Origin: Gammaproteobacteria bacterium
GTDB lineage: Bacteria; Pseudomonadota; Gammaproteobacteria; Steroidobacterales; Woeseiaceae
Assembly: GCA_013151645.1 (NCBI GenBank)
Contig: JAADHU010000010.1
Coordinates: forward strand, 1-64,000
Length of the DNA stretch: 64,000 bases
Direction of reading: 5' to 3'
Both the position numbers and the translations under genes were made by a program. Under the pieces are notes generated by a model. It did no database searches, was not told the origin of the DNA, and saw nothing but the letters and a program-made list of their open reading frames with translations. Shown piece after piece: positions 1 to 64,000 of the stretch; position 1 is the stretch's first letter; each line of letters begins with the position of its first letter.

Positions 1-68
1 TCTGAGACCGTGCCCCGCAGGGATGCGGGGCCCGAGCTTACAGGGACGTACTTGCAGCGTGTCTCAGA
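1..68. repeat. Intergenic palindromic element at the left edge
   Basis: An outer 8-bp inverted pair (TCTGAGAC at 1-8, GTCTCAGA at 61-68) encloses a perfect 8-bp hairpin (GCCCCGCA at 12-19, TGCGGGGC at 24-31, loop GGGA). The nested palindromes in non-coding DNA upstream of mgtE look like a dispersed REP-type element. It may extend past the window edge. No second copy was seen in the window. Confidence 0.5.
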
Positions 69-261
69 GACCGACCTCAGCGCACGGGTCCGTAGCACCA
101 CTGGGCGCAAAAGGTATCCCACCCGACTCGAGTTTGAGATGTTTTCTGCTCCGGTAGTGCCCTCGTGACCGAAGACAGCTACACTTCCGCCCCAACGAGG
201 CATTGGTGCCGTCAATCCAGTGTCCGCCCCAGCGGATCAACTTCGCCGAAGAGCAGAACCC

Positions 262-1611
262 ATGGACGCCAAAGAGCAGCCACAGTCGAATCTGGAAGAA
301 CTAAGACACCGCCTTGACAGCGGCCAGATGCGCTCTGCGCGGGCACTTATCGGCAACCTTCGACCGACCGAACTGGCCCGCCTGCTCGAATCCTTACCAT
401 TGCGGGAACGCGCCGTTGTCTGGGAGATGGTGGATGCCGAATTGGGCGGCGACGTCCTGGTTGAGGTTGGAGAGGAGGTACGCGACGGCCTGATCGAGGG
501 CATGAAAACCGACGAGTTGATCGCCGCGATTGACGGTATGGAACTCGACGATCTCGCCGATCTCGTCGCCGACCTTCCGGAGAAACTGACGCAGGAAGTT
601 CTGCGGACAATGGACCAGCAGGATCGCGATCGTCTGCATCAGGTACTGGCTTACGACGAGGACAGTGCCGGCGGTTTGATGAATATCGACATCGTGACGG
701 TCCGTCCTGACGTCACGCTTGAGGTCGTCTTGCGTTACTTGCACGCCCGGGGACACATTCCCGACGGCACCGACTGCATATTTGTCGTCAATCGAAACAA
801 TGAGTATCAGGGGGCTTTGCTGTTGTCGCGGCTGCTGACGCAGGACCCTGAGTTGTTGGTCACGGAAGTCATGTCTGCCGACATCGAACCGATCCCCGCG
901 CAAACACCTTCTGAAAAAGTTGTGTGGGAGTTCGAAAACCGTGATTTGCTTTCCGCCGCGGTGACGGACGAAGACAATCGCGTTGTTGGTCGTATTACGG
1001 TGGACGATGTATTCGACATCATTCGTGACGAGGCTGAACATTCTCTCATGGGCGCCGCCGGACTGGACGAGGAATACGACATGTTCGCTCCGGTCGCCAG
1101 GAGCACACTGCGACGTTCGGTCTGGCTGGGAATCAATCTGGCGACAGCCTTTCTGGCGGCATCAGTCGTCGATATTTTCCAGACGACGGTCGATAAGATT
1201 GTGCTGCTGGCCGTGTTGATGCCGGTCGTCCCCAGTATGGGCGGGGTTGCAGGCACCCAATCACTAACGATTATGACTCGCGCAATAGCGCTGGGACAGA
1301 TCAACCGCACCAATACACGTGGCATATTTCGCAAGGAAATTTTCGTCGGCATCCTCAACGGCCTGCTGTGGGCTCTGGTGGTGGCAGTCTTTACTTACCT
1401 GTGGTTTGGCGACTATCGAATTGGCGCAGTCATTGCAGGCGCGATGGCCATCAACCTCGTTGCCGCCGCAGCTGCGGGATTTACCATACCCTTGATGTTG
1501 AAACGCTTGAAAATCGATCCCGCACTTGCCGGAGGGGTCGTTCTCACGACGGTTACGGACGTCGTTGGCTATATGTCATTTCTCGGACTGGGTGCCATTT
1601 TCCTGTTGTAA
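262..1611 (+). CDS. mgtE: Magnesium transporter MgtE
   Basis: Gated Mg2+ channel of the inner membrane. The order is an N-terminal MgtE helical domain (about residues 15-125), a CBS pair (about 130-255, entered by the YDEDSAGGLM motif) and five membrane segments in the last 170 residues. The pore signatures GGVAGTQS and TTVTDVVGY are present; the Asp in the latter corresponds to the Mg2+-selectivity residue of the family. The ATG at 262 is preceded by GAAGAG and was preferred. An in-frame GTG at 220 would add 14 residues. The gene stands alone on the plus strand and converges with the lipase gene 11 bp downstream. Length is normal for the family. Confidence 0.95.
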   Translation: MDAKEQPQSNLEELRHRLDSGQMRSARALIGNLRPTELARLLESLPLRERAVVWEMVDAELGGDVLVEVGEEVRDGLIEGMKTDELIAAIDGMELDDLADLVADLPEKLTQEVLRTMDQQDRDRLHQVLAYDEDSAGGLMNIDIVTVRPDVTLEVVLRYLHARGHIPDGTDCIFVVNRNNEYQGALLLSRLLTQDPELLVTEVMSADIEPIPAQTPSEKVVWEFENRDLLSAAVTDEDNRVVGRITVDDVFDIIRDEAEHSLMGAAGLDEEYDMFAPVARSTLRRSVWLGINLATAFLAASVVDIFQTTVDKIVLLAVLMPVVPSMGGVAGTQSLTIMTRAIALGQINRTNTRGIFRKEIFVGILNGLLWALVVAVFTYLWFGDYRIGAVIAGAMAINLVAAAAAGFTIPLMLKRLKIDPALAGGVVLTTVTDVVGYMSFLGLGAIFLL

Positions 1612-1622
1612 GAATATCGATT

Positions 1623-2837
1623 TCAGGAGTAAGCACCCAGATCTTTCCTGACCCAGCTTGGCGCGAAGAGCCTGGCGACATCGTTGCCAAGCACGAAGTC
1701 GAGCAGTTGTTCTTTAACGGCCATGCCATCGCTGTATCCCAGCTTGATGAGCGCCTGCGTATAACCCTGTTCGAAGAGCAAAAAGCTGAGCAAACGGCCT
1801 GCACTGCCGTTCTTGCTGCCACCCACGCCACGTAGTAGCGCGCGTACCGGAGCCGGCATTTCGTGTCGATATTCGAGCGCCACTTCCCGCAAGTCCTTGC
1901 TGGGTACAACAATCATCGTATCGATCGGACGCATTCGCTGCATCGCCCCCGTTCTGTATTGTGGCGGTACGGAGTCGATCAGTTGGTTGATGCGTGTCAT
2001 GCGCTCGAGATCCGAATACAACCCGTCCATAAATAATGTATCGAGCATATATCCGGCGATCTGACCAAAACTTGGAAAAGGCAGCGGTTCGCCCAGTTCG
2101 GAAACAGGATCTGCGACCTCGTTGCGCACACCGATGACCAGAATACGGTCTGCGCCCAGATGAATCGCTGAACTTAACGGGGTTGCCTGACGCATCGCGC
2201 CATCGCCAAAGTACTCGCCTTCGAGCAGAACCGGCGGAAATATCATCGGCACTGCAATACTCGCCATAAGATGGTCAAGATTCAAAGTTCGACTGACTCC
2301 TGTGCGACGAGTCCTCGCCCACTCTTTTGTGTCGGCGACAGCCTGGAAAAATGACACCGAGCGAGCCCGCGAATAGCCGGCCGCCGTTACGGCAATCGCG
2401 TCGAGATAGCCTTTGTCGATAGCATCCTGAACTCGTGGAAAACGAATATTACGGCTGAGCAGCGCGCGCAACGGCGAATTATCCAGCAGCGACTTTGGCA
2501 TGCCCACCAGGTTGCCGCCGGTAATGAGGGCGGCAACCCAGCGCGCACTGCTCTTGAACATTGTCCAGCTGTCCACCTTGAACACCTGATCGCTGTGGAA
2601 ATTCCCCCAAACGCGATCAAGCTCCGCGACGCCAACGCGGAAGCGCCGCGCCCTGCTGGCCAGCACCACTGAGTTTATAGCGCCTGCTGACGTTCCACTC
2701 ATGATTGCAAATGGATTCGCCGCTCCGTGGGGCAGCAGGTCCGCCAGTGCCAGCAAAACGCCCACCTGAAAGGCTCCACGGGCACCGCCACCTGGCAGAA
2801 CCAGAGCAGATTTGACTTTTGGTGGCTGTATTTCCAT
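1623..2837 (-). CDS. Patatin-like phospholipase family protein
   Basis: Predicted serine lipid acyl hydrolase of the patatin fold. The family landmarks are all visible: an oxyanion-hole loop PGGGARG (residues 15-21), the nucleophile elbow GTSAG with Ser50, and the DGA motif with catalytic Asp212. No signal peptide is obvious, so a cytoplasmic location is likely. About 400 residues is usual for the bacterial RssA/YchK-like group. No clear ribosome binding site precedes the ATG at 2837, but there is no better start upstream of the glycine-rich loop. The gene diverges from the peroxiredoxin gene. The natural lipid substrate cannot be read from the sequence. Confidence 0.88.
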   Translation of the reverse strand: MEIQPPKVKSALVLPGGGARGAFQVGVLLALADLLPHGAANPFAIMSGTSAGAINSVVLASRARRFRVGVAELDRVWGNFHSDQVFKVDSWTMFKSSARWVAALITGGNLVGMPKSLLDNSPLRALLSRNIRFPRVQDAIDKGYLDAIAVTAAGYSRARSVSFFQAVADTKEWARTRRTGVSRTLNLDHLMASIAVPMIFPPVLLEGEYFGDGAMRQATPLSSAIHLGADRILVIGVRNEVADPVSELGEPLPFPSFGQIAGYMLDTLFMDGLYSDLERMTRINQLIDSVPPQYRTGAMQRMRPIDTMIVVPSKDLREVALEYRHEMPAPVRALLRGVGGSKNGSAGRLLSFLLFEQGYTQALIKLGYSDGMAVKEQLLDFVLGNDVARLFAPSWVRKDLGAYS

Positions 2838-2936
2838 ATCGAAAGCGTATTATAGTTATCGTCTGGCGGCTGCCAATCGCAGCCGTCACATCGGGGCCGG
2901 TATTCCATCACAATTTCCCACGAAACGGGGCACACC

Positions 2937-3476
2937 ATGAAACAATTTATTTACGCAATGGCCGTCACTTTTCTCCTGGCAGGCGTCGGGCCCGCCGTTC
3001 TCGCCGACGACATCGTGACCGGAGAGGCCGCCCCCGACTTTGAATTACCCGATCAAAACGGCGATATGCACTCGCTGGAAGACTATCGCGACGAATGGGT
3101 CGCGCTGTATTTTTACCCGAAAGATGACACACCGGGCTGCACGACCGAAGCCTGCGAGTTTCGTGACGATATTTTCAAGTTTCGCCGTATGGGCGCGCAA
3201 GTGCTCGGCGTCAGTCTTGATGACGAAGCTTCGCACAAGGAATTTGCCGAAAAATACGGCCTGCCGTTTCCGTTGCTTGCCGATCCGGAGGGAACGACGG
3301 CCGATGCGTACGGCGTCAAGACCCGCTGGCTCGGCATATCGGTCGCGAAACGCCAGACATTTCTGATCGATCCGCAAGGACGTATTGCGAAACATTACGC
3401 CGATGTCAATCCGGAAACACACTCGGCCGAATTGCTCGCTGACCTTGCCGAACTGACCGGCACACCACCCGAATAG
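2937..3476 (+). CDS. bcp: Thioredoxin-dependent peroxiredoxin, Bcp type, exported
   Basis: Reduces hydroperoxides using cysteine chemistry. The peroxidatic Cys68 lies in PGCTTEAC, and Cys73 five residues on is the resolving cysteine of atypical two-Cys Bcp/PrxQ enzymes. Residues 1-23 form a signal peptide (Lys near the start, a hydrophobic run, cut near VLA-DD), so the product should act in the periplasm, unlike cytoplasmic E. coli Bcp. The mature part of about 155 residues matches the Bcp length. The gene sits alone between the divergent lipase gene and the convergent VWA gene, whose end is only 6 bp away. Confidence 0.92.
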   Translation: MKQFIYAMAVTFLLAGVGPAVLADDIVTGEAAPDFELPDQNGDMHSLEDYRDEWVALYFYPKDDTPGCTTEACEFRDDIFKFRRMGAQVLGVSLDDEASHKEFAEKYGLPFPLLADPEGTTADAYGVKTRWLGISVAKRQTFLIDPQGRIAKHYADVNPETHSAELLADLAELTGTPPE

Positions 3477-3482
3477 CCGTCG

Positions 3483-4658
3483 CTAGTGTAGTTTCCTGAT
3501 CCCGTCGGCGAGTCCGTTAATGGTTAGCGGGTACATCCGATCACCCATCAATTCCCTCGTCATCTTGATGGACGGTGTGTAATCCCAGCGATTCTGCGGC
3601 TCCGGATTTAACCAGATCGATTTGGGGTAGGTATTCAGCATGCGCTGAATCCACACGGCACCGGCTTCTTCGTTCCAATGCTCGACGCTGCCGCCTGGAT
3701 AAACGATTTCGTACGGACTCATGGTCGCGTCACCGACAAAAATCAATTTATAGTCTGCGCCGTATTTGTGCGTGAGGTCAGTCGTTGAAATGCGCTCGTT
3801 GTGCCGACGGCTGTTGTCCTTCCACAGGCTCTCGTAGATAAAGTTGTGGAAGTAATAATATTCAAGGTGTTTGAATTCGCTGCTGGCGGCCGAAAACATT
3901 TCCTCGCAGATACGCACGTGATCATCCATCGACCCGCCAACATCGAGGCAAAGCAAAACTTTGATCGCATTGTGACGCTCGGGGACCATGCGAATATCCA
4001 GGAAACCGGCATTTCTCGCGGTTTTGTCGATGGTATCGTCAAGATCCAGCAAATCAGCCGCCCCTTCGCGTGCAAATTTCCTGAGCTGCCGCAGGGCGAC
4101 TTTTATGTTGCGCGTACCGAGTTCAACCGAATTATCGAGATTCCGGTATTCGCGCTTGTCCCAGACTTTGGTTGCACGACGGTGCCTCGAGCCCTGTTGA
4201 CCGATACGAACACCCTCAGGGTTGTAGCCATATGCTCCGAAAGGCGATGTACCGGCGGTGCCTATCCACTTACTGCCTCCTTCGTGGCGCTCATCCTGTT
4301 CTTCGAGGCGCTCTCTCAAGGCTTCCATCAATTCTTCAAATCCGCCCATCGCTTCAATCTGCGCGCGTTCTTCGTCACTCAACATCAGCTCGGCCTGACG
4401 GCGTAGCCAGTCCTCCGGCACGTCGGTTACAAGATCGTTAAGGGCATCGTCGATACCGCGAAAATGCGCGGCAAATATTCGATCGAACAAATCGAACTGC
4501 GTTTCGTCTTTTACGAGTGACGCACGCGCAAGGTAGTAGAAATTGTCCACACTGTTGTCCGCGATGCCGCTCTTCATAACATCCAGCAGTGTTAGCAACT
4601 CCGTGATCGACGGTTTCAAACCACCGTCACGCAGGTGAAAAAAGAACTGCGTTAACAT
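3483..4658 (-). CDS. CoxE-like VWA domain protein
   Basis: Partner of the MoxR-type ATPase encoded just upstream. The C-terminal half (about residues 230-391) is a von Willebrand A fold. Its metal site reads DVGGS (239-243) where the canonical MIDAS is DxSxS, so the first serine is a glycine. The N-terminal half is helical and charged, with EELMEALRERLEEQDERHE around 108-126. MoxR/CoxE pairs act as chaperone-like machines that insert cofactors or remodel target complexes; the target here is unknown. The gene begins 3 bp after the ATPase stop codon, so the two are surely co-translated. It ends 6 bp from the convergent peroxiredoxin gene. Confidence 0.85.
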   Translation of the reverse strand: MLTQFFFHLRDGGLKPSITELLTLLDVMKSGIADNSVDNFYYLARASLVKDETQFDLFDRIFAAHFRGIDDALNDLVTDVPEDWLRRQAELMLSDEERAQIEAMGGFEELMEALRERLEEQDERHEGGSKWIGTAGTSPFGAYGYNPEGVRIGQQGSRHRRATKVWDKREYRNLDNSVELGTRNIKVALRQLRKFAREGAADLLDLDDTIDKTARNAGFLDIRMVPERHNAIKVLLCLDVGGSMDDHVRICEEMFSAASSEFKHLEYYYFHNFIYESLWKDNSRRHNERISTTDLTHKYGADYKLIFVGDATMSPYEIVYPGGSVEHWNEEAGAVWIQRMLNTYPKSIWLNPEPQNRWDYTPSIKMTRELMGDRMYPLTINGLADGIRKLH

Positions 4659-4661
4659 CGT

Positions 4662-5519
4662 CTACTGGGGTCGCGACCGTCGATCAAGGAAAACGAGTTT
4701 CTCGAACAGGTGAACATCCTGTTCATTCTTGAGTAGAGCACCGTACAGCGGCGGCATCGCCTTTCCGGACGCGTTCTCTCTTAGTGCCTCCGGCGGAATA
4801 TCCTCTGCCAGTAGCAACTTGATCCAATCCAGCAATTCCGAAGTCGATGGCTTCTTTTTGAGACCCGGAACATCACGCAACTTATAGAAGGCATCCAGCG
4901 ACTCCTTCAGGAGTGCCTTTTTGAGTCCCGGGAAATGTACGTCAACAATTTTCTGCATCGTCACTTTGTCCGGAAACTTGATGTAGTGGAAAAAACACCG
5001 CCGCAAGAAGGCATCCGGCAGCTCTTTTTCGTTATTGCTGGTAATGATGATGATGGGACGATGTCTTGCTTTGACCAGTTGCTTCGTTTCATAGACAAAG
5101 AACTCCATGCGATCGAGTTCTCGCAGGAGATCGTTCGGAAACTCGATGTCAGCCTTGTCGATTTCATCGATCAACAATACCGGCGGTTCTTCGGAGTCGA
5201 ATGCCTCCCAAACATTGCCGCGTAAAATATAGTTGCCGATATCGTGTACTCGTTCATCGCCGAGTTGAGAGTCACGCAAACGAGCGACAGCGTCGTATTC
5301 GTACAACCCCTGTTGTGCCTTCGTCGTCGATTTAATATGCCACTCATGTAATGGGCGACCCAGGGATTTGGCGACCTCGATAGCCAGCTGGGTTTTTCCG
5401 GTACCGGGCTCCCCTTTGATCAGTATCGGCCGTTGCAGGGTTACCGCCGCATTGACGGCCATCGTGAGGTCGTCAGTGGCGATATAGGAATTCGTACCGG
5501 TAAATTTCTGTACAGACAA
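4662..5519 (-). CDS. MoxR-family AAA+ ATPase
   Basis: ATPase motor of the MoxR class. Walker A is GEPGTGKT (residues 36-43) and Walker B is LLIDEID with Asp118/Glu119. A sensor-1 type ITSNNEKELPDAFLRRC segment follows, with the arginine finger in LRR. At 285 residues it is close to the CoxD-like group. The C-terminal helical lid is present. It is encoded between the acylase-like gene (13-bp gap) and the VWA gene (3-bp gap) on the same strand. ATPase plus VWA partner is the defining pair of these systems. Homology to CoxD does not imply a CO dehydrogenase; no cox structural genes are nearby. Confidence 0.9.
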   Translation of the reverse strand: MSVQKFTGTNSYIATDDLTMAVNAAVTLQRPILIKGEPGTGKTQLAIEVAKSLGRPLHEWHIKSTTKAQQGLYEYDAVARLRDSQLGDERVHDIGNYILRGNVWEAFDSEEPPVLLIDEIDKADIEFPNDLLRELDRMEFFVYETKQLVKARHRPIIIITSNNEKELPDAFLRRCFFHYIKFPDKVTMQKIVDVHFPGLKKALLKESLDAFYKLRDVPGLKKKPSTSELLDWIKLLLAEDIPPEALRENASGKAMPPLYGALLKNEQDVHLFEKLVFLDRRSRPQ

Positions 5520-5531
5520 TGCGATGCTCCT

Positions 5532-7901
5532 TCAGGGCGTCAGAACCAGTCGGTGTTCGGGTTTACCTGGAAGAAAAGGACTGGGGCGACCGTGAACCCA
5601 GTCATCGTGACCTAACCGATAGAATGCCGACAAAGGGTGGCCACTCTGCCCCGCCGGTATGTGCATGTAGGCGCTGTCTTCGTCACCGGGCGACACCGCA
5701 TATCGCTCCGATGCACCGAAGGCGGGACTTTGTGCTTTCGGCATATTCGCATCACCATTCAGGGGCTCGCGTGGCATGTCCAGCCACCCGGACAACCACG
5801 GCAGTGCGCGACTCAACGGATGCTCAATGGCGGCCATATTTCTTTCACCCCAAGTCCGGTGCTCCAACCCATCAGTCCAGTTTTCCGCAACATAAGAGAG
5901 ATTGTCGTCGACCGCCGCCAGCATTAACGCCCGCCAATCGGCATAGTCCGACGTCAGCAAATGCGCCGGTTGCTCTTGAACAAGCTGCCACAGCGGCCCC
6001 TCGAACTGGTTGCTGGGACGGATTTTGACCTCTGCTCCGAAGGCGTCACGTACCGGGATCGTCAACATACGAAACACCTTTGCCATAACGCCAATCCGGA
6101 ACGCCCGCACCAGCCGATAACCCACAGAATCGGCGGATGCCCGCGGCGTCCACGAATCGACCAAGTCCCGGTAGTTTGCTCTCCCGTCGTTGCCCTGAAC
6201 CGCCTCATCATTCAAAACGTCGAGAAGCAAATCCCGCCAGCGGGCAAGAAACACTGCACGATCATCCATTTGAATGGCCAGCATGTCAGTCGGCTCGAAA
6301 AGTTCCTGAGCGAACAGAGCGTCACGAATTTGTCGCGCCCTGGCACCCAGATCGTAACCGCCATCCCCCAGCAAGCGCAGCGCATCGCCGTCAACAACGC
6401 GGGAATTGGCCGTCCAGATACGACCACTGTCCGGGTTGACGACTTGCGGATGCTCGTCTGGCGTGAGCCAGCCAGCCCAGCCCTCGCCTGTACTCCAGTC
6501 CGCCGGTACCAGCGCTTCGGCGCCATGGCGGCGTGGCATTTGCCCGGCGATCGTCCAGCCAATATTTCCGGACGCATCACCCGTAACGAAATTCTGCGGC
6601 GGAATGCCCAATTGCTGCGCCACCGACAATGCTTCAGCAACGCTGGCAACTTTTTCGAGTTGCATCTGCTTGATATTAACCGCGACGGGTGCGTGCGCGA
6701 TCCAGCTCACCGCAACATCACCTTGTGGATAGCTCACATCCTCGAGCACGGGACCCCAAATGGTCTCGCGAATCAGCAGTTCCTCGGGTTCGCCGTCTTT
6801 AACCTCGATCCGTTCGCGATAGGTGGTAAATTCCCGGCGGCCGTCCGCGGTGATGTAGGTTCCGGGCGAGTCCGCGGGACGCACAAGAACGGCATCGGAC
6901 CAGTCGCCGTAGCTATTCGTAAACCCCCACGCGACCATACCGTTACTTCCCGATACCACGGCCGGTGTCCCGGGCAAAGTCACGCCAGTGACATCGCGCG
7001 CATCGTCGCCAGTAACAATCAAACGGGCACGGTAAAAAATACCCGGTACCGTGATTCGCAAATGCATGTCGTTAGCGACCATCGCGCGACCGGTACTCGT
7101 CAACTTGCCGCTCACTGCCCAGTTATTGCTGCCGGGCAATAGCGGCGCACCAACCTCAGCCATTGCAACACCAGGATTTGCGAGCTTTTTAGCGCGCAAA
7201 TCAAGACTGGCCGCCCCAGGGATCGCGATCTGTTTACGCGCTTCGCCGACGATAGGTGCGTCCCATTCCGAGCCGTCCGGATACATCCAGTGATAGACAT
7301 CCGCGGGCAGGGCCAGACGGACGAAGCCACGTTCGACATCGCGTGTGGCCCGTTCGTCATTGAGCTCCATGTACATGGCATAAATCGTCAGAACGGAGTC
7401 TTCAAGATTCCAGCGCCGTGGTTCAGCCGCCAGAATGAAATACTCGAAGGGCTTCGCAGCGAGGCTGTTAAAACCGGCATTGACGCCCTCGACGTATGCC
7501 ACCATCGTGGCCCGTTCGCTCGCCGTCATGGCCGCGATGACCGATTTGGCTCGGCTGCGAAAGCGGTGAAAACGATTGCGCCTATCCAGCGGCACGGCGA
7601 CCTCGCCAAACAATTCAGCCAGTTCACCGGCTGCCTGCCGGCGCGTCAGGTCCATTTGAAAATAACGATCCTGTGCATGGGCGAAGCCGGTCGCGAATGC
7701 CAGGTCATTACGTGAGGATGCCGTGATGGCAGGAATGCCCTGGGCATCGCGCTCAATCGTCGCCTTCGCTTGCACTCCAGTGACCGTAATCTCGCCGTCC
7801 AACTCGGGCAGACTACTCCGCAGCACGATGTAGACAACGACGGCGGCTACTGCACACAGCGTGGCCAGAGCCATCAGCAATCGGAAAATCAGGCGTTTCA
7901 T
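5532..7901 (-). CDS. Penicillin acylase family N-terminal nucleophile hydrolase
   Basis: Predicted amidohydrolase that self-cleaves into alpha and beta chains. The beta chain should begin at Ser258 within the GSNNW motif, the standard Ntn-hydrolase position. Residues 1-22 are a hydrophobic segment after MKRLIFR, so the protein is membrane-anchored or exported. The ATG at 7901 was chosen because AAAGGG lies just upstream and because a longer reading would overlap pyk. About 790 residues is typical. It may act on acyl-homoserine lactones, lipopeptides or beta-lactams; sequence alone does not decide. It lies 19 bp downstream of pyk and 12 bp upstream of the MoxR gene. Confidence 0.9.
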   Translation of the reverse strand: MKRLIFRLLMALATLCAVAAVVVYIVLRSSLPELDGEITVTGVQAKATIERDAQGIPAITASSRNDLAFATGFAHAQDRYFQMDLTRRQAAGELAELFGEVAVPLDRRNRFHRFRSRAKSVIAAMTASERATMVAYVEGVNAGFNSLAAKPFEYFILAAEPRRWNLEDSVLTIYAMYMELNDERATRDVERGFVRLALPADVYHWMYPDGSEWDAPIVGEARKQIAIPGAASLDLRAKKLANPGVAMAEVGAPLLPGSNNWAVSGKLTSTGRAMVANDMHLRITVPGIFYRARLIVTGDDARDVTGVTLPGTPAVVSGSNGMVAWGFTNSYGDWSDAVLVRPADSPGTYITADGRREFTTYRERIEVKDGEPEELLIRETIWGPVLEDVSYPQGDVAVSWIAHAPVAVNIKQMQLEKVASVAEALSVAQQLGIPPQNFVTGDASGNIGWTIAGQMPRRHGAEALVPADWSTGEGWAGWLTPDEHPQVVNPDSGRIWTANSRVVDGDALRLLGDGGYDLGARARQIRDALFAQELFEPTDMLAIQMDDRAVFLARWRDLLLDVLNDEAVQGNDGRANYRDLVDSWTPRASADSVGYRLVRAFRIGVMAKVFRMLTIPVRDAFGAEVKIRPSNQFEGPLWQLVQEQPAHLLTSDYADWRALMLAAVDDNLSYVAENWTDGLEHRTWGERNMAAIEHPLSRALPWLSGWLDMPREPLNGDANMPKAQSPAFGASERYAVSPGDEDSAYMHIPAGQSGHPLSAFYRLGHDDWVHGRPSPFLPGKPEHRLVLTP

Positions 7902-7920
7902 CGCAAACCCTTTCGAACGG

Positions 7921-9357
7921 TCAGCCCGCCGCAATGACCTCAATAATTCTCATCGAATTCGTACTGCCCGATATGCCGGTTAAATCGCCTTGCGTAAAAA
8001 TAACCAGATCACCCACTTCGACCAGGTTTTTCGACAGGAGGGTGGCAAAGACATCCCGGTAGAGGGCCTGGTCGCGGGTGTGTTCCAGCCCGAACAGGAC
8101 CGGATACACGCCGCGGTATAAGGTAACGCGACGGTTGGTTGCCTCGTGTGGCGTAAAGGCGTAAATCGGAATATCGGAACGGATGCGCGACATCCACAAC
8201 GTGGTCGAACCCGACTCGGTCAATGCGATGATCGCTTTTACGGCAAGATGGTTGGCCGTGTACATGACGGCCATCGCGATAGCTTCGTCCACTGCGTGGA
8301 ACTTGTCGTCCATCCGATGCGAAGTCCTGCTGCGGGATAGTGCATGCTTCTCTGCTCCTCTGCAGACATCGCTCATCGCCGCAATCACGGCCACGGGATA
8401 CTGACCAACCGCCGTCTCTGCGGACAACATCACGGCGTCCGTACCATCCATTACGGCGTTGGCAACGTCGGATACCTCCGCGCGCGTGGGAATCGGATTA
8501 TGGATCATCGACTCCATCATCTGTGTTGCAGTAATGACCACTTTGTTACGGCGTCGCGTCTGGCGGATAATCTGCTTTTGCATACCGGTAAGTTCGGCAT
8601 AACCCATTTCGACGCCAAGGTCGCCGCGCGCAACCATGATGACATCCGAAGCAACGATGATTTCATCGATACATTCTATGGCTTCCGTGCGTTCAATCTT
8701 GGCCACGATCAACCCGCGGCCACCGGCGTCGCGCAACAGACTGCGTGCCTCGTGTATATCGTCTGCGCTCTTGACGAACGATACGGCAAGGAAATCCACG
8801 TTCAGTTCGGCGGCAAGAATGACGTCTTCCCGATCCTTGTCCGTCAGCGCCGGCGCCGAAAGTCCGCCACCCTTCAGATTGATTCCCTTGTGATCTGAGA
8901 GAATCCCGCCATTGACCACGGTTGTGAATATGCGCGTTCCTTCGATATTTTCGACCGTCATCGTGATCTGACCATCGTTCAACAACAGCGTATCGCCGAC
9001 CTTGAGATCCCGATGCAGATTGTCGTAAGCAACGCCGACGCCATCGTTGTCGCCCGCCATCTCGTCCAGTGCGGGATCGATAAAAAATCCCGCTCCGTTC
9101 ACCAGTTGAGTGCTCCCCCCGCCGAATCGTTTCACGCGGATCTTGGGACCTTGCAGATCACCCATGACGCCGATATCACGACCGCACTCCGCCGCGATCT
9201 GCCGTATCAGGCCAACCCGGTGACGTTGATCAGTGGGGTTGCCGTGTGAAAAATTGATGCGGACAACATCAAGGCCCGCCTTGATCATTTCGCGCAGGAC
9301 CTCCGGATCGTCCGTTGCCGGCCCCAGTGTCGCCACTATTTTCGTTCTACGTAACAT
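7921..9357 (-). CDS. pyk: Pyruvate kinase
   Basis: Converts phosphoenolpyruvate and ADP to pyruvate and ATP, the last step of glycolysis. The start is set at ATG 9357, giving MLRRTKIVATLGPATDD, the family N-terminus. An ATG 60 bp upstream would add a tail not expected in the family. The active-site segment AKIERTEAIECIDEII and the metal-binding ARGDLGVEMG are intact. At 478 residues it has the usual barrel, lid and C-terminal regulatory domain. It is the first gene of a minus-strand run with the acylase-like, MoxR and VWA genes. It is separated from pgk by the oppositely oriented PhoX-like gene. Confidence 0.96.
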   Translation of the reverse strand: MLRRTKIVATLGPATDDPEVLREMIKAGLDVVRINFSHGNPTDQRHRVGLIRQIAAECGRDIGVMGDLQGPKIRVKRFGGGSTQLVNGAGFFIDPALDEMAGDNDGVGVAYDNLHRDLKVGDTLLLNDGQITMTVENIEGTRIFTTVVNGGILSDHKGINLKGGGLSAPALTDKDREDVILAAELNVDFLAVSFVKSADDIHEARSLLRDAGGRGLIVAKIERTEAIECIDEIIVASDVIMVARGDLGVEMGYAELTGMQKQIIRQTRRRNKVVITATQMMESMIHNPIPTRAEVSDVANAVMDGTDAVMLSAETAVGQYPVAVIAAMSDVCRGAEKHALSRSRTSHRMDDKFHAVDEAIAMAVMYTANHLAVKAIIALTESGSTTLWMSRIRSDIPIYAFTPHEATNRRVTLYRGVYPVLFGLEHTRDQALYRDVFATLLSKNLVEVGDLVIFTQGDLTGISGSTNSMRIIEVIAAG

Positions 9358-9453
9358 GGTGGCGATTATTGCATACGCAGGACAAACGAATAGAAAATTC
9401 TTGCTACCGACGAGCACCGGGAAGAGTATCGTATCGGTAGCGCACCCATCAGA

Positions 9454-10827
9454 ATGTACTTCATGATCGACAGACGCCTTTTTATCCAGAGCATCGCGAT
9501 AGCAGCCGCGGGCTCTTTTACCAGCATACGGGCAGGTGCGTCATCGGCATTCGGTCCCGTCCTGAAAGACCCGAACAATATCCTGGATTTACCGGAAGGA
9601 TTTTCCTACCGGGTCATCTCCAGCCACGGTGACGAGATGGACGACGGTCTGTTGGTGCCTGGACGGGCCGACGGCATGGCTGCGTTTTCCGGTGCGAACG
9701 GCAATGTCAATATCGTCTGTAACCATGAAAACCGCCCGTCTTATCCGGATTTTGGCCCGTTTGGTGAAGAACATGAACGAATTGACCGAATCGACACGTC
9801 GAAGATGTACGACCCTGGTCACGGCAAGACACCAGGAACCGGCGGCACCACGACGATCGTTTTTGATCCGCGTAGCGGTGCAACCGTTCACCGGCATTTG
9901 AGCCTTGCCGGCACGGAACTCAATTGCGCCGGCGGTCCAACGCCCTGGGGCAGCTGGCTCAGTTGTGAGGAAAGTTTTAGCGATCCGGGCGTAGCCTTCG
10001 AATTCGGGGCCGTTGTTCAGCGCGAAAAACGCCACGGTTATGTATTCGAGGTGCCTGCTGCTGCCACCGCTGCCGTCATGCCCGTCCCCTTGTGCGACAT
10101 GGGTCGATTCAAGCACGAAGCCGCCGCGGTGAATCCGGCTTCCGGCGTCGTCTACCTGACCGAGGACAGACACCGCAGCCTTTTCTATCGCTACATCCCC
10201 AATACCCCCGGCAAGCTTTCGCGCGGCGGTCGGCTGCAGGCAATGGCCATCGCAGACAAGCCATCCTTCGACACGCGCAACTGGGACAATCCGGCGACGA
10301 CCAAACTGCGAACATGGATGGAAACCCGCTGGGTCGATCTGACCGAGGTGGATACCGAAGCAGACGATTTACGGCTGCGTGGATTCGAGGCAGGCGCGGC
10401 GCGTTTCGCGCGCGGCGAAGGTCTTTGCTATGCACAAGGGAGCATTTTCATGACGGCGACCTATGGCGGACCGAATATCAGTGGCCAGGTCTTTGAATAT
10501 CGCCTCAGTACGGCAGACGGAACCGATGCGGAATCCGGAAATACCGGAGCTGTTCGGCTAGTCGCGGAATCGACGCCGCAAAGCGTATTGCATCACGCCG
10601 ACAATCTGACGATGAGTCCCTGGGGTGACTTGATCGTTTGCGAAGATACGGCCAGTCATTGCGGCCTGATCGGCATACGTCCGAATGGTGAGCAATACGA
10701 GTTGGCCGACAATGCATACAGCCCGTCCGAACTCGCCGGGATCTGCTTCTCACCCGATGGCTCAGTCATGTTTGTCAATATCCAGCACCGCGGCCTGACG
10801 CTCGCCATTACCGGTCCCTGGCGATGA
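9454..10827 (+). CDS. PhoX-like (DUF839) phosphatase, Tat substrate
   Basis: Belongs to the PhoX/DUF839 group of secreted calcium- and iron-dependent alkaline phosphatases. The N-terminus carries twin arginines in DRRLFIQS followed by an alanine-rich hydrophobic stretch, a Tat export signal, so a folded metal-loaded protein would reach the periplasm. Family-like segments include CNHENRP near residue 90, GGPTPWGSWLSCEE near 165 and MGRFKHEAAAVNP near 215. ATG 9454 is used; ATG 9463, three codons on, is equally possible. It is inserted in the opposite orientation between pgk and pyk and ends 7 bp from the end of pgk. The substrate is unproven. Confidence 0.85.
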   Translation: MYFMIDRRLFIQSIAIAAAGSFTSIRAGASSAFGPVLKDPNNILDLPEGFSYRVISSHGDEMDDGLLVPGRADGMAAFSGANGNVNIVCNHENRPSYPDFGPFGEEHERIDRIDTSKMYDPGHGKTPGTGGTTTIVFDPRSGATVHRHLSLAGTELNCAGGPTPWGSWLSCEESFSDPGVAFEFGAVVQREKRHGYVFEVPAAATAAVMPVPLCDMGRFKHEAAAVNPASGVVYLTEDRHRSLFYRYIPNTPGKLSRGGRLQAMAIADKPSFDTRNWDNPATTKLRTWMETRWVDLTEVDTEADDLRLRGFEAGAARFARGEGLCYAQGSIFMTATYGGPNISGQVFEYRLSTADGTDAESGNTGAVRLVAESTPQSVLHHADNLTMSPWGDLIVCEDTASHCGLIGIRPNGEQYELADNAYSPSELAGICFSPDGSVMFVNIQHRGLTLAITGPWR

Positions 10828-10834
10828 ACGGTCG

Positions 10835-12010
10835 TCAGGCTCGACCGCGCTGCTCCAGAATTGCCACGGCGGGCAACGTCTTGCCTTCGACGAATTCGAG
10901 AAAGGCACCGCCACCGGTCGATATGTATGAAATTTCGTCCGCCACACCGTATTTGTCTATCGCGGCCAATGTGTCACCGCCGCCCGCCACTGAAAACGCG
11001 GGACTTGCCGCAATTGCTACAGCGATCGCACGCGTTCCTTCGCCGAACTGATCGAACTCGAAAACACCCACGGGGCCGTTCCAGATTATGGTTCCCGCAG
11101 ACGCCAGAATGCCGGCAAAATTGGCCACCGTTTTCGGGCCAAGATCGAGAATCAGATCATCCTTATCGACTGCAGCAACCGTTTTGATGGTTGCACTGGC
11201 CGCAGCGGAGAATTCATCGGCCACGACCACGTCCAGCGGCAACGGTATTTCCGCCTGGCCGCTTTTATTTGTCGCAAGAGACCGGGCAATATCCAGCATA
11301 TCGGCTTCGTGCAGCGACTTACCGACGTTATGCCCTGCCGCGGCAATAAATGTATTCGCGATGCCGCCGCCGACGATCAGGTAGTCGACGATACCGGCCA
11401 GCGATTCAAGCACCGTCAGCTTGGTCGAAACCTTGGACCCGCCCACGATCGCCACGACAGGGTGTGCCGGAGCCTTGAGTGCTTTGCCAAGCGCATCCAG
11501 TTCCGCCGACAACAACGGACCGGCACAGGCGACCGGCGCAAATTGAGCCACGCCGAACGTACTGGCCTGCTGCCGATGCGCCGTGCCGAACGCGTCCATC
11601 ACGAACACATCGCAAAGTGCCGCCATCTTTCGCGACAACGTCTCGTTGTTCGCTTTTTCACCTTTGAGAAAACGAACGTTTTCCAGCAGAACAATACTCC
11701 CCGGCGCGACACTCACACCGCCGATCCACTCTCGAACCAGGGGCACGTCGGTTCCCAGCAGAGCCGCCAGATGATCTGCGACGGGCTGCAGCGAATACGC
11801 TGTGTCGTATTCGCCTTCTACCGGCCTGCCAAGATGTGACATGAGCAACACCGCCGCATTCGCATCGAGTGCCGCACGAATTGTCGGCAGCGCGGCGCGG
11901 ATGCGCGCATCGCTGCTGACCACACCGTCGGCCAGCGGCACATTCAGATCTTCCCGAATTAATACGCGTTTGCCGGCGAGATCCAGATCGCCCATGCGCA
12001 GCATGGCCAT
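10835..12010 (-). CDS. pgk: Phosphoglycerate kinase
   Basis: Interconverts 1,3-bisphosphoglycerate plus ADP with 3-phosphoglycerate plus ATP. The start at ATG 12010 gives [20 protein letters not shown], matching the gammaproteobacterial N-terminus. An earlier in-frame ATG at 12079 would run into gap and was rejected. The substrate-binding [10 protein letters not shown], the LMSHLGRP loop and the C-terminal nucleotide-binding GGGDTLAA are present. Length of 391 residues is normal. It begins 7 bp after the gap stop codon, so it is co-transcribed with tkt and gap. The usual next gene, pyk or fba, is displaced by the convergent PhoX-like gene. Confidence 0.96.
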
Positions 12011-12017
12011 CAATCGA

Positions 12018-13031
12018 CTACTTCGCGTTTGCGAAAGCAACTGCCGTGTCGAGCATACGATTCGAGAAGCCCCACTCATTGTCGTACCAGGAAATCACCT
12101 TGACCAGCGTGCCCTGCATGACCTTCGTCAATGACGCGTCATACGTGGACGATGCGGGGTCATGATTGAAATCGACCGACACCAGCGGCTCGTCGTTGTA
12201 GGCCAACACGCCCTTCAACTCACCCTCGCTGGCCTCCTTCATGATGCGGTTAATTTCTTCAATACTGGTTTCGCGTGCGGCCACAAAACTCAGGTCAACG
12301 GCTGACACGTTGATGGTCGGCACGCGCATTGAAAACCCATCCAGTAGACCATTCAATTCGGGAAGAACCAGGCCAACCGCCGCTGCGGCACCGGTCTTGG
12401 TCGGAATCTGCGACATCGTGGCAGAGCGGGCCCGACGCAGGTCCGAGTGGAATACGTCCGTCAGTACCTGGTCATTGGTATACGCATGAATCGTCGTCAT
12501 GATGCCGTGTTTGACGCCGATTTTGTCGTGCAGTGGCTTGATGAGCGGTGCCAGGCAATTGGTCGTGCACGATGCGTTCGAAATAATCGTGTGCTCTTTT
12601 CGCAGGACGTCGTGGTTAACACCGTAGACAATAGTCGCATCCATCTCGCCACTTCCCGGCGCCGAGATGATGACCTTTTTCGCACCGGCCTGCAGGTGCT
12701 TGGAGGCGGCCTCGCGCGTGCGGAAGAAGCCGGTAGACTCGAAAACGATATCGACGCCGAGTTCGGCCCAGGGCAGTTTCGCCGGGTCACGTTCTGCGCA
12801 CACCCGAATCCGGTCGCCATTAACCACCATGTAATCGCCATCCACTTCAATGCTTCCGGGGAAGCGTCCGTGTGCCGTATCGCGGCGTGTGAGGTGCGCG
12901 TTGGTATTGGCATCGCCCAAATCATTGACGGCAACGACTTCCAGTTCGGCTCGCCTGTCGCCCTCGTAAAGCGCCCGTAACATGTTGCGGCCAATGCGGC
13001 CGTAGCCATTAATGCCAATTTTGATGGTCAT
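12018..13031 (-). CDS. gap: Glyceraldehyde-3-phosphate dehydrogenase
   Basis: Oxidises glyceraldehyde 3-phosphate with NAD and phosphate. The start at ATG 13031 follows a good CAGGAG ribosome binding site and gives [16 protein letters not shown], the NAD-binding fold. The catalytic cysteine is in [11 protein letters not shown], and HAYTNDQ and WYDNEWGFS are intact. Length is 337 residues. A longer reading to 13184 would overlap the end of tkt and has no family similarity. It lies 50 bp downstream of tkt and 7 bp upstream of pgk, so tkt-gap-pgk forms one operon for triose and pentose interconversion. Confidence 0.97.
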
Positions 13032-13081
13032 TTCTATCTCCTGATGAATGCGGCACCGGTCCGATGACCGGGCACCTGAAT

Positions 13082-15106
13082 TTATTGTTTTGCCAGCACC
13101 TGCGCGGCAATCTTGACAACGTTGTCTACCGAAAAACCGAAGTGTTCGAAGAGTTGCGGTGCCGGCGCCGACATGCCGAAGCAATCCATGCCGATCACGT
13201 GGCCATCGGCACCGGCATAAGCAGCCCAGGCGGCGGTAACGCCGGCTTCGATCACGACGCGTGCCTTTACTTTGCGCGGCAATACGGCCTCGCGGTAGTC
13301 CTCACTCTGCGCATCGAACACGTCGGTCGACGGCAAGGAGACCACGCGCGCTGCAACGCCATCATTGGCCAGCGCGGCTGCCGCGTCGACTGCCAGCGCT
13401 ACTTCGGAACCGGTCGCAATCAAAATAATATCGGGCATCGCATCCGTATCCCGAAGTACATAACCACCTCTGGCGACATTCTCTATTTGCGCCGTATCAC
13501 GCGACTGGTGGGGCAACCCCTGTCGGGTCAGTATCAGGCTGGTGGGCCCGTCCCGACGCTCAATCGCATGCCGCCACGCGACCGCTGTCTCGACCCCATC
13601 ACACGGCCGCCAGACGCACATGTTCGGAATTATCCGCAAGCTCGCGGTGTGCTCCACCGGTTGGTGCGTCGGTCCGTCTTCACCGAGACCGATCGAGTCG
13701 TGCGTATAGACGAAAATATTTTGCAGTCGCATCAACGAGGCCATGCGCACCGCGTTGCGGGCGTAATCCGAAAACGTCAGGAAGGTGCCGGAATATGGCA
13801 TCAAACCACCGTGCAGCCCGAGACCGTTACAAATTCCCGTCATGCCGAATTCACGTACACCGAAGAGAATATAGTTGCCATTGGCGTCGTCGCCGCTGAT
13901 GTCCCGCGATCCGTCATGGCGTGTCAGATTTGACCCGGTCAGATCTGCAGACCCGCCTGCAAGTTCCGGCAGCGCGGGCGCAAAAGCATTCAATGCAACC
14001 AGCGAAGCCTTACGCGTCGCCATATCAGCGCCCGCAGCGTCCACTGTTGCGATCGCCTTGCCGGCAAATTCTGCCCAGTTTTGCGGCAACTCACCGTGCA
14101 TGCGGCGCTCGAACTCATCGGCGAGCTCCGGATGAGCGGTGCGGTATCCGGCATACAGGTCGGCCCACACCTGTTCGCGCGCGGCGCCACGCTCTTTCGC
14201 ATCCCAACCCGCCGCAACGGACTCCGGAATTTCGAACGGCGGTGAACGCCAGCCCAGTTCCAATCGGGCTGCAGCAACTTCCTCATCACCAAGCGGTGCA
14301 CCATGAGTAGCGGCAGTCCCTTGTTTGTTGGGCGAGCCGAATCCGATGATCGTCTTGCAGCAAATCAATGAAGGTCGATCCGCATCGGCCAGCGCCGCAT
14401 CAATAGCGGCGGCGATGGATGCACTGTTGTGTCCATCAACATCGCCAATCACTTGCCAGCCGTAAGCCTCGAAACGCTTCACCGTATCGTCGGTGAACCA
14501 GCCGTCGACCTCACCATCGATCGAAATTCCGTTGTCGTCATAGAGACAGATCAACTTGCCGAGCTTTAGCGTACCCGCCAATGAGCAGGCTTCATGAGAT
14601 ATGCCTTCCATTAGACAACCGTCGCCGGCGAATACCCAGGTACGGTGATCGACAACGTCGAAATCCGGCCGGTTAAAGGTCGCCGCCAGCATTTTTTCGG
14701 CCAACGCCATACCGACGGCGTTGCTGATGCCCTGCCCCAACGGTCCGGTTGTTGTCTCGATGCCGAGATCGAGTTCGCGCTCAGGGTGTCCGGCGGTCCG
14801 CGAGCCGAACTGCCGGAAATTGCGAATCTCGTCCATCGTCAGCGGGTAACCGGTCAGATGCAGGACGCTGTACAACAGCATGGAACCGTGGCCGTTCGAA
14901 AGCACGAAGCGATCCCGGTCAAACCAGGCGGGATTCGACGGGTTATGCTTGACATAATCGTTCCACAATACCTCGGCAATATCGGCCATGCCCATCGGCG
15001 CGCCGGGGTGACCCGAATTTGCGGCCTGGATAGCGTCCATGCTGAGCGCACGTATCGCATTGGCAAGTTCACGGCGGGTGGTACTGGTACTGGGTTCTTT
15101 ATTCAT
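13082..15106 (-). CDS. tkt: Transketolase
   Basis: Thiamine-diphosphate enzyme moving two-carbon units between sugar phosphates. The ThDP motif begins [13 protein letters not shown] and ends at CLYDDN. The phosphate-binding [16 protein letters not shown] and the N-terminal [11 protein letters not shown] are intact. At 674 residues it is full length. It is the first gene of the tkt-gap-pgk operon and diverges from metK across 194 bp. That gap must hold both promoters. No riboswitch that I recognise is present in it. Confidence 0.97.
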
Positions 15107-15300
15107 CGGCTCTTGTAATGACCTTTGCGGCTCTGATTGTGGTTGGAGTCAGTGAAGTGAGTGCGGTCGTGCCGGCGCATTTTCCCTGTTTCATCGCAAG
15201 GCCGCAAGCCGGAATCGGCTAACGTGAAGCCTGCAATATCAACTTGACGGAGTACTGAGGTACAATCCGGGCCCCACATCACTGCGAACACCCTAATTCC

Positions 15301-16458
15301 ATGAGCGATAACTACCTTTTTACCTCGGAATCAGTCTCCGAGGGTCATCCCGACAAGATTTCCGACCAGATATCCGATGCCGTACTCGATGCGATTATTG
15401 ATCTCGACCCGAACGCCCGTGTTGCCTGTGAGACGCTCGTCAAGACCGGCATGGTATTGGTTGCCGGAGAGGTCACCACCAATGCCTGGGTTGATATCGA
15501 GGAGATTGTTCGCGCTACAGTTCTTGAAATTGGCTACAACGACTCGGATATGGGCTTCGACGGTGCTTCCTGTGCGGTTCTGAACGGCCTGGGCAAGCAG
15601 TCGCCAGACATCGCCCAGGGAGTCGATCGGGGCGATCCTGAAGATCAGGGCGCCGGAGACCAGGGCATGATGTTCGGTTACGCGAGCAACGAGACCGAGG
15701 TCCTGATGCCCGCGCCGATCACGTTCGCACATCGACTCGTCCGCAAGCAGGCAGAAGTCAGGAAAAACGGCACGCTGCCGTGGCTGCGACCGGATGCTAA
15801 AAGCCAGGTCACCTTCGTCTACGAAAATGACAAACCCGTCGCCATCGATGCGGTCGTCCTGTCGTCGCAACACAAAGCGGATGTATCGATGAAAGACATT
15901 TGCGACGGGATCAGGGAAGAAATTATTGACCCAATTCTGCCCGCCGGGTTTATAAGCGATAAAACCGAATTTCACATCAATCCAACCGGCCGCTTCGAGA
16001 TCGGCGGCCCAATGGGAGATTGCGGGCTCACCGGGCGCAAGATTATTGTCGACACTTACGGCGGTGCCGCTCGTCACGGCGGTGGCGCCTTCTCCGGCAA
16101 GGACCCGTCAAAAGTCGATCGATCCGCTGCCTATGCCTGTCGCTACGTCGCCAAGAACATTGTCGCTGCCGGTCTTGCCGACCGCTGCGAAATTCAGGTT
16201 TCCTACGCAATCGGCGTAGCCGAACCGACGTCCATCAGTGTGTATACCTTTGGTACCGGCAAGCTCAGCGAAGATCGACTGACCCGCCTGGTGCGCGAAC
16301 ATTTTGATCTCAGGCCTTACGGCATCCTCAAAATGCTCGATCTGGTCCGCCCCATCTACAAGGCGACCGCCGCCTACGGCCATTTTGGTCGCGAGGACCT
16401 TGATCTTAGCTGGGAACGCACCGACAAGGCAGCCGACCTGGCTGCTGACGCTCGTTAG
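15301..16458 (+). CDS. metK: S-adenosylmethionine synthetase
   Basis: Makes S-adenosylmethionine from methionine and ATP. The N-terminal [15 protein letters not shown], the [12 protein letters not shown] loop and the [19 protein letters not shown] phosphate-binding segment are all present. Length of 385 residues is standard. The 20 bases before the ATG (GCGAACACCCTAATTCC region) hold no Shine-Dalgarno-like purines, unlike the AAGGAG of the next gene. A TACAAT hexamer lies at 15261-15266 and could be a -10 element with a short leader. It is followed by ahcY after 34 bp, pairing synthesis and recycling of the cofactor. Confidence 0.97.
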
Positions 16459-16492
16459 CCACCCAACAAATTCAAAATTTAAGGAGATAAGG

Positions 16493-17806
16493 ATGAGTAA
16501 CGAAGCTGTTGCTGTCGATGCACAAGACTACAAAGTGGCCGATATGTCGCTGGCCGATTGGGGCCGCAAGGAATTGGCCATTGCGGAAACCGAGATGCCG
16601 GGCCTGATGGCGTTGCGTACCGAGTATGCTGAAGCGCAGCCGTTGGCGGGCGTGCGTCTCGTCGGCTGCCTGCACATGACCGTGCAGACGGCTGTGCTCA
16701 TCGAAACCCTGACCGCACTGGGTGCTGAAGTGCGCTGGTCGTCGTGCAATATTTTCTCCACGCAAGACCACGCCGCCGCCGCAATAGCCGTGACCGGCGT
16801 GCCGGTATTTGCCTGGAAAGGCGAAACCGACGAAGAATACTGGTGGTGTGTTGAACAAACACTGACCGGCCCGGGCGGCTGGGAGCCCAATATGATTCTC
16901 GACGACGGCGGTGACCTGACCCAGCTCATGCACGACAAATACCCCGACCTCATGAAAAATATCCGCGGCCTGTCCGAAGAAACCACCACCGGCGTCAAGC
17001 GACTGTACGAGATGCAGAAAGAAGGCAGCCTCAAGTGCCCCGCGTTCAACGTCAACGATTCGGTAACCAAGTCGAAATTTGACAATTTGTACGGCTGTCG
17101 CGAATCGCTCGTCGATGGAATCAAGCGCGCCACGGACGTCATGATCGCTGGCAAAGTTGCCGTCGTTTGCGGCTATGGTGATGTTGGTAAGGGTTCAGCG
17201 CAATCGCTGCGCGGACTCGGTGCCACGGTCTGGGTTACAGAAATCGATCCGATCAATGCGCTGCAGGCGGCAATGGAAGGTTACCGTGTTGTGGTGTTCG
17301 ATGAGATTTGCGACCAGGTGGATATCGTGGTCACCGCGACCGGCAACTACAACGTAGTAACCGGTGCTCAAATGGAGCGCATGAGAGATCAGGCAATCGT
17401 CTGCAATATCGGCCATTTCGACAATGAGATTGACGTCGCACATTTGCGTCAGTACGAATGGGACAACATCAAACCGCAGGTCGATCACATCGTTTTCCCG
17501 GATGGCAAGCGTCTCATCCTGCTGGCGGAAGGCCGTTTGATTAATCTGGGTTGCGCAACGGGACATCCTAGTTTCGTCATGTCGAATTCGTTCACCAACC
17601 AGGTGTTGGCACAGATCGAGTTATGGAAGAACAGCGATAACTATGCCAACGAAGTCTATGTCCTGCCGAAGCACCTGGACGAAAAAGTTGCACGACTGCA
17701 CCTGGAGAAAGTCGGTGTACGTTTGACCGAATTGACGGACGAGCAGGCGGACTACATCAGCGTATCCAAGGCGGGGCCCTACAAGGCCGATCATTACCGC
17801 TATTGA
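16493..17806 (+). CDS. ahcY: S-adenosylhomocysteine hydrolase
   Basis: Splits S-adenosylhomocysteine, the by-product of methylation, into adenosine and homocysteine. The start at ATG 16493 is preceded by AAGGAG at 16481-16486; a longer in-frame reading begins inside metK and was rejected. NAD-binding [10 protein letters not shown], the substrate-binding [13 protein letters not shown] and the C-terminal PFKADHYRY-type tail (here KADHYRY) are present. Length of 437 residues fits the bacterial form with the extra 40-residue insertion. It lies directly behind metK. metF and a SAH riboswitch, common neighbours in this class of bacteria, are absent here. Confidence 0.97.
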
Positions 17807-17969
17807 TTAGAATTAGGGAATATCCATCTCGTCACAGGCCTGCCAGGTTAACTTTTAGTCTGCCAGGTCTCTGGCTTGCCGCCCCCGTAGCGGCTATTAT
17901 CAGCGCTACGGCATAGCCTCAGCAAAGCGAGCAGACGCTATTCAAGCATCGTCCGCACCGATTCGGGTA

Positions 17970-18716
17970 TTGCATGTCACAGACCCGCACTTGTTTGCAG
18001 ACCCGGGCGGGATTTTGCGGGGCACGGTGACGCATTCTTCCTTGCGCGATGTACTGGCGGATATCACCGCTTCAGACTGGCCTGCTGATTTCATCGCGAT
18101 GACCGGCGATGTGATTCAGGACGACAGCCGCGCCGCCTACGACCGCTTTCGCGATCTGATAGAACCGCTCGGTCTGCCTGTTTTTTGCGTACCCGGCAAT
18201 CACGATATACGTGAATTGATGCGTGATGCATTGTCGACATCGCCTTTTCAATATTGCGGCACGCTAGAACACGACAATTGGCTGGTTATCGGCGTGGACA
18301 GTTGTGTACGCGATAATGCGGCTGGATACGTCGAAAATACGGAACTGCAACGACTCGAAGAAATCATTGCCGGTACCGATGCAGAACACGTTCTCGTCTG
18401 CCTGCATCACCCACCCTTACCAACGGGCAGCAAATGGCTAGACTCCGTCGGCCTGAGCAATGCCGACGAATTTCTGCACAGAATCGAAGAAACCGGCAAA
18501 GTCAGGGCAGCCATTTTTGGTCACGTCCACCAGGCGTTCGACAGCCGGTACAACTCGATTCATATCATCGGCACACCATCGACCTGCCGGCAATTCAAGA
18601 AAGACAGCGATGATTTCGCGCTCGACGACAATCCACCGGCCTATCGGAGAATTTTGTTGCACTCTGATGGTTCCGTACAGTCGGAGCTAATATGGCTACC
18701 GGCAGAATCAAAATGA
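17970..18716 (+). CDS. cpdA: CpdA-like metallophosphoesterase
   Basis: Resembles class III 3',5'-cyclic-AMP phosphodiesterase. The dinuclear metal motifs are in order: D-x-H in TDPHLF, GDVIQD, GNHD, HHPPLP and GHVHQ. The start is uncertain. TTG 17970 is the nearest possible start codon but cuts into the first beta strand, since the upstream in-frame codons read IRVL, as expected for the family. The frame stays open back to 17859 with no ATG or GTG, so a rare start codon further upstream is possible. The next gene starts 11 bp after this stop codon, so the two are co-transcribed. The substrate could be another cyclic nucleotide or phosphodiester. Confidence 0.82.
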   Translation: MHVTDPHLFADPGGILRGTVTHSSLRDVLADITASDWPADFIAMTGDVIQDDSRAAYDRFRDLIEPLGLPVFCVPGNHDIRELMRDALSTSPFQYCGTLEHDNWLVIGVDSCVRDNAAGYVENTELQRLEEIIAGTDAEHVLVCLHHPPLPTGSKWLDSVGLSNADEFLHRIEETGKVRAAIFGHVHQAFDSRYNSIHIIGTPSTCRQFKKDSDDFALDDNPPAYRRILLHSDGSVQSELIWLPAESK

Positions 18717-18727
18717 AAGGATTCATA

Positions 18728-19609
18728 ATGTTCTACAGACTGCTCAGTGTGGCGTTCCTGATCACCGCATCAGGTATCGCGAGTACCGCCGAACATCCAC
18801 TGCCCATGTGGGAAATCGATGGCGAAAGTAATCGGGTTTATCTACTGGGTTCCGTACATTTGCTGCGCAAGCAGGACCATCCAATCCCCACGGCCATCGT
18901 CACCGCTTATGAGGATGCGGATACGCTGATCATGGAACTGGACATGGACGACCTCGATCCTGTCGCAACCCAGGCACTGATCAATGACCTTGGAATGATC
19001 AAAGGCGGCGGCACGCTAAGCGAACTTATGGGTACCGCCCTCTACGCTGAGGCCGCGCAGATTGCCGACGAGATCGGTATTCCCTTGAACATGCTTTCAG
19101 GCACAGAACCCTGGCTGGCAGCCATCAACGTCGAACAGCTTATTCTCATGAGAATAGGCTTCGATCCACAGTTTGGTGTTGAAAGCTTCCTTATGAAAAA
19201 GGCGGGCAACGATCATAAGGAAATTCTCGGACTGGAAAGTATTGAGGAACAACTCGGTTTCCTCGACAACATGTCACTCGACGCACAACGATCGTTGCTC
19301 ATGCAGACCTTGACCGAAAGCACCAACATGGCCGCAATGATGGACGAGCTTGTTACCGCATGGCGGTACGGTGACCTCAAGTATCTTGAGGAAAACATGC
19401 TCGCGGAAATGCAGAACTACCCCGAACTGTATGAAGCGCTGGTGGTTGCCCGCAACCGTAACTGGACGAAACAGATTGAGGCATTGCTTGCGGATGATCA
19501 GGACTATCTGATTATTGTGGGTGCGCTGCACCTGATCGGGGAAGACGGAGTACCGACTATGCTGCGGGCGCTTGGGAAAGAGCCGGTACAGATGCGGCAG
19601 GTGGAATAG
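18728..19609 (+). CDS. TraB/GumN family exported protein
   Basis: Belongs to the TraB/PrgY/GumN (TIKI-like) fold, proposed metalloproteases. The two diagnostic histidine motifs are present: YLLGSVHLL near the N-terminus and IVGALHLIGEDG near the C-terminus. ATG 18728 follows an AAAGGA site and gives a hydrophobic signal peptide ending around STA-EH. Earlier in-frame ATGs at 18692 and 18713 only lengthen the n-region. At 293 residues it is typical of proteobacterial members, whose substrates are unknown. It follows the CpdA-like gene directly. Location is predicted periplasmic. Confidence 0.82.
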   Translation: MFYRLLSVAFLITASGIASTAEHPLPMWEIDGESNRVYLLGSVHLLRKQDHPIPTAIVTAYEDADTLIMELDMDDLDPVATQALINDLGMIKGGGTLSELMGTALYAEAAQIADEIGIPLNMLSGTEPWLAAINVEQLILMRIGFDPQFGVESFLMKKAGNDHKEILGLESIEEQLGFLDNMSLDAQRSLLMQTLTESTNMAAMMDELVTAWRYGDLKYLEENMLAEMQNYPELYEALVVARNRNWTKQIEALLADDQDYLIIVGALHLIGEDGVPTMLRALGKEPVQMRQVE

Positions 19610-19721
19610 GTGGGATCGCTGTCCGGGCAAGACCGGCGGGAGGCACTGCTACTACGACCCTTTCCCCGTGGTAGAACACTATGAGCCGGCGTTTTGAGCG
19701 GCCACAACCTCGATCACATTC

Positions 19722-19802
19722 TGAGTGACGCCATGGGCGGGTGCCCGCCGATTGAGTCAGGGCCCTCCGAATGAGGTGGGTACCCGCCCATGGCATCACT
19801 CA
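19722..19802. repeat. Long palindromic repeat, copy 1
   Basis: Arms TGAGTGACGCCATGGGCGGG and CCCGCCCATGGCATCACTCA form a near-perfect hairpin. The central part (CGCCGATTGAGTCAGGGCCC then TCCGAATGAGGTGGGT) is almost identical in the second copy at 20572-20662. It lies between two convergent genes, so it may also end transcription. Confidence 0.85.
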
Positions 19803-19870
19803 AAATGCACACACACTGCTGACAACCGTGAAGATCTTGCCAGGAACAAGACGGGCTCGGTTTTCCGATT

Positions 19871-20524
19871 CTACTCGCCGATCAAATCCTTCCTCGCGAA
19901 AAAAACCTGTGCAAAGACAGCGTCACGATCTTGAATGTGCATTTTAGCCAGATCAATAGATGCTAACCCGCTCAAAGCAACGGCGAGTGAAACACCATTG
20001 TCCTCAAACGGCTGGTTGCCGAATGTTCGCACCAGCCCCTTGCACATCGTTCTTCGGCACTCCAGATTCGATAGCTGGTAACTGACCAGTGATTCAGTAT
20101 TTACGAACTCGGTTTGAATGTTGATCGCTTGCTGGTCGCTCCATGCCGGATCGACGAATTCTTCTGCAAACTGCCGTTCCAGGTTTTCGATCGTTGAAGT
20201 CAATGTGCCGGTCGCCAGCATTCCACTGGCGAACGCCTTCACGAATTCGGCCTGACGGCGCTGCTCGTCGACTAAACCGCCGTCGTCCGGGCTCACGTCT
20301 TCCTGCGGATCTTGCCTGCCGACTATGGCCTCAACGTCAGGCGGTTTTCCGCTGGCCGCTGTTCGCGTCGCTGGCTCCGGAACCGGCGCCAGCTCCATCG
20401 CTCGCATAGACTCCATTTGTATTTCAAGATCTTCGACCGATTGAGAGAGTCGAATATTCTGGTAGAACAACACTCCACTCGATACCGCCAGAAAAACGAT
20501 CGTAAGCCATCCAAAATTGTTCAT
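19871..20524 (-). CDS. Unrecognised membrane-anchored protein, palindrome-bracketed
   Basis: A 217-residue protein I do not recognise. Residues 5-21 form one hydrophobic segment with a short N-terminal tail, then a heptad-like acidic stretch (SQSVEDLEIQMESMRAMEL, about 27-45), a proline- and aspartate-rich linker (46-85) and a compact C-terminal domain (about 86-217). The C-terminal domain has a cysteine pair in ECRRTMC (Cys156, Cys161) that could form a disulfide. The likely topology is inner-membrane anchor with the soluble domain in the periplasm. The ATG at 20524 has only a weak GGGG site upstream. Copies of one palindromic repeat lie on both sides, and the gene converges with the TraB/GumN gene. 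No function is proposed. Confidence 0.7.
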   Translation of the reverse strand: MNNFGWLTIVFLAVSSGVLFYQNIRLSQSVEDLEIQMESMRAMELAPVPEPATRTAASGKPPDVEAIVGRQDPQEDVSPDDGGLVDEQRRQAEFVKAFASGMLATGTLTSTIENLERQFAEEFVDPAWSDQQAINIQTEFVNTESLVSYQLSNLECRRTMCKGLVRTFGNQPFEDNGVSLAVALSGLASIDLAKMHIQDRDAVFAQVFFARKDLIGE

Positions 20525-20571
20525 TCGTGCAATACCCCGAACACCGCCTGACGCAACTGAAGTAGTGATGA

Positions 20572-20662
20572 CGTTCCGAGTGACGCCGCGGGTGGGTACC
20601 CGCCGATTAAGTCAAGGCCCTCCGAATGAGGTGGGTTCCCACCCGCGGCGTCACTCGGAACG
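20572..20662. repeat. Long palindromic repeat, copy 2
   Basis: A perfect 25-bp inverted repeat: left arm 20572-20596 (starts CGTTCCGAGTGACGCC), right arm 20638-20662. Centre CGCCGATTAAGTCAAGGCCC then TCCGAATGAGGTGGGT nearly matches copy 1 at 19722-19802 in the same orientation. Where the arms differ between copies (CATGGGCGGG versus GCGGGTGGG), both arms differ together, so pairing is kept. Confidence 0.88.
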
Positions 20663-20683
20663 CTGGCACCCAATCGCACCCAC

Positions 20684-20848
20684 CTAAATCTCAACCATCT
20701 CGAAATCCTCCTTCCCGGCCCCACAATTCGGACACCGCCAGGATGCAGGAATATCGTCCCAGCGCGTGCCGGGCTCAATCCCTGCCTCAAGATCGCCGGT
20801 CTCCTCGTCGTAGACATAACCGCAAATGAGGCACATGTAGGTTTTCAT
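20684..20848 (-). CDS. rubA: Rubredoxin
   Basis: A 54-residue iron protein for one-electron transfer. The Fe(Cys)4 site is complete: Cys6 and Cys9 in MCLICG, Cys39 and Cys42 in RCPNCG. The family's [10 protein letters not shown] and aromatic core residues (Tyr4, Tyr11, Tyr13, Trp30, Trp37) are present. The reading begins at ATG 20848 and stops with TAG at 20684-20686. Electrons could go to an alkane hydroxylase, a diiron oxidase or an oxygen reductase, none of which is encoded here. It diverges from hemL across 110 bp, an arrangement known from other gammaproteobacteria. Confidence 0.95.
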
Positions 20849-20958
20849 GCTCTGACCTTCTGCCGAATCGACACTTCTGTCAACTACCGGCCAGGGCTGT
20901 CAGGGTTTCACAGGCCGGTGTGCTTCGGTAGCATGTGCACCTGTTAAGGAGAGAGTGT

Positions 20959-22233
20959 ATGAGTCTGTTTTCGGAAGCGAGTCGTGTCATTGCGGGCGGC
21001 GTCAATTCACCGGTGCGAGCCTTTGCGGGCGTCGGCGGCGAGCCGGTCTTTATCCGCAGTGCGGACGGTGCGTGGCTGCACACAGAAGACGGTCGACGCT
21101 TGATTGATTATGTCGGCTCATGGGGGCCGATGATACTTGGTCACGCACATCCGGCCGTGATCAACGCGGTCATTGAGACGGCAAAATCCGGTTTGAGTTT
21201 TGGCGCACCGTGTGTTTTGGAAACACAGCTCGCGCACAAGATCGGTGAATTCGTGCCGTCGATTGAACGAGTGCGCATGGTGAGTTCGGGGACCGAGGCG
21301 ACCATGAGCGCGATCCGCCTGGCACGCGGCTATACGGGACGCGATAAGATCATCAAGTTCGAAGGCTGCTATCACGGACATTCCGATTCGCTGCTGATCA
21401 AGGCCGGTTCGGGTGCGCTCACGCTGGGCGTTCCTTCGTCACCGGGAGTTCCTGCCGGACTGGCGAAAGACACGATTACGCTCGAATACAACAATGCCAC
21501 TGCCGTTGATGAAGCGTTCTCCGAACTGGATGAAGAAATCGCCTGCGTTATCGTAGAACCGATTGCCGGCAACATGAACATGGTACCGCCACAGGCAGGC
21601 TTTCTTGAGGCACTTCGGGAAGGCTGCAGCAAGGCCGGTGCTGTTCTGATTTTCGATGAGGTGATGACTGGATTTCGGGTCGCGAAAGGCGGCGCGCAAT
21701 CCCTGTACAAGATCACGCCGGACCTGACGACACTGGGCAAGATCGTGGGTGGCGGGCTGCCTTGTGCTGCGTTTGGCGGGCGTGCCGACATCATGGCGCA
21801 TTTGGCTCCCGATGGACCCGTTTACCAGGCAGGAACCCTGTCCGGCAATCCACTGGCGATGGCCGCGGGGCTGGCGACACTGCATGAGTTGGAGGCAGAA
21901 GATTTTTACGCGTCGCTCACTGCGACAACGTCACAACTTGTCGAAGGACTGGCGAGGCTCGCCGCAAAACACGGCATTCCACTGCAGACAGAATTCGAGG
22001 GTGGTATGTTCGGCATCCTGTTTTGCGATCAGGGGCCGGTGCGCCGCTTTAGTCAGGTTGCCGGCGCAAACGTAGAGCGGTTCCGCGCATTTTTTCACGG
22101 TATGCTCGAGAGGAATATTTATCTCGCACCCTCGGCGTTTGAAGCAGGGTTTGTATCATCCGCACACGGGGCAGAAGAAATCGAGGCTACACTTGCAGCG
22201 GCCGACGCCGTATTTAAAAAACTTGCTGAATAG
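20959..22233 (+). CDS. hemL: Glutamate-1-semialdehyde 2,1-aminomutase
   Basis: PLP-dependent step of C5 heme biosynthesis, giving 5-aminolevulinate. ATG 20959 follows AAGGAGAG and gives [20 protein letters not shown], the family N-terminus; a GTG 24 bp earlier was rejected. The PLP lysine lies in [17 protein letters not shown], and [14 protein letters not shown] and [10 protein letters not shown] are intact. At 424 residues it is full length. It is transcribed away from rubredoxin and ends directly against the convergent Lon-domain gene. Confidence 0.97.
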
Positions 22234-22836
22234 TCAGGCGTCCGGAATTTTTTCGGCGACGCGGACCGTCTTCAGGATTTTCCGGACGAGATGCAAACGC
22301 TCGATCGGATCGTCCGTTTCCAGACACCATTGTTTCTGCGCGGAATCGATGGGCAGAATTTCGGCGAAACGATAACCAACCCATCCCGCGTCGTCGTAAC
22401 GGTCACCGAGCGACTCGTACAGCTTGCCGAGATCGCCCAGAACGCCGGCAAGAATTTTTGCAAGACGGGCGAACTCTTCCGGCAAGGGCGTATGTTGCGG
22501 GTCGTTAAGTATCTCGATCGTGCCGACATGAAGGCCATCCGGCTCGCAACTGTTTTCGACCAGTCGAAAACGTCTTTCTCCAATCGCGGTTACCCCGAGC
22601 AGGCCATCGCTGCCCTGATACCAGTCAGCAATTCTGGCCAGGGTGCCCACCTCGTGCATTGTCACCGGTCCGGTTTCGTCACCCGCACGGATTAGCACCA
22701 CGCCAAAGTTTGTCTCCGACTTCAGGCAACGACTGATCATGTCCAGGTAGCGTGCCTCGAAAACCCGTAACGGCAGAGGACCGCCAGGATAGAGGACAGT
22801 GTGCAGCGGAAAAAGCGGTATTTTCAGTTCGTTCAC
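22234..22836 (-). CDS. Lon-substrate-binding-domain protein
   Basis: Carries only the N-terminal substrate-recognition domain of Lon (LonN/PUA-like) with no ATPase or protease. The family start IPLFPLHTVLYPGGPLPLRV and FEARYLDM are clear. GTG 22836 is preferred: GAAAGG sits 6 bp upstream, and the protein then begins at the conserved N-terminus. An ATG at 22884 would add 16 residues and overlap mpl by 23 bp. With 200 residues it is like other stand-alone members, which have no agreed role beyond protein turnover. It follows mpl closely and is probably translated with it. Confidence 0.85.
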   Translation of the reverse strand: MNELKIPLFPLHTVLYPGGPLPLRVFEARYLDMISRCLKSETNFGVVLIRAGDETGPVTMHEVGTLARIADWYQGSDGLLGVTAIGERRFRLVENSCEPDGLHVGTIEILNDPQHTPLPEEFARLAKILAGVLGDLGKLYESLGDRYDDAGWVGYRFAEILPIDSAQKQWCLETDDPIERLHLVRKILKTVRVAEKIPDA

Positions 22837-22861
22837 AGCCAGCCTTTCGTCCGATACTGCT

Positions 22862-24238
22862 TCAGTGTACCGATTGCCGCTCATTGTTCAGCCACATCGT
22901 CAGTTTTTGACGCACGGCCCCAAAACCACCGTTGCTCATGAACACCAGTTGATCACCGGGTAACAGCCTTGCGCCGAGGCCGGCTACCAGGGCGTCGTAG
23001 TCATCGTAGAGTTGCAGGCGATCGCCCAGCGGCGCCAGCGCCGCATCAAAATCGGCACCGAAATCAGCCGGTCTAAACAACGCAATCAGGTCCGACTCGT
23101 TCAGCGCATCGGCAAGGCCCTGATTGTGCGCACCGATCTTCATGGTATTCGAGCGCGGCTCAAGCGCGACCACGATCCGCTGCCCAGGGTTGCGTTTTTT
23201 CATGCCCTCAATGGCGCGGCGAATGGCCGTCGGATGGTGCGCGAAATCATCGTAGATCGCGATATCCGCCACGGTAGCGGTTCTTTCCATACGGCGTTTT
23301 ACGCCGTTGAAACGGGATAGGGCCGCAACGGCCTGCGCGACCGATACTCCTGCCGAACGCGATGCCGCAACAGCCGCCAATGCGTTTTCCAGATTATAGC
23401 TGCCGCCCAGTTTCCAGAAACCATCGGCATTCGCTCCATCACGATGCGCGATTCGAATATGCCGCTCTGCAGAATCGACGAATTCGGCGAACCAATCGAA
23501 GTCGCCATTCATGCCAAACGTTTCGTGCGGTGTCCAGCAACCCATCTCAATCGCTGCCTGCAGATTCCGATCCTTGCCATTGAAAATGACGCGTCCGTTC
23601 CCCGGCACAATGCGCAATAGCTGGTGAAACTGCCACAGGATGGCATCCAGATCTCGATAAATATCGGCGTGATCGAATTCAAGATTGTTGAGTACCAGCG
23701 TGCTGGGCCGGTAATGGACGAACTTGGCGCGCTTGTCAAAAAACGCTGTATCGTATTCATCGGCTTCGATAACAAAGAACTCTGAGTCGCCGAGTCGGGC
23801 TGAGGTCTCGAAATTGGTTGGTATGCCACCGATCAGATAACCGGGCGCGACACCGGCATCCTCCAGAATCCAGGCCAGCATGCTCGCTGTCGTGGTCTTG
23901 CCGTGCGTCCCGGCCACCGCCATGACATGACGGTCATTCAGCACATGCTCGGCCAGCCACTGTGGTCCCGATGTATAAGGAAGACCGCGATCCAGCATCG
24001 CTTCGACGACGGGGTTTCCGCGACTCAGCGCGTTACCCACGATAACGCAGTCCGGCGCCGGTTCCAGCTGGCCGGCGTCGAAGCCGTCAATCAGATCGAT
24101 ACCCAGGCGCTCCAGTTGCGTGCTCATGGGCGGGTAGACGTTTTGATCGCTGCCGGTCACACGGTGACCGCGCGCCTTTGCAAGCGCAGCGATTCCCGCC
24201 ATAAATGTGCCACATATCCCGAGAATGTGAACGTGCAT
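22862..24238 (-). CDS. mpl: UDP-MurNAc:tripeptide ligase (murein recycling)
   Basis: Joins recycled L-Ala-gamma-D-Glu-meso-DAP to UDP-N-acetylmuramate. It is a Mur-ligase family member: an N-terminal Rossmann-like start HVHILGICGTFMAG, the ATP loop GTHGKTTTASM, the central NLEFDHADIY and the C-terminal YDDFAHHPTAI motif. At 458 residues it matches Mpl rather than MurC, and the ICGTFMAG start is specific for Mpl. It is followed by the Lon-domain gene on the same strand. A short membrane protein gene lies upstream of it in the same orientation, 22 bp away. Confidence 0.94.
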   Translation of the reverse strand: MHVHILGICGTFMAGIAALAKARGHRVTGSDQNVYPPMSTQLERLGIDLIDGFDAGQLEPAPDCVIVGNALSRGNPVVEAMLDRGLPYTSGPQWLAEHVLNDRHVMAVAGTHGKTTTASMLAWILEDAGVAPGYLIGGIPTNFETSARLGDSEFFVIEADEYDTAFFDKRAKFVHYRPSTLVLNNLEFDHADIYRDLDAILWQFHQLLRIVPGNGRVIFNGKDRNLQAAIEMGCWTPHETFGMNGDFDWFAEFVDSAERHIRIAHRDGANADGFWKLGGSYNLENALAAVAASRSAGVSVAQAVAALSRFNGVKRRMERTATVADIAIYDDFAHHPTAIRRAIEGMKKRNPGQRIVVALEPRSNTMKIGAHNQGLADALNESDLIALFRPADFGADFDAALAPLGDRLQLYDDYDALVAGLGARLLPGDQLVFMSNGGFGAVRQKLTMWLNNERQSVH

Positions 24239-24260
24239 TGCTAGAGAACCTCTGGCCTGT

Positions 24261-24797
24261 TCATGAATTCGCCGTAAGAACAGATTGAAACCACAGTTGT
24301 AAAATCAAGGCAGCCATTGCGATCACGATGCCGACGAAGCGGTGCTGACGAATCGCATGAGCAATGATATGACCCTCGACCGGTACAGACCAGAAAATTA
24401 TGAGAATTCCCACGGTACTTGCGAATTCGACGCCAAACAGCGACTTAAACAGCACGTACTCTGCTACATACAACAACGTGATTAATGCGCCACAGGCCAC
24501 GATCGCGGAAATAGTTTGCAAAATACGGCGAGGATAGCCCGCGAAAAAGAGCACACTCGCGTAGAAAGCCAATCCCAACGCGTACCCTGAAAATGTCAGC
24601 AGGTAGTTTTGGTTGCTCATTCCATCGACCAACGCGGCTGCACATGCAGACGACAGTATCAGCATACCGACCGAAAGCAGGAGCATCAGCGAAGAGTGCG
24701 GTATGGCATCCGCGCCCCGACGCAGTGCAAGCATGTCACCGTAAATTTTGAAGAGAGTCAGCACAAAGGGTCTTTTCCAGTCACCTGCTTGAATCAT
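24261..24797 (-). CDS. Unrecognised five-helix inner-membrane protein
   Basis: About 178 residues with about five hydrophobic segments (roughly 36-56, 67-88, 92-115, 124-142 and 150-172) after a short basic N-terminus, GDWKRPFVLTLFKIYGDML. ATG 24797 was chosen because the longer reading to 24935 runs antisense through the start of rnd and is not hydrophobic there. I do not recognise the family; a Yip1-like small membrane protein is one guess. It reads toward mpl with a 22-bp gap and may be in its operon. It diverges from rnd. Confidence 0.65.
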   Translation of the reverse strand: MIQAGDWKRPFVLTLFKIYGDMLALRRGADAIPHSSLMLLLSVGMLILSSACAAALVDGMSNQNYLLTFSGYALGLAFYASVLFFAGYPRRILQTISAIVACGALITLLYVAEYVLFKSLFGVEFASTVGILIIFWSVPVEGHIIAHAIRQHRFVGIVIAMAALILQLWFQSVLTANS

Positions 24798-24840
24798 CGC
24801 ATGATAGTCTTCCGGACCGAAGCTTTTGCCAATGGAACCT

Positions 24841-25917
24841 ATGAAGACAATCGAAGTTATTGATGCAGGAAATAATGAGGCGTTGATTTCCTCACTAGCG
24901 AAGGCTGATCGTATCGCCGTCGATACCGAGTTCATGCGCGAAAAAACTTACTATGCGCAACTCTGCCTCGTACAGATCGCGACACCCGGCGAAATCTTCT
25001 GCGCCGACCCGTTGACCGGCACAGACCTGCGCCATTTCTGGCCGGCGTTGGTGGGCTGCGACTGGGTACTGCATTCCGGTCGACAGGATATCGAGGTTTT
25101 CTACCAGGCCGCCGGGCAAATGCCGGCATGCATTTTCGACACACAGATAGCAGCCGGGCTCTTGGGCTTTGCGCCGCAAATGGGCTACGCAACGCTCGTC
25201 AAGGAGTTGTTCGGCAAGGAACTGGCGAAGAGCCATACGCGCGCAGACTGGACACGCCGCCCATTGTCGACGGAAATGATTGAATACGCGGCGGAGGACG
25301 TTGAGTTTTTGCTCGATGCCTGCGACATCTTGTCGGCACGGCTCGAAAAACTTGGCCGGCTCGACTGGGCCGGGGAAGACTCGACACGATTGCTCAATGC
25401 GGATTTATATGACGACAGTCCGGCGGCGGCGATCGGACGACTCAAGGGTGCGGGGAAACTGAGTGGTCGGACCCGCTGTGCCGCCACCGCACTCGCCGCC
25501 TGGCGTGAACAAAGAGCAATTCGCAGTAACCGGCCCCGCCAGTGGATACTGAAAGACGCCGTGATACTGGAACTCGCCGTAAGCAACCCGGGTAGTCAGA
25601 CCGCCCTGGCCGCCGTTAGCGGCATGCCGGCCGCTACAGCACAGCGATCGGCGACAGAGTTACTGGCCGTCCTGGCGAGCGCGGCAGAGGGCGATCACAG
25701 CTACCAGCCACCGGCCCGGCCTACCGAACAACAAAAAGTACTGCTGAAAACAATGCAGTCGGAAGTCGCCAAAAAGGCTGCGGACCTGGGTATCAGCGCT
25801 GAACTCGTCGCACCGAAAAAAGAGCTCTCGGCCATCATGCTTGGGGAACGTGAATCGCGAGTCTTCACCGGTTGGCGAAGCGATGTCGTGGGACAAAGAC
25901 TTTTGGAATTACTCTGA
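24841..25917 (+). CDS. rnd: Ribonuclease D
   Basis: 3'-5' exoribonuclease that trims tRNA and other stable RNA ends. The DEDDy metal residues are visible: DTEF at the N-terminus, HSGRQDIEVF in the middle and YAAEDVEFLLD with the tyrosine. HRDC-type helical domains follow, including RPRQWILKDAVILELA. The start ATG 24841 gives MKTIEVID; an ATG 15 bp upstream is also in frame. Its 358 residues are usual for the family. It stands alone, diverging from the membrane protein gene. Confidence 0.94.
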   Translation: MKTIEVIDAGNNEALISSLAKADRIAVDTEFMREKTYYAQLCLVQIATPGEIFCADPLTGTDLRHFWPALVGCDWVLHSGRQDIEVFYQAAGQMPACIFDTQIAAGLLGFAPQMGYATLVKELFGKELAKSHTRADWTRRPLSTEMIEYAAEDVEFLLDACDILSARLEKLGRLDWAGEDSTRLLNADLYDDSPAAAIGRLKGAGKLSGRTRCAATALAAWREQRAIRSNRPRQWILKDAVILELAVSNPGSQTALAAVSGMPAATAQRSATELLAVLASAAEGDHSYQPPARPTEQQKVLLKTMQSEVAKKAADLGISAELVAPKKELSAIMLGERESRVFTGWRSDVVGQRLLELL

Positions 25918-26015
25918 CAGTCTGTTGAAATAACCACCTGCCGTGCTTTCAACTCCGCAACTGGAAAAACGTGGTTTTCGCGTTGTTGCTAAAACCTGAA
26001 TCCGGACAGATCGGC

Positions 26016-26654
26016 TCAAAGCACATCCTGCAGTCGCTGATACACGTCATCCACGCCGCCTTCAGCCATGACCGTCTTTAGTTGGCCGCGCGCGCGATAG
26101 AACTCGATCAGGGGTTCCGTCTGTTGACGATAGATATCCAGACGACGGCCGATGGTCTCTTCGTTATCGTCTTCCCGCTGAATAAGTTGTCCACCCGCTT
26201 CGATACACGCATCGAGCTCTTCCTGAGGAGAAAAATAAATATTGAGAAGTTTGCCTGTGCGAGAACAGGTGCGACGACCCGTCAGCCGCTTCATCAGAAT
26301 ATTCAAGTCAACGTCCATGAGAATGGCGGCATCCAACGGTTTTCCGATGGTGTCCAGCAGCGCTTCCAGGTCCAGCGCCTGTTTTTCTGTGCGCGGAAAA
26401 CCATCGAGAATAAAGCCGTTGGCCGCATCGTCCTGACTCAGACGCTCACTGACAATCTCCAGCATGATGTCATCCGGGATCAGTTGACCCGATGCCATAG
26501 TGTCCTGACCCTGCTGACCGAAATGCGTTCCAGCGGCAATCGCGGCCCGCAACATGTCGCCGGTCGAAATTTGTGGAATCTTCCTGTCTGCCATCAGTCG
26601 CTTGGCTTGGGTACCCTTTCCGGATCCGGGCGCGCCCAGTAATACGATTTGCAT
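26016..26654 (-). CDS. adk: Adenylate kinase
   Basis: Equilibrates ATP and AMP with ADP. The P-loop GAPGSGKGTQ is at the N-terminus, followed by the AMP site ISTGDMLRAAI and DGFPRTEKQA. It is a long-lid form: GRRTCSRTGKLLNIYFSP to IQREDDNEETIGRRL. Two cysteines occur in the lid region but not as the four-residue zinc set, so a zinc lid is not supported. Length is 212 residues. It diverges from pfp across 163 bp with nothing else recognisable. Confidence 0.96.
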   Translation of the reverse strand: MQIVLLGAPGSGKGTQAKRLMADRKIPQISTGDMLRAAIAAGTHFGQQGQDTMASGQLIPDDIMLEIVSERLSQDDAANGFILDGFPRTEKQALDLEALLDTIGKPLDAAILMDVDLNILMKRLTGRRTCSRTGKLLNIYFSPQEELDACIEAGGQLIQREDDNEETIGRRLDIYRQQTEPLIEFYRARGQLKTVMAEGGVDDVYQRLQDVL

Positions 26655-26817
26655 GCGTTAAGTCTCAATGAAATTGAAGCTGTCGTCGTCGACCGCGCAA
26701 AGCTACCGTCAATACAGGAACAGGTCAAACCCCCGGCAGGTAGCGCTCGCGATGAACTGCGCTCTGCTTTCGGCTATGCTTCGTCCCGAAACTTAACCAG
26801 AAGGCGGGTCTTCTTCA

Positions 26818-28080
26818 ATGTCAGCAATGAACGCATTTTACGCTCAGTCCGGCGGTGTGACCGCCGTAATCAATGCCAGCGCCTGTGGCGTCATAGAAAC
26901 AGCGCGCAAACACCGCAATCGGATCGCCAATGTCTACGCCGGTCGTAACGGCATTATCGGTGCCCTGACGGAAGACATGATCGATACCAACCGGGAATCG
27001 GCTCGTACCATCGCGGCCCTGCGACATACACCAGGGGGCGCGTTTGGCTCTGCACGTTTCAAGTTAAAAAGTATCGAGGAGAACCGCGCCGAATACGAGC
27101 GGCTGATTGATGTGTTTCGCGCCCACGACATCGGTTACTTTTTCTACAACGGCGGCAACGATTCAATGGACACGGCTCAAAAAGTGTCACAAATCAGCAA
27201 GAATATGGGCTTCCCGGTGGCCTGTATCGGCATCCCCAAGACCGTCGACAACGATTTGCCGGTCACGGACAATTGCCCGGGCTTTGGATCCGTCGCTAAA
27301 TATGTCGCTGTATCGACCCAAGAAGCGGCTCTCGACGTCGCATCCATGTCAAAAACATCGACCAAGGTATTTATCCTTGAAGTCATGGGTCGGCACGCGG
27401 GCTGGATCGCCGCGGCGGGCGGTCTGGCGGGAAGCGAGCCCGGCGATGCTCCGCATATCATTTTGTTTCCCGAAATACCTTTTCGCAAAGCGGCCTTTCT
27501 CAAACGTGTCCGGGAATGCGTCAGAAAGTACGACTATTGCGTCATCGTTGTGAGCGAAGGCGCGCAATATGCCAACGGCCGTTTTCTCGCCGAAGCAGGT
27601 ACTCGGGACGCGTTCGGCCATGCACAACTGGGCGGCGTAGCACCCGTGGTCGCGACCATGGTTCGGGATAACCTGGGCCTCAAATATCACTATGCGGTCG
27701 CGGATTACCTGCAACGTTCCGCACGCCACATCGCCTCGGCCACGGATGTAAAACAGGCGTATGCCGTGGGTAAAGCGGCCGTGACCATGGCGCTCGAGGG
27801 CAAGAGCGGCGTCATGCCAGTGATAAAACGTATTTCGCAGACGCCGTATCGCTGGAAGATTGTCAGTGCGCCACTGACGCGCATCGCCAACAAGGAAAAG
27901 ATGTTGCCGCGGCGATATATCTCGACAGACGGCTTCTCTATAACCCCTGCCTGTCGACGCTACCTCGCCCCGCTCATTCGCGGAGAAGATTATCCACCAT
28001 ATATCAATGGTTTACCGAATTATGTCACACTCAAAAGTGTGTCCGTCAAGAAGCGGTCAAACACGAAATTTGTGGTATGA
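26818..28080 (+). CDS. pfp: Pyrophosphate-dependent 6-phosphofructokinase
   Basis: Phosphorylates fructose 6-phosphate with PPi, reversibly. The donor specificity can be read from two sites: GGND (residues 112-115) where ATP enzymes have GGDG, and PKTVDND (140-146) with Lys141, where ATP enzymes have PGTIDND. At 420 residues it falls in the longer PPi group. ATG 26818 is used; a second ATG three codons on is possible. The next gene downstream, in the same orientation, is the membrane pyrophosphatase hppA, so both enzymes of the pyrophosphate economy are encoded together. The 215-bp gap suggests a separate hppA promoter. Confidence 0.93.
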   Translation: MSAMNAFYAQSGGVTAVINASACGVIETARKHRNRIANVYAGRNGIIGALTEDMIDTNRESARTIAALRHTPGGAFGSARFKLKSIEENRAEYERLIDVFRAHDIGYFFYNGGNDSMDTAQKVSQISKNMGFPVACIGIPKTVDNDLPVTDNCPGFGSVAKYVAVSTQEAALDVASMSKTSTKVFILEVMGRHAGWIAAAGGLAGSEPGDAPHIILFPEIPFRKAAFLKRVRECVRKYDYCVIVVSEGAQYANGRFLAEAGTRDAFGHAQLGGVAPVVATMVRDNLGLKYHYAVADYLQRSARHIASATDVKQAYAVGKAAVTMALEGKSGVMPVIKRISQTPYRWKIVSAPLTRIANKEKMLPRRYISTDGFSITPACRRYLAPLIRGEDYPPYINGLPNYVTLKSVSVKKRSNTKFVV

Positions 28081-28295
28081 TGCCGCCCGCCGCGAGTGGG
28101 GCCGAACGGTCCGGGAGCACTCGCCGTTGTGCGCTGCCAACAAACTAAAAATTAGTCGGGTGATATAACACTCTCATCGAATTCCGGCGATCCCGATCAA
28201 TCGGCCGATCGTCGTGATGAACAGTTATGCGTGACCTTAATCTTGCCCCGGGGCATCGAGTATCGGGGTTATTTTTGTGATCAGGAGATAATCTG

Positions 28296-30335
28296 ATGGA
28301 AAACGAAACAGCTCTGTGGCTTGCCATGGGAGCCGGTGTACTGGCCATTCTGTACGGATTGGTGTCAGTCAAATGGATTCTGAAACAGCCGGCCGGCAAT
28401 GAGCGCATGCAGGAAATTGCTCTGGCGATTCAGGAAGGTGCCAACGCTTACATGAATCGCCAGTATTCGGCGATCGCTATCGTTGGTGTGGTGCTGTTCG
28501 CGGTGCTGTTTGCCGCCCTCGGCTGGCATACCGCTATCGGTTTCCTGATCGGCGCCGTGTTTTCGGGATTGGTCGGATACATCGGCATGTATGTCTCGGT
28601 ACGTGCGAACGTGAGAACCGCCGAAGCCGCGACGCTGGGTGTGAATCCGGCTCTGCGCATCGCGTTCCGCGGCGGTGCTATTACCGGACTGCTCGTCGTT
28701 GGTCTGGCATTGCTCGGTGTTGCCGGCTATTACTACGTGCTTACGAGCATGGGCGTTAACCTGGACGACACGATTCACGCCCTGGTCGGACTGGCTTTCG
28801 GTGGCTCGCTGATCTCCATCTTTGCGCGCCTGGGTGGCGGTATCTTTACCAAGGGCGCCGACGTTGGCGCCGACCTGGTGGGCAAAGTAGAAGCCGGCAT
28901 CCCGGAAGACGATCCACGCAACCCCGCCGTCATTGCCGACAACGTCGGCGACAACGTCGGCGACTGTGCCGGCATGGCAGCGGATTTGTTTGAAACCTAC
29001 GCGGTCACGATTATTGCGACCATGTTGCTTGGCAGCCTGCTCACCTCCACGCTCGGTGTTGAGGCAGTCTTGTATCCGCTGGTACTCGGCGCTGCATCGA
29101 TCGTTGCATCGATCATTGGCACCTTTTTCGTCAAGACATCGGACGGCGGCAAGATCATGGGCGCTCTCTACAAGGGCGTCATCGTTTCCGGTGTCCTTGC
29201 GGCGATCGCGTTTTACCCGATCACCAATATGATGATGGCGGCATCCGGTAACGCAACCGGAATCTACGGCGCTGCGCTGATTGGCCTGGCATTAACCGCC
29301 GCAATGGTGGTGATCACCGAGTACTACACCGGCACGGAATACAAGCCGGTACGAACCATTGCCGAGGCGTCAATGACGGGCGATGCGACCAATATCATCG
29401 CCGGCCTTGGTATTTCCATGAAAGCCACCGCGTTGCCGGTTATCGCTGTCTGCATGAGCATCTGGGGCGCGTTTGAACTCGCACCGGCCGGCGATGCAAT
29501 GGCGGGTTTGTACAACATCGCAATCGCCGCAACCGCCATGTTGTCGATGACCGGTGTCATCGTTGCACTTGATGCGTTTGGCCCTATCACGGATAACGCG
29601 GGTGGCATCGCCGAAATGTCGAAGTTGCCTGAGGACGTTCGCAAGATTACGGACCAGCTCGATGCCGTGGGAAACACGACCAAGGCCGTCACCAAAGGCT
29701 ACGCGATCGGATCTGCAGCGCTCGCCGCACTGGTCTTGTTCGCCGACTACACGAACGCGCTGGAAACCGCGAATATCATGGTCACTTTCGACTTGTCCGA
29801 CCACCTGGTCATTATCGGCTTGTTCCTGGGTGGCCTGGTGCCATTTTTGTTCGGCTCAATGGCCATGGAAGCCGTTGGACGAGCGGCGGGTTCGGTGGTA
29901 GAGGAAGTACGTCGACAGTTCCGCGAAATCGATGGCATCATGGAAGGCACCGGCAAGCCCGATTACAGCCGCGCCGTTGACCTGCTGACGAAGGCGGCGA
30001 TTAAGGAAATGATCCTGCCGTCATTGCTGCCAATTCTGGTGCCACTGGGCGTCGGTCTTTTGCTCGGTCCGAAAGCGTTGGGCGGCTTGTTACTCGGCAC
30101 CATTATTACCGGACTGTTTCTCGCGATCTCAATGACCACCGGCGGCGGTGCATGGGATAACGCCAAGAAATACATCGAGGATGGCAACTGCGGTGGTAAG
30201 GGAACCGATGCTCACAATGCTGCGATAACCGGAGACACGGTGGGTGACCCGTACAAAGATACAGCGGGCCCTGCAATCAACCCGCTGATCAAGATCATCA
30301 ACATCGTTGCCTTGCTCATGGTGCCGTTGCTCTAG
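28296..30335 (+). CDS. hppA: Proton-pumping membrane pyrophosphatase, K+-independent type
   Basis: Hydrolyses PPi while pumping H+ across the inner membrane, or makes PPi in reverse. The catalytic [11 protein letters not shown] starts at residue 189, and the acidic [19 protein letters not shown] follows. The ion-type segment reads [15 protein letters not shown] with Lys463 and Thr466; K+-dependent enzymes have Ala and Gly there, so this is predicted to be K+-independent and H+-specific. Its 679 residues and about 16 membrane segments are as expected. AGGAGA lies 7 bp before ATG 28296. A strong terminator follows 24 bp after the stop. It lies downstream of pfp. Confidence 0.96.
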
Positions 30336-30359
30336 CGGTTACGGAAATAGAAGATTACG

Positions 30360-30388
30360 CGGCCCGACTTTGTCGGGCCGTTTTTTTT
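30360..30388 (+). terminator. Rho-independent terminator of hppA
   Basis: A perfect 9-bp stem (CGGCCCGAC, loop TTT, GTCGGGCCG) is followed directly by eight T. It lies 24 bp after the hppA stop codon. There is no A-run on the other side, so it acts only on plus-strand transcripts and not on the convergent GGDEF gene. Confidence 0.95.
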
Positions 30389-30428
30389 GGCTGCCTTTTC
30401 TTGCCCGGGGACGAGCGAAGCTGATTTC

Positions 30429-32756
30429 TTACTGCGCCGGAGCGTGGAAAACACCCTTTCGCGGAGTACCCAACAGCGTGGGTTTTCCGATGAAATTTCC
30501 CTGCACGAAATCGACGCCTACATCGCGCAACCAGTCAAAGTCCTGCTGATGTTCTACCTGTTCGGCAACGATACGAAATTCCATGGTACGCGCGAGTTTA
30601 ATCATCGCCGTAACCATTTCCTGGTTGATATCGTCGTTCACAAGATTGTGTGTATAGGCGCCATCGATTTTTAAATAATCCACGGGAAGTTTCTTCAGGC
30701 TGGAGAATGCGCCCAGGCCGCTACCGAAATCGTCTATCGCGAACTCACAGCCGATGCCATGCAGGACCTCGATAAATCGCTGCACATGCTGAATGTCCGT
30801 CGATACGGCGACTTCATTGACTTCAAAGCAAATACTCGACGGCGATACACCGCTACGGTCAAGCGACTCGACAACGTATTCAAGAAAGCCCTCATCACCA
30901 AGGGTCTGTGTCGATAGATTGATTGTACAGCTGCGGTTGCCTGGCAATTTGATCTCGCCTGCGCTAATGGCGGCAAGCGCCGCTGCCACCACCCATCGAT
31001 CTATTTGTGGCATGAGCTGATAGCGTTCCGCTGGTCGCAGGAACTCGGCTGTATTTGCGGAGCGTCCTTGTTCGTCCGGTAATCGCAGGAACACTTCAAC
31101 AGCAGGGCCCGTCGTGACTGTAGCCGAGGTCGCGATGATCGCCTGAGTCGCCAGCTCGAAGTGATTCTCCTGCAACGCCGCCTGCATCTGCCGCAACCAC
31201 TGTATGTCACCTCGCTCGCGCGCAATCGCTTCATCCCGTGCGGAGTAGACGTGAACCTGACCACGACCGCGCTGTTTGGCGACATAGCAGGCAGAATCGG
31301 CCGCACTCATAACATCCTGCAATGTGCCACTGGCATGACTCAGCTCGACCAGGCCGATCGAAATCCCGATATTGAAGATCTTGTCCTGCCATACGAAGCG
31401 ATAGTCGGCGATCGCGTTACAAATGTCGGCCGCTATCTGACGTGCTTTATCGATGGGGCAACCAACCAGCAAGGTGCCAAACTCGTCGCCGCCGAGGCGT
31501 CCAACGAAATCCGAGTCACGAACCTGCTCTTTGATCAACGTAGCAACTTCGCGCAGCATATTATCGCCAGCCAGATGCCCACAACTGTCGTTCACCGCTT
31601 TGAAGCGATCCAGGTCCATGTAGAACAACATATGGATCGCGTCCTCGGAATGCACCGAATCCATCGCCTCCTGCAGACGCCGTTCAAATTCACGGCGATT
31701 GACAAGCCCGGTGAGCGGGTCGTGCGTCGCCTGGTAACTCATCTGCCGCGTCAGACCCCGGATCTCGCTGACATCATGAAAAACAACGACGGTGCCCGAG
31801 ATGCTGGTACCGGGACCGCGAATCGGTGACGCGGTAATTTCCACCGAATGCTCATCCTGATTGTGGTTGCTCACCAGCATTGCACGGCGACCCATGTTGA
31901 CCCGACGGCGCATTGCAAGACATCGCTCAACGGGATCCCCAAGCTGGCGCCGATCCGCTTCGTCGATTAGCGTAAATATCTCGCCGATTTTGTGCCCGGA
32001 TGACTCTTCACGCCCGGCACCGGTCATTACTTCAGCCGCTCGATTCATGTAGTCGACTCGACCTTCATTGTCAGTCGTGATGACACCTTCCGAAATCGAC
32101 TCAAGGGTGTACTGCGCCTGCCGCTTGCTGCGACTTAGCGATGCCTCAAGACTCTTCCGATAACTAACGTCGCGGGCGATGGTAAGAATTGCCCGCGTGC
32201 CCCGATATTCGATCATCGAACTCTGGGCCTCGACCCACAAACCCTGCTCGTTGCCGTTGATCAGCTGAATTTCCAGCCGCCGCGGGACATTCTCGCCGGC
32301 CAGTCTGTTCGCGACGGACTTTCTGAAAAGCGCCCGATAGGCTGGCTTGACCAGATCTGCGACGTCGCGACCTGCCAGCTGGTCAGGGGCCATGCCGACC
32401 AGCCCGGCAGCGCTGTCGTTTGCCAGAATGATGCGCTCATCGTGAATGAGAACCACTTCGGGCAGGGTTTGAGCGAATTCGGTAAATAGCCGGTCACGAT
32501 CCTGAATTTCCTCGTCACGTTCGCCCAACGCGTCGAACAAGCGGTTGATCGTACTGGCCAGATCTGCAATGTCACCGCTATCGGATACTGCAAGGCGACG
32601 ACCCACGGAGGCGTCCGCCGATGCCGCAATCAATTCTTCACGGAATGCCTGCAAGCGTTTACCGAACCGATGCCGGCTACGCAACACAAGCACGATCACG
32701 ATCAGCGCTATACCGAACGAAGCGGCGAAAATTATAGCTAGTACGTTTGCTGACAT
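30429..32756 (-). CDS. Membrane PAS-PAS-GGDEF-EAL c-di-GMP protein
   Basis: Makes and/or degrades cyclic di-GMP. One membrane helix (about 5-27) is followed by a linker, two PAS-like domains (about 85-200 and 210-330), a GGDEF domain with the intact motif at 422-426 and an EAL domain at about 535-765. The product-inhibition I-site RDSD lies five residues before GGDEF. The EAL signature is EVF (554-556), keeping the catalytic Glu. NLS, FEVNE, DDFGSG, LKID, AEQVE and VQGNFIGKP are also present, so phosphodiesterase activity is likely. The architecture resembles RbdA-type regulators of biofilm. Its gene stands alone. Confidence 0.92.
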   Translation of the reverse strand: MSANVLAIIFAASFGIALIVIVLVLRSRHRFGKRLQAFREELIAASADASVGRRLAVSDSGDIADLASTINRLFDALGERDEEIQDRDRLFTEFAQTLPEVVLIHDERIILANDSAAGLVGMAPDQLAGRDVADLVKPAYRALFRKSVANRLAGENVPRRLEIQLINGNEQGLWVEAQSSMIEYRGTRAILTIARDVSYRKSLEASLSRSKRQAQYTLESISEGVITTDNEGRVDYMNRAAEVMTGAGREESSGHKIGEIFTLIDEADRRQLGDPVERCLAMRRRVNMGRRAMLVSNHNQDEHSVEITASPIRGPGTSISGTVVVFHDVSEIRGLTRQMSYQATHDPLTGLVNRREFERRLQEAMDSVHSEDAIHMLFYMDLDRFKAVNDSCGHLAGDNMLREVATLIKEQVRDSDFVGRLGGDEFGTLLVGCPIDKARQIAADICNAIADYRFVWQDKIFNIGISIGLVELSHASGTLQDVMSAADSACYVAKQRGRGQVHVYSARDEAIARERGDIQWLRQMQAALQENHFELATQAIIATSATVTTGPAVEVFLRLPDEQGRSANTAEFLRPAERYQLMPQIDRWVVAAALAAISAGEIKLPGNRSCTINLSTQTLGDEGFLEYVVESLDRSGVSPSSICFEVNEVAVSTDIQHVQRFIEVLHGIGCEFAIDDFGSGLGAFSSLKKLPVDYLKIDGAYTHNLVNDDINQEMVTAMIKLARTMEFRIVAEQVEHQQDFDWLRDVGVDFVQGNFIGKPTLLGTPRKGVFHAPAQ

Positions 32757-33422
32757 GTGGCGTCCGTCGTCAGGCCAAATCGGTGCAGTTCATTTGCCGA
32801 CATCTTGTCAGGGCGATTTCGGTGGCATCCCAAGCGTCGTTTTTCCCTTTTCGATCGTCGAGTCGGCGATGCCGCGCATCGATCATTTGTTATTATTAGG
32901 CGCTCACTCGAGACTACCCGACACGGGAAACCGGTCAGAATCTTGAGCGAACGGGTGTTCATGAACAAGCATATATCAGCAGCAGCCGCCGACCGCGACA
33001 ATTCACCATAATTCCGTGTCCGAGTGAAAATTATAGCCCTCAGACTGACGACCTCCGGAATCGGCCGCCGCGATTTGACGATAGTGGGAGAAATCATCTG
33101 AAACCAGATTCGGCTTTGCGGCATCTAATAGATGTCAGGTAGGCCGAGCATAGCGCGGCACGGCCTGATACTATCGTCGCGATCAGCCGCTGTGGCGGGA
33201 AAATCTGTCTAAACAAGAACAATTCTTTGATACACATCGGTGCGAACTAACCGGGCCCGCCGACGTCCGAGAAAGGAATCAAGAAAAGTATAAGCATGGC
33301 CGGGATAAACGATCGGACCAATGCCGATGGTTCATTAGCATTCCAGCTTGACTGATATGGTGTTATAGTTAACTATAACACTTGTTACCAATAAAGTATT
33401 CGATTGGGTGGACTCCGAAAAA
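32757..33422. other. 666-bp intergenic region before tolC
   Basis: Divergent region between the GGDEF-EAL gene and tolC. Short open frames here have atypical composition and no good ribosome binding sites, so no gene is called. The tolC-proximal end holds a 22-bp perfect palindrome (33360-33381). The rest shows no structure that I can support. Confidence 0.6.
33360..33381. promoter_or_regulatory. Perfect 22-bp palindrome upstream of tolC, probable operator
   Basis: GTGTTATAGTT followed by AACTATAACAC is an uninterrupted palindrome of 22 bp. It ends 41 bp before the chosen tolC start. A TTGACT hexamer at 33348-33353 could be a -35 element, which would place the -10 inside the palindrome. Such sites are typical for TetR- or MarR-family repressors. 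No such regulator is encoded nearby. Confidence 0.75.
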
Positions 33423-34853
33423 ATGAAAAAAGTCATATCTTTTAGAATCTTAGCGCTCCTGTCGGTCTCTTTGAGCAGCCCGGCACTGGTACAGGGCGCG
33501 TCGCTGCTCGAGGTATACCAGCAGGCGCTGCAGAGCGACCCGCTGATCCATGAAGCGGAATCTCGCCGCCAGGCGGCGCTTGAGGCCTATCCACAGGCGC
33601 GTGCGTTGATGTTGCCGCAATTGTCGGCCGGCGGGCAGTACTCATCGGCAAATTTTGATGGATCCTCTGCGGTATCGGGCGTTGGCGGTGGTATCGCCAG
33701 GGTCACCTCAGAGTCTGCGACAACCACCCGAGCCTGGACGGTCGACCTCCGACAGACCCTGTTTCGCTGGGACCAGTGGATCGGCCTGAAACAAGCTGAC
33801 AAACGGGTCGCTAAGGCACAGGTTACTTATGAGGCCGCCCAGCAGGATCTCATGCTTAGAGTCGTCACACGCTATTTCAACGTACTGGCCGCAGAAGATC
33901 AGCTCACCTCAATTCATGCCGATCGGACGGCGATCGCCCGTCAGCTGGAGCAGGCCAAACAACGTTTCGAAGTCGGACTCATCGCAATCACGGACGTGCA
34001 GGAATCCCAGGCCGCTTACGATCAGGCTATCGCCAATGAGATCGGGTCAAAACGATCACTCGCCACGGCAAGGGAGTTCCTGCGCGAAATAACGGGTGAA
34101 TACGTGCCGACGCTGGCGGCCCCCGGTGAGGATTTCCCGCTAAAACATCCCGCACCCGCCAGCGAAACCAGCTGGAACGAGTTGGCCATGAGTCAGAATC
34201 TATCGCTGGTCGCAAGCCGTTTTGATGAAGAGATCGCACGCGATGAAATCGCTTTCCGGCGGACGGGTCACTATCCCACGCTGGACCTTGTTGCCAATAT
34301 CAGTTCATCGACGGGCGAAATCACTGACCAGATCAGAAACGGTGCGCCGTTTCCCGACATTGACACCAACGGCAACCGGGACTCGATTACCCTGCAATTA
34401 TCCATCCCCATTTTTTCCGGCGGTCGTATTTCATCACGAGTAAAAGAAGCCGTTTACCTGCACCGCGCGACGCGACAGCAGTTACAACGGGTCGCCCGTG
34501 CGACGGAAAGGCAGACTCGCGATGCCTATCTTGGTGTTATCTCCGAAATCAGCCGCGTACAGGCGCTGCAACAATCGGTGGCCTCGAGCCGCACGGCGCT
34601 CGAAGCGACGCAGGCTGGCTTTGAAGTCGGTACGAGAACGATTGTCGACGTACTGAATTCCCAGTTTGCGCTGTATGCCGCTATCACCAACTACTACCAG
34701 AGTCGGTACGCCTATATTGGCAACGTTCTGCAGCTTAAACTGGCCGCCGGGTCATTGCAGGTTCAGGACCTGGAAGAAATCGATCAGTGGTTGCAGGAAC
34801 GACGCCGGCCGGAAGACGTTATTGCCGAGGAAGAGGCGGCCAGTTCCGGCTAG
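33423..34853 (+). CDS. tolC: TolC-family outer-membrane efflux channel
   Basis: Outer-membrane channel of type I secretion or tripartite efflux. A signal peptide (residues 1-25, cut near VQG-AS) precedes the repeated coiled-coil and barrel pattern. N-half (QADKRVAKAQVTYEAAQQDL) and C-half (HRATRQQLQRVARATERQTR) helical segments are related, as in TolC. IPIFSGGRISSRVKEA and YRA-like YESRYAY-type strands (here YYQSRYAYIGNVLQLK) are typical. ATG 33423 follows weak GGTGG; a GTG at 33408 adds five residues. No inner-membrane pump or adaptor genes adjoin it, so it is probably shared. A palindromic operator lies upstream. Confidence 0.92.
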   Translation: MKKVISFRILALLSVSLSSPALVQGASLLEVYQQALQSDPLIHEAESRRQAALEAYPQARALMLPQLSAGGQYSSANFDGSSAVSGVGGGIARVTSESATTTRAWTVDLRQTLFRWDQWIGLKQADKRVAKAQVTYEAAQQDLMLRVVTRYFNVLAAEDQLTSIHADRTAIARQLEQAKQRFEVGLIAITDVQESQAAYDQAIANEIGSKRSLATAREFLREITGEYVPTLAAPGEDFPLKHPAPASETSWNELAMSQNLSLVASRFDEEIARDEIAFRRTGHYPTLDLVANISSSTGEITDQIRNGAPFPDIDTNGNRDSITLQLSIPIFSGGRISSRVKEAVYLHRATRQQLQRVARATERQTRDAYLGVISEISRVQALQQSVASSRTALEATQAGFEVGTRTIVDVLNSQFALYAAITNYYQSRYAYIGNVLQLKLAAGSLQVQDLEEIDQWLQERRRPEDVIAEEEAASSG

Positions 34854-34879
34854 AAGTCAGAACTTTAGCAGCCCCGCGC

Positions 34880-36202
34880 TCAGGCGCGCCGGTTTACCTG
34901 CTCGACCAGCGGCTCCAGTAAAACCAGGAGCCGCTGCAGAGCGCCCTTGTTCGAAGCGACGACTTGCTTGCCTTTTTGACCGATCTCCTGCGCCAGGTCA
35001 TCGTCCTCGATAAGCGGCAACACGGCATCGGCGAGTTCCGCCGCGCTCTGGACTATTTTGGATGCGCCCACTTCCGTAAACAGGTCGGCGATATCCTGCG
35101 TATGAAACAGGTGAGGACCGGTGATGACCGGCAAACCAAGCGCGCCCGGTTCAAGCAGGTTGTGACCTCCTACCGGAACCAGCGTGCCGCCAACGAAAGC
35201 GACATCACTCGCGGCGTAAAAAAGCGGCAATTCGCCCATGGTGTCTCCCAGCAATACTTGCGCAGCCGAAGAGACTGATTTGTGGCTGGTACGAGTCACG
35301 TACTTCCACTGCTGCTTTTGCAGCAGGGACTGCACGACAGCAAACCGTTCGGGATGCCGGGGCACCAGGATCAACACGACATCCGGTATTGATTGCAAGA
35401 TCGTCTTGTGCGCGGAAAGTACCTGTTCTTCCTCTCCCTCATGCGTACTCGCGGCGATCCAGACAGGCCGGTTGCCTATAATGTCATGACGAAGCTTGGC
35501 GCCGCGGATGCCCAGATCCGCGGGCATTTCAATATCGAATTTGATGTTACCGGTTATGCGGGTTCGATCCGGATTCGCACCCAGCATCAGAAAACGTTTC
35601 GCGTCGGCCTCGCCCTGTGCCGCGATCAGTATCCCGTGTGACAGTGTTTCTCGAAACAGCGGCAGCAGGCGACGATAGTTCTTGACAGATTTGGGCGAAA
35701 TTCTGGCACTGACCAGCACCAGAGGGATTTTTCGCGAGCCGCAAGCGTGATAGAGATTGGGCCAAATCTCCGTTTCCATGATCAGCGCGAGAACCGGTTT
35801 GACTGCGTTGAAAAATTGATCGACGGCAACCGGCGTTTCGAACGGAATATAACAATGGCAGACGTCGTCGTTGAACAGGCTGCGTACATGCTCAGCCCCG
35901 GTTGGTGTCACTGTTGTAATCAGGATTTGTCGATCGGGAAAACGGGTTATCAGTGCCCGCACCAACGGGACGGATGCCTGCACTTCCCCCACCGATACCG
36001 CGTGCACCCAAATGCTGCCCTTCGTCAGTTGGGGGAAACCGAGGCCGAAACGCTGACCCATCCGATCCCAGTAGGTGTGATTGCTAATGCCGCGCACGAT
36101 CCAATAGATCGCATAAACGGGCAATAACACATAGGTCAGAATGGCATAGATAACTCGCATCAAATGGGGTGCTCTGAATCCATCAAACTCGTTTGCGGGC
36201 AT
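34880..36202 (-). CDS. waaA: Kdo transferase (lipid A)
   Basis: Adds 3-deoxy-D-manno-octulosonate to lipid IVA at the inner face of the cytoplasmic membrane. A hydrophobic anchor lies near the N-terminus (VIYAILTYVLLPVYAIYWIV), followed by the GT-B fold with IWVHAVSVGEVQ, METEIWPNL and the C-terminal FVGGTLVPVGGHNLLEPG. ATG 36202 is used and lies 9 bp after hldE; an internal ATG at 36160 is the more typical family start. The gene is the second in a minus-strand pair with hldE. An intragenic hairpin occurs near its 3' end. Confidence 0.94.
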   Translation of the reverse strand: MPANEFDGFRAPHLMRVIYAILTYVLLPVYAIYWIVRGISNHTYWDRMGQRFGLGFPQLTKGSIWVHAVSVGEVQASVPLVRALITRFPDRQILITTVTPTGAEHVRSLFNDDVCHCYIPFETPVAVDQFFNAVKPVLALIMETEIWPNLYHACGSRKIPLVLVSARISPKSVKNYRRLLPLFRETLSHGILIAAQGEADAKRFLMLGANPDRTRITGNIKFDIEMPADLGIRGAKLRHDIIGNRPVWIAASTHEGEEEQVLSAHKTILQSIPDVVLILVPRHPERFAVVQSLLQKQQWKYVTRTSHKSVSSAAQVLLGDTMGELPLFYAASDVAFVGGTLVPVGGHNLLEPGALGLPVITGPHLFHTQDIADLFTEVGASKIVQSAAELADAVLPLIEDDDLAQEIGQKGKQVVASNKGALQRLLVLLEPLVEQVNRRA

Positions 36203-36211
36203 CGCCCGGTC

Positions 36212-37642
36212 TTACGAGGTCTCTGCCGAACGGGTTTTTTCGATCAACCGGCTGGATGAGTGGCCGTCCCGAAACGAAAGTACCCTGACTTCGCCGCCAT
36301 TTGACAGAACTCTTTTTGCGCCGGCTATTTCCGCCACCTCGTAGTCACCACCCTTTACGAGGACATCCGGCCGCAAGGCGGATATCAATCGTTCCGGTGT
36401 GTCTTCCGAAAAAGCGACCACCCAGTCAACGGCTGCCAGGCCGGCCAGTACCGACATTCTGTCCACCAGTGTATTCAATGGCCGTTGCGCCCCCTTGAGG
36501 CGACGGACTGAATCGTCGTCATTCACGGCGACAACCAGTCGATCTCCAAGGCCCTTGGCCTCTTCAAGATAAGCAACGTGCCCCACATGCAGTAAGTCGA
36601 AGCAGCCGTTGGTCAGAACGATCTTCTCCGACCGCCCGCGGGCCTCGTCAAGCATTGACAGAAGATTCGCTTCAGCGACAACACCGCGGCCGCCCTGTCC
36701 GCGCTGGTGCAACGCGACCTGCAGTTCCGAAGGAGTCACCGTCACAACGCCTATCTTTCTGACGACCAGGCCGGCCGCCAGGTTTGCGATGCAGGCGGCA
36801 CTGTACAGGCTGCCCCCTGCAGCCAGAACCGCGGCGACAGCCGCAATGACGGTATCACCGGCGCCCGTTACGTCGAATACTTCGCGTGCCTGAGTCGACA
36901 GGAATACGGGTTCTGCTCCGGCTTCTACCAACAGCATCCCTTTGTCACTGCGTGTAATGAGCAGTGCATCCAGATCCAGGTGATCAACCATCGCTCCTGC
37001 CCGCGCGACCAGTTCGTCAACCGTCGTACATTGGCCCGCGACAGCTTCGAATTCGCCTTGATTCGGCGTCATCAGGCAAGCGCCCCGATACTTCTCGAAG
37101 TCATCTCCCTTCGGGTCGACCAGTACCGGAATACCTTTTTCACGACACACCGCGATCAGTGAGGCCGTGTCACCCAGCGTCCCCTTGCCGTAATCCGACA
37201 GCACGACGGCATCCGCACCGTCAACATGATTTCGCAAAGACGCTACGAGCGATACGTTATTGTCTGCATCGCTCGCTTCCTGATCGAGCCGAATCAATTG
37301 CTGTCCACGACTTTGAACACGCGTCTTCGTAGTGGTGGGCCGGCCGGTCGTGTGTAATAGATCACACTGAATTTGGTGTTGCGCGAGAACAGACGCGAGC
37401 GTTTTTCCCGCTTCGTCATCTCCGATCGACCCCAGGAGTGTCGTGCCCACGCCAAGGGAGGCCAGATTGACCGCAACGTTGGCGGCGCCACCAGGGCGAT
37501 TTTCCGTATCCTGTATGTGAACCACCGGGACCGGTGCCTCCGGCGAAATTCGGCCGGTCGTGCCAAACATGTACCGGTCCAGCATTACATCGCCGGCGAC
37601 CAGCACTCGAGCCGCGGAAAAGTCAGGGATTAAAAGGGTCAC
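36212..37642 (-). CDS. hldE: Bifunctional heptose-7-P kinase / heptose-1-P adenylyltransferase
   Basis: Builds ADP-heptose for the LPS inner core. The N-terminal domain (about 1-320) is a PfkB-type sugar kinase with NRPGGAANVAVNLASLG and DVTGAGDTVIAA. The C-terminal domain (about 340-476) is a nucleotidyltransferase with TNGCFDLLHVGHVAYLEEA and the HxGH signature. Fusion of both is the normal gammaproteobacterial state, and 476 residues matches it. waaA lies 9 bp downstream, so two LPS core genes are expressed together. Confidence 0.96.
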   Translation of the reverse strand: MTLLIPDFSAARVLVAGDVMLDRYMFGTTGRISPEAPVPVVHIQDTENRPGGAANVAVNLASLGVGTTLLGSIGDDEAGKTLASVLAQHQIQCDLLHTTGRPTTTKTRVQSRGQQLIRLDQEASDADNNVSLVASLRNHVDGADAVVLSDYGKGTLGDTASLIAVCREKGIPVLVDPKGDDFEKYRGACLMTPNQGEFEAVAGQCTTVDELVARAGAMVDHLDLDALLITRSDKGMLLVEAGAEPVFLSTQAREVFDVTGAGDTVIAAVAAVLAAGGSLYSAACIANLAAGLVVRKIGVVTVTPSELQVALHQRGQGGRGVVAEANLLSMLDEARGRSEKIVLTNGCFDLLHVGHVAYLEEAKGLGDRLVVAVNDDDSVRRLKGAQRPLNTLVDRMSVLAGLAAVDWVVAFSEDTPERLISALRPDVLVKGGDYEVAEIAGAKRVLSNGGEVRVLSFRDGHSSSRLIEKTRSAETS

Positions 37643-37689
37643 ACTGTGATGTTACTACAACGCGTTGTATTCCACCCTCTCCGACACTG

Positions 37690-38427
37690 CTAACCGCACT
37701 TTGAGTCACCGCAGGAAAGACAGGTCATGCAGCCATCCATCATAACCAATGCGACCGTGCTGCACTTGTTGCACAACTGCGCACCCGCCGGATAACTGCT
37801 TTGCGCAAAGGCATCCTGTTGCTTCGCGCTTGCTTCAAACTCCGCGCGTTTCTCTGCGATCAGCTTACGTTGTGCATCGTCGAGTTCAGGTTTCTTCAGC
37901 AAACCGATCATAATCAAATGCTTCTCAACGATATATCCAAGCTCCGCAATAATGGAGGGCATGAATACGCCGCCTTGCTTCCAGTAGCCACCACGCGGAT
38001 CAAATACAGCCTTCATCTCATCCACGAGAAAGGTCACGTCACCGCCCTTCCTGAACACGGCAGACATAATTCGTGTCAGTGCCACTATCCATTGATAGTG
38101 GTCCAGATTTTTCGTATTGATAAATATCTCGAACGGGCGACGCTTCTCATGCTCCGTGTCCTCGTTCAGTACGATATCGTTAATCGTCACGTACATTGCA
38201 TGATCCGATATGGGTGTTTTCACCTTGTAGGTTGAGCCAATCAGCATCTCCGGCCGTTCGAGCTTCTCATGCATACGGATGATTTCAGCGCCCCCGTCTT
38301 CGCTTGTTTCTTTGACGTACTTTGGCTTTGCCTCCGGCTCTTCGGTGCGTTTCACCGCATAGCCCACAATTTTCTTGTCTATTTTCGTCATCTTTTCCCG
38401 TGATCCATTCGCCTGATTCTTTTTCAT
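37690..38427 (-). CDS. nrdJb: Class II ribonucleotide reductase, NrdJb subunit
   Basis: Second, smaller chain of a split adenosylcobalamin-dependent ribonucleotide reductase, as in Pseudomonas NrdJab. At 245 residues it is near the expected size. It ends in a cysteine-rich tail (CNKCS, then CMTCLSCGDSKCG), which matches the redox or zinc tail of unsplit NrdJ. It begins with ATG overlapping the nrdJa stop codon by one base (TGATG), a sign of translational coupling. An alternative is an unrelated TSCPD-type protein, but the neighbour makes NrdJb the clear choice. Confidence 0.9.
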   Translation of the reverse strand: MKKNQANGSREKMTKIDKKIVGYAVKRTEEPEAKPKYVKETSEDGGAEIIRMHEKLERPEMLIGSTYKVKTPISDHAMYVTINDIVLNEDTEHEKRRPFEIFINTKNLDHYQWIVALTRIMSAVFRKGGDVTFLVDEMKAVFDPRGGYWKQGGVFMPSIIAELGYIVEKHLIMIGLLKKPELDDAQRKLIAEKRAEFEASAKQQDAFAQSSYPAGAQLCNKCSTVALVMMDGCMTCLSCGDSKCG

Positions 38428-40634
38428 CAGAACTTACCGTAATAACCTTCTTTTAATGCGTCGAAGAGGTTTGCTGCCGTGTGCATTTCGCCGTCGTACT
38501 CAATCTCTTCGTCACCCTTCACATCCAGTTCACTGCCATCTTCAAGCGTAAACGTGTAAGTCGTATTCTTTAGGTCCCGTTCCTTGACCAGTACCCCCTG
38601 AAAAACCTCAGGATTAAAGCGAAACGTTGTGCAACCCTTCAATCCCTGATCGTAGGCATACATGTAGATGTCTTTGAATTCGTCGTAAGAATAATCCGTT
38701 GGCACATTGGCTGTCTTGGATATCGATGAATCAATCCAGCGCTGCGCCGCTGCCTGGATGTCCACATGCTGTTTCGGCGTAATATCCTCTGCTGTAACGA
38801 AGTATTCAGGCAGTCTTTTTGCCACATCAACACCGTCGTCGGCACCGCCGGGCATCGATGACACGTCGACCAGTTCCCGGTACGCCAGCAATTCAAAGGA
38901 AAAGACACTCACTTTGTCTTTCGTCTTTTTCCCCTGTCGAATGACATTGCGAAAATAGTGGTGCGCAAAGCTCGGTTCAATGCCATTGCTGGCGTTGTTT
39001 GCCAGCGACAACGAAATGGTACCGGTCGGGGCAATCGAACTGTGATGCGTAAATCGCGCGCCAATCTCGATCAGCTTTTCAACCAGTGCAGGATTCTCCC
39101 GAGCAACCCGTTGCATGTAGCGGCTGTAACGGCCATGCAGGACGCGACCGGGTACCTGATCGCCCACCTTGTAACCGTCTTCTACCATCTCCGGTCGTTT
39201 TACGAGCATTGCCTGGGTAACATCGAATTCTTCGTTCATAATGGGTGCCGGGCCTTTTTCGACCGCGAGATCGAGCGCTGACTCCCAACCCGCCATGGCC
39301 ATTCGCTTGGACACCTCTGCCGTGAATTCGACCGACGAGGATGAACCGTATCTCATACGCAGCATGGTGATCGTCGAGCCCAGCCCCAGGAACCCCATGC
39401 CGTGGCGACGTTTGCGGATGATTTCCTCGCGTTGCCTGGCCAGCGGCAATCCATTGATTTCCACAACGTTATCCAGCATACGGGTGAATATCTTGACCAC
39501 TTTACGAAATTCATCCCAGTCAAACCGGGCGCTGTCGGTAAAGGGGTCGAGCACAAATTTCGTCAGGTTGATCGACCCGAGGAGACACGATCCGTAGGGC
39601 GGCAGTGGTTGCTCGCCGCAGGGATTCGTCGCGCGGACGTTTTCGGCGAACCAGTTATTGTTCATCTCATTAACTTTATCGATCAGAACAAAACCCGGCT
39701 CCGCGAAGTCGTAGGTGGATGCCATAATGACATCCCAGACGCGCCGCGCCGGCATGCTGCGATAGATCTTGCAGGCAACCAGTCCGTCAGCGTTACAGAC
39801 GTAGCTCTTTGCTTCCGGCCACTCGCGCCAAACAAACTGAGTCGCATCGTCCAGGTCGAGGCCCTCTTCCTCCACTTCTTTCTGCGTAACCGGAAACGCC
39901 AACTGCCATTCATCGCCCTGTTTAACGGCCTGCATGAATTCATCGGTAATCAGCAATGACAAGTTGAACTGGCGCAAGCGGCCATCTTCACGCTTCGCCT
40001 TGATGAAATCGATCGCATCCGGATGGCCTACGTCAAACGTACCCATCTGCGCGCCACGTCGACCACCGGCCGAGGAGACGGTGAAACACATCTTGTCGTA
40101 AATATCCATGAACGACAGTGGCCCCGACGTGTATGCGCCGGCGCCGGTCACGTAGGCCCCTTTTGGCCGCAGCGTCGAAAATTCATAGCCGATACCGCAT
40201 CCGGCTTTGAGCGTCAGCCCCGCCTCATGGACCTTGTTCAAAATATGGTCCATGGAATCAGACACGGTTCCCGACACCGTGCAATTGATCGTCGAGGTAG
40301 CCGGCTTGTGTTCCTGTGCGCCCGCATTCGAAATAATGCGGCCCGCGGGTATGGCGCCATTACGTAACGCCCACAGGAATTCGTCGAAGTATTTCTCTCT
40401 GAGCGTGTCCTCTTCGACGTCCGCCAGTGCACGGGCAACTCGTTCGTAAGTTTCATCGATGGATTGATCGACAACGGACCCATCTTTTGCGATCAGCCGG
40501 TATTTCGATTCCCAGATATCCAGCGATGCTGGCTGGAAGGCAATGTCGCCCAAATTGTTTATTGCAAGATTCACTGCGGACTTCATGTGCCCCTTTACTC
40601 CCTCAATCTCCGTTAAGGAGTCCCCGAATTTCAT
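38427..40634 (-). CDS. nrdJa: Class II ribonucleotide reductase, NrdJa (catalytic) subunit
   Basis: Reduces ribonucleotides to deoxyribonucleotides using adenosylcobalamin, so it works with or without oxygen. The active-site Cys339 and Glu341 lie in NPCGEQ, and a disulfide-forming cysteine lies in STINCTVSG. The glycine-rich GCGIGYEFSTLRP and the thiyl-loop GTISLSLANNASNGIEP are present. At 735 residues it matches NrdJa. nrdJb follows with a one-base overlap. An NrdR-type box lies about 100 bp upstream. ATG 40634 has a weak site; ATG 40586 is an alternative. No other ribonucleotide reductase is in the window. Confidence 0.94.
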   Translation of the reverse strand: MKFGDSLTEIEGVKGHMKSAVNLAINNLGDIAFQPASLDIWESKYRLIAKDGSVVDQSIDETYERVARALADVEEDTLREKYFDEFLWALRNGAIPAGRIISNAGAQEHKPATSTINCTVSGTVSDSMDHILNKVHEAGLTLKAGCGIGYEFSTLRPKGAYVTGAGAYTSGPLSFMDIYDKMCFTVSSAGGRRGAQMGTFDVGHPDAIDFIKAKREDGRLRQFNLSLLITDEFMQAVKQGDEWQLAFPVTQKEVEEEGLDLDDATQFVWREWPEAKSYVCNADGLVACKIYRSMPARRVWDVIMASTYDFAEPGFVLIDKVNEMNNNWFAENVRATNPCGEQPLPPYGSCLLGSINLTKFVLDPFTDSARFDWDEFRKVVKIFTRMLDNVVEINGLPLARQREEIIRKRRHGMGFLGLGSTITMLRMRYGSSSSVEFTAEVSKRMAMAGWESALDLAVEKGPAPIMNEEFDVTQAMLVKRPEMVEDGYKVGDQVPGRVLHGRYSRYMQRVARENPALVEKLIEIGARFTHHSSIAPTGTISLSLANNASNGIEPSFAHHYFRNVIRQGKKTKDKVSVFSFELLAYRELVDVSSMPGGADDGVDVAKRLPEYFVTAEDITPKQHVDIQAAAQRWIDSSISKTANVPTDYSYDEFKDIYMYAYDQGLKGCTTFRFNPEVFQGVLVKERDLKNTTYTFTLEDGSELDVKGDEEIEYDGEMHTAANLFDALKEGYYGKF

Positions 40635-40734
40635 TGATAATTCACTCTTTTCAGAGCGAATAGCTCCCCGCTCGCCGCTGTCCCATTTTTCAACGGCAAG
40701 TGCCCCAAAAGGCCAAATGTTTTCGTTATTACAG

Positions 40735-40750
40735 ACACAAGATGTTGTGT
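40735..40750. promoter_or_regulatory. Putative NrdR box upstream of nrdJab
   Basis: ACACAAGATGTTGTGT matches the NrdR consensus ACACwAtATaTwGTGT at most positions. It sits inside a longer imperfect palindrome (40732-40753, 9-bp arms around GATG). A weaker CAAGATTATG follows about 24 bp away; boxes of NrdR usually come in pairs with a larger spacing, so only one is called. Confidence 0.6.
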
Positions 40751-41121
40751 CTGAGCAAGCACAAGATTATGCCCGTAAGCGGCGACTGTCAAGCACTGAC
40801 CGGAAATTTATATCGAAGCATTAGTAACGAAAAAACAATGAGTTACGGACTATTTTGAAAAAAGTTCTTTAAAAACAATGTGAAAATAGAAGCACTTTTT
40901 TTCAAACCGGTTTTCACTATATCTTGTAGCTGCACTGAGAGCACAACCACACCCTGCATCGACACCACAATTGTGCGTTTTTACCCATATTGCCGATCTT
41001 AAAACAGCTGCGCGGTCGAAATCACGGCTCGGGAAAAACGTCGCAAGCGGCGTAACCGCGCGGCTCCGATACCCACATTCCTGTTTGCAGCGAGAGTCAG
41101 GACCAAAAAGGAGAGCAGAAA

Positions 41122-41361
41122 ATGCAGCGCATTGTCTGCAACGTGTCTCTGACCACTTTCCACGATGCTGCTCGCTGCCGTACCCCGCGAAGCCGACTGA
41201 TTCGACCGGGTCTGTGGTCCGATGCGTGTCGACGGATGCCTCGATGGCTGCGACGGAACTCTTATGACCGGCATCATTCTGGGGATGTCGGTCTGTTAAC
41301 ATTGGCGAAAAGGCGTCAACAAGGCATGCTGCCAATGAGTGGAACTTTTCGCTTCACCTAA
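41122..41361 (+). CDS. Doubtful small open frame with strong ribosome site
   Basis: A 79-codon frame from ATG 41122 is preceded by AAAAAGGAG with 8-bp spacing, a good ribosome binding site. The product is very arginine-rich (about one residue in six) with no signal, no membrane segment and no family that I recognise. This composition is common for chance frames in G+C-rich DNA. It may be a short leader peptide or simply noise. Confidence 0.2.
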   Translation: MQRIVCNVSLTTFHDAARCRTPRSRLIRPGLWSDACRRMPRWLRRNSYDRHHSGDVGLLTLAKRRQQGMLPMSGTFRFT

Positions 41362-41441
41362 GTGTCTCCTCCGTAGGCCGCAACGAAACCCACTTTCCCG
41401 GAAAACCGTCGAAGCATGACGGTGATTGAGGACCCTGATCC

Positions 41442-42782
41442 ATGAAAACCAGTTACCAAGCCGCTCTGGCTATGCTCCTCCTGTCTGTGGCCACGATCAG
41501 TGCGGCCGCATTGCCCGATCGCGTTGATGGAGAACCGTTACCCAGCCTTGCGCCGCTGGTCAAACGCGTTGCGCCCGCCGTGGTCAATATTCGCGTCAGT
41601 CAAACCATCGAGACACGCTCCCAATATGGTGACGAGGCATTTCGTCGCTTTTTTGGGCTGCCCAACGGCCCGGGTGGATCGCGCGAAGTGAGTAGTGCCG
41701 GTTCCGGCGTCATTATCGATGCGGCGAACGGTTACATTCTAACGAACCACCACGTGGTCGACGGTGCCGACAGGATCCAGATCTCCCTGCTCGACGACCA
41801 ATCGCTCGACGCCGAAATCGTTGGCTCCGACCCGGAAACCGATATCGCCGTGATCAAGGTCGAGCCGATTGGCCTGGTGGATATTCCCATCGGAAATTCT
41901 GACGATCTTGAGGTGGGCGACTTTGTGCTTGCCATCGGCAACCCGTTCGGCCTGGGTAACACTGTGACCTCCGGGATTATCAGTGCGCTGGGTCGGACCG
42001 GCATCAACCGCAACGGCTATGAAGATTTCATTCAGACCGATGCATCGATCAATCCCGGCAATTCGGGCGGCGCACTGGTGAATATGCGTGGCGAACTGGT
42101 GGGCATTAATTCCATGATTCTCAGTCGCACGGGCGGCAATGTCGGTATCGGTTTCGCGGTACCCTCAGCCATCGCCCGGTCGATCATGCGACAAATTATT
42201 GATTTTGGCGAAGTTCGTCGCGGCCTCCTCGGCGTCTCCATTGATACGATTGATGCCGACAGCGCCAAGGCACTCGGCGCGGAAGTGGACAGCGGTGCAC
42301 TCGTAACGTCGATCTCGCCGGATTCCGCCGCTGAGAAGGCGGGGCTGCAGGTTGATGACATCATTACCAAAATCAACAACTCGAAAATTGACAGCGGTCG
42401 GGAACTCGCGAACGCAATCGGTCTGAAGGCATCGGGCGAAAGCGTCGACATCGAGTTTGTTCGCGACGGCCAGCCCAGATCGGTACGCGCCAGACTCGGG
42501 CGTCAAATCACCTCCAGCGGTGGCATCGACATACATCCCGGTCTCGAAGGAGCCCAATTTTCTTCGGCAACGACAACCGCAGCCAGTGGCGTCGAGGTCA
42601 CTGCCGTCGAGGCAGGCTCTCCTGCCGCCCAACGCGGACTACGTGCCGGGGACGTCATTACGGCCGTGAACCGACAACCGATCCGAAACCTGCAACAGCT
42701 GCGGGAAATCGCGCAACAGGGCAGGATTCTGTTTTTGCTGGTGCAACGAGGTGATCGCGCTCTGATGCTGCGGATTCGCTGA
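41442..42782 (+). CDS. degQ: DegP/DegQ-type periplasmic serine protease
   Basis: Periplasmic quality-control endoprotease. A signal peptide (1-22) precedes a trypsin-like domain with the complete triad His104 (TNHHVV), Asp134 (DPETDIAV) and Ser208 (NPGNSGGAL). Two PDZ domains follow (about 245-335 and 355-440), the second with SPAAQRGLRAGDVITAVN. Its 446 residues fit DegQ. The downstream slt gene starts 58 bp away, so both may share a promoter. There are no alg/muc regulator genes next to it. DegP, DegQ and MucD cannot be told apart with certainty. Confidence 0.93.
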   Translation: MKTSYQAALAMLLLSVATISAAALPDRVDGEPLPSLAPLVKRVAPAVVNIRVSQTIETRSQYGDEAFRRFFGLPNGPGGSREVSSAGSGVIIDAANGYILTNHHVVDGADRIQISLLDDQSLDAEIVGSDPETDIAVIKVEPIGLVDIPIGNSDDLEVGDFVLAIGNPFGLGNTVTSGIISALGRTGINRNGYEDFIQTDASINPGNSGGALVNMRGELVGINSMILSRTGGNVGIGFAVPSAIARSIMRQIIDFGEVRRGLLGVSIDTIDADSAKALGAEVDSGALVTSISPDSAAEKAGLQVDDIITKINNSKIDSGRELANAIGLKASGESVDIEFVRDGQPRSVRARLGRQITSSGGIDIHPGLEGAQFSSATTTAASGVEVTAVEAGSPAAQRGLRAGDVITAVNRQPIRNLQQLREIAQQGRILFLLVQRGDRALMLRIR

Positions 42783-42840
42783 TGATCGTGGCAGCACTGC
42801 AAGCAAATAGTCCTTGCGGGGCGACAGGAAAACATTCCGA

Positions 42841-44805
42841 ATGAGGCGGGGGTTGCGAATACCCCTTTTACTCGCATCGATCTGCATCGGTTCCGCTACG
42901 CATGCCGCGTCGGCGAAAATTGACACTCAACGGCAGGTATTTCGAGATGCCTATGCCGCCGTGGAACGCGGCGACTGGGCCCCGGCCGCCGCGAATCGAT
43001 CGTTGCTGTCCGACTACGTGCTGTGGCCCGATCTTCGCGCCGCCTACCTGAGAACCCGTCTGGGCAAGGGAGAAAACGAGGAAATTCGCGCTTTCCTCAA
43101 GCAATACGGCACGCTAAAACCGGCCCGGGATCTGCGCTACCGATTTGCCCGGCAACTTGCGGCCGACAGCCGGTACAGCGCTTTTCTATCGCTCTACGAA
43201 CAGTTTTACCAGGGCCGTGGCGTCGCCGATCTCGACTGCCTCGCCCTCGACGCACAGATCGCGGTCGGTAAAACCGAGGCCATCGCAACACGCGCCGAAG
43301 CCTTGTGGCTTATTGGTAAAAGCCAGGCTGACGAATGCAACCCTGTGTTCGACTATCTGCGTCATTCCGGCCAGTTGGGCAAGACCTTGTACCGCGAACG
43401 GTTCGTACTCGCCAGAGACGCAAGACGATTTTCTCTGGCGCGTTATCTGGCCCGCTCGATTGACGAAGAATACGTTGCCGAGTCCAATCGATGGCTGAGC
43501 GCGCAAAACAGCCCCGGCACCTTCATTCAACAAGCGGACCTGGGCGCCGTCACCCCTGCCCTCAAGAAGCAGCTTGTCTACGCATTGAAGACTCTGGCGT
43601 ATCGAGAGCCCGTCGCTGCGCAGCAGCTCTGGAACACGACTGAATCTCTGCTTCGTTTCAGTCCCGATCAAGTATCGGCCGTTGAACAACATATCGCGTT
43701 GTGGGCCGCACGCCTGAATCTTCCCGAGGCCGACGCGCTGCTCGCCAACCTGGAAGACGGCGCTGTAAACGACGAAGTGACGCGCTGGCGCATTCGAACC
43801 TCGCTGCGCCGAAAGGCGTGGCAAGACGTCCGCACGCATATCAATCATCTCAGTGCCCCTGAGAAACAACGCGAAGAGTGGCAATACTGGCAAGCCATCG
43901 CTCTGCGGCAGTCCGGCTTCAACGACGAATCGACCACACTCCTGGCATCGCTTGCAAAGCAACGCAGCTATTACGGCTTTCTCGCCGCGGACCAGCTAGA
44001 TCGGGCTTACGTTTTTAGTCAGGATGCCATTGAGCGCGACGCGACAATCATCGCGGAGTTAGCCGCAAACCCATCGCTGATTCGCGCGCGCGAATTGTTC
44101 CTTGTCGGGCTGGAAGGACGTGGCAGATCTGAATGGGACGCCGCGATTCGCAATCTCGACATATCGCACAAGAGACAGGCCGCCGTTCTCGCGCATCGTT
44201 GGGGCTGGCACTCGCGTGCCATTGCCACTGCCGCCGAGAGCGGGGACTATGCCGATCTCGAACTGCGTTACCCGCTTCCCCACCGCGAGTCCTTCGAACT
44301 CTTCTCGTCGGCGGCGCGTATCCGTGAGAGCTGGGCCTATAGCGTCGCCCGTAGTGAGAGCCTGTTCATGCGCGATATCCGATCCAGTGCGGGCGCTATC
44401 GGCGTCATGCAGCTTATGCCCGAAACCGGGCGCCGCACGGCACGCGAAATCAGCTATCCGTACAAAGGCCGCAATACCCTGACCGATCCCAGCAGCAATA
44501 TTCGCCTCGGCACCTTTTACCTCGGCAAAATGTACCAGCGCTTTGGTGAACATACCGCGCTCGCCACGGCAGCCTACAATGCCGGTCCCCTGCGGGTCGA
44601 AGCATGGATGCCCTCCCTGGGAGCAGTGGATGCCCGTATCTGGATTGAGAACATTCCCTTCAATGAAACTCGCAACTATGTGCGACGCGTGCTGGCGGCC
44701 GATGCGATATTTCATTGGCGTCTCACCGGCGAGACACGCCGTGTATCGAGTCAGCTTGGGGATATTGTTGCGGGTGGGGAACCGTTACGGATTGCGGCTC
44801 AATAG
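42841..44805 (+). CDS. slt: Soluble lytic murein transglycosylase
   Basis: Cleaves peptidoglycan glycan strands to anhydro-muropeptides. ATG 42841 gives a signal peptide MRRGLRIPLLLASICIG cut near ASA. About 430 residues of alpha-superhelical U domain with repeated Trp/Leu/Arg patterns (such as FLKQYGTLKPARDLRYRFAR) are followed by the catalytic SLT domain. Catalytic Glu506 is in ARSES and GAIGVMQLMPETGRRTA follows; AYNAGPLRVEAW closes the domain. The 654-residue length fits Slt70. It follows degQ on the same strand. mpl, encoded elsewhere in the window, recycles such products. Confidence 0.93.
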   Translation: MRRGLRIPLLLASICIGSATHAASAKIDTQRQVFRDAYAAVERGDWAPAAANRSLLSDYVLWPDLRAAYLRTRLGKGENEEIRAFLKQYGTLKPARDLRYRFARQLAADSRYSAFLSLYEQFYQGRGVADLDCLALDAQIAVGKTEAIATRAEALWLIGKSQADECNPVFDYLRHSGQLGKTLYRERFVLARDARRFSLARYLARSIDEEYVAESNRWLSAQNSPGTFIQQADLGAVTPALKKQLVYALKTLAYREPVAAQQLWNTTESLLRFSPDQVSAVEQHIALWAARLNLPEADALLANLEDGAVNDEVTRWRIRTSLRRKAWQDVRTHINHLSAPEKQREEWQYWQAIALRQSGFNDESTTLLASLAKQRSYYGFLAADQLDRAYVFSQDAIERDATIIAELAANPSLIRARELFLVGLEGRGRSEWDAAIRNLDISHKRQAAVLAHRWGWHSRAIATAAESGDYADLELRYPLPHRESFELFSSAARIRESWAYSVARSESLFMRDIRSSAGAIGVMQLMPETGRRTAREISYPYKGRNTLTDPSSNIRLGTFYLGKMYQRFGEHTALATAAYNAGPLRVEAWMPSLGAVDARIWIENIPFNETRNYVRRVLAADAIFHWRLTGETRRVSSQLGDIVAGGEPLRIAAQ

Positions 44806-44879
44806 GAGTTCATTCGGACTCGCACCTGTCCTTGATCGTGGTTGCGTGCTTGTTGGCGTTGGGCTAGACCGGGGTTGTC

Positions 44880-45947
44880 TTATTGCGGCTTTGCCAGCTT
44901 TTCGGCAGCCTGATAGAAACAGTTTAATTCCCTGTCGCAACTCGTTAACAGGTCGCGGAACGTGTCGAGCTGCCCGCGGTAGAGAACGAGTGAAACGAGT
45001 CGCGCGTTGTTGAGCGGCGGCTGCAGCCAGTTCGTCGTCGTGAATGGCTGCTGTTGCACCACGCTCTGCGCATCGCTGGACAGGCGAGCAAGAATACCGT
45101 GTTTTTTCTCGCGTTTCAGATCGTCGTCATCATCCGACGCGTACAGGGTATCGAGTTCGATTTTGCTGGCATCGACGAGCTGCATCATCGTTTGCCGAAG
45201 TTCACCGCGAGCCTTATATTCCTGAATTTCCGATTGTTGCCCGTGGCTGCGAAGCCAGCGGTCGATGCCAATTTCTGCAACGGCTGTTGCGAACGATTCG
45301 TTAAAACCCGTATCACCTTTGACGAACAGGCGCTGGTGCGCCAATTCATGAAACAAGACACCGACCAGTTCTGTGTCCGACCAGCGCATCATGGTATTCA
45401 ACACAGGATCCGCGAATCGGCCCAACGTTGAATAGGCGGCAACGCCGCCCACGAAGACATCGTAGTCCTTTGCGCGTAGTTTCTGCGCCTTCTTTCTGGC
45501 AGTTTTTTCGGAGAAATAGCCGCGATAGGCAACACATCCCACAATCGGGTAGCACCAGGTCTTCGCTCGCAGCGAAAACTCCGGTGCGGCGATAACATTC
45601 CAGACGACGAAATCACGTTCCAGGTCGACGAACGTCCGATAGCTTTCGTTGTCCGGCAGGAGTAATTCGTCGACCGCAAATTGTCGAGCTTCCTGCACCA
45701 TTGTGAGACGCTGTCTGAGTTGCGCCGATGATCCGGAATCGTCAATAACTGCAGCGATGGGTGTTCGCTTGCGCAATAGCTCCATTTGACCGCTGGCAGC
45801 CTGCAAGTAATAACAACCGCCAATCTGCAGCACGCCGAGCACGGCGATCGAGACCAGTACTAGCCTGGCCGTCCAGACGCGTGCCCTGGTACTCAGAATT
45901 GCGGGTCTTCGATAGTGGGGCAATTTACTCGGTCCGAATCTGCGCAA
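44880..45947 (-). CDS. Putative zinc aminopeptidase lipoprotein (COG4324 type)
   Basis: Matches the predicted-aminopeptidase family of gammaproteobacteria. A basic N-terminus and hydrophobic helix lead to a lipobox LQIGGC with Cys45, so it should be a membrane-bound lipoprotein. The zinc site HELAHQ has His200, Glu201 and His204, and a downstream Glu217 in NESFATAV is the likely third ligand. Three further cysteines (CYPIVGC near 132-138 and CDRELNC near the end) may form disulfides. Its 355 residues are usual. It diverges from cca across 17 bp. The substrate is unknown. Confidence 0.85.
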   Translation of the reverse strand: MRRFGPSKLPHYRRPAILSTRARVWTARLVLVSIAVLGVLQIGGCYYLQAASGQMELLRKRTPIAAVIDDSGSSAQLRQRLTMVQEARQFAVDELLLPDNESYRTFVDLERDFVVWNVIAAPEFSLRAKTWCYPIVGCVAYRGYFSEKTARKKAQKLRAKDYDVFVGGVAAYSTLGRFADPVLNTMMRWSDTELVGVLFHELAHQRLFVKGDTGFNESFATAVAEIGIDRWLRSHGQQSEIQEYKARGELRQTMMQLVDASKIELDTLYASDDDDDLKREKKHGILARLSSDAQSVVQQQPFTTTNWLQPPLNNARLVSLVLYRGQLDTFRDLLTSCDRELNCFYQAAEKLAKPQ

Positions 45948-45964
45948 GAAGATAGAATGGCGGT

Positions 45965-47191
45965 ATGGAAGTGTACCTTGTTGGTGGCGCTGTTCGAGAC
46001 GAACAGCTTGGCATCGCCGTTAAAGAACGGGACTGGTGTGTGGTCGGTACCACGCCGGAGGAACTGCGTGCGGCGCACTATCGCCAGGTCGGCAAGGATT
46101 TCCCCGTATTTCTCCATCCGAAGACGGGCGAGGAATATGCACTTGCTCGCACCGAACGAAAAACGGCGCCCGGCTATCACGGGTTTTCCTTTCGAACGTC
46201 CCCGGATGTGACCATAGAAGAAGATCTGGGCCGCCGCGATTTAACCGTCAATGCGATGGCGCGCGACAGCGAGGGTACGCTGATCGATCCCTTTAATGGC
46301 CTCGCGGATATTCAGGCGAAAGTCTTACGCCATGTCTCTGCTGCCTTTCTGGAAGATCCCGTACGCATTCTTCGCACCGCCAAGTTCGCCGCTCGATTTG
46401 CGGCACTTGGTTTTACGGTCGCCGCGGATACCCTGCAGCTGATGTCCCGGATGGTGGCCGACGGGGAAGTCGATGCTTTGGTTCCGGATCGTGTCTGGAA
46501 GGAAACCGCCGCCGCACTCGCGGGGCCCGACCCACGCGTGTTCTTCGAAGTATTGCGGGACTGCGGGGCGCTCGCCGTGGTCTACCCGGAAATAGACGCA
46601 TTGTTCGGCGTGCCGCAACCCGCAAAATGGCATCCCGAGATCGACTGCGGCCTGCATTCATTGATGGTCCTTGAGCAGGCAGCGAAACTCAGCGATTCAG
46701 TCGATGTGCGCTTTGCGGCTTTGGTCCACGATCTGGGCAAGGCGACAACGGCCAAAGACTTGCTGCCCAGTCATCACGGGCATGAGCAACGCGGGACCCG
46801 GATTATTCGCACGCTGGCGAAACGCTTGCCGGTTCCGGTCGCCTGCCGGGAACTCGCCATTGTCGTCGCCGAATTGCACGGTCATTGCCACAGAGCCCTG
46901 CAGTTGCGCCCCGCGACGGTTCTCAAGGTACTTGAGCGAACGGATGCGTTCCGCCGGCCGGAGCGCCTGGAAAAATTCCTCCTTGCCTGCGAAGCGGACG
47001 CGCGTGGTCGCACGGGATTCGAGAACAAGCCTTACCCGCAGGCCGACTATTTCAGGGACGCATTGAAAGCGGCGAATACGGTTTCGGCCAGAGAAGTAAT
47101 TGCAGAAGGTGCCGAAGGTCCTGAAATTGCGCAAGCATTACGCGCCAAACGGGTCGATGCGATCGCCGCGTTTAGCCGCTCGCACGCCTGA
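45965..47191 (+). CDS. cca: Multifunctional CCA tRNA nucleotidyltransferase
   Basis: Adds and repairs the 3' CCA of tRNAs. It is the class II gammaproteobacterial form: VGGAVRDEQLG at the N-terminus, RRDLTVNAMA of the catalytic head near residue 94, and a C-terminal HD phosphohydrolase domain with VHDLGKATT near 256. The HD domain gives 2',3'-cyclic phosphodiesterase activity. Its 408 residues match the E. coli enzyme. It converges with the beta-barrel-like gene 8 bp away. Confidence 0.96.
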   Translation: MEVYLVGGAVRDEQLGIAVKERDWCVVGTTPEELRAAHYRQVGKDFPVFLHPKTGEEYALARTERKTAPGYHGFSFRTSPDVTIEEDLGRRDLTVNAMARDSEGTLIDPFNGLADIQAKVLRHVSAAFLEDPVRILRTAKFAARFAALGFTVAADTLQLMSRMVADGEVDALVPDRVWKETAAALAGPDPRVFFEVLRDCGALAVVYPEIDALFGVPQPAKWHPEIDCGLHSLMVLEQAAKLSDSVDVRFAALVHDLGKATTAKDLLPSHHGHEQRGTRIIRTLAKRLPVPVACRELAIVVAELHGHCHRALQLRPATVLKVLERTDAFRRPERLEKFLLACEADARGRTGFENKPYPQADYFRDALKAANTVSAREVIAEGAEGPEIAQALRAKRVDAIAAFSRSHA

Positions 47192-47199
47192 TCCGGGCC

Positions 47200-48051
47200 T
47201 CACTCGGCGTAGAAATACAGGAATATCGAAAATACGGTGGCTCGACCGAACTCATCGGAATTGTCCACAGCCAGCCGAAATTCGACATCCGCAGAATTCC
47301 CCACCGGGGTCAGCCAGCCGACCCCCAGAGAGTCAACCTGCCCTCGAAAAACGGCCGTTTTCCAGTGCGAATAGCGAAAGTCCAGGCGTCGTTCGCCGAA
47401 CTCGATTTCGACACCGCCGCTGAGCCGATAGTCGATCAGACTGTTCATCAGACTAATGCGGGAGATGGCGAGAAACCGCAATCGGTCTGTTTCCGGTTGC
47501 AAGCCGATACGGCGCGAATAGTCGTAGTTCATACCACCCAGGTAAACGCTGGTGCGATCGCTGGTCTTCAACCGCCCTGTCAGGCCATAGCCCTTCGCAC
47601 TGAAGTCGATGCTACGTGAACCGGCCAGCACATCGCGTCGCAGGGTCAGATCGAAATTCCGCCCCTCGAAGTCCGCCGATATCGAGCCTTTCTTACCCCG
47701 CAGATAAAGTGATGCGTGAACGTCATTCGATTCGAGAAGGTCTTTGTCCCCCCAATAGCCACCACCGAGTCGAATGCCTATCGGGTCGAAAAAATGGTCC
47801 ACGGAGAGATCCGCAAATTTTGTATTCAGGTCAACGACGGCATTCTTCGTCTCATTGACCGCCACCGCGCCCGATATCCAGGTGTTTTCCCTGAGACCGA
47901 CATCCACAAAAAAAGAATAGGCGCGACCGTCAACGGTATCGCCCTCCGCGCCCAAACCAACGACAATTCCGTCCGCGGACGCGACAGCTGAAAACACAGA
48001 TGACAGGATAAGGATCGACAGTGCGACTTTGATGTTTTCAGGCAAAGACAT
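47200..48051 (-). CDS. Predicted outer-membrane beta-barrel protein
   Basis: A 283-residue exported protein of no family that I can name. ATG 48051 gives a signal peptide cut at VASA-DG. The rest alternates polar and hydrophobic residues with many Gly and aromatic turns, such as TWISGAVAVNETK, VYLGGMNYDYSRRI and the last strand FGRATVFSIFLYFYAE, a pattern of amphipathic beta strands. About ten to twelve strands are plausible. It overlaps the end of uppP by 14 bp, so both are co-translated. It may be a small porin or an adhesion or surface protein. Confidence 0.6.
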   Translation of the reverse strand: MSLPENIKVALSILILSSVFSAVASADGIVVGLGAEGDTVDGRAYSFFVDVGLRENTWISGAVAVNETKNAVVDLNTKFADLSVDHFFDPIGIRLGGGYWGDKDLLESNDVHASLYLRGKKGSISADFEGRNFDLTLRRDVLAGSRSIDFSAKGYGLTGRLKTSDRTSVYLGGMNYDYSRRIGLQPETDRLRFLAISRISLMNSLIDYRLSGGVEIEFGERRLDFRYSHWKTAVFRGQVDSLGVGWLTPVGNSADVEFRLAVDNSDEFGRATVFSIFLYFYAE

Positions 48052-48835
48052 AGATGAGCACACCCGCGAGCACGACCCTGTAGATAGCGAACGGTGCAAG
48101 ACCTATTCGGCTTACAAACCGCATAAAGAACTCGATAGTCAGGTAGGCGACGACGGCCGAAATTGACGCGGCAACTGCGAGCTGACCCCACGCCACGGCT
48201 TGATCCGACATCATCACCAATAGAAACTCGTATCCTGTCGCCAACAGAATAACAGGTGTGGACAGTACGAACGAAAAGCGGGCCGCATCCTGGCGTGTCA
48301 GCCCGAGTGCGAGGCCGGCCGTAATGGTGATTCCCGAGCGGGATGTACCGGGAATCAATGCGCATGCCTGGGCCAGGCCGATAAGCACCGCATCGCGTAT
48401 CGTAATATCCGTAATGTTTCGCTGTTTGCGGCCAAATCGGTCCGCGAGACCCATGAGGATGCCGTAACCCGCCAGTGTCGCGGCGACGATCATCGGATTG
48501 CGAAGATTCTCCGAGATCCAGCCAGCGAACAGCAATCCGGCAACCGCTGCCGGAATCGTGCCCAATCCGATGCCAAGTGCCATTTTCGATTCAATCGTGT
48601 CGGCCCGACCGCTCAGCAGACTGATGCCACCCCGTATCACGCCCGCCAGATCGTTGCGGAAGAAGATAGCAACGGCCGCGAGCGAACCGAAATGAACGGC
48701 CACATCGAAAACCAGACCCTGGTCCGTCCAGCCGGCAACGTTGGGCACCAGAATGAGATGACCGGAACTGGAAATCGGCAAGAACTCCGTAATGCCCTGC
48801 ACAATGGCAAGCACGGCTATCTGCAGCCAGCTCAT
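48038..48835 (-). CDS. uppP: Undecaprenyl-diphosphatase
   Basis: Regenerates the undecaprenyl-phosphate carrier for cell-wall and LPS synthesis in the inner membrane. The catalytic motifs are QGITEFLPISSSGH (Glu17 and His26) and PGTSRSGIT. About eight membrane segments are visible in 265 residues. ATG 48835 after an AGGGA site gives the family N-terminus MSWLQIAVLAIVQGITEFLP; a longer reading was rejected because it overlaps the methyltransferase gene. The beta-barrel-like gene follows with a 14-bp overlap. Confidence 0.96.
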   Translation of the reverse strand: MSWLQIAVLAIVQGITEFLPISSSGHLILVPNVAGWTDQGLVFDVAVHFGSLAAVAIFFRNDLAGVIRGGISLLSGRADTIESKMALGIGLGTIPAAVAGLLFAGWISENLRNPMIVAATLAGYGILMGLADRFGRKQRNITDITIRDAVLIGLAQACALIPGTSRSGITITAGLALGLTRQDAARFSFVLSTPVILLATGYEFLLVMMSDQAVAWGQLAVAASISAVVAYLTIEFFMRFVSRIGLAPFAIYRVVLAGVLIYVFA

Positions 48836-48851
48836 GGTTTCGTTCCCTGTT

Positions 48852-50039
48852 TCATAAATTGTGCGCCCTGTCGCCGAAAGAAAATGCATCGGGTACCTGC
48901 ACGGCACCTTTGCACAATCCCATACACTTGAAGTGCTCACCCATTTCGCTGGGCAGCGTAAGCAGTTTAATCTGTCGCGACAACTCGATCTGCTCGACCT
49001 GGGTCAGCGCCGCAAAGTCTGCCAGCTCATTTTCCAGCCCGCCGTTCATCAGGAATAGAGCCTGAGTCACAAAACCCGCAATTTCTGCCCCGTGCGCAAA
49101 GGCAGCATCCGCTACGCCGGAGAAATTCACCCACGCAGTAATGTCCTGAATACCCGGGTAAATCAGCGGCTCGTTGTGCGCATGGTGACGAAAATGGCAA
49201 CGCAGCCAACCGAGGTCACGCTCCGCCGCATAGTATTCGTGGCACGTAACGCCGTAGTCGAAAAGAAACACAACACCCTCGTCAACCGCGGCCAACAAGT
49301 CGGATATCCAGCCTTTCAGTCCGAGCGACACTTCCGATGTATAGCCGTCCGCGAATTGACCGCCGATTTTAGCCTCGATGTCCAATACCTGCTGTCGCAG
49401 CGGTGTACCTGCAGGGCGCGTCTGATACACAAAATTTCCGTCACTGTATCCCACACACAATTGCAACACGTCGTCCGGCGAGCGGACGAAGCGTTCAACC
49501 GGCAGCGCATCCAACACCTCATTGGCAACCACCACGCCCCTGAACTTTTCGGGCAAGGCATCAATCCAGACCACGATGGATGCTAATTCGGGAACTTCCG
49601 CTATGAGCTTTTCCTGTTGTCGTGCGCACAGTTCCGGCGATACTTCCAGAATCTGATAGCTCGCCGGCAACGCATCGAGCTCGGCCAGCGTCTTGAGCAG
49701 CGTCACTGCCAATGCACCGCTACCCGCACCGAACTCGAGAATCCCGCCCTGCAAGGCGCGGATGGACGGTGCCGCCTGCTGAGCCAGCACGCGGCCGAAC
49801 AGCGGCGATATTTCCGGGGCGGTGACAAAATCGCCGCTGCCACCAAACTTCACATTGCCGGCGGTGTAGTAACCCAGGCCCGGCGCATACAGGGCGTGCT
49901 GCATGAATTCGGCCAGACCGATCATGCCTCCTGCCGCCTCAATCCGGGCACGTATATATCTGGCTACGCGACCGCTGTGTGCAAGGCTCGTGGTATCCGG
50001 GACAGGCAGTCCCTCTGGTATTTTCGGTTCAGGTTGCAT
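48852..50039 (-). CDS. MidA-type (COG1565) SAM-dependent methyltransferase
   Basis: Belongs to the NDUFAF7/MidA group, arginine or other methyltransferases with a Rossmann fold. Seen are GYYTAGNVKFGGSGDFVTAP near residue 55, the SAM-binding EFGAGSGALAVTLL near 107 and the ANEVLDALPVERF motif near 175. ATG 50039 is the chosen start; the longer reading to 50186 would overlap the folM promoter region. Its 395 residues are usual. It lies 16 bp upstream of uppP on the same strand. Its bacterial target is not known. Confidence 0.9.
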   Translation of the reverse strand: MQPEPKIPEGLPVPDTTSLAHSGRVARYIRARIEAAGGMIGLAEFMQHALYAPGLGYYTAGNVKFGGSGDFVTAPEISPLFGRVLAQQAAPSIRALQGGILEFGAGSGALAVTLLKTLAELDALPASYQILEVSPELCARQQEKLIAEVPELASIVVWIDALPEKFRGVVVANEVLDALPVERFVRSPDDVLQLCVGYSDGNFVYQTRPAGTPLRQQVLDIEAKIGGQFADGYTSEVSLGLKGWISDLLAAVDEGVVFLFDYGVTCHEYYAAERDLGWLRCHFRHHAHNEPLIYPGIQDITAWVNFSGVADAAFAHGAEIAGFVTQALFLMNGGLENELADFAALTQVEQIELSRQIKLLTLPSEMGEHFKCMGLCKGAVQVPDAFSFGDRAHNL

Positions 50040-50142
50040 AGACCCGACTGGTAGCCAACAATGTCGACAATGTATTTTGCTTTCGCACGAATTGCTATGG
50101 ACAAGCGAAAAATCGCCTGCATTCACCGGGGGAGTGTTGACT

Positions 50143-50895
50143 GTGAGCACTGAAAACAGCCTGCTCGGAAAAGGCGCACTGGTCACCGGTGCGTCGCGCC
50201 GTATCGGCGCAGAAATAGCGCGCTACCTGCATGCGGCGGGTGCCAATGTCGGTATTCACTACGGTAAATCGGCGCAGGAAGCGGCGGCATTGCGCGATGA
50301 ACTGAACGCTCTGCGCAAAGATTCAGCGGCCATTTTCGCCACCGATCTCGCCGATGTGGACGCACTGCCAGCGCTCGTGGATGCCTTCACCCGGTGGAGT
50401 GACACACTGGATATACTGGTCAACAATGCCTCCAGCTTTTACCCCACTGAATTGGGCACCGTCACCGAATCGCAATTCGATGAGCTCTTTGCCAGCAATC
50501 TGAAGGCGCCGTTGTTTCTCGCCCAGAGCGCAATGCCGTTCTTGCGGGATTCTCGCGGCACGATCATCAATATCGTCGATATACACGCCAGACGTCCGCT
50601 CAGACATCACTCTGTCTACGGTTCAGCCAAAGCGGGCCTGGAAATGCTGACGCGCTCACTGGCAAAGGACCTGGCCCCCGATGTGCGCGTAAACGGCATT
50701 GCGCCGGGCGCCATTCTCTGGCCCGAGCGAGCAATGAATGCGGCGGCAAAGCAGGAAATTCTGGACCAGGTTCCGTTGCATCGACTCGGGCAGCCAGCCG
50801 ACGTCGCTGAATGTGTCGTCTACCTGGCTGGAAGCGCCAGCTACATCACCGGGCAGGTTATTGCGATTGATGGTGGCCGGAGTCTCGGCTGGTAA
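50143..50895 (+). CDS. folM: Pteridine reductase FolM-like short-chain dehydrogenase
   Basis: NADPH-dependent short-chain reductase. The cofactor loop reads TGASRRIG, the T-G-x3-R-x-G form of pteridine reductases rather than the T-G-x3-G-x-G of ordinary relatives. The catalytic Tyr and Lys are in YGSAKAG, and NNAS precedes them. GTG 50143 is the start, with GGGGGAG 8 bp upstream. At 250 residues it is normal. Convergent neighbours folK and folB support a dihydrobiopterin or dihydrofolate role. Its last 38 bp overlap the end of folK on the other strand. Confidence 0.88.
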   Translation: MSTENSLLGKGALVTGASRRIGAEIARYLHAAGANVGIHYGKSAQEAAALRDELNALRKDSAAIFATDLADVDALPALVDAFTRWSDTLDILVNNASSFYPTELGTVTESQFDELFASNLKAPLFLAQSAMPFLRDSRGTIINIVDIHARRPLRHHSVYGSAKAGLEMLTRSLAKDLAPDVRVNGIAPGAILWPERAMNAAAKQEILDQVPLHRLGQPADVAECVVYLAGSASYITGQVIAIDGGRSLGW

Positions 50896-51397
50896 AGGCG
50901 ACATCGACGCGTTGCAGCGCGTGCTTCCCCTGCTGTTCCATCGCTAACCAGTGTTCGGCATAGGTTTTGCCTGTCTCAGGGTGCCTGAAGTTTGGCGCCA
51001 TATCCGCCAGCGGTTTCAACGCAAACGAGTATTTCAGGACGTCCACACGGGGCAGCTTGAGAGGCGGACCTTCAGTGATCAGATTTCCGTATAACAGTAA
51101 ATCGATATCCAGGGTTCGGGAGACGAACTTGCCGTCGTTCGGTGTTCGGTTTGCCAGTGTGTGAATAGCATCGATCTCCCCGCCTATTTCATTGATGGAC
51201 TTATTGGTATCGACCCCCACAACGAGATTCAGGAAATCGGCACCAACGAAACCAACGGCCTGGTTACGGTAGACCGGCGATATTTCGACAGGACCGAATC
51301 GAGCCCTCAATTCAAGTACCGCAAGTTCGATATATTTCAGTGGCTCGACGTTGCTACCGATACCAAAATAGACGCGGGTCACCGCGTTACTCGTCAC
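50858..51397 (-). CDS. folK: 6-hydroxymethyl-dihydropterin pyrophosphokinase
   Basis: Transfers pyrophosphate from ATP to the pterin in folate synthesis. The family signatures are GIGSNVEPLKYIELAV at the start, SPVYRNQAVGF, LNLVVGVDT and the catalytic RTLDIDLLLYG near 93-103. Its 179 residues are usual. folB is upstream and the two genes overlap by 11 bp, so coupling is likely. The 3' end overlaps the convergent folM by 38 bp. Confidence 0.94.
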   Translation of the reverse strand: MTSNAVTRVYFGIGSNVEPLKYIELAVLELRARFGPVEISPVYRNQAVGFVGADFLNLVVGVDTNKSINEIGGEIDAIHTLANRTPNDGKFVSRTLDIDLLLYGNLITEGPPLKLPRVDVLKYSFALKPLADMAPNFRHPETGKTYAEHWLAMEQQGKHALQRVDVAFTSRDSGHHQSQ

Positions 51398-51743
51398 GGC
51401 GGCGGCGAATCAGGACACCAACGTCTCTTGCGTTGCGTATGGCGCCGGGTTTATTGACCCTGACCTGCACCCACGGCACATCGAACTCGCCAAGAATGAT
51501 CTCCGCAATTCTTCCCGCCAGCGCCTCGACCAGCTGAAAGCTTGAATCAGTTACGAATTGTTGCACTCGCTTGGCGATGAGCTTGTAATTCAGCGCGTCC
51601 TCGATATCGTCCGATTCAACGGCTGGCCGGATATCGGTGCCCATTTCGAGATCAATGACAACGGTCTGCTTTATTTTCCGCTCCCAATCCCAGATGCCAA
51701 TGGTTGTTTCTACTTTCAGCGCCGTCAAAAAAATCGTATCCAT
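51387..51743 (-). CDS. folB: Dihydroneopterin aldolase
   Basis: Converts dihydroneopterin to 6-hydroxymethyl-dihydropterin, the substrate of FolK. The family pattern is present in 118 residues: FLTALKVETTIGIWDWERK at the start and VQVRVNKPGAIRNARDVGV near the end, with the catalytic lysine in VNKPGA. It overlaps folK by 11 bp and starts 25 bp downstream of the tsaD stop codon on the same strand. Confidence 0.93.
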   Translation of the reverse strand: MDTIFLTALKVETTIGIWDWERKIKQTVVIDLEMGTDIRPAVESDDIEDALNYKLIAKRVQQFVTDSSFQLVEALAGRIAEIILGEFDVPWVQVRVNKPGAIRNARDVGVLIRRRRDE

Positions 51744-51768
51744 TGAAAATTGTCCCGTTCGTTAGTGC

Positions 51769-52782
51769 TCAGGCGGCGACTGGCGCTTCCAGCGCGTCCA
51801 GTGACCACCGTGCCCGCGCCTGAATGGCTCCCGCTTCACCGGCAGAGGCTAGACGTAATGCACCGGCAATCGCAATCATCGCCCCATTATCAGTGCACAG
51901 TGCCGGGCGAGGATAGTAGACACGCCCTTCGAATTTTGCCGTGAGGTCTTTTCGTAAAAGCTTGTTAGCCCCGACACCGCCAGCGACGACCAGCCGTTCT
52001 GCACGCTCGGCCTTTGCCACTTTAAGCGTTTTTGCGATCAACGTATCCACGGCGGCACGTTGAAAAGAGGCGGCGATATCCGCTTTCACGTGTTCCAGCT
52101 CGTTGTTTTCCCGCGCCTTGCGCGCCACGAGCATGACGGCTGTTTTCAGGCCGCTGAAGCTGAAATCTGCGCCGGGTCGGTTAACCATGGGTCGTGGCAA
52201 GGCATAAGCGTTTTCGTCGCCGTCCTGGGCCAGGCGAGCGAGTGCCGGCCCTCCCGGGTAGCCCAGTCCTAAAAGTTTTGCCGTCTTATCGAACGCCTCG
52301 CCAACCGCATCGTCGAGCGTGCTCCCCAGAATCTGGTATTCACCCAGCGCGCGGACGGACACGAGCATTGTGTGGCCACCCGAAACCAGCAGCGCCAGGA
52401 AGGGAAAAGCGGGTGATTCAGACTCCAGCATTGGCGCTAACAGATGACCCTCCAGATGGTGAATCGGAATCAGTGGACATTTCCAGGCCAGCGCGAGCCC
52501 ATTGGCCAGTCCACCGCCGACCATCAGTGCGCCCACAAGCCCGGGGCCCGCGGTATAGGCAATAGCGTCGGGGACGGCCGTTCCAGCCTCGCGGAGTACC
52601 TGCCGGATCAGTGGCAACAGGCAGCGAATGTGATCTCGAGAGGCGATTTCGGGCACTACACCCCCATAGACTGCGTGCAGGTCAACCTGGGAGTACAGCG
52701 CCTCCGCGACGAGCCCGTGTTCAGTGTCGAACACGGCCACCCCCGTTTCGTCACAACTCGTTTCAATTCCCAGTACTCGCAT
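51769..52782 (-). CDS. tsaD: tRNA t6A synthesis protein TsaD
   Basis: Transfers the threonylcarbamoyl group to A37 of ANN-decoding tRNAs. Metal ligands are His109 and His113 in IHHLEGHL. The N-terminal [24 protein letters not shown], and [12 protein letters not shown] are all present. Its 337 residues are usual. Typical gammaproteobacterial order is seen: tsaD diverges from rpsU across 161 bp. folB and folK follow it on the same strand. Partner proteins TsaB, TsaC and TsaE are not in the window. Confidence 0.97.
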
Positions 52783-52850
52783 AGGCGCTGCATCATACAG
52801 GACGACCGTTGGGCGAAAAGACCCGCCAAGCGTAAAAACCGCTGCAGGCT

Positions 52851-52879
52851 TTGCAAATCGATGTTTATGCGGATATCAT
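52851..52879 (+). promoter_or_regulatory. Sigma-70 promoter of the rpsU operon
   Basis: TTGCAA (52851-52856), a 17-bp spacer and TATCAT (52874-52879) form a good sigma-70 promoter. Transcription should start near 52886, about 58 bp before the rpsU start codon. Confidence 0.7.
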
Positions 52880-52891
52880 GGTCGGTTCTGC

Positions 52892-52916
52892 CCCGGCCTT
52901 TGTGCCGGGTTTCTTT
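52892..52916 (+). terminator. Attenuator-like hairpin in the rpsU leader
   Basis: CCCGGC (52892-52897), a six-base loop and GCCGGG (52904-52909) form a 6-bp stem, followed by TTTCTTT. It begins only about 6 bases after the predicted transcript start, so it is either a weak attenuator or a 5'-protecting stem. Confidence 0.5.
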
Positions 52917-52943
52917 GTATTTGATCGGAATTTATACAGTCCC

Positions 52944-53159
52944 ATGCCGAGTGTTCGCATTAAAGAAAACGAGTATTTTGACGCCGCTATGCGTCGCTTT
53001 AAACGTGCCTGTGAGAAGGCCGGCGTTCTGACCGAGCTTCGCCGTCGCGAGTTCTACGAAAAACCGACTCAGGAACGGAAACGCAAGAAAGCGGCCGCCG
53101 TGAAACGCCACCTGAAGCGCATGTCCCGCGATATCTCAAAGCGCAAACGACTCTTTTGA
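52944..53159 (+). CDS. rpsU: 30S ribosomal protein S21
   Basis: Small basic ribosomal protein needed for translation initiation. ATG 52944 gives [19 protein letters not shown], the conserved N-terminus, and the C-terminal half is lysine- and arginine-rich. Its 71 residues match the family. No clear ribosome binding site lies before the ATG (TTTATACAGTCCC). It opens the classical macromolecular synthesis cluster with dnaG and rpoD. yqeY is inserted after it, as in several gammaproteobacteria. The promoter and leader hairpin precede it. Confidence 0.97.
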
Positions 53160-53228
53160 CCCCCTGTTTTTGCACCGTTATGCAGCCGCGTAACGGCAAC
53201 GCAGTAGTCCACCCGTAACCCCTTCGTC

Positions 53229-53672
53229 ATGACGCTGAAAGCCCGCATCCGTGAAGATATGATCGCCGCCATGAAGTCTGGCGATAAAGACCGGCTCAAG
53301 GTCATTCGGCTGGTCATGGCTGCAGTCAAGCAAATAGAGGTCGACAAGCGTATCGAGCTGGACGATGCAGCGACGCTCACCGTATTGAACAAGATGGTGA
53401 AGCAACGTCATGACTCCGTCACTCAATTCCGGGAAGGCGGGCGCGAAGACCTGGCCAAAATCGAAATCGAAGAAATAGCCGTTCTGGAAACCTACTTGCC
53501 CGAGCAGCTTTCGGCCGCCGAGTTGGACGCGCTCATCGATCAGGCCATCGCCGATACTGGTGCCGACAGCATGCGTGATATGGGCAAGGTCATGGGATTC
53601 ATCAAACAAAAGGCCGAGGGCCGCGCCGACATCGGCGCCGCCAGCACCAAGGTCAAAGCTCGACTGGCATAG
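53229..53672 (+). CDS. yqeY: GatB/YqeY domain protein
   Basis: Stand-alone YqeY domain, related to the C-terminal tRNA-binding domain of GatB. The start MTLKARIREDMIAAMKSGDK, the MVKQRHDSVTQFREGGREDL segment and the end MGFIKQKAEGRADIGAASTK are characteristic. Its 147 residues are standard. The precise role is unknown, but it is repeatedly found between rpsU and dnaG. It begins 69 bp after rpsU. Confidence 0.93.
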   Translation: MTLKARIREDMIAAMKSGDKDRLKVIRLVMAAVKQIEVDKRIELDDAATLTVLNKMVKQRHDSVTQFREGGREDLAKIEIEEIAVLETYLPEQLSAAELDALIDQAIADTGADSMRDMGKVMGFIKQKAEGRADIGAASTKVKARLA

Positions 53673-53849
53673 CAGCCCGCTGGATTTGTCCGCAAAAAGC
53701 GGGCACCGAAGCTGCGATTCGCTCTCCTTGCAGGTCAGGAAGACCGTCGGGAAGCCACCAAACCTGCCTCGGACTTCTGCGGCAAGATAATAGCAACGAC
53801 ACCGGGAGTGCATGAAACCCGGGATACCTCGACAGGCGTTTGATAAAGC

Positions 53850-55631
53850 ATGAGCGGTCGAATACCCCAACACTTCATTGATGACCTGATTTCCCGGGCC
53901 GATATTGTCGAAGTGCTCGGCAGGCGCATTCAGCTAAAGAAAGCCGGCCGGGAATTCAAGGCCGTCTGCCCGTTTCACGACGAGAAAACACCGTCTTTCA
54001 CCGTCAGCCCGACGAAGGGCTTTTATCATTGCTTTGGCTGTGGCGCACACGGCACGGCGCTGGGCTTCCTGATGGACTATGACCACATGAGCTTCGTCGA
54101 TGCGGTAGAAAGCCTGGCGGGCATGATCGGCATCGAAGTACCGCATGAGGAAGGACAGCATCCGGTACAGCGCTTCGACGAGCTGTTCGAACTGACACAG
54201 CGTGTCGAACAGCACTTTCAGAACGAACTCAAGAATAATGAACAGGCCGTCGCTTATCTGAAACAACGTGGCATCGATGGTGCCACCGCGAAACGCTACG
54301 GCATCGGTTACGCGCCGCAAGGTTGGAGTCGCGTCCTCGACAAGTTCGGCTCGTCGCCCGAAGCGATCGAACGACTGCTGGCCGTCGGCTTGATTATCCG
54401 CAAGGACAATGGCAGTCACTACGATCGCTTTCGTGAGCGCATCATGTTCCCCATTCGCGACAGCCGTGGCCGCTGCATCGGTTTTGGCGGCCGCGTGATC
54501 GGCAACGATGAGCCCAAATACCTGAATTCGCCGGAAACCGTGCTGTTCCACAAGGGCCGTGAACTTTACGGTCTGTACGAGGCCCGTCAGGCACTTCGCC
54601 ATATTGAGCGCCTGGTGGTCGTTGAGGGCTACATGGATGTCGTCGGCCTGGCGAGAAACGGCATTGACTTCGCGGTCGCTACGCTGGGCACGGCCACCAC
54701 CAGCGATCATCTGCAGCGCTTGTTCCGTTTAACGGATCACGTTATTTTCTGCTTCGACGGTGATCGCGCCGGCCGTGACGCGGCCTGGCGAGCGTTACAA
54801 AACACGCTGCCGCTCATTGAGGAAGGACGACAGGTCCGATTTGTGTTTCTTCCGGATAAACAGGATCCGGATTCCTTCGTCCAGGCACAAGGCGCCGCCG
54901 CCTTTGAGCAGGCAATGGATGAGGGCGTTGCTTTATCCGACTACCTGGTCAGGGAACTGTCCAGCGGAGTTGATCTTGCATCGGTCGACGGGCGCGCGAG
55001 ACTCGCCGAACTGGCTCGACCACTTCTGAAACGGGTACCTGCCGGCGTCTATCGCGAGTTGCTGCTGGAAACCCTGGCCGAGTCCGTCGGTCTTTCAGCA
55101 TTCAAGCTTGAATCGCTACTGAAGGCGGGCGGCGAAAGTAAGCGAGAGAAAGCGCGCGGTACGAGAATGAGCCGAGCCCCCAGGACGATCCATGCGGCGG
55201 CCACTGGCAAGCCATCGGTGCTACGCCGGGCAATCACGCTCCTGTTGCACCACCCCGTAGCGGCAAAGGACCTCGACATCGAGCTGCTCGCCAATTTACA
55301 ACGACCGGGTGCCGACTTATTGCGTGATCTGATTGTCAATGTGCAGGCGGAACCCGGTATAACCACGGCAGGCATTCTTGAGCGCTGGCGGCACCATGCC
55401 CACGGTCAGCACCTGAGCAAGCTGGCGACGATTGAGGTGCCTTTTGACGATGAATTCGATGCCGCGGCGGAACTGGCCGAGTGCCTGCAGCAGCTGGCGC
55501 GCGTCGCTGCCCGCGACAGAATAGATTTTCTCATTGAAAAAGAACGACTTGACAGTCTTTCGACGGATGAGAAAGCAGAATTGAAGGCACTTGGAAAAAG
55601 CCCGGTTCGCCCCCAAGTTAGTATGGATTGA
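53850..55631 (+). CDS. dnaG: DNA primase
   Basis: Makes RNA primers for DNA replication. The N-terminal zinc site is complete: Cys40, His43, Cys61 and Cys64 in CPFH and HCFGCG. The TOPRIM core follows, with VVEGYMDVVGLA and FDGDRAGRDAA, then a C-terminal helicase-binding domain. Its 593 residues are normal. It starts 177 bp after yqeY. The last codons contain the first half of a tandem repeat that forms part of the rpoD promoter region. Confidence 0.97.
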   Translation: MSGRIPQHFIDDLISRADIVEVLGRRIQLKKAGREFKAVCPFHDEKTPSFTVSPTKGFYHCFGCGAHGTALGFLMDYDHMSFVDAVESLAGMIGIEVPHEEGQHPVQRFDELFELTQRVEQHFQNELKNNEQAVAYLKQRGIDGATAKRYGIGYAPQGWSRVLDKFGSSPEAIERLLAVGLIIRKDNGSHYDRFRERIMFPIRDSRGRCIGFGGRVIGNDEPKYLNSPETVLFHKGRELYGLYEARQALRHIERLVVVEGYMDVVGLARNGIDFAVATLGTATTSDHLQRLFRLTDHVIFCFDGDRAGRDAAWRALQNTLPLIEEGRQVRFVFLPDKQDPDSFVQAQGAAAFEQAMDEGVALSDYLVRELSSGVDLASVDGRARLAELARPLLKRVPAGVYRELLLETLAESVGLSAFKLESLLKAGGESKREKARGTRMSRAPRTIHAAATGKPSVLRRAITLLLHHPVAAKDLDIELLANLQRPGADLLRDLIVNVQAEPGITTAGILERWRHHAHGQHLSKLATIEVPFDDEFDAAAELAECLQQLARVAARDRIDFLIEKERLDSLSTDEKAELKALGKSPVRPQVSMD

Positions 55632-55652
55632 ACGCGATTGAACGCGTATAAT
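55626..55652 (+). promoter_or_regulatory. rpoD-proximal promoter with 10-bp tandem repeat
   Basis: GATTGAACGC occurs twice in tandem (55626-55645) and is followed at once by a perfect TATAAT (55647-55652), 38 bp before the rpoD start. No consensus -35 is spaced correctly, so an activator or alternative sigma factor may help. The first repeat overlaps the dnaG stop codon. Confidence 0.5.
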
Positions 55653-55690
55653 TATTCGTTTGCATTTTTTACCCCTGAGGTCAAATTGTC

Positions 55691-57529
55691 TTGAGCGAGA
55701 AGCGCGCAGTAGCAAATAACGATAATAAACAGCCGGCCCAACAGCTGAAAGACCTGATTGCCCGTGGCAAGGAGCAAGGCTACCTGACTTATGCGGAGGT
55801 GAATGATCACCTGCCGAGCGGAATCGTCGATCCCGAGCAGATCGAAGACATCGTCAACATGATCAATGACATGGGTATTGCGGTGCACGAGAAAGCACCC
55901 GATGCTGAATCGATCCTGTTGTCGGATGCTGCGGTTTCCAACGATGACGACGCGGCCGAAGAAGCGGAAGCCGCTCTCGCGAGCGTGGATGCAGAATTCG
56001 GTCGAACGACGGATCCCGTCCGCATGTACATGCGTGAGATGGGCACCGTCGAACTGCTGACCCGGCAAGGCGAAATCGAGATTGCCAAGCGCATCGAAGA
56101 CGGCCTCAATCAGGTCAAGTACCAGATGGCGCACTTCCCCCCGACCATCGAAATGCTGCTCGGTGTGTACGATGCGGTCGCCGCCGGCGAAACACGCATG
56201 CAGGATTTTGTCGTCGGCTTTTTCGACCCGAATGCGCCGGACGTCATCAATTCACCGGTCAACAAAGCCAATCAGAAACCCGGTGAGGAAGTAGAAGAAG
56301 AGGTGGTGGACACCGGACCCGACCCTGAAGAGGTCAAGGCCCGCGCCAAGAAGATTCGACGCCTTTACAATCGAGCACTCACGGCCCTCGAGAAATACGG
56401 CAGCAAAGACAAACGGACGCAGAAAATTCGCACGGAACTTGCCGACCAGCTCATGGAATTGAAACTGTCGCCCAAGCTGACCGACAAACTGGTCCGCAAC
56501 CTGCGTGGCTCGGTGTCGGTCCTGCGCGTACAGGAACGTCAGGTCATGCAGATTTGTGTCCGCGATTCCGGCATGCCGAAGAAAGATTTTCTGGCCAGCT
56601 TCCCGAAGAGTGAAACCGATCTTAACTGGATCGAAAAACACATTCGGGCCAAACGCAAACACTCCTCGTCGCTGTCTAAACTCAAGGACGACGTTTTGCG
56701 CGCGCAACGCAAGCTGCTGGCTGTCGAAACACTGACCAATCTCAAGATCGCAGAGATCAAGGAGATCAATCGTCAGATGTCGATCGGTGAAGCGAAAGCG
56801 CGCCGCGCCAAGAAGGAAATGGTCGAAGCAAATCTCCGGCTGGTTATCTCTATTGCGAAGAAGTACACCAATCGTGGTCTGCAGTTTCTCGACCTGATTC
56901 AGGAAGGCAACATTGGTTTGATGAAAGCGGTCGACAAATTCGAATACCGGCGCGGCTACAAGTTTTCGACCTATGCCACCTGGTGGATTCGCCAGGCCAT
57001 CACCCGTTCGATCGCCGATCAGGCCCGCACCATTCGAATTCCGGTGCACATGATCGAGACGATCAACAAGTTGAACCGTATTTCGCGGCAAATGCTGCAG
57101 GAAATGGGGCGCGAACCCCTGCCGGAAGAACTTGCCGAACGGATGGAAATGCCGGAAGACAAGGTTCGCAAGGTACTCAAGATCGCCAAAGAACCGATTT
57201 CGATGGAAACACCCATTGGCGATGACGAAGATTCGCATCTCGGCGACTTTATCGAAGACCAGGTCGTGCATTCTCCGGTCGATTCAGCAACCACGGAAGG
57301 CCTGAAGGAGACCACGCATTCGGTTTTGGGCGGGCTGACACCCAGAGAAGCCAAAGTACTGCGCATGCGTTTCGGCATCGACATGAATACCGACCACACG
57401 CTGGAAGAAGTCGGCAAACAATTCGATGTCACACGCGAACGAATTCGCCAGATCGAAGCGAAGGCACTGCGCAAGCTGCGGCACCCGACACGCTCCGATC
57501 AACTGCGAAGCTTCCTGGTCGAAGACTAG
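55691..57529 (+). CDS. rpoD: RNA polymerase primary sigma factor (sigma-70)
   Basis: Directs RNA polymerase to housekeeping promoters. Regions 1.1 (about 1-80) with [20 protein letters not shown], the acidic insertion, and 2.1-4.2 are all present. The -10 reader segment is [19 protein letters not shown] and the -35 reader is in [20 protein letters not shown]. Its 612 residues match the gammaproteobacterial size. The start is TTG 55691, after a GAGG site; no in-frame ATG precedes region 1.1. It is the last gene of the rpsU operon and has its own upstream promoter element. A palindromic repeat follows 45 bp downstream. Confidence 0.97.
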
Positions 57530-57573
57530 GTATTTCGTCAACGTGGTTTCGATATGTGCCAGAATTGACCCGT

Positions 57574-57643
57574 GGTCGCGCCTCAGGAGACGCTCCTACA
57601 GTTTTCCTGTTGGCATTGCTGCAGGAGCGTCTGAGGCGCGACC
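57574..57643. repeat. REP-like palindrome, copy 1
   Basis: GGTCGCGCCTCAGGAGACGC then TCCTACA (left) and the reverse-complementary GCAGGAGCGTCTGAGGCGCG then ACC (right) form an imperfect hairpin of about 70 bp. A related element is at 62710-62781. It lies just after rpoD and could act as a terminator. Confidence 0.75.
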
Positions 57644-57761
57644 GACAGGGACGAACGGCACGTGTCGAGTGGAAAATACCGTATGTGAGTGGCCATAAAG
57701 GTTTGCACAGCGTAACCACAGGCCGTTACTCGACGACTTGGTAAATATGTTTTTTGCGTGT

Positions 57762-57838
<77 letters not shown>

Positions 57839-58159
57839 TCTTTCTTTTCTTTGTGTTGGTGTTGGCAAGTTCGCCCCTCACGCACACTGTCTACGCTCTG
57901 TCGCCTAGAATGGATAATGCGTTCAGCTGTTCTCTCAAATTCAGCTAAGAACTCTGTGCCGAGATTCGTTCGCTGAGAATTGTAATAATTTACGCAAGCT
58001 TCGAGCTCTATCGAGATAGCCCGCTAACGTTCTAGCTAACTTGCGCCAAGTATCTGGCGCAGTTCGTGCAATTGAAAATATGAACCACCGTGCACGAACT
58101 GTGACAGATACTGCCCGGCGGCAAGTTCAGCGATTTGTTAGGCGGACCCTGCCTCGTCG
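57839..58159. other. 321-bp gap between tRNA and SnoaL-like gene, holding an attC-like site
   Basis: The first 170 bp after the tRNA is T-rich (TCTTTCTTTTCTTT at the start) with nothing recognisable. The part from about 58022 to 58143 is the attC-like hairpin listed separately. Confidence 0.6.
58022..58143 (-). repeat. Integron attC-like recombination site
   Basis: A long three-block hairpin: AACTTGC (58038-58044) with GCAAGTT (58121-58127), AGTATCTG (58049-58056) with CAGATACT (58105-58112) and CAGTTCGTGCA (58060-58070) with TGCACGAACTG (58091-58101). On the minus strand it starts with GCCTAAC (R'' type RYYYAAC), 16 nt after the stop codon of the SnoaL-like gene, as in gene cassettes. The far end, GTTAGCT or GTTAGCG, is only a partial match to GTTRRRY. 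No integrase gene is near. Confidence 0.55.
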
Positions 58160-58525
58160 TTACGGTTGCGCCTTCGTTCCCTGATGAAATATTAGACGCC
58201 ATTCGTTGTTCCGCTGCTGCCAAATAGAAGTCCGTAGTGAAGTAGCAGTATCTTCTTCGCCCACTCGCCAGGACCGGTAAGTCATAAGCACCGCATCGTC
58301 GCCGACATGGCGAACCCGGACAGAGTCGATCTCAATATCGAAAATTGGCGATTCGAGCAACTCTCGCACTATTTCGTCTTTCGACCAGACGCGACCTGAG
58401 CTCGCAAATTCGACGAACTCTTCTGCCAACAGAGCATTCAATTCTTCACGAGACTTTCTCGTCGCATGCGTCAGCAATCTACGTTCTAGCGTTTCTACTG
58501 CTGCAAGTTGTGCATCTTGCGTCAC
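58160..58525 (-). CDS. SnoaL-like / DUF4440 small protein, possible gene cassette
   Basis: A 121-residue protein of the NTF2-like (SnoaL/DUF4440) fold: TLERRLLTHATRKSREELNA, LLAEEFVEFASSGRVWSKDE and the C-terminal TSIWQQRNNEWRLIFHQGT show the helix-sheet pattern. These domains bind small ligands or act as isomerases or hydrolases; the substrate is unknown. The start is GTG 58525. Its 3' end is followed directly by the attC-like hairpin, so it resembles an integron gene cassette. The gene lies alone on the minus strand between tRNA-Ile2 and an XRE gene. Its codon use was not measured. Confidence 0.75.
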   Translation of the reverse strand: MTQDAQLAAVETLERRLLTHATRKSREELNALLAEEFVEFASSGRVWSKDEIVRELLESPIFDIEIDSVRVRHVGDDAVLMTYRSWRVGEEDTATSLRTSIWQQRNNEWRLIFHQGTKAQP

Positions 58526-58904
58526 GGTTGCGGTCTGCCTGACTTTAGTTCGTGAACGAGAGAGTTGAAAATACCATGGATGGTTTTTTCAACAGACTGT
58601 TAGGCATGTTCATACAGTTTTTACCTAACAGGGACGTCCCGCCGCATCGCCTACGATTGCTCCATCATCAAATTTATCGAAGGCTAAAACGGCGAACCCC
58701 TTTCAATCGGCCGAAAAACATGCAGTATTCCACCGGCCATTAACCGAACACTGCGCGCGCGAGACAACGGTTGCCGTTTCCCCGGCGGCACCAACCCTCA
58801 CTGGCGTATCACTGTCACACCATTGACGCATACATGACGTTGTCCGTGACAGGGATTCCGCAAGATACTGGGTTCCTGTTCACCATCCCCAGAGGAACCG
58901 TATA
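58526..58904. other. 379-bp intergenic region with inverted repeats
   Basis: No convincing gene. There is a 14-bp near-perfect inverted repeat at 58564-58593 (centre GG) and an inverted pair CTGTTAGG (58597-58604) / CCTAACAG (58624-58631). GTTAGGC and ACCTAAC within these resemble integron core boxes. An open frame 58552-58743 is not protein-like enough to call. Confidence 0.5.
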
Positions 58905-59333
58905 ATGGACATCATGATCAATTCTGAACTCGTCAAAAAACTTCGCAAACAGGCATCCTGGTCACAGGATCAACTGGCGGCGATTGCCGGGATAAGCCTG
59001 CGAACAGTCCAGCGCGTGGAGAAAGAAGGCGCATGCGCACTGGAATCGAGAAAAGCGTTGGCATCCGCGTTCGGAATCAACGCGACAGATCTCGAACTGG
59101 ACAGCGAAGCGATTGACGTCGCAGTTCACCGCCAGCGAGGCCGGAAATACGGCTATGCAGGCGCGATCATCGGCTTGATCGGCGCCTACAGCGGCATATC
59201 CCTGGATCTTGCCAACGGTGGAATGTCCCTCGGCATGGCGGGTGCATTTTACGGCGGAGTCGGTGCGGTTTTTGGTGCCAGTTGCGCCGCTATTGGCTGG
59301 CGATCCGACAAACGCTCACGCAGGCTGGAATAG
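58905..59333 (+). CDS. XRE-family DNA-binding protein with membrane anchor
   Basis: A 142-residue protein with an N-terminal helix-turn-helix (WSQDQLAAIAGISLRTVQRV, about residues 18-37) and a glycine-rich C-terminal half with two hydrophobic segments (about 79-99 and 108-128). The HTH is like XRE/Cro repressors; the membrane part suggests a sensor or tethered regulator. ATG 58905 follows GAGGAACC. A second ATG four codons on could also start it. It diverges from the SnoaL-like gene and converges with the GH3 gene. I do not recognise its exact family. Confidence 0.75.
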   Translation: MDIMINSELVKKLRKQASWSQDQLAAIAGISLRTVQRVEKEGACALESRKALASAFGINATDLELDSEAIDVAVHRQRGRKYGYAGAIIGLIGAYSGISLDLANGGMSLGMAGAFYGGVGAVFGASCAAIGWRSDKRSRRLE

Positions 59334-59380
59334 GTCGCCGCACTCGCAGTGGACTCGGCCAGGCGTCCCCGCGGGGACGC

Positions 59381-61270
59381 TTATTCATACCGCAAACCGA
59401 ATCCCAATGGGAAAAGCGGGTCCCGGCTATCAGACGGAACATCCGGCTGCTGATCGCGCACCGCTTGCATTGACGACGGCATTTCAAACGGCAGCTTGCC
59501 CTCCGGCCTGCCCTCGCCGAACAGCACTTCGACCACCGCCTGGTCGCTGGCACCGTACTCAATGATGACGGCCGCGGCACTTGCCGAAATATCAGGAATG
59601 ACGGCAGGTCTGTCCAGATACAAAACGACGATAGTCGGCACTGCCGCGGCAAGGCTAAGAACGGCGGCTTTCTCTTCGCCTTTGAAATCGAGATCGCCGT
59701 GGTGAAACGTTCTCGCAATCGGGTTCTCAGTCTCGACCGGGTACCAGGGAGTGTCCAGTCGCACGATTGCAAAGTCTGCCTCCCCGGGCGTATCCACGAC
59801 GGTGGCATGTTCGGCGAACACGGCTTCATCCATCCCTCGCAAATATACTCGAAGACCGGAATCGGTCAGCGGCAAGATCGGCTGATCAATTGATGAACCG
59901 TTCTTCAACAATGTCATCGCCCTTACCTGGCTTTCGTGCCCCAATCGTTGTGCGGCGACCTTGCCCACTCGATCAGCAACCGCGTCAACATCGACAAACG
60001 GATCATCGAACAGTCCAAGCTCGAACTTTTGCCGCAGAATACGACGTACCGACTGGTCAATTCGCTCTTCCGCTATCTGCCCGGTTTCCACCAGCGTCAC
60101 GATATGCTCCGGACAGCGCTCACCGCCGAACTGATCGACACCGGCATCCAGCGCCCGCTTGACCCGTTCCACCTCGCTTAGCGATTCCACCCCCCATGCC
60201 CGCGCCGGCCAGAGAATATCGCCAACGTAGATATCGCTGATAACGCCCCAGTCTGTGCACACGACGCCATCGAATTGATACTTGTCGCGAAGCAATCCAG
60301 AGATGATGTCCTTGTTAAAGGCCATCGCAACATCCGCTCCCGTTTGCCCGACCGGTACGCCGTAATAAGGCATGATGGATGCAGCTCCGGCCTTGATCGC
60401 CGCCTCGAATGGAATGAGGTGATAGTCAAACTGGCCTCCCGGGTAGACTTGGCCTTTCTGGAACGGAAAATGCGGATCCAGACCGTCTTGCTGCGGTCCG
60501 CCGCCGGGAAAGTGTTTCACCATGGTCGCCACACTGTTTGCGGACAAGGTTTGGCCCTGCAAGCCTTGTATATAGCGAGTCACTATCCTGGCCGTCAATT
60601 CGGCGTCCTCACCGAATCCACCGCTGATACGCGCCCATCTTGGCTCCGTAGCCAGATCGATCTGCGGGTGCAGCGCCAGTCGAATGCCAACAGCAACGTA
60701 TTCCTCGCGAACGATATTGGCGAAGCGTTCGATCAGATCCATGTCGCCGATCGCTGCAAGCCCCAGAGGCTCTGGAAACTGGCTGAAACCGCGCGCGTTA
60801 AAGGAAAAAATACTATTGCTAAAATGATGGCGAGGATCTGACGCAATCGTCACCGGAATTCCCAGACGCGTATTTTCCACGACGTATCGCTGCAATCGAT
60901 TGGACCAATGCGCGAATATCGACAGATCTTCCGGTATGCCCCACAAATTGAAGTGATTCATACGGTTCAAATCAATATTGACGATTGCAGCGTGTCGTTC
61001 CTCGCCGCTATCGGGCTTGAAGACCAACGTTGCATCGTCATTCACGATCGCTCGATAAATAAACATGAGGCCGGCTTTTTCTTCCAGCGTCATGCGCGCG
61101 AGCAGGTCCTCGACGCGCCGATCGATCGGCTGCTGATCGTCTTCGTAGACATCCCGCACAGAGTTCCTGTTCAGATCGCGGTAGCTATGCGCATCTGGCA
61201 TGCAGCTTCCCAATGTGACAAGAAAAACCAGCAACCATGCTGAATTTCGAAATCCGAACCTTGTCGTCAT
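59381..61270 (-). CDS. Glycoside hydrolase family 3 lipoprotein
   Basis: Predicted beta-glucosidase or related exo-hydrolase. A lipobox ending LGSC (Cys23) suggests a membrane-anchored lipoprotein. The GH3 barrel has KHFPGGGPQQDG and the nucleophile Asp in VCTDWG. A second alpha/beta domain follows, ending GASDQAVVEVLFGEGRPEGK and PFEMP. NagZ-type enzymes have KHFPGHG and are shorter, so this is the broad-specificity type. Its 629 residues are typical. It lies alone on the minus strand and may serve use of plant or algal glucans. Confidence 0.88.
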   Translation of the reverse strand: MTTRFGFRNSAWLLVFLVTLGSCMPDAHSYRDLNRNSVRDVYEDDQQPIDRRVEDLLARMTLEEKAGLMFIYRAIVNDDATLVFKPDSGEERHAAIVNIDLNRMNHFNLWGIPEDLSIFAHWSNRLQRYVVENTRLGIPVTIASDPRHHFSNSIFSFNARGFSQFPEPLGLAAIGDMDLIERFANIVREEYVAVGIRLALHPQIDLATEPRWARISGGFGEDAELTARIVTRYIQGLQGQTLSANSVATMVKHFPGGGPQQDGLDPHFPFQKGQVYPGGQFDYHLIPFEAAIKAGAASIMPYYGVPVGQTGADVAMAFNKDIISGLLRDKYQFDGVVCTDWGVISDIYVGDILWPARAWGVESLSEVERVKRALDAGVDQFGGERCPEHIVTLVETGQIAEERIDQSVRRILRQKFELGLFDDPFVDVDAVADRVGKVAAQRLGHESQVRAMTLLKNGSSIDQPILPLTDSGLRVYLRGMDEAVFAEHATVVDTPGEADFAIVRLDTPWYPVETENPIARTFHHGDLDFKGEEKAAVLSLAAAVPTIVVLYLDRPAVIPDISASAAAVIIEYGASDQAVVEVLFGEGRPEGKLPFEMPSSMQAVRDQQPDVPSDSRDPLFPLGFGLRYE

Positions 61271-61470
61271 GCCACCGTTTCCTCTGCTTGCATTGGTACC
61301 GGGGAGGATACCCGCCTCACCGGCGCGCGTGGTTAATCCTTCCGCCGATCGAGACAGTGTACTCCGTCGAGATTTGCGTAACCGGTTCAGGGAGACGTCT
61401 TGCGTTCACGACAATCGCGCCCTACGATAAGTTGTCGTCGGACAGTCCGTTGGCGCTTTGGAGCACTACT

Positions 61471-61803
61471 GTGGAAGAACTCACATTCCTTGTAAAAGGG
61501 TCAGCAACCAAACCGTATGAGGTCACTTTCATCAAAGACGGCAACAGTTTGACCGCCTTGTGCGACTGCCCCGCGGGCCAGTTCGGTAACTCGTGCAAAC
61601 ATCGCATTGCCATCATGGATGGCGATGCGACCGCCATATCCGGCCGCAATGCCGATCAGGCATCCAGGATCGTCGAATGGTTGGCCGGGACCGATGTGGA
61701 GGCCGCACTGACGGAAATGCGTCAGGCGGAAAAAGACCCGGAGAAGACAAAAGCAGACGTTGCCAACCTTAAGAAGAAGCTGGCCAAGGCGATGAATAGC
61801 TAA
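61471..61803 (+). CDS. SWIM zinc-finger small protein
   Basis: A 110-residue protein with a complete SWIM site [14 protein letters not shown] (Cys31, Cys33, Cys42, His44). SWIM domains bind DNA or protein and occur in SWI2/SNF2-type and recombination-related proteins. The C-terminal part is a charged helix ([18 protein letters not shown], then KKKLAKAM). GTG 61471 is the likely start, with GGAG 7 bp upstream; a longer in-frame reading overlaps the GH3 promoter region. Its stop overlaps the next ATG (TAATG), so it forms an operon with yaiI and the RidA gene. Function is not assigned. Confidence 0.75.
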
Positions 61804-62258
61804 TGGAGATCTGGGTGGATGCGGACGCATGTCCCGTGGTCATCAAGAGTATCCTGTTCAAGGCGGCCGAACGAACGCACGTACAAACCACGCTGGTTGC
61901 GAACCAGCCCATCCATGTACCGCGGTCACCCTACATCAAGACGATTCAAGTCGGATCCGGATTCGATGTGGCCGATCAGGAAATCGTCAAACGGCTTAGC
62001 GCCGGCGATCTCGTCATTACGGCCGACATTCCCCTGGCTGCCGAGGTCATCGAAAAAGGGGCAAACGCCCTGAATCCACGTGGCGAATTGTACTCAGAAG
62101 ATACGATCAAGGCCCGCCTGAATGTTCGTGATTTCATGGACACTCTGCGCGCCAGCGGAATACAAACAGGGGGCCCGCCTGCACTGAGCCAGACGGACCG
62201 AAAAAACTTTTCGAATCACCTGGATCAGTTGCTAACGAAGCACATGAGGAACCAGTAG
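61803..62258 (+). CDS. yaiI: YaiI/YqxD (DUF188) family protein
   Basis: Small conserved protein of unknown function with a PIN-like fold. [20 protein letters not shown], then the central [13 protein letters not shown] and [14 protein letters not shown], are family marks. The N-terminal Asp residues resemble a metal site of nucleases, but activity is not shown. Its 151 residues are normal. It overlaps the SWIM gene by one base and lies 1 bp before the RidA-family gene. Confidence 0.92.
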
Positions 62259-62259
62259 C

Positions 62260-62658
62260 ATGCCACGAAAGTTAATTTCGAGCGGTTCGGAATTTGAATC
62301 CAAAATCGGCTATTCCAGAGCAGTGCTGGATGGCCAATACGTATTCGTATCGGGCACAACGGGTTATGACTACGAATCCATGTCGATTTCCGACGATGTC
62401 GTGGAACAGGCGGAGCAGTGTTTCAGGAATATCGAAAGTGCGCTCGTCGAAGCCGGAAGCAACTTGAACGACATTGTTCGCATTCGCTACATATTGCCAG
62501 ACAAGGCGGATTTCGAACCGTGCTGGCCGGTCTTTCAGAAATTTCTGGGCACCGCCCGTCCCGCAGCAACCATGTTTGTGGCCGGGCTGCTTGACGAAGC
62601 AATGAAACTTGAAATTGAGGTTACCGCGAGAAGCAAAAACACCACACACGCAGTCTAG
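62260..62658 (+). CDS. RidA/YjgF family protein lacking the usual catalytic Arg
   Basis: Member of the YjgF/Rid fold of 132 residues. RidA proteins with enamine/imine deaminase activity carry an Arg (Arg105 in E. coli) in a PARS-type motif. Here the matching segment reads RPAATMFVAGL, so the Arg is replaced by Ala. The protein may therefore bind a ligand without deamination, as in several other Rid subfamilies. It lies directly downstream of yaiI and shares its operon. A REP-like palindrome follows. Confidence 0.88.
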   Translation: MPRKLISSGSEFESKIGYSRAVLDGQYVFVSGTTGYDYESMSISDDVVEQAEQCFRNIESALVEAGSNLNDIVRIRYILPDKADFEPCWPVFQKFLGTARPAATMFVAGLLDEAMKLEIEVTARSKNTTHAV

Positions 62659-62709
62659 AGCGGGTTTTCGATGGCGTCGACTGCGATGGAAAATATCAAA
62701 GTACGTGGT

Positions 62710-62781
62710 GGTCGCGCCTCAGGTGACGCTCCTATAATTTCTCCATTGGCACTGCTGCTGCAGCATGCCTTGCGCGCGACC
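62710..62781. repeat. REP-like palindrome, copy 2
   Basis: Left arm GGTCGCGCCTCAGGTGACGC then TCCTATA and right end GCGCGACC enclose a core with CATTGGCACTGCTGC. The left arm matches copy 1 at 57574-57643; the right arm is more diverged. It lies between two convergent genes (RidA homologue and tldD). Confidence 0.7.
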
Positions 62782-62813
62782 GGGCTTCAGGGCGCCTCCC
62801 GGCGAAACAGCCG

Positions 62814-64000
62814 TCAGATGGTTTGAACAGCAAGACCGGATACCAGCACCGTCGGCATGCCGTGCGACACGGGCACGGTCTGACCGTTCTTGCCACAGGT
62901 CCAGCCACCTTTATCAAGTCGTGAGTCGTTCGCGACCATCGTGATGTTGCGCAACGTGTCGGGACCGTTGCCAAGCAGATTAAAATCCCGCACGGGCATG
63001 AGGATTTTTCCCTTTTCGACCAACCAGCCGTTTTTGATCGTGAACGTATAGTCGCCGGCGCCGAGTTGCACGCGGCCAGTGGTATAAGTCTCGGCGATAA
63101 TTCCGCGGCCCATTCTGGCCATTAGTTCGTCACGTTCGTAGGCACCGTCGTCCATGAAGGTGCAGGACATTCTTGGCATCGGCGCGTGCCGATAAGACTC
63201 TCGCCTGCCGGAACCCGTTGTCGGCACGCCGTACTGTCGCGCGCTCAGACTGTCGTGGAGATAGGATCGCAACACGCCTTTCTCTACCAATACCGTGCGT
63301 CCACATTCATTGCCTTCATCATCGTAGTTCAACGCACCTCGCTCATTCGGCACAGTGCCCTGATCCACAATGTTGACGGATGTGTCGGCTATTCGCTTGT
63401 CGAGCATATCGGCATAGGTGCTTTTGCCGTCACGGTTGAAGTCGGCTTCCAGGCTGTGGCCAATGGCTTCATGCAATAACACGCCGCTGGTTCCAGCCGC
63501 CAGCATGACGGGCATGTCACCGGACGGTGGACGCCTCGAATCGAATAACCGTAACGTCCGGTCAACGGCTTCTCCGGTCATCTCGTCAATGCGTTCATCC
63601 GTGTACCAGGACACATCTGCCCGCGCTGCGATATTCGCAAAACCCGATTGAGACTCACCACCGCGGGTTGCGCTGACCTGCGCGCTCAGGCGCGTCATGG
63701 GCCGGTGGTCATACACCAGATGCCCGTCCAACGTCGCAATGAGAATGCGCTCATCGGTATCGGACCAGGAGACCGTAACGTCCTTCACGGCAGGGTCCGC
63801 ACTGCGTGCCTTGCTGTCAACACGCTGTAGCACCGGCCGTTTCCGGTCTTGCGCGATATCGGACCAGTCGATTTGTGTCACATAGGCGCGTCCGGCCGCT
63901 TTGGCGACAAAGGTACCGGGAACAACTGCCTCACCCGTCATCGACGATGCGGCCAATCTTGCGGTAGCCAACATGCCGTCGAGTGACAAGTCCTCGGTAA
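62814..64000 (-). CDS. tldD: Metalloprotease TldD (truncated by window edge)
   Basis: Large subunit of the TldD/TldE zinc protease that cleaves unfolded peptides and matures microcin B17 or letD. The zinc motif HEAIGH lies in TSGVLLHEAIGHSLEADFNR. The C-terminal GAGDYTFTIKNGWLVEKGKI and the last VSGLAVQTI are typical. About 395 residues are inside the window; the family is near 480, and the reading frame is still open at the right edge, so the true start is beyond it. A TTG at 63989 is not the real start. The partner tldE (pmbA) is not in the window. Confidence 0.93.
   Translation of the reverse strand, partial: TEDLSLDGMLATARLAASSMTGEAVVPGTFVAKAAGRAYVTQIDWSDIAQDRKRPVLQRVDSKARSADPAVKDVTVSWSDTDERILIATLDGHLVYDHRPMTRLSAQVSATRGGESQSGFANIAARADVSWYTDERIDEMTGEAVDRTLRLFDSRRPPSGDMPVMLAAGTSGVLLHEAIGHSLEADFNRDGKSTYADMLDKRIADTSVNIVDQGTVPNERGALNYDDEGNECGRTVLVEKGVLRSYLHDSLSARQYGVPTTGSGRRESYRHAPMPRMSCTFMDDGAYERDELMARMGRGIIAETYTTGRVQLGAGDYTFTIKNGWLVEKGKILMPVRDFNLLGNGPDTLRNITMVANDSRLDKGGWTCGKNGQTVPVSHGMPTVLVSGLAVQTI

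Follow-up and report, generated by a model that had tools for sequence, protein, structure and literature searches.

Among the palindromic repeats that have been described, REPs are elements that measure 20-40 bp and carry an unpaired tag, GTAG or CGTC, at one end, and those of the CGTC type have stems of 8-9 bp and loops of 4-5 nt; many GTAG and CGTC copies are probably transcribed (PMC3733652, in the portion considered here). Their copy number is given as more than 100 per genome (PMC2817692, excerpted part). In inverted repeats near terminators, the spacers change more and the arms are conserved, according to the sections of PMC13155455 used here.

Here we describe two palindromes in a stretch of gammaproteobacterial DNA of 64,000 nucleotides (the window). 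The initial annotation had noted them as flanking a gene that it did not recognise, and had proposed either a mobile or REP-bracketed gene or a repeat family acting as terminators at both ends. We found that they belong to a dispersed family, whose members we call GAG-loop hairpins. Like the GTAG and CGTC REPs, as these are characterized in the same portion of PMC3733652, GAG-loop hairpins are dispersed palindromes that occur singly or as close dimers 3' of genes, in convergent or unidirectional spacers. Unlike them, they carry the family's tag in the loop, have longer arms and loops, and show no enrichment of either end tag at the hairpin feet (GTAG in 1/72 versus 4/72 in the background, CGTC in 8/72 versus 5/72). 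By narrow patterns, 9 copies were counted in the window genome and between 5 and 24 in each of three genomes belonging to genus g3, all lower bounds, versus far more for classic REPs. The family is REP-like by placement and behaviour, and stands outside the GTAG/CGTC superfamilies by their defining tags.

The TIR repeats of TIRYT transposases, in the portion of PMC3733652 considered, are also moderately abundant, in part self-complementary, and arranged in dimers or clusters. The ends of GAG-loop hairpins, inspected by eye, differ from them in lacking the motif GGGGWSAS, and no adjoining Y1 transposase gene was found. A motif fitting GGGGWSAS is carried by another kind of hairpin, GGGGTCAG, in genome G013 at the sites A and B described below. 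The inverted repeats at gene ends in the consulted sections of PMC13155455 are likewise located just past stop codons; in GAG-loop hairpins, however, the spacer is conserved, the arms vary and there is no T-tract. The pattern is thus reversed with respect to that part of PMC13155455, with the spacer as the conserved signal and the arms free to change if they remain paired. The likeness to integron attC sites, discussed in the part of PMC8266576 considered here, lies in palindromes acting as folded single strands. We recognised no description of the GAG-loop hairpin family in the PMC literature.

At 22 Y1-transposase (PF01797) loci, distributed over 11 of 16 genomes (the other five gave no match), no GAG-loop hairpin was present in the 2.1-3.3 kb examined, and mobilisation by a RAYT was rejected on this ground. 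Integron attC sites carry R' and R'' boxes at their ends, unlike the GAG-loop hairpins, which have a conserved centre and not conserved ends; boxes of this type were found at the feet of 0 of 72 hairpins, and an attC identity was rejected.

Results

Two hairpins on either side of ORF217

Hairpin copy 1 (19712..19808) lies between the 3' ends of a TraB/PrgY/GumN family gene (18692..19609, plus strand; PF01963, 2.3e-69) and of ORF217, an orphan ORF of 217 amino acids on the minus strand (19871..20524) with an N-terminal hydrophobic stretch, as read from the sequence. Copy 2 (20567..20663) lies 5' of ORF217 and 3' of the stop codon of a rubredoxin gene (20684..20848, minus strand, 54 amino acids; PF00301, 3e-23). 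It lies 21 nt past this stop codon, the gap being counted from its arms at 20572-20662. A single 217-residue ORF, flanked by both palindromes, is therefore present as initially annotated.

Each copy is 97 nt long. The two have the same orientation, with the plus strand as loop strand, are identical at 80 of 97 bases, and are 855 bp apart from start to start. Arms of 33 nt, 88% (copy 1) and 94% (copy 2) complementary, enclose a conserved 25-nt loop, which reads GATTGAGTCAGGGCCCTCCGAATGA in copy 1 (19750..19774, plus strand) and GATTAAGTCAAGGCCCTCCGAATGA in copy 2 (20605..20629, plus strand). The core sequence was matched without any mismatch at positions 19747 and 20602. The near-identical centre and common orientation that had been noted are thereby confirmed, and the coordinate of about 20746 that had been given for the core is wrong. 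A third core match in the window, at 49817, has 3 mismatches (shuffle mean 0.35) and was treated as chance. When folding was compared with 200 dinucleotide shuffles, each strand of each copy gave a z value between -7.5 and -9.8, and 0 shuffles were as good. The window contains six inverted repeats whose arms reach 20 nt or more within 200 bp, and the copies are the longest two; other inverted repeats of the window include those at 28856-28962 (30 nt, 87%) and 58049-58112 (22 nt, 91%).

Between the copies, five arm pairs have both partners changed (A-T/G-C, T-A/C-G, A-T/G-C, T-A/C-G and C-G/T-A), which bears out the earlier observation that the arms change together and leave the hairpin intact. 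In four other pairs a single partner is changed; going from copy 1 to copy 2, a mismatch or wobble becomes a Watson-Crick pair in three of them, and one becomes T.T. No target duplication was seen at either copy. An Rfam scan of 19500-21000 gave no match above any family's gathering score, and the sub-threshold matches were MIR918 (30.6 vs 268) and MIR405 (21.8 vs 102) at copy 1 and sX5 (20.3 vs 50) inside ORF217.

That ORF217 is coding is plausible, not proven. Its codon score (0.064 per codon) is below the median of the 43 called ORFs (0.104); two called ORFs score below it, and several uncalled, mostly overlapping ORFs score above it. It had no match in Pfam, NCBIfam or PHROGs, no relative in viral contigs or plasmids, and none at E <=0.001 among 59 further genomes of the order. 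A PADLOC match was weak (E 0.04) and was discounted, one PDB match had an E value of 0.39, and a single-sequence structure model, with a mean pLDDT of 46, was not used.

The hairpins belong to a dispersed family

Searches of the 3.96-Mb window genome (G000) with arm letters found only copies 1 and 2, because the arms vary between copies. When copy 2 was searched against 107 genomes of the taxonomic family, partial matches were obtained elsewhere in the window genome and in that of a congener, G001; they had the loop in common and different arms. The loop GAGTCAAGGCCCTCCGARTGA had nine matches in the window genome at <=3 mismatches, and the reversed-pattern control had 0. The ends of contigs C25 and C49, both among the nine, appear to hold two parts of a single hairpin that the assembly has split; a further match (C63) is without a left arm. 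With a slightly wider loop pattern at <=2 mismatches, two of the 107 genomes gave matches, namely the window genome (8) and G001 (3); the reversed control had a match in one other of the 107, and 0 in these two. An exact scan for the loop in 84,980 species genomes, outside which the window's own genome may fall, returned one stretch, JADFNG010000024.1.

A covariance model built from ten copies found hairpins in 10 of the 107 genomes (E <=0.1), some of them counted twice, once per strand, and selected partly by pairing. In genus g3, a pattern of loop letters alone matched three genomes, with 24, 17 and 5 occurrences (control, 0). A general model, R2, built from 31 copies, gave matches in 25 of 396 genomes of the order at E <=0.001, belonging to 11 of 72 genera and to families f1, f10, f11 and f15, and in a class-wide sample matches were obtained in 3 of 369 genomes at E <=1e-4, all three within the same order. 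As the model scans scored 13-41 candidates per genome, and those with R2 only 13-14, copy numbers and absences from them are lower bounds. Among 18 R2 loci that were read, one (L192, in G388) was without the loop and in another (L183, in G073) the loop was poor. The suggestion that the palindromes form a repeat family, to be sought by its centre across this genome and its relatives, was thus borne out, and a private bracket of one gene was rejected, the hairpins being members of a dispersed family. A phage origin was also rejected; the g3 loop pattern had 0 exact matches in viral contigs, in which ORF217 has no relative either.

Seven of 13 hairpin matches in the window genome lie <400 nt from a contig end (expected 1.7%), at ends of C10, C25, C31, C45, C49 and C82, which indicates that the hairpins seem to break assembly. 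A 68-bp palindrome at the end of C49 is probably a fold-back artefact, and two pairs of contig ends resemble halves of one hairpin. In G046, hairpins with divergent loops occur in pairs (minus, plus) at six places (L215, L216 and L218-L221), with starts 225-334 bp apart and unlike DNA between them.

A conserved loop between drifting, paired arms

In an alignment of ten copies with 29 pairs, 94.4% of the cells are standard pairs and 27 of the 29 pairs show two-sided changes. Covariation was 0.808 versus 0.244 in shuffles, a value reached by 0/500. On average, copies share 50% of arm positions and 81% of loop positions. An alignment of 31 copies over four genera gave a covariation of 0.761 versus 0.223 in shuffles (0/500), with two of five measures weak relative to the shuffles (double-change pairs, 90/500; pair types, 62/500). 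Across the family, most arms are of about 20-37 bp and most loops of 20-30 nt. Most model-found copies contain the loop blocks GAGYGAGT(T/C) and (T)CCGAGYGA, and 39 of the 44 distinct g3 loops with enough flank have arms that are at least 70% Watson-Crick. The loop (GAGYGAGT...TCCGAGYGA) is the tag of the family. The idea that the arms are inverted target duplications was dropped, since the arms of most copies align as homologous, diverged sequences.

Tandem sheared G.A pairing is known from nucleic-acid chemistry, and we applied it to the loop. In the 31 copies, opposed positions of the loop blocks are G.A in 26/31, A.G in 26, G-C or G-T in 20, and C-G, T-G or T-A in 30; at further opposed positions, G.A is found in 29/31, A.G in 30, and G-C, A-T or G-T in 31. 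Changes in the loop from C-G to T-A and from G-C to A-T are compensatory. Through the loop blocks, the helix can extend as two tandem G.A modules. On the other strand the G.A positions are C.T mismatches, so the extended structure would form on one strand only.

Wobbles in the arms, counted on the loop strand, were G.T in 40 and A.C in 15 distinct contexts (p 0.001), in a count that left out 5 of 44 comparable g3 loops with <70% Watson-Crick pairing. By genus the ratio was 28:10 in g3, 4:3 in g1 and 8:2 in g8 and g10, the asymmetry being uninformative in g1 and the g1 and g8/g10 sets having been gathered partly via pairing. A count of 46:9 was set aside, as it included false rows and copies found through pairing. 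Relative to the local GC skew, 14 matches were on the same and 21 on the opposite strand when the two weakest of 37 were omitted; a replication-strand bias is absent, and this candidate was rejected.

Placement at gene ends

Seventy loci were scanned for hairpins, giving 81 hairpins, of which 60 passed the loop regular expression. To reach the set of 72 hairpins counted here, false or duplicate rows (L099_1683, L103_1377, L105_1685, L066_1592 and L073_1640) were removed, as were L032 and L072, which are fold-back records at contig ends. Added were L032 and L031, whose limits were set by hand, both window copies and more loops from g3. Twenty of the 70 loci have no row in it; most, including most of the G010 copies, are out of reach of the gapless arm scan, and some are duplicates or cut by contig ends.

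Called genes were present on both sides of 56 hairpins. With a home-made gene caller that misses small genes, and with copies at orthologous sites counted separately, 29 of these spacers are convergent, 16 + 11 unidirectional and 0 divergent. By comparison, 9 of 26 window spacers of at least 30 nt are divergent (Fisher p 1e-5). The G001 locus L012 was counted as unidirectional though convergent because the caller missed the rubredoxin gene, and two of the 72 hairpins were flagged within a called ORF. In nine 20-kb regions of G100, chosen for containing hairpins, the hairpin spacers are 8 convergent, 5 unidirectional and 0 divergent, and 17 of 81 spacers overall are divergent; as the regular expression of this spacer survey missed all G046 and window loops, only G100 and g3 rows were used. 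The absence of divergent placement (0/56) excludes a palindrome that occurs at random sites with no link to genes. Other members, single or paired, lie 3' of genes for a class II tRNA synthetase, a lyase, an Lrp/AsnC regulator and a UvrD-like helicase, the synthetase being presumably of the lysS type and the lyase of the argH type.

The position between convergent genes is skewed. In 24 of the 29 convergent cases, the closer of the two genes is the one in whose mRNA the loop runs backwards (p 0.0005), and for 44 hairpins versus 18 the nearest gene end is a stop with the reverse complement of the loop in its mRNA. A T-tract (>=7 T in 15) rarely follows the hairpins (1/72 on the loop strand, 6/70 on the other strand), and a scan of 19550-20950, limited to loops of 3-8 nt, gave 0 terminator-like sites. 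Ordinary intrinsic terminators were rejected, as the T-tract is lacking. What stands of the proposal of a terminator repeat family is the repeat family and, by position, hairpins at 3' ends; intrinsic termination does not.

Orthologous sites within and between genera

By their flanking genes, three hairpin sites are common to the window genome and G001 (TraB/rubredoxin, LTXXQ-protein/response-regulator and Lrp/AsnC). A fourth is probable, with an argH-type lyase in G000, a TfoX-type gene in G001 and similar hairpin arms. In five orthologous hairpin pairs, arm identity is 0.83, 0.77, 0.71, 0.75 and 0.89 (two with 8 gap columns) and loop identity ranges from 19/23 to 21/22. The orthologous arms (0.71-0.89) compare with 0.44-0.56 identity at 4-fold sites in five flanking genes. 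In addition, a hairpin follows a lysS-type gene in both genera, at 42 nt in G000 (g1) and at 38 nt in G018 (g3).

At the site matching that of the window, G001, whose genome is 82% complete, has one hairpin and no ORF217, and the ORF is also absent elsewhere in the available sequence of this 82% complete genome. A relative without the gene that retains one palindrome, the case to be looked for according to the initial annotation, therefore exists in the sole congener examined. The TraB-side flank of the G001 hairpin resembles that of copy 1, and its rubredoxin-side flank that of copy 2. The stretch from TraB to this hairpin (L012 1593-1883) measures about 290 bp in G001, part of a 97-aa ORF, versus about 107 bp in the window. 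Identity to the G001 hairpin is 82/97 and 77/97, and that between copies 1 and 2 is 80/97; the window copies are about as distant from each other as from the G001 copy, so that the pair is not recent. Of the 17 positions that distinguish the window copies, 11 have the base of copy 1 in G001 and 6 that of copy 2, and the two kinds are interspersed. With the three hairpins about equidistant and these agreements interspersed, gain and loss of ORF217 are indistinguishable. The ORF would have been either lost from G001 by deletion between direct copies, or gained in the window lineage.

Among g3 congeners, three GAG-loop sites were compared in this way. At site A, a GAG-loop hairpin is found in G018, a GGGGTCAG hairpin in G013 and a GGATACATTTT hairpin in G003. 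Site B has a GAG-loop hairpin in G018 and a GGGGTCAG hairpin in G013. At site C, the GAG-loop hairpin is in G013, a GGATACATTTT hairpin is in G003, and G018 has a weak inverted repeat (score 9, GTAG-type context). Hairpins scoring at least 11 are infrequent, numbering 10 in 79.7 kb if those with a GAG loop are counted. Such a hairpin, of another class, is present in 4/5 congener spacers, and 4/25 non-divergent g3 spacers have a hairpin of such a score (p 0.003); the comparison has a small base sample and is not fully independent, one of the four being probably site A in G013. The sharing of sites among hairpin classes may reflect either selective replacement or a common insertion hot spot. GGGGTCAGACCACCATT and GGGGCCGGATACATTTT hairpins are found at g3 gene ends (L253, L255, L254 and L256). 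Taken together, the patchy distribution, the near-identical g3 copies and the finding of GAG-loop hairpins at sites A and B in a single species suggest that the hairpins spread.

Discussion

We consider it probable that both palindromes belong to a REP-like family of one proteobacterial order that has its tag in the loop and whose members serve as hairpins at 3' ends, with ORF217 as a bystander. The function at 3' ends is inferred from position. In this family, a strand-specific factor would recognise the loop on a folded single strand, and recognition of the loop would spread or maintain the elements, much in the way that TnpA-REP acts on GTAG REPs. In an established element, the stem would act as a 3'-end hairpin, separating transcription units or protecting mRNA ends. 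A more far-reaching version of this reading is that the hairpins form a third, loop-tagged class of mobile palindromic repeats, whose tandem sheared G.A loop would be read by a strand-specific enzyme other than a RAYT, and that GAG-loop hairpins, GGGGTCAG TIRs, GGATACATTTT hairpins and GTAG REPs interchange at the same gene ends because the cell needs some hairpin there; this we offer tentatively, as a possibility on the doubtful side.

Two other explanations take the hairpins to be immobile or their pairing to be unselected. The elements could act in RNA alone, as factor-dependent terminators or mRNA-stabilising hairpins that are inherited vertically and bound at the loop by an RNA-binding protein. 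Their 3' placement (0/56 divergent), the occurrence of G000 and G001 hairpins in the same gene neighbourhoods with arms 71-89% identical versus 44-56% at 4-fold sites, and the hairpin after a lysS-type gene in both g1 (42 nt) and g3 (38 nt) are consistent with such a role. However, the mRNA of the nearest stop mostly carries the reverse complement of the loop (44 vs 18), and the wobbles and G.A pairs favour the other strand; moreover, T-tracts are absent, and the patchy distribution, the near-identical g3 copies and the occurrence of GAG-loop hairpins at sites A and B in just one species argue against purely vertical inheritance. We regard an exclusive RNA role as rather unlikely. A still less likely explanation is that the arms pair without selection and only the loop is constrained. 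Template switching during replication can copy a mutation of one arm into the other, a process known as quasipalindrome correction. The high pairing of the arms is what it would produce, with 424/437 Watson-Crick pairs in g1 (14 hairpins, with limits set by pairing) and 258/284 in a loop-chosen alignment, in which the arms are about 50% different between copies. Correction should be strand-symmetric, yet G.T wobbles outnumber A.C by 40 to 15; orthologous arms are more conserved than 4-fold sites, and many g3 copies share identical internal mismatches, neither of which favours this process.

The remaining explanation concerns ORF217, which could be a mobile cassette or composite element ended by the two hairpins, integron-like or transposon-like. 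It would account for the single hairpin without ORF217 at the matching site in G001 and for the lack of relatives in 59 genomes of the order, Pfam, NCBIfam, PHROGs and plasmids. Against it, hairpins elsewhere adjoin ordinary genes, attC boxes are found at 0/72, no recombinase was seen by eye among the ORFs adjoining the window copies, and the pair is not recent (80/97, versus 82/97 and 77/97 to G001); we judge it quite improbable. The initial proposal that the palindromes bracket or mobilise ORF217 in particular is accordingly unsupported, as other members adjoin ordinary genes and nothing shows the hairpins moving ORF217. Within the favoured reading of a loop-tagged 3'-end family, we infer that the ORF is a bystander between two hairpin copies.

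The family serves as a natural experiment on which feature of a palindromic repeat is recognised. As unrelated hairpin classes occupy the same gene ends, the question of whether REPs are selfish or useful becomes directly testable. A separate GTAG-type REP (TGTAGGAGCGTCACC...) is repeated in G000 and G001, and a similar one is present in G018; the loci concerned are L026 (G000:C74, 974-1418), L031, L075, L076 and L090. Five of its inverted repeats follow one another in the spacer of two genes that lies upstream of the hairpin on the lysS side.
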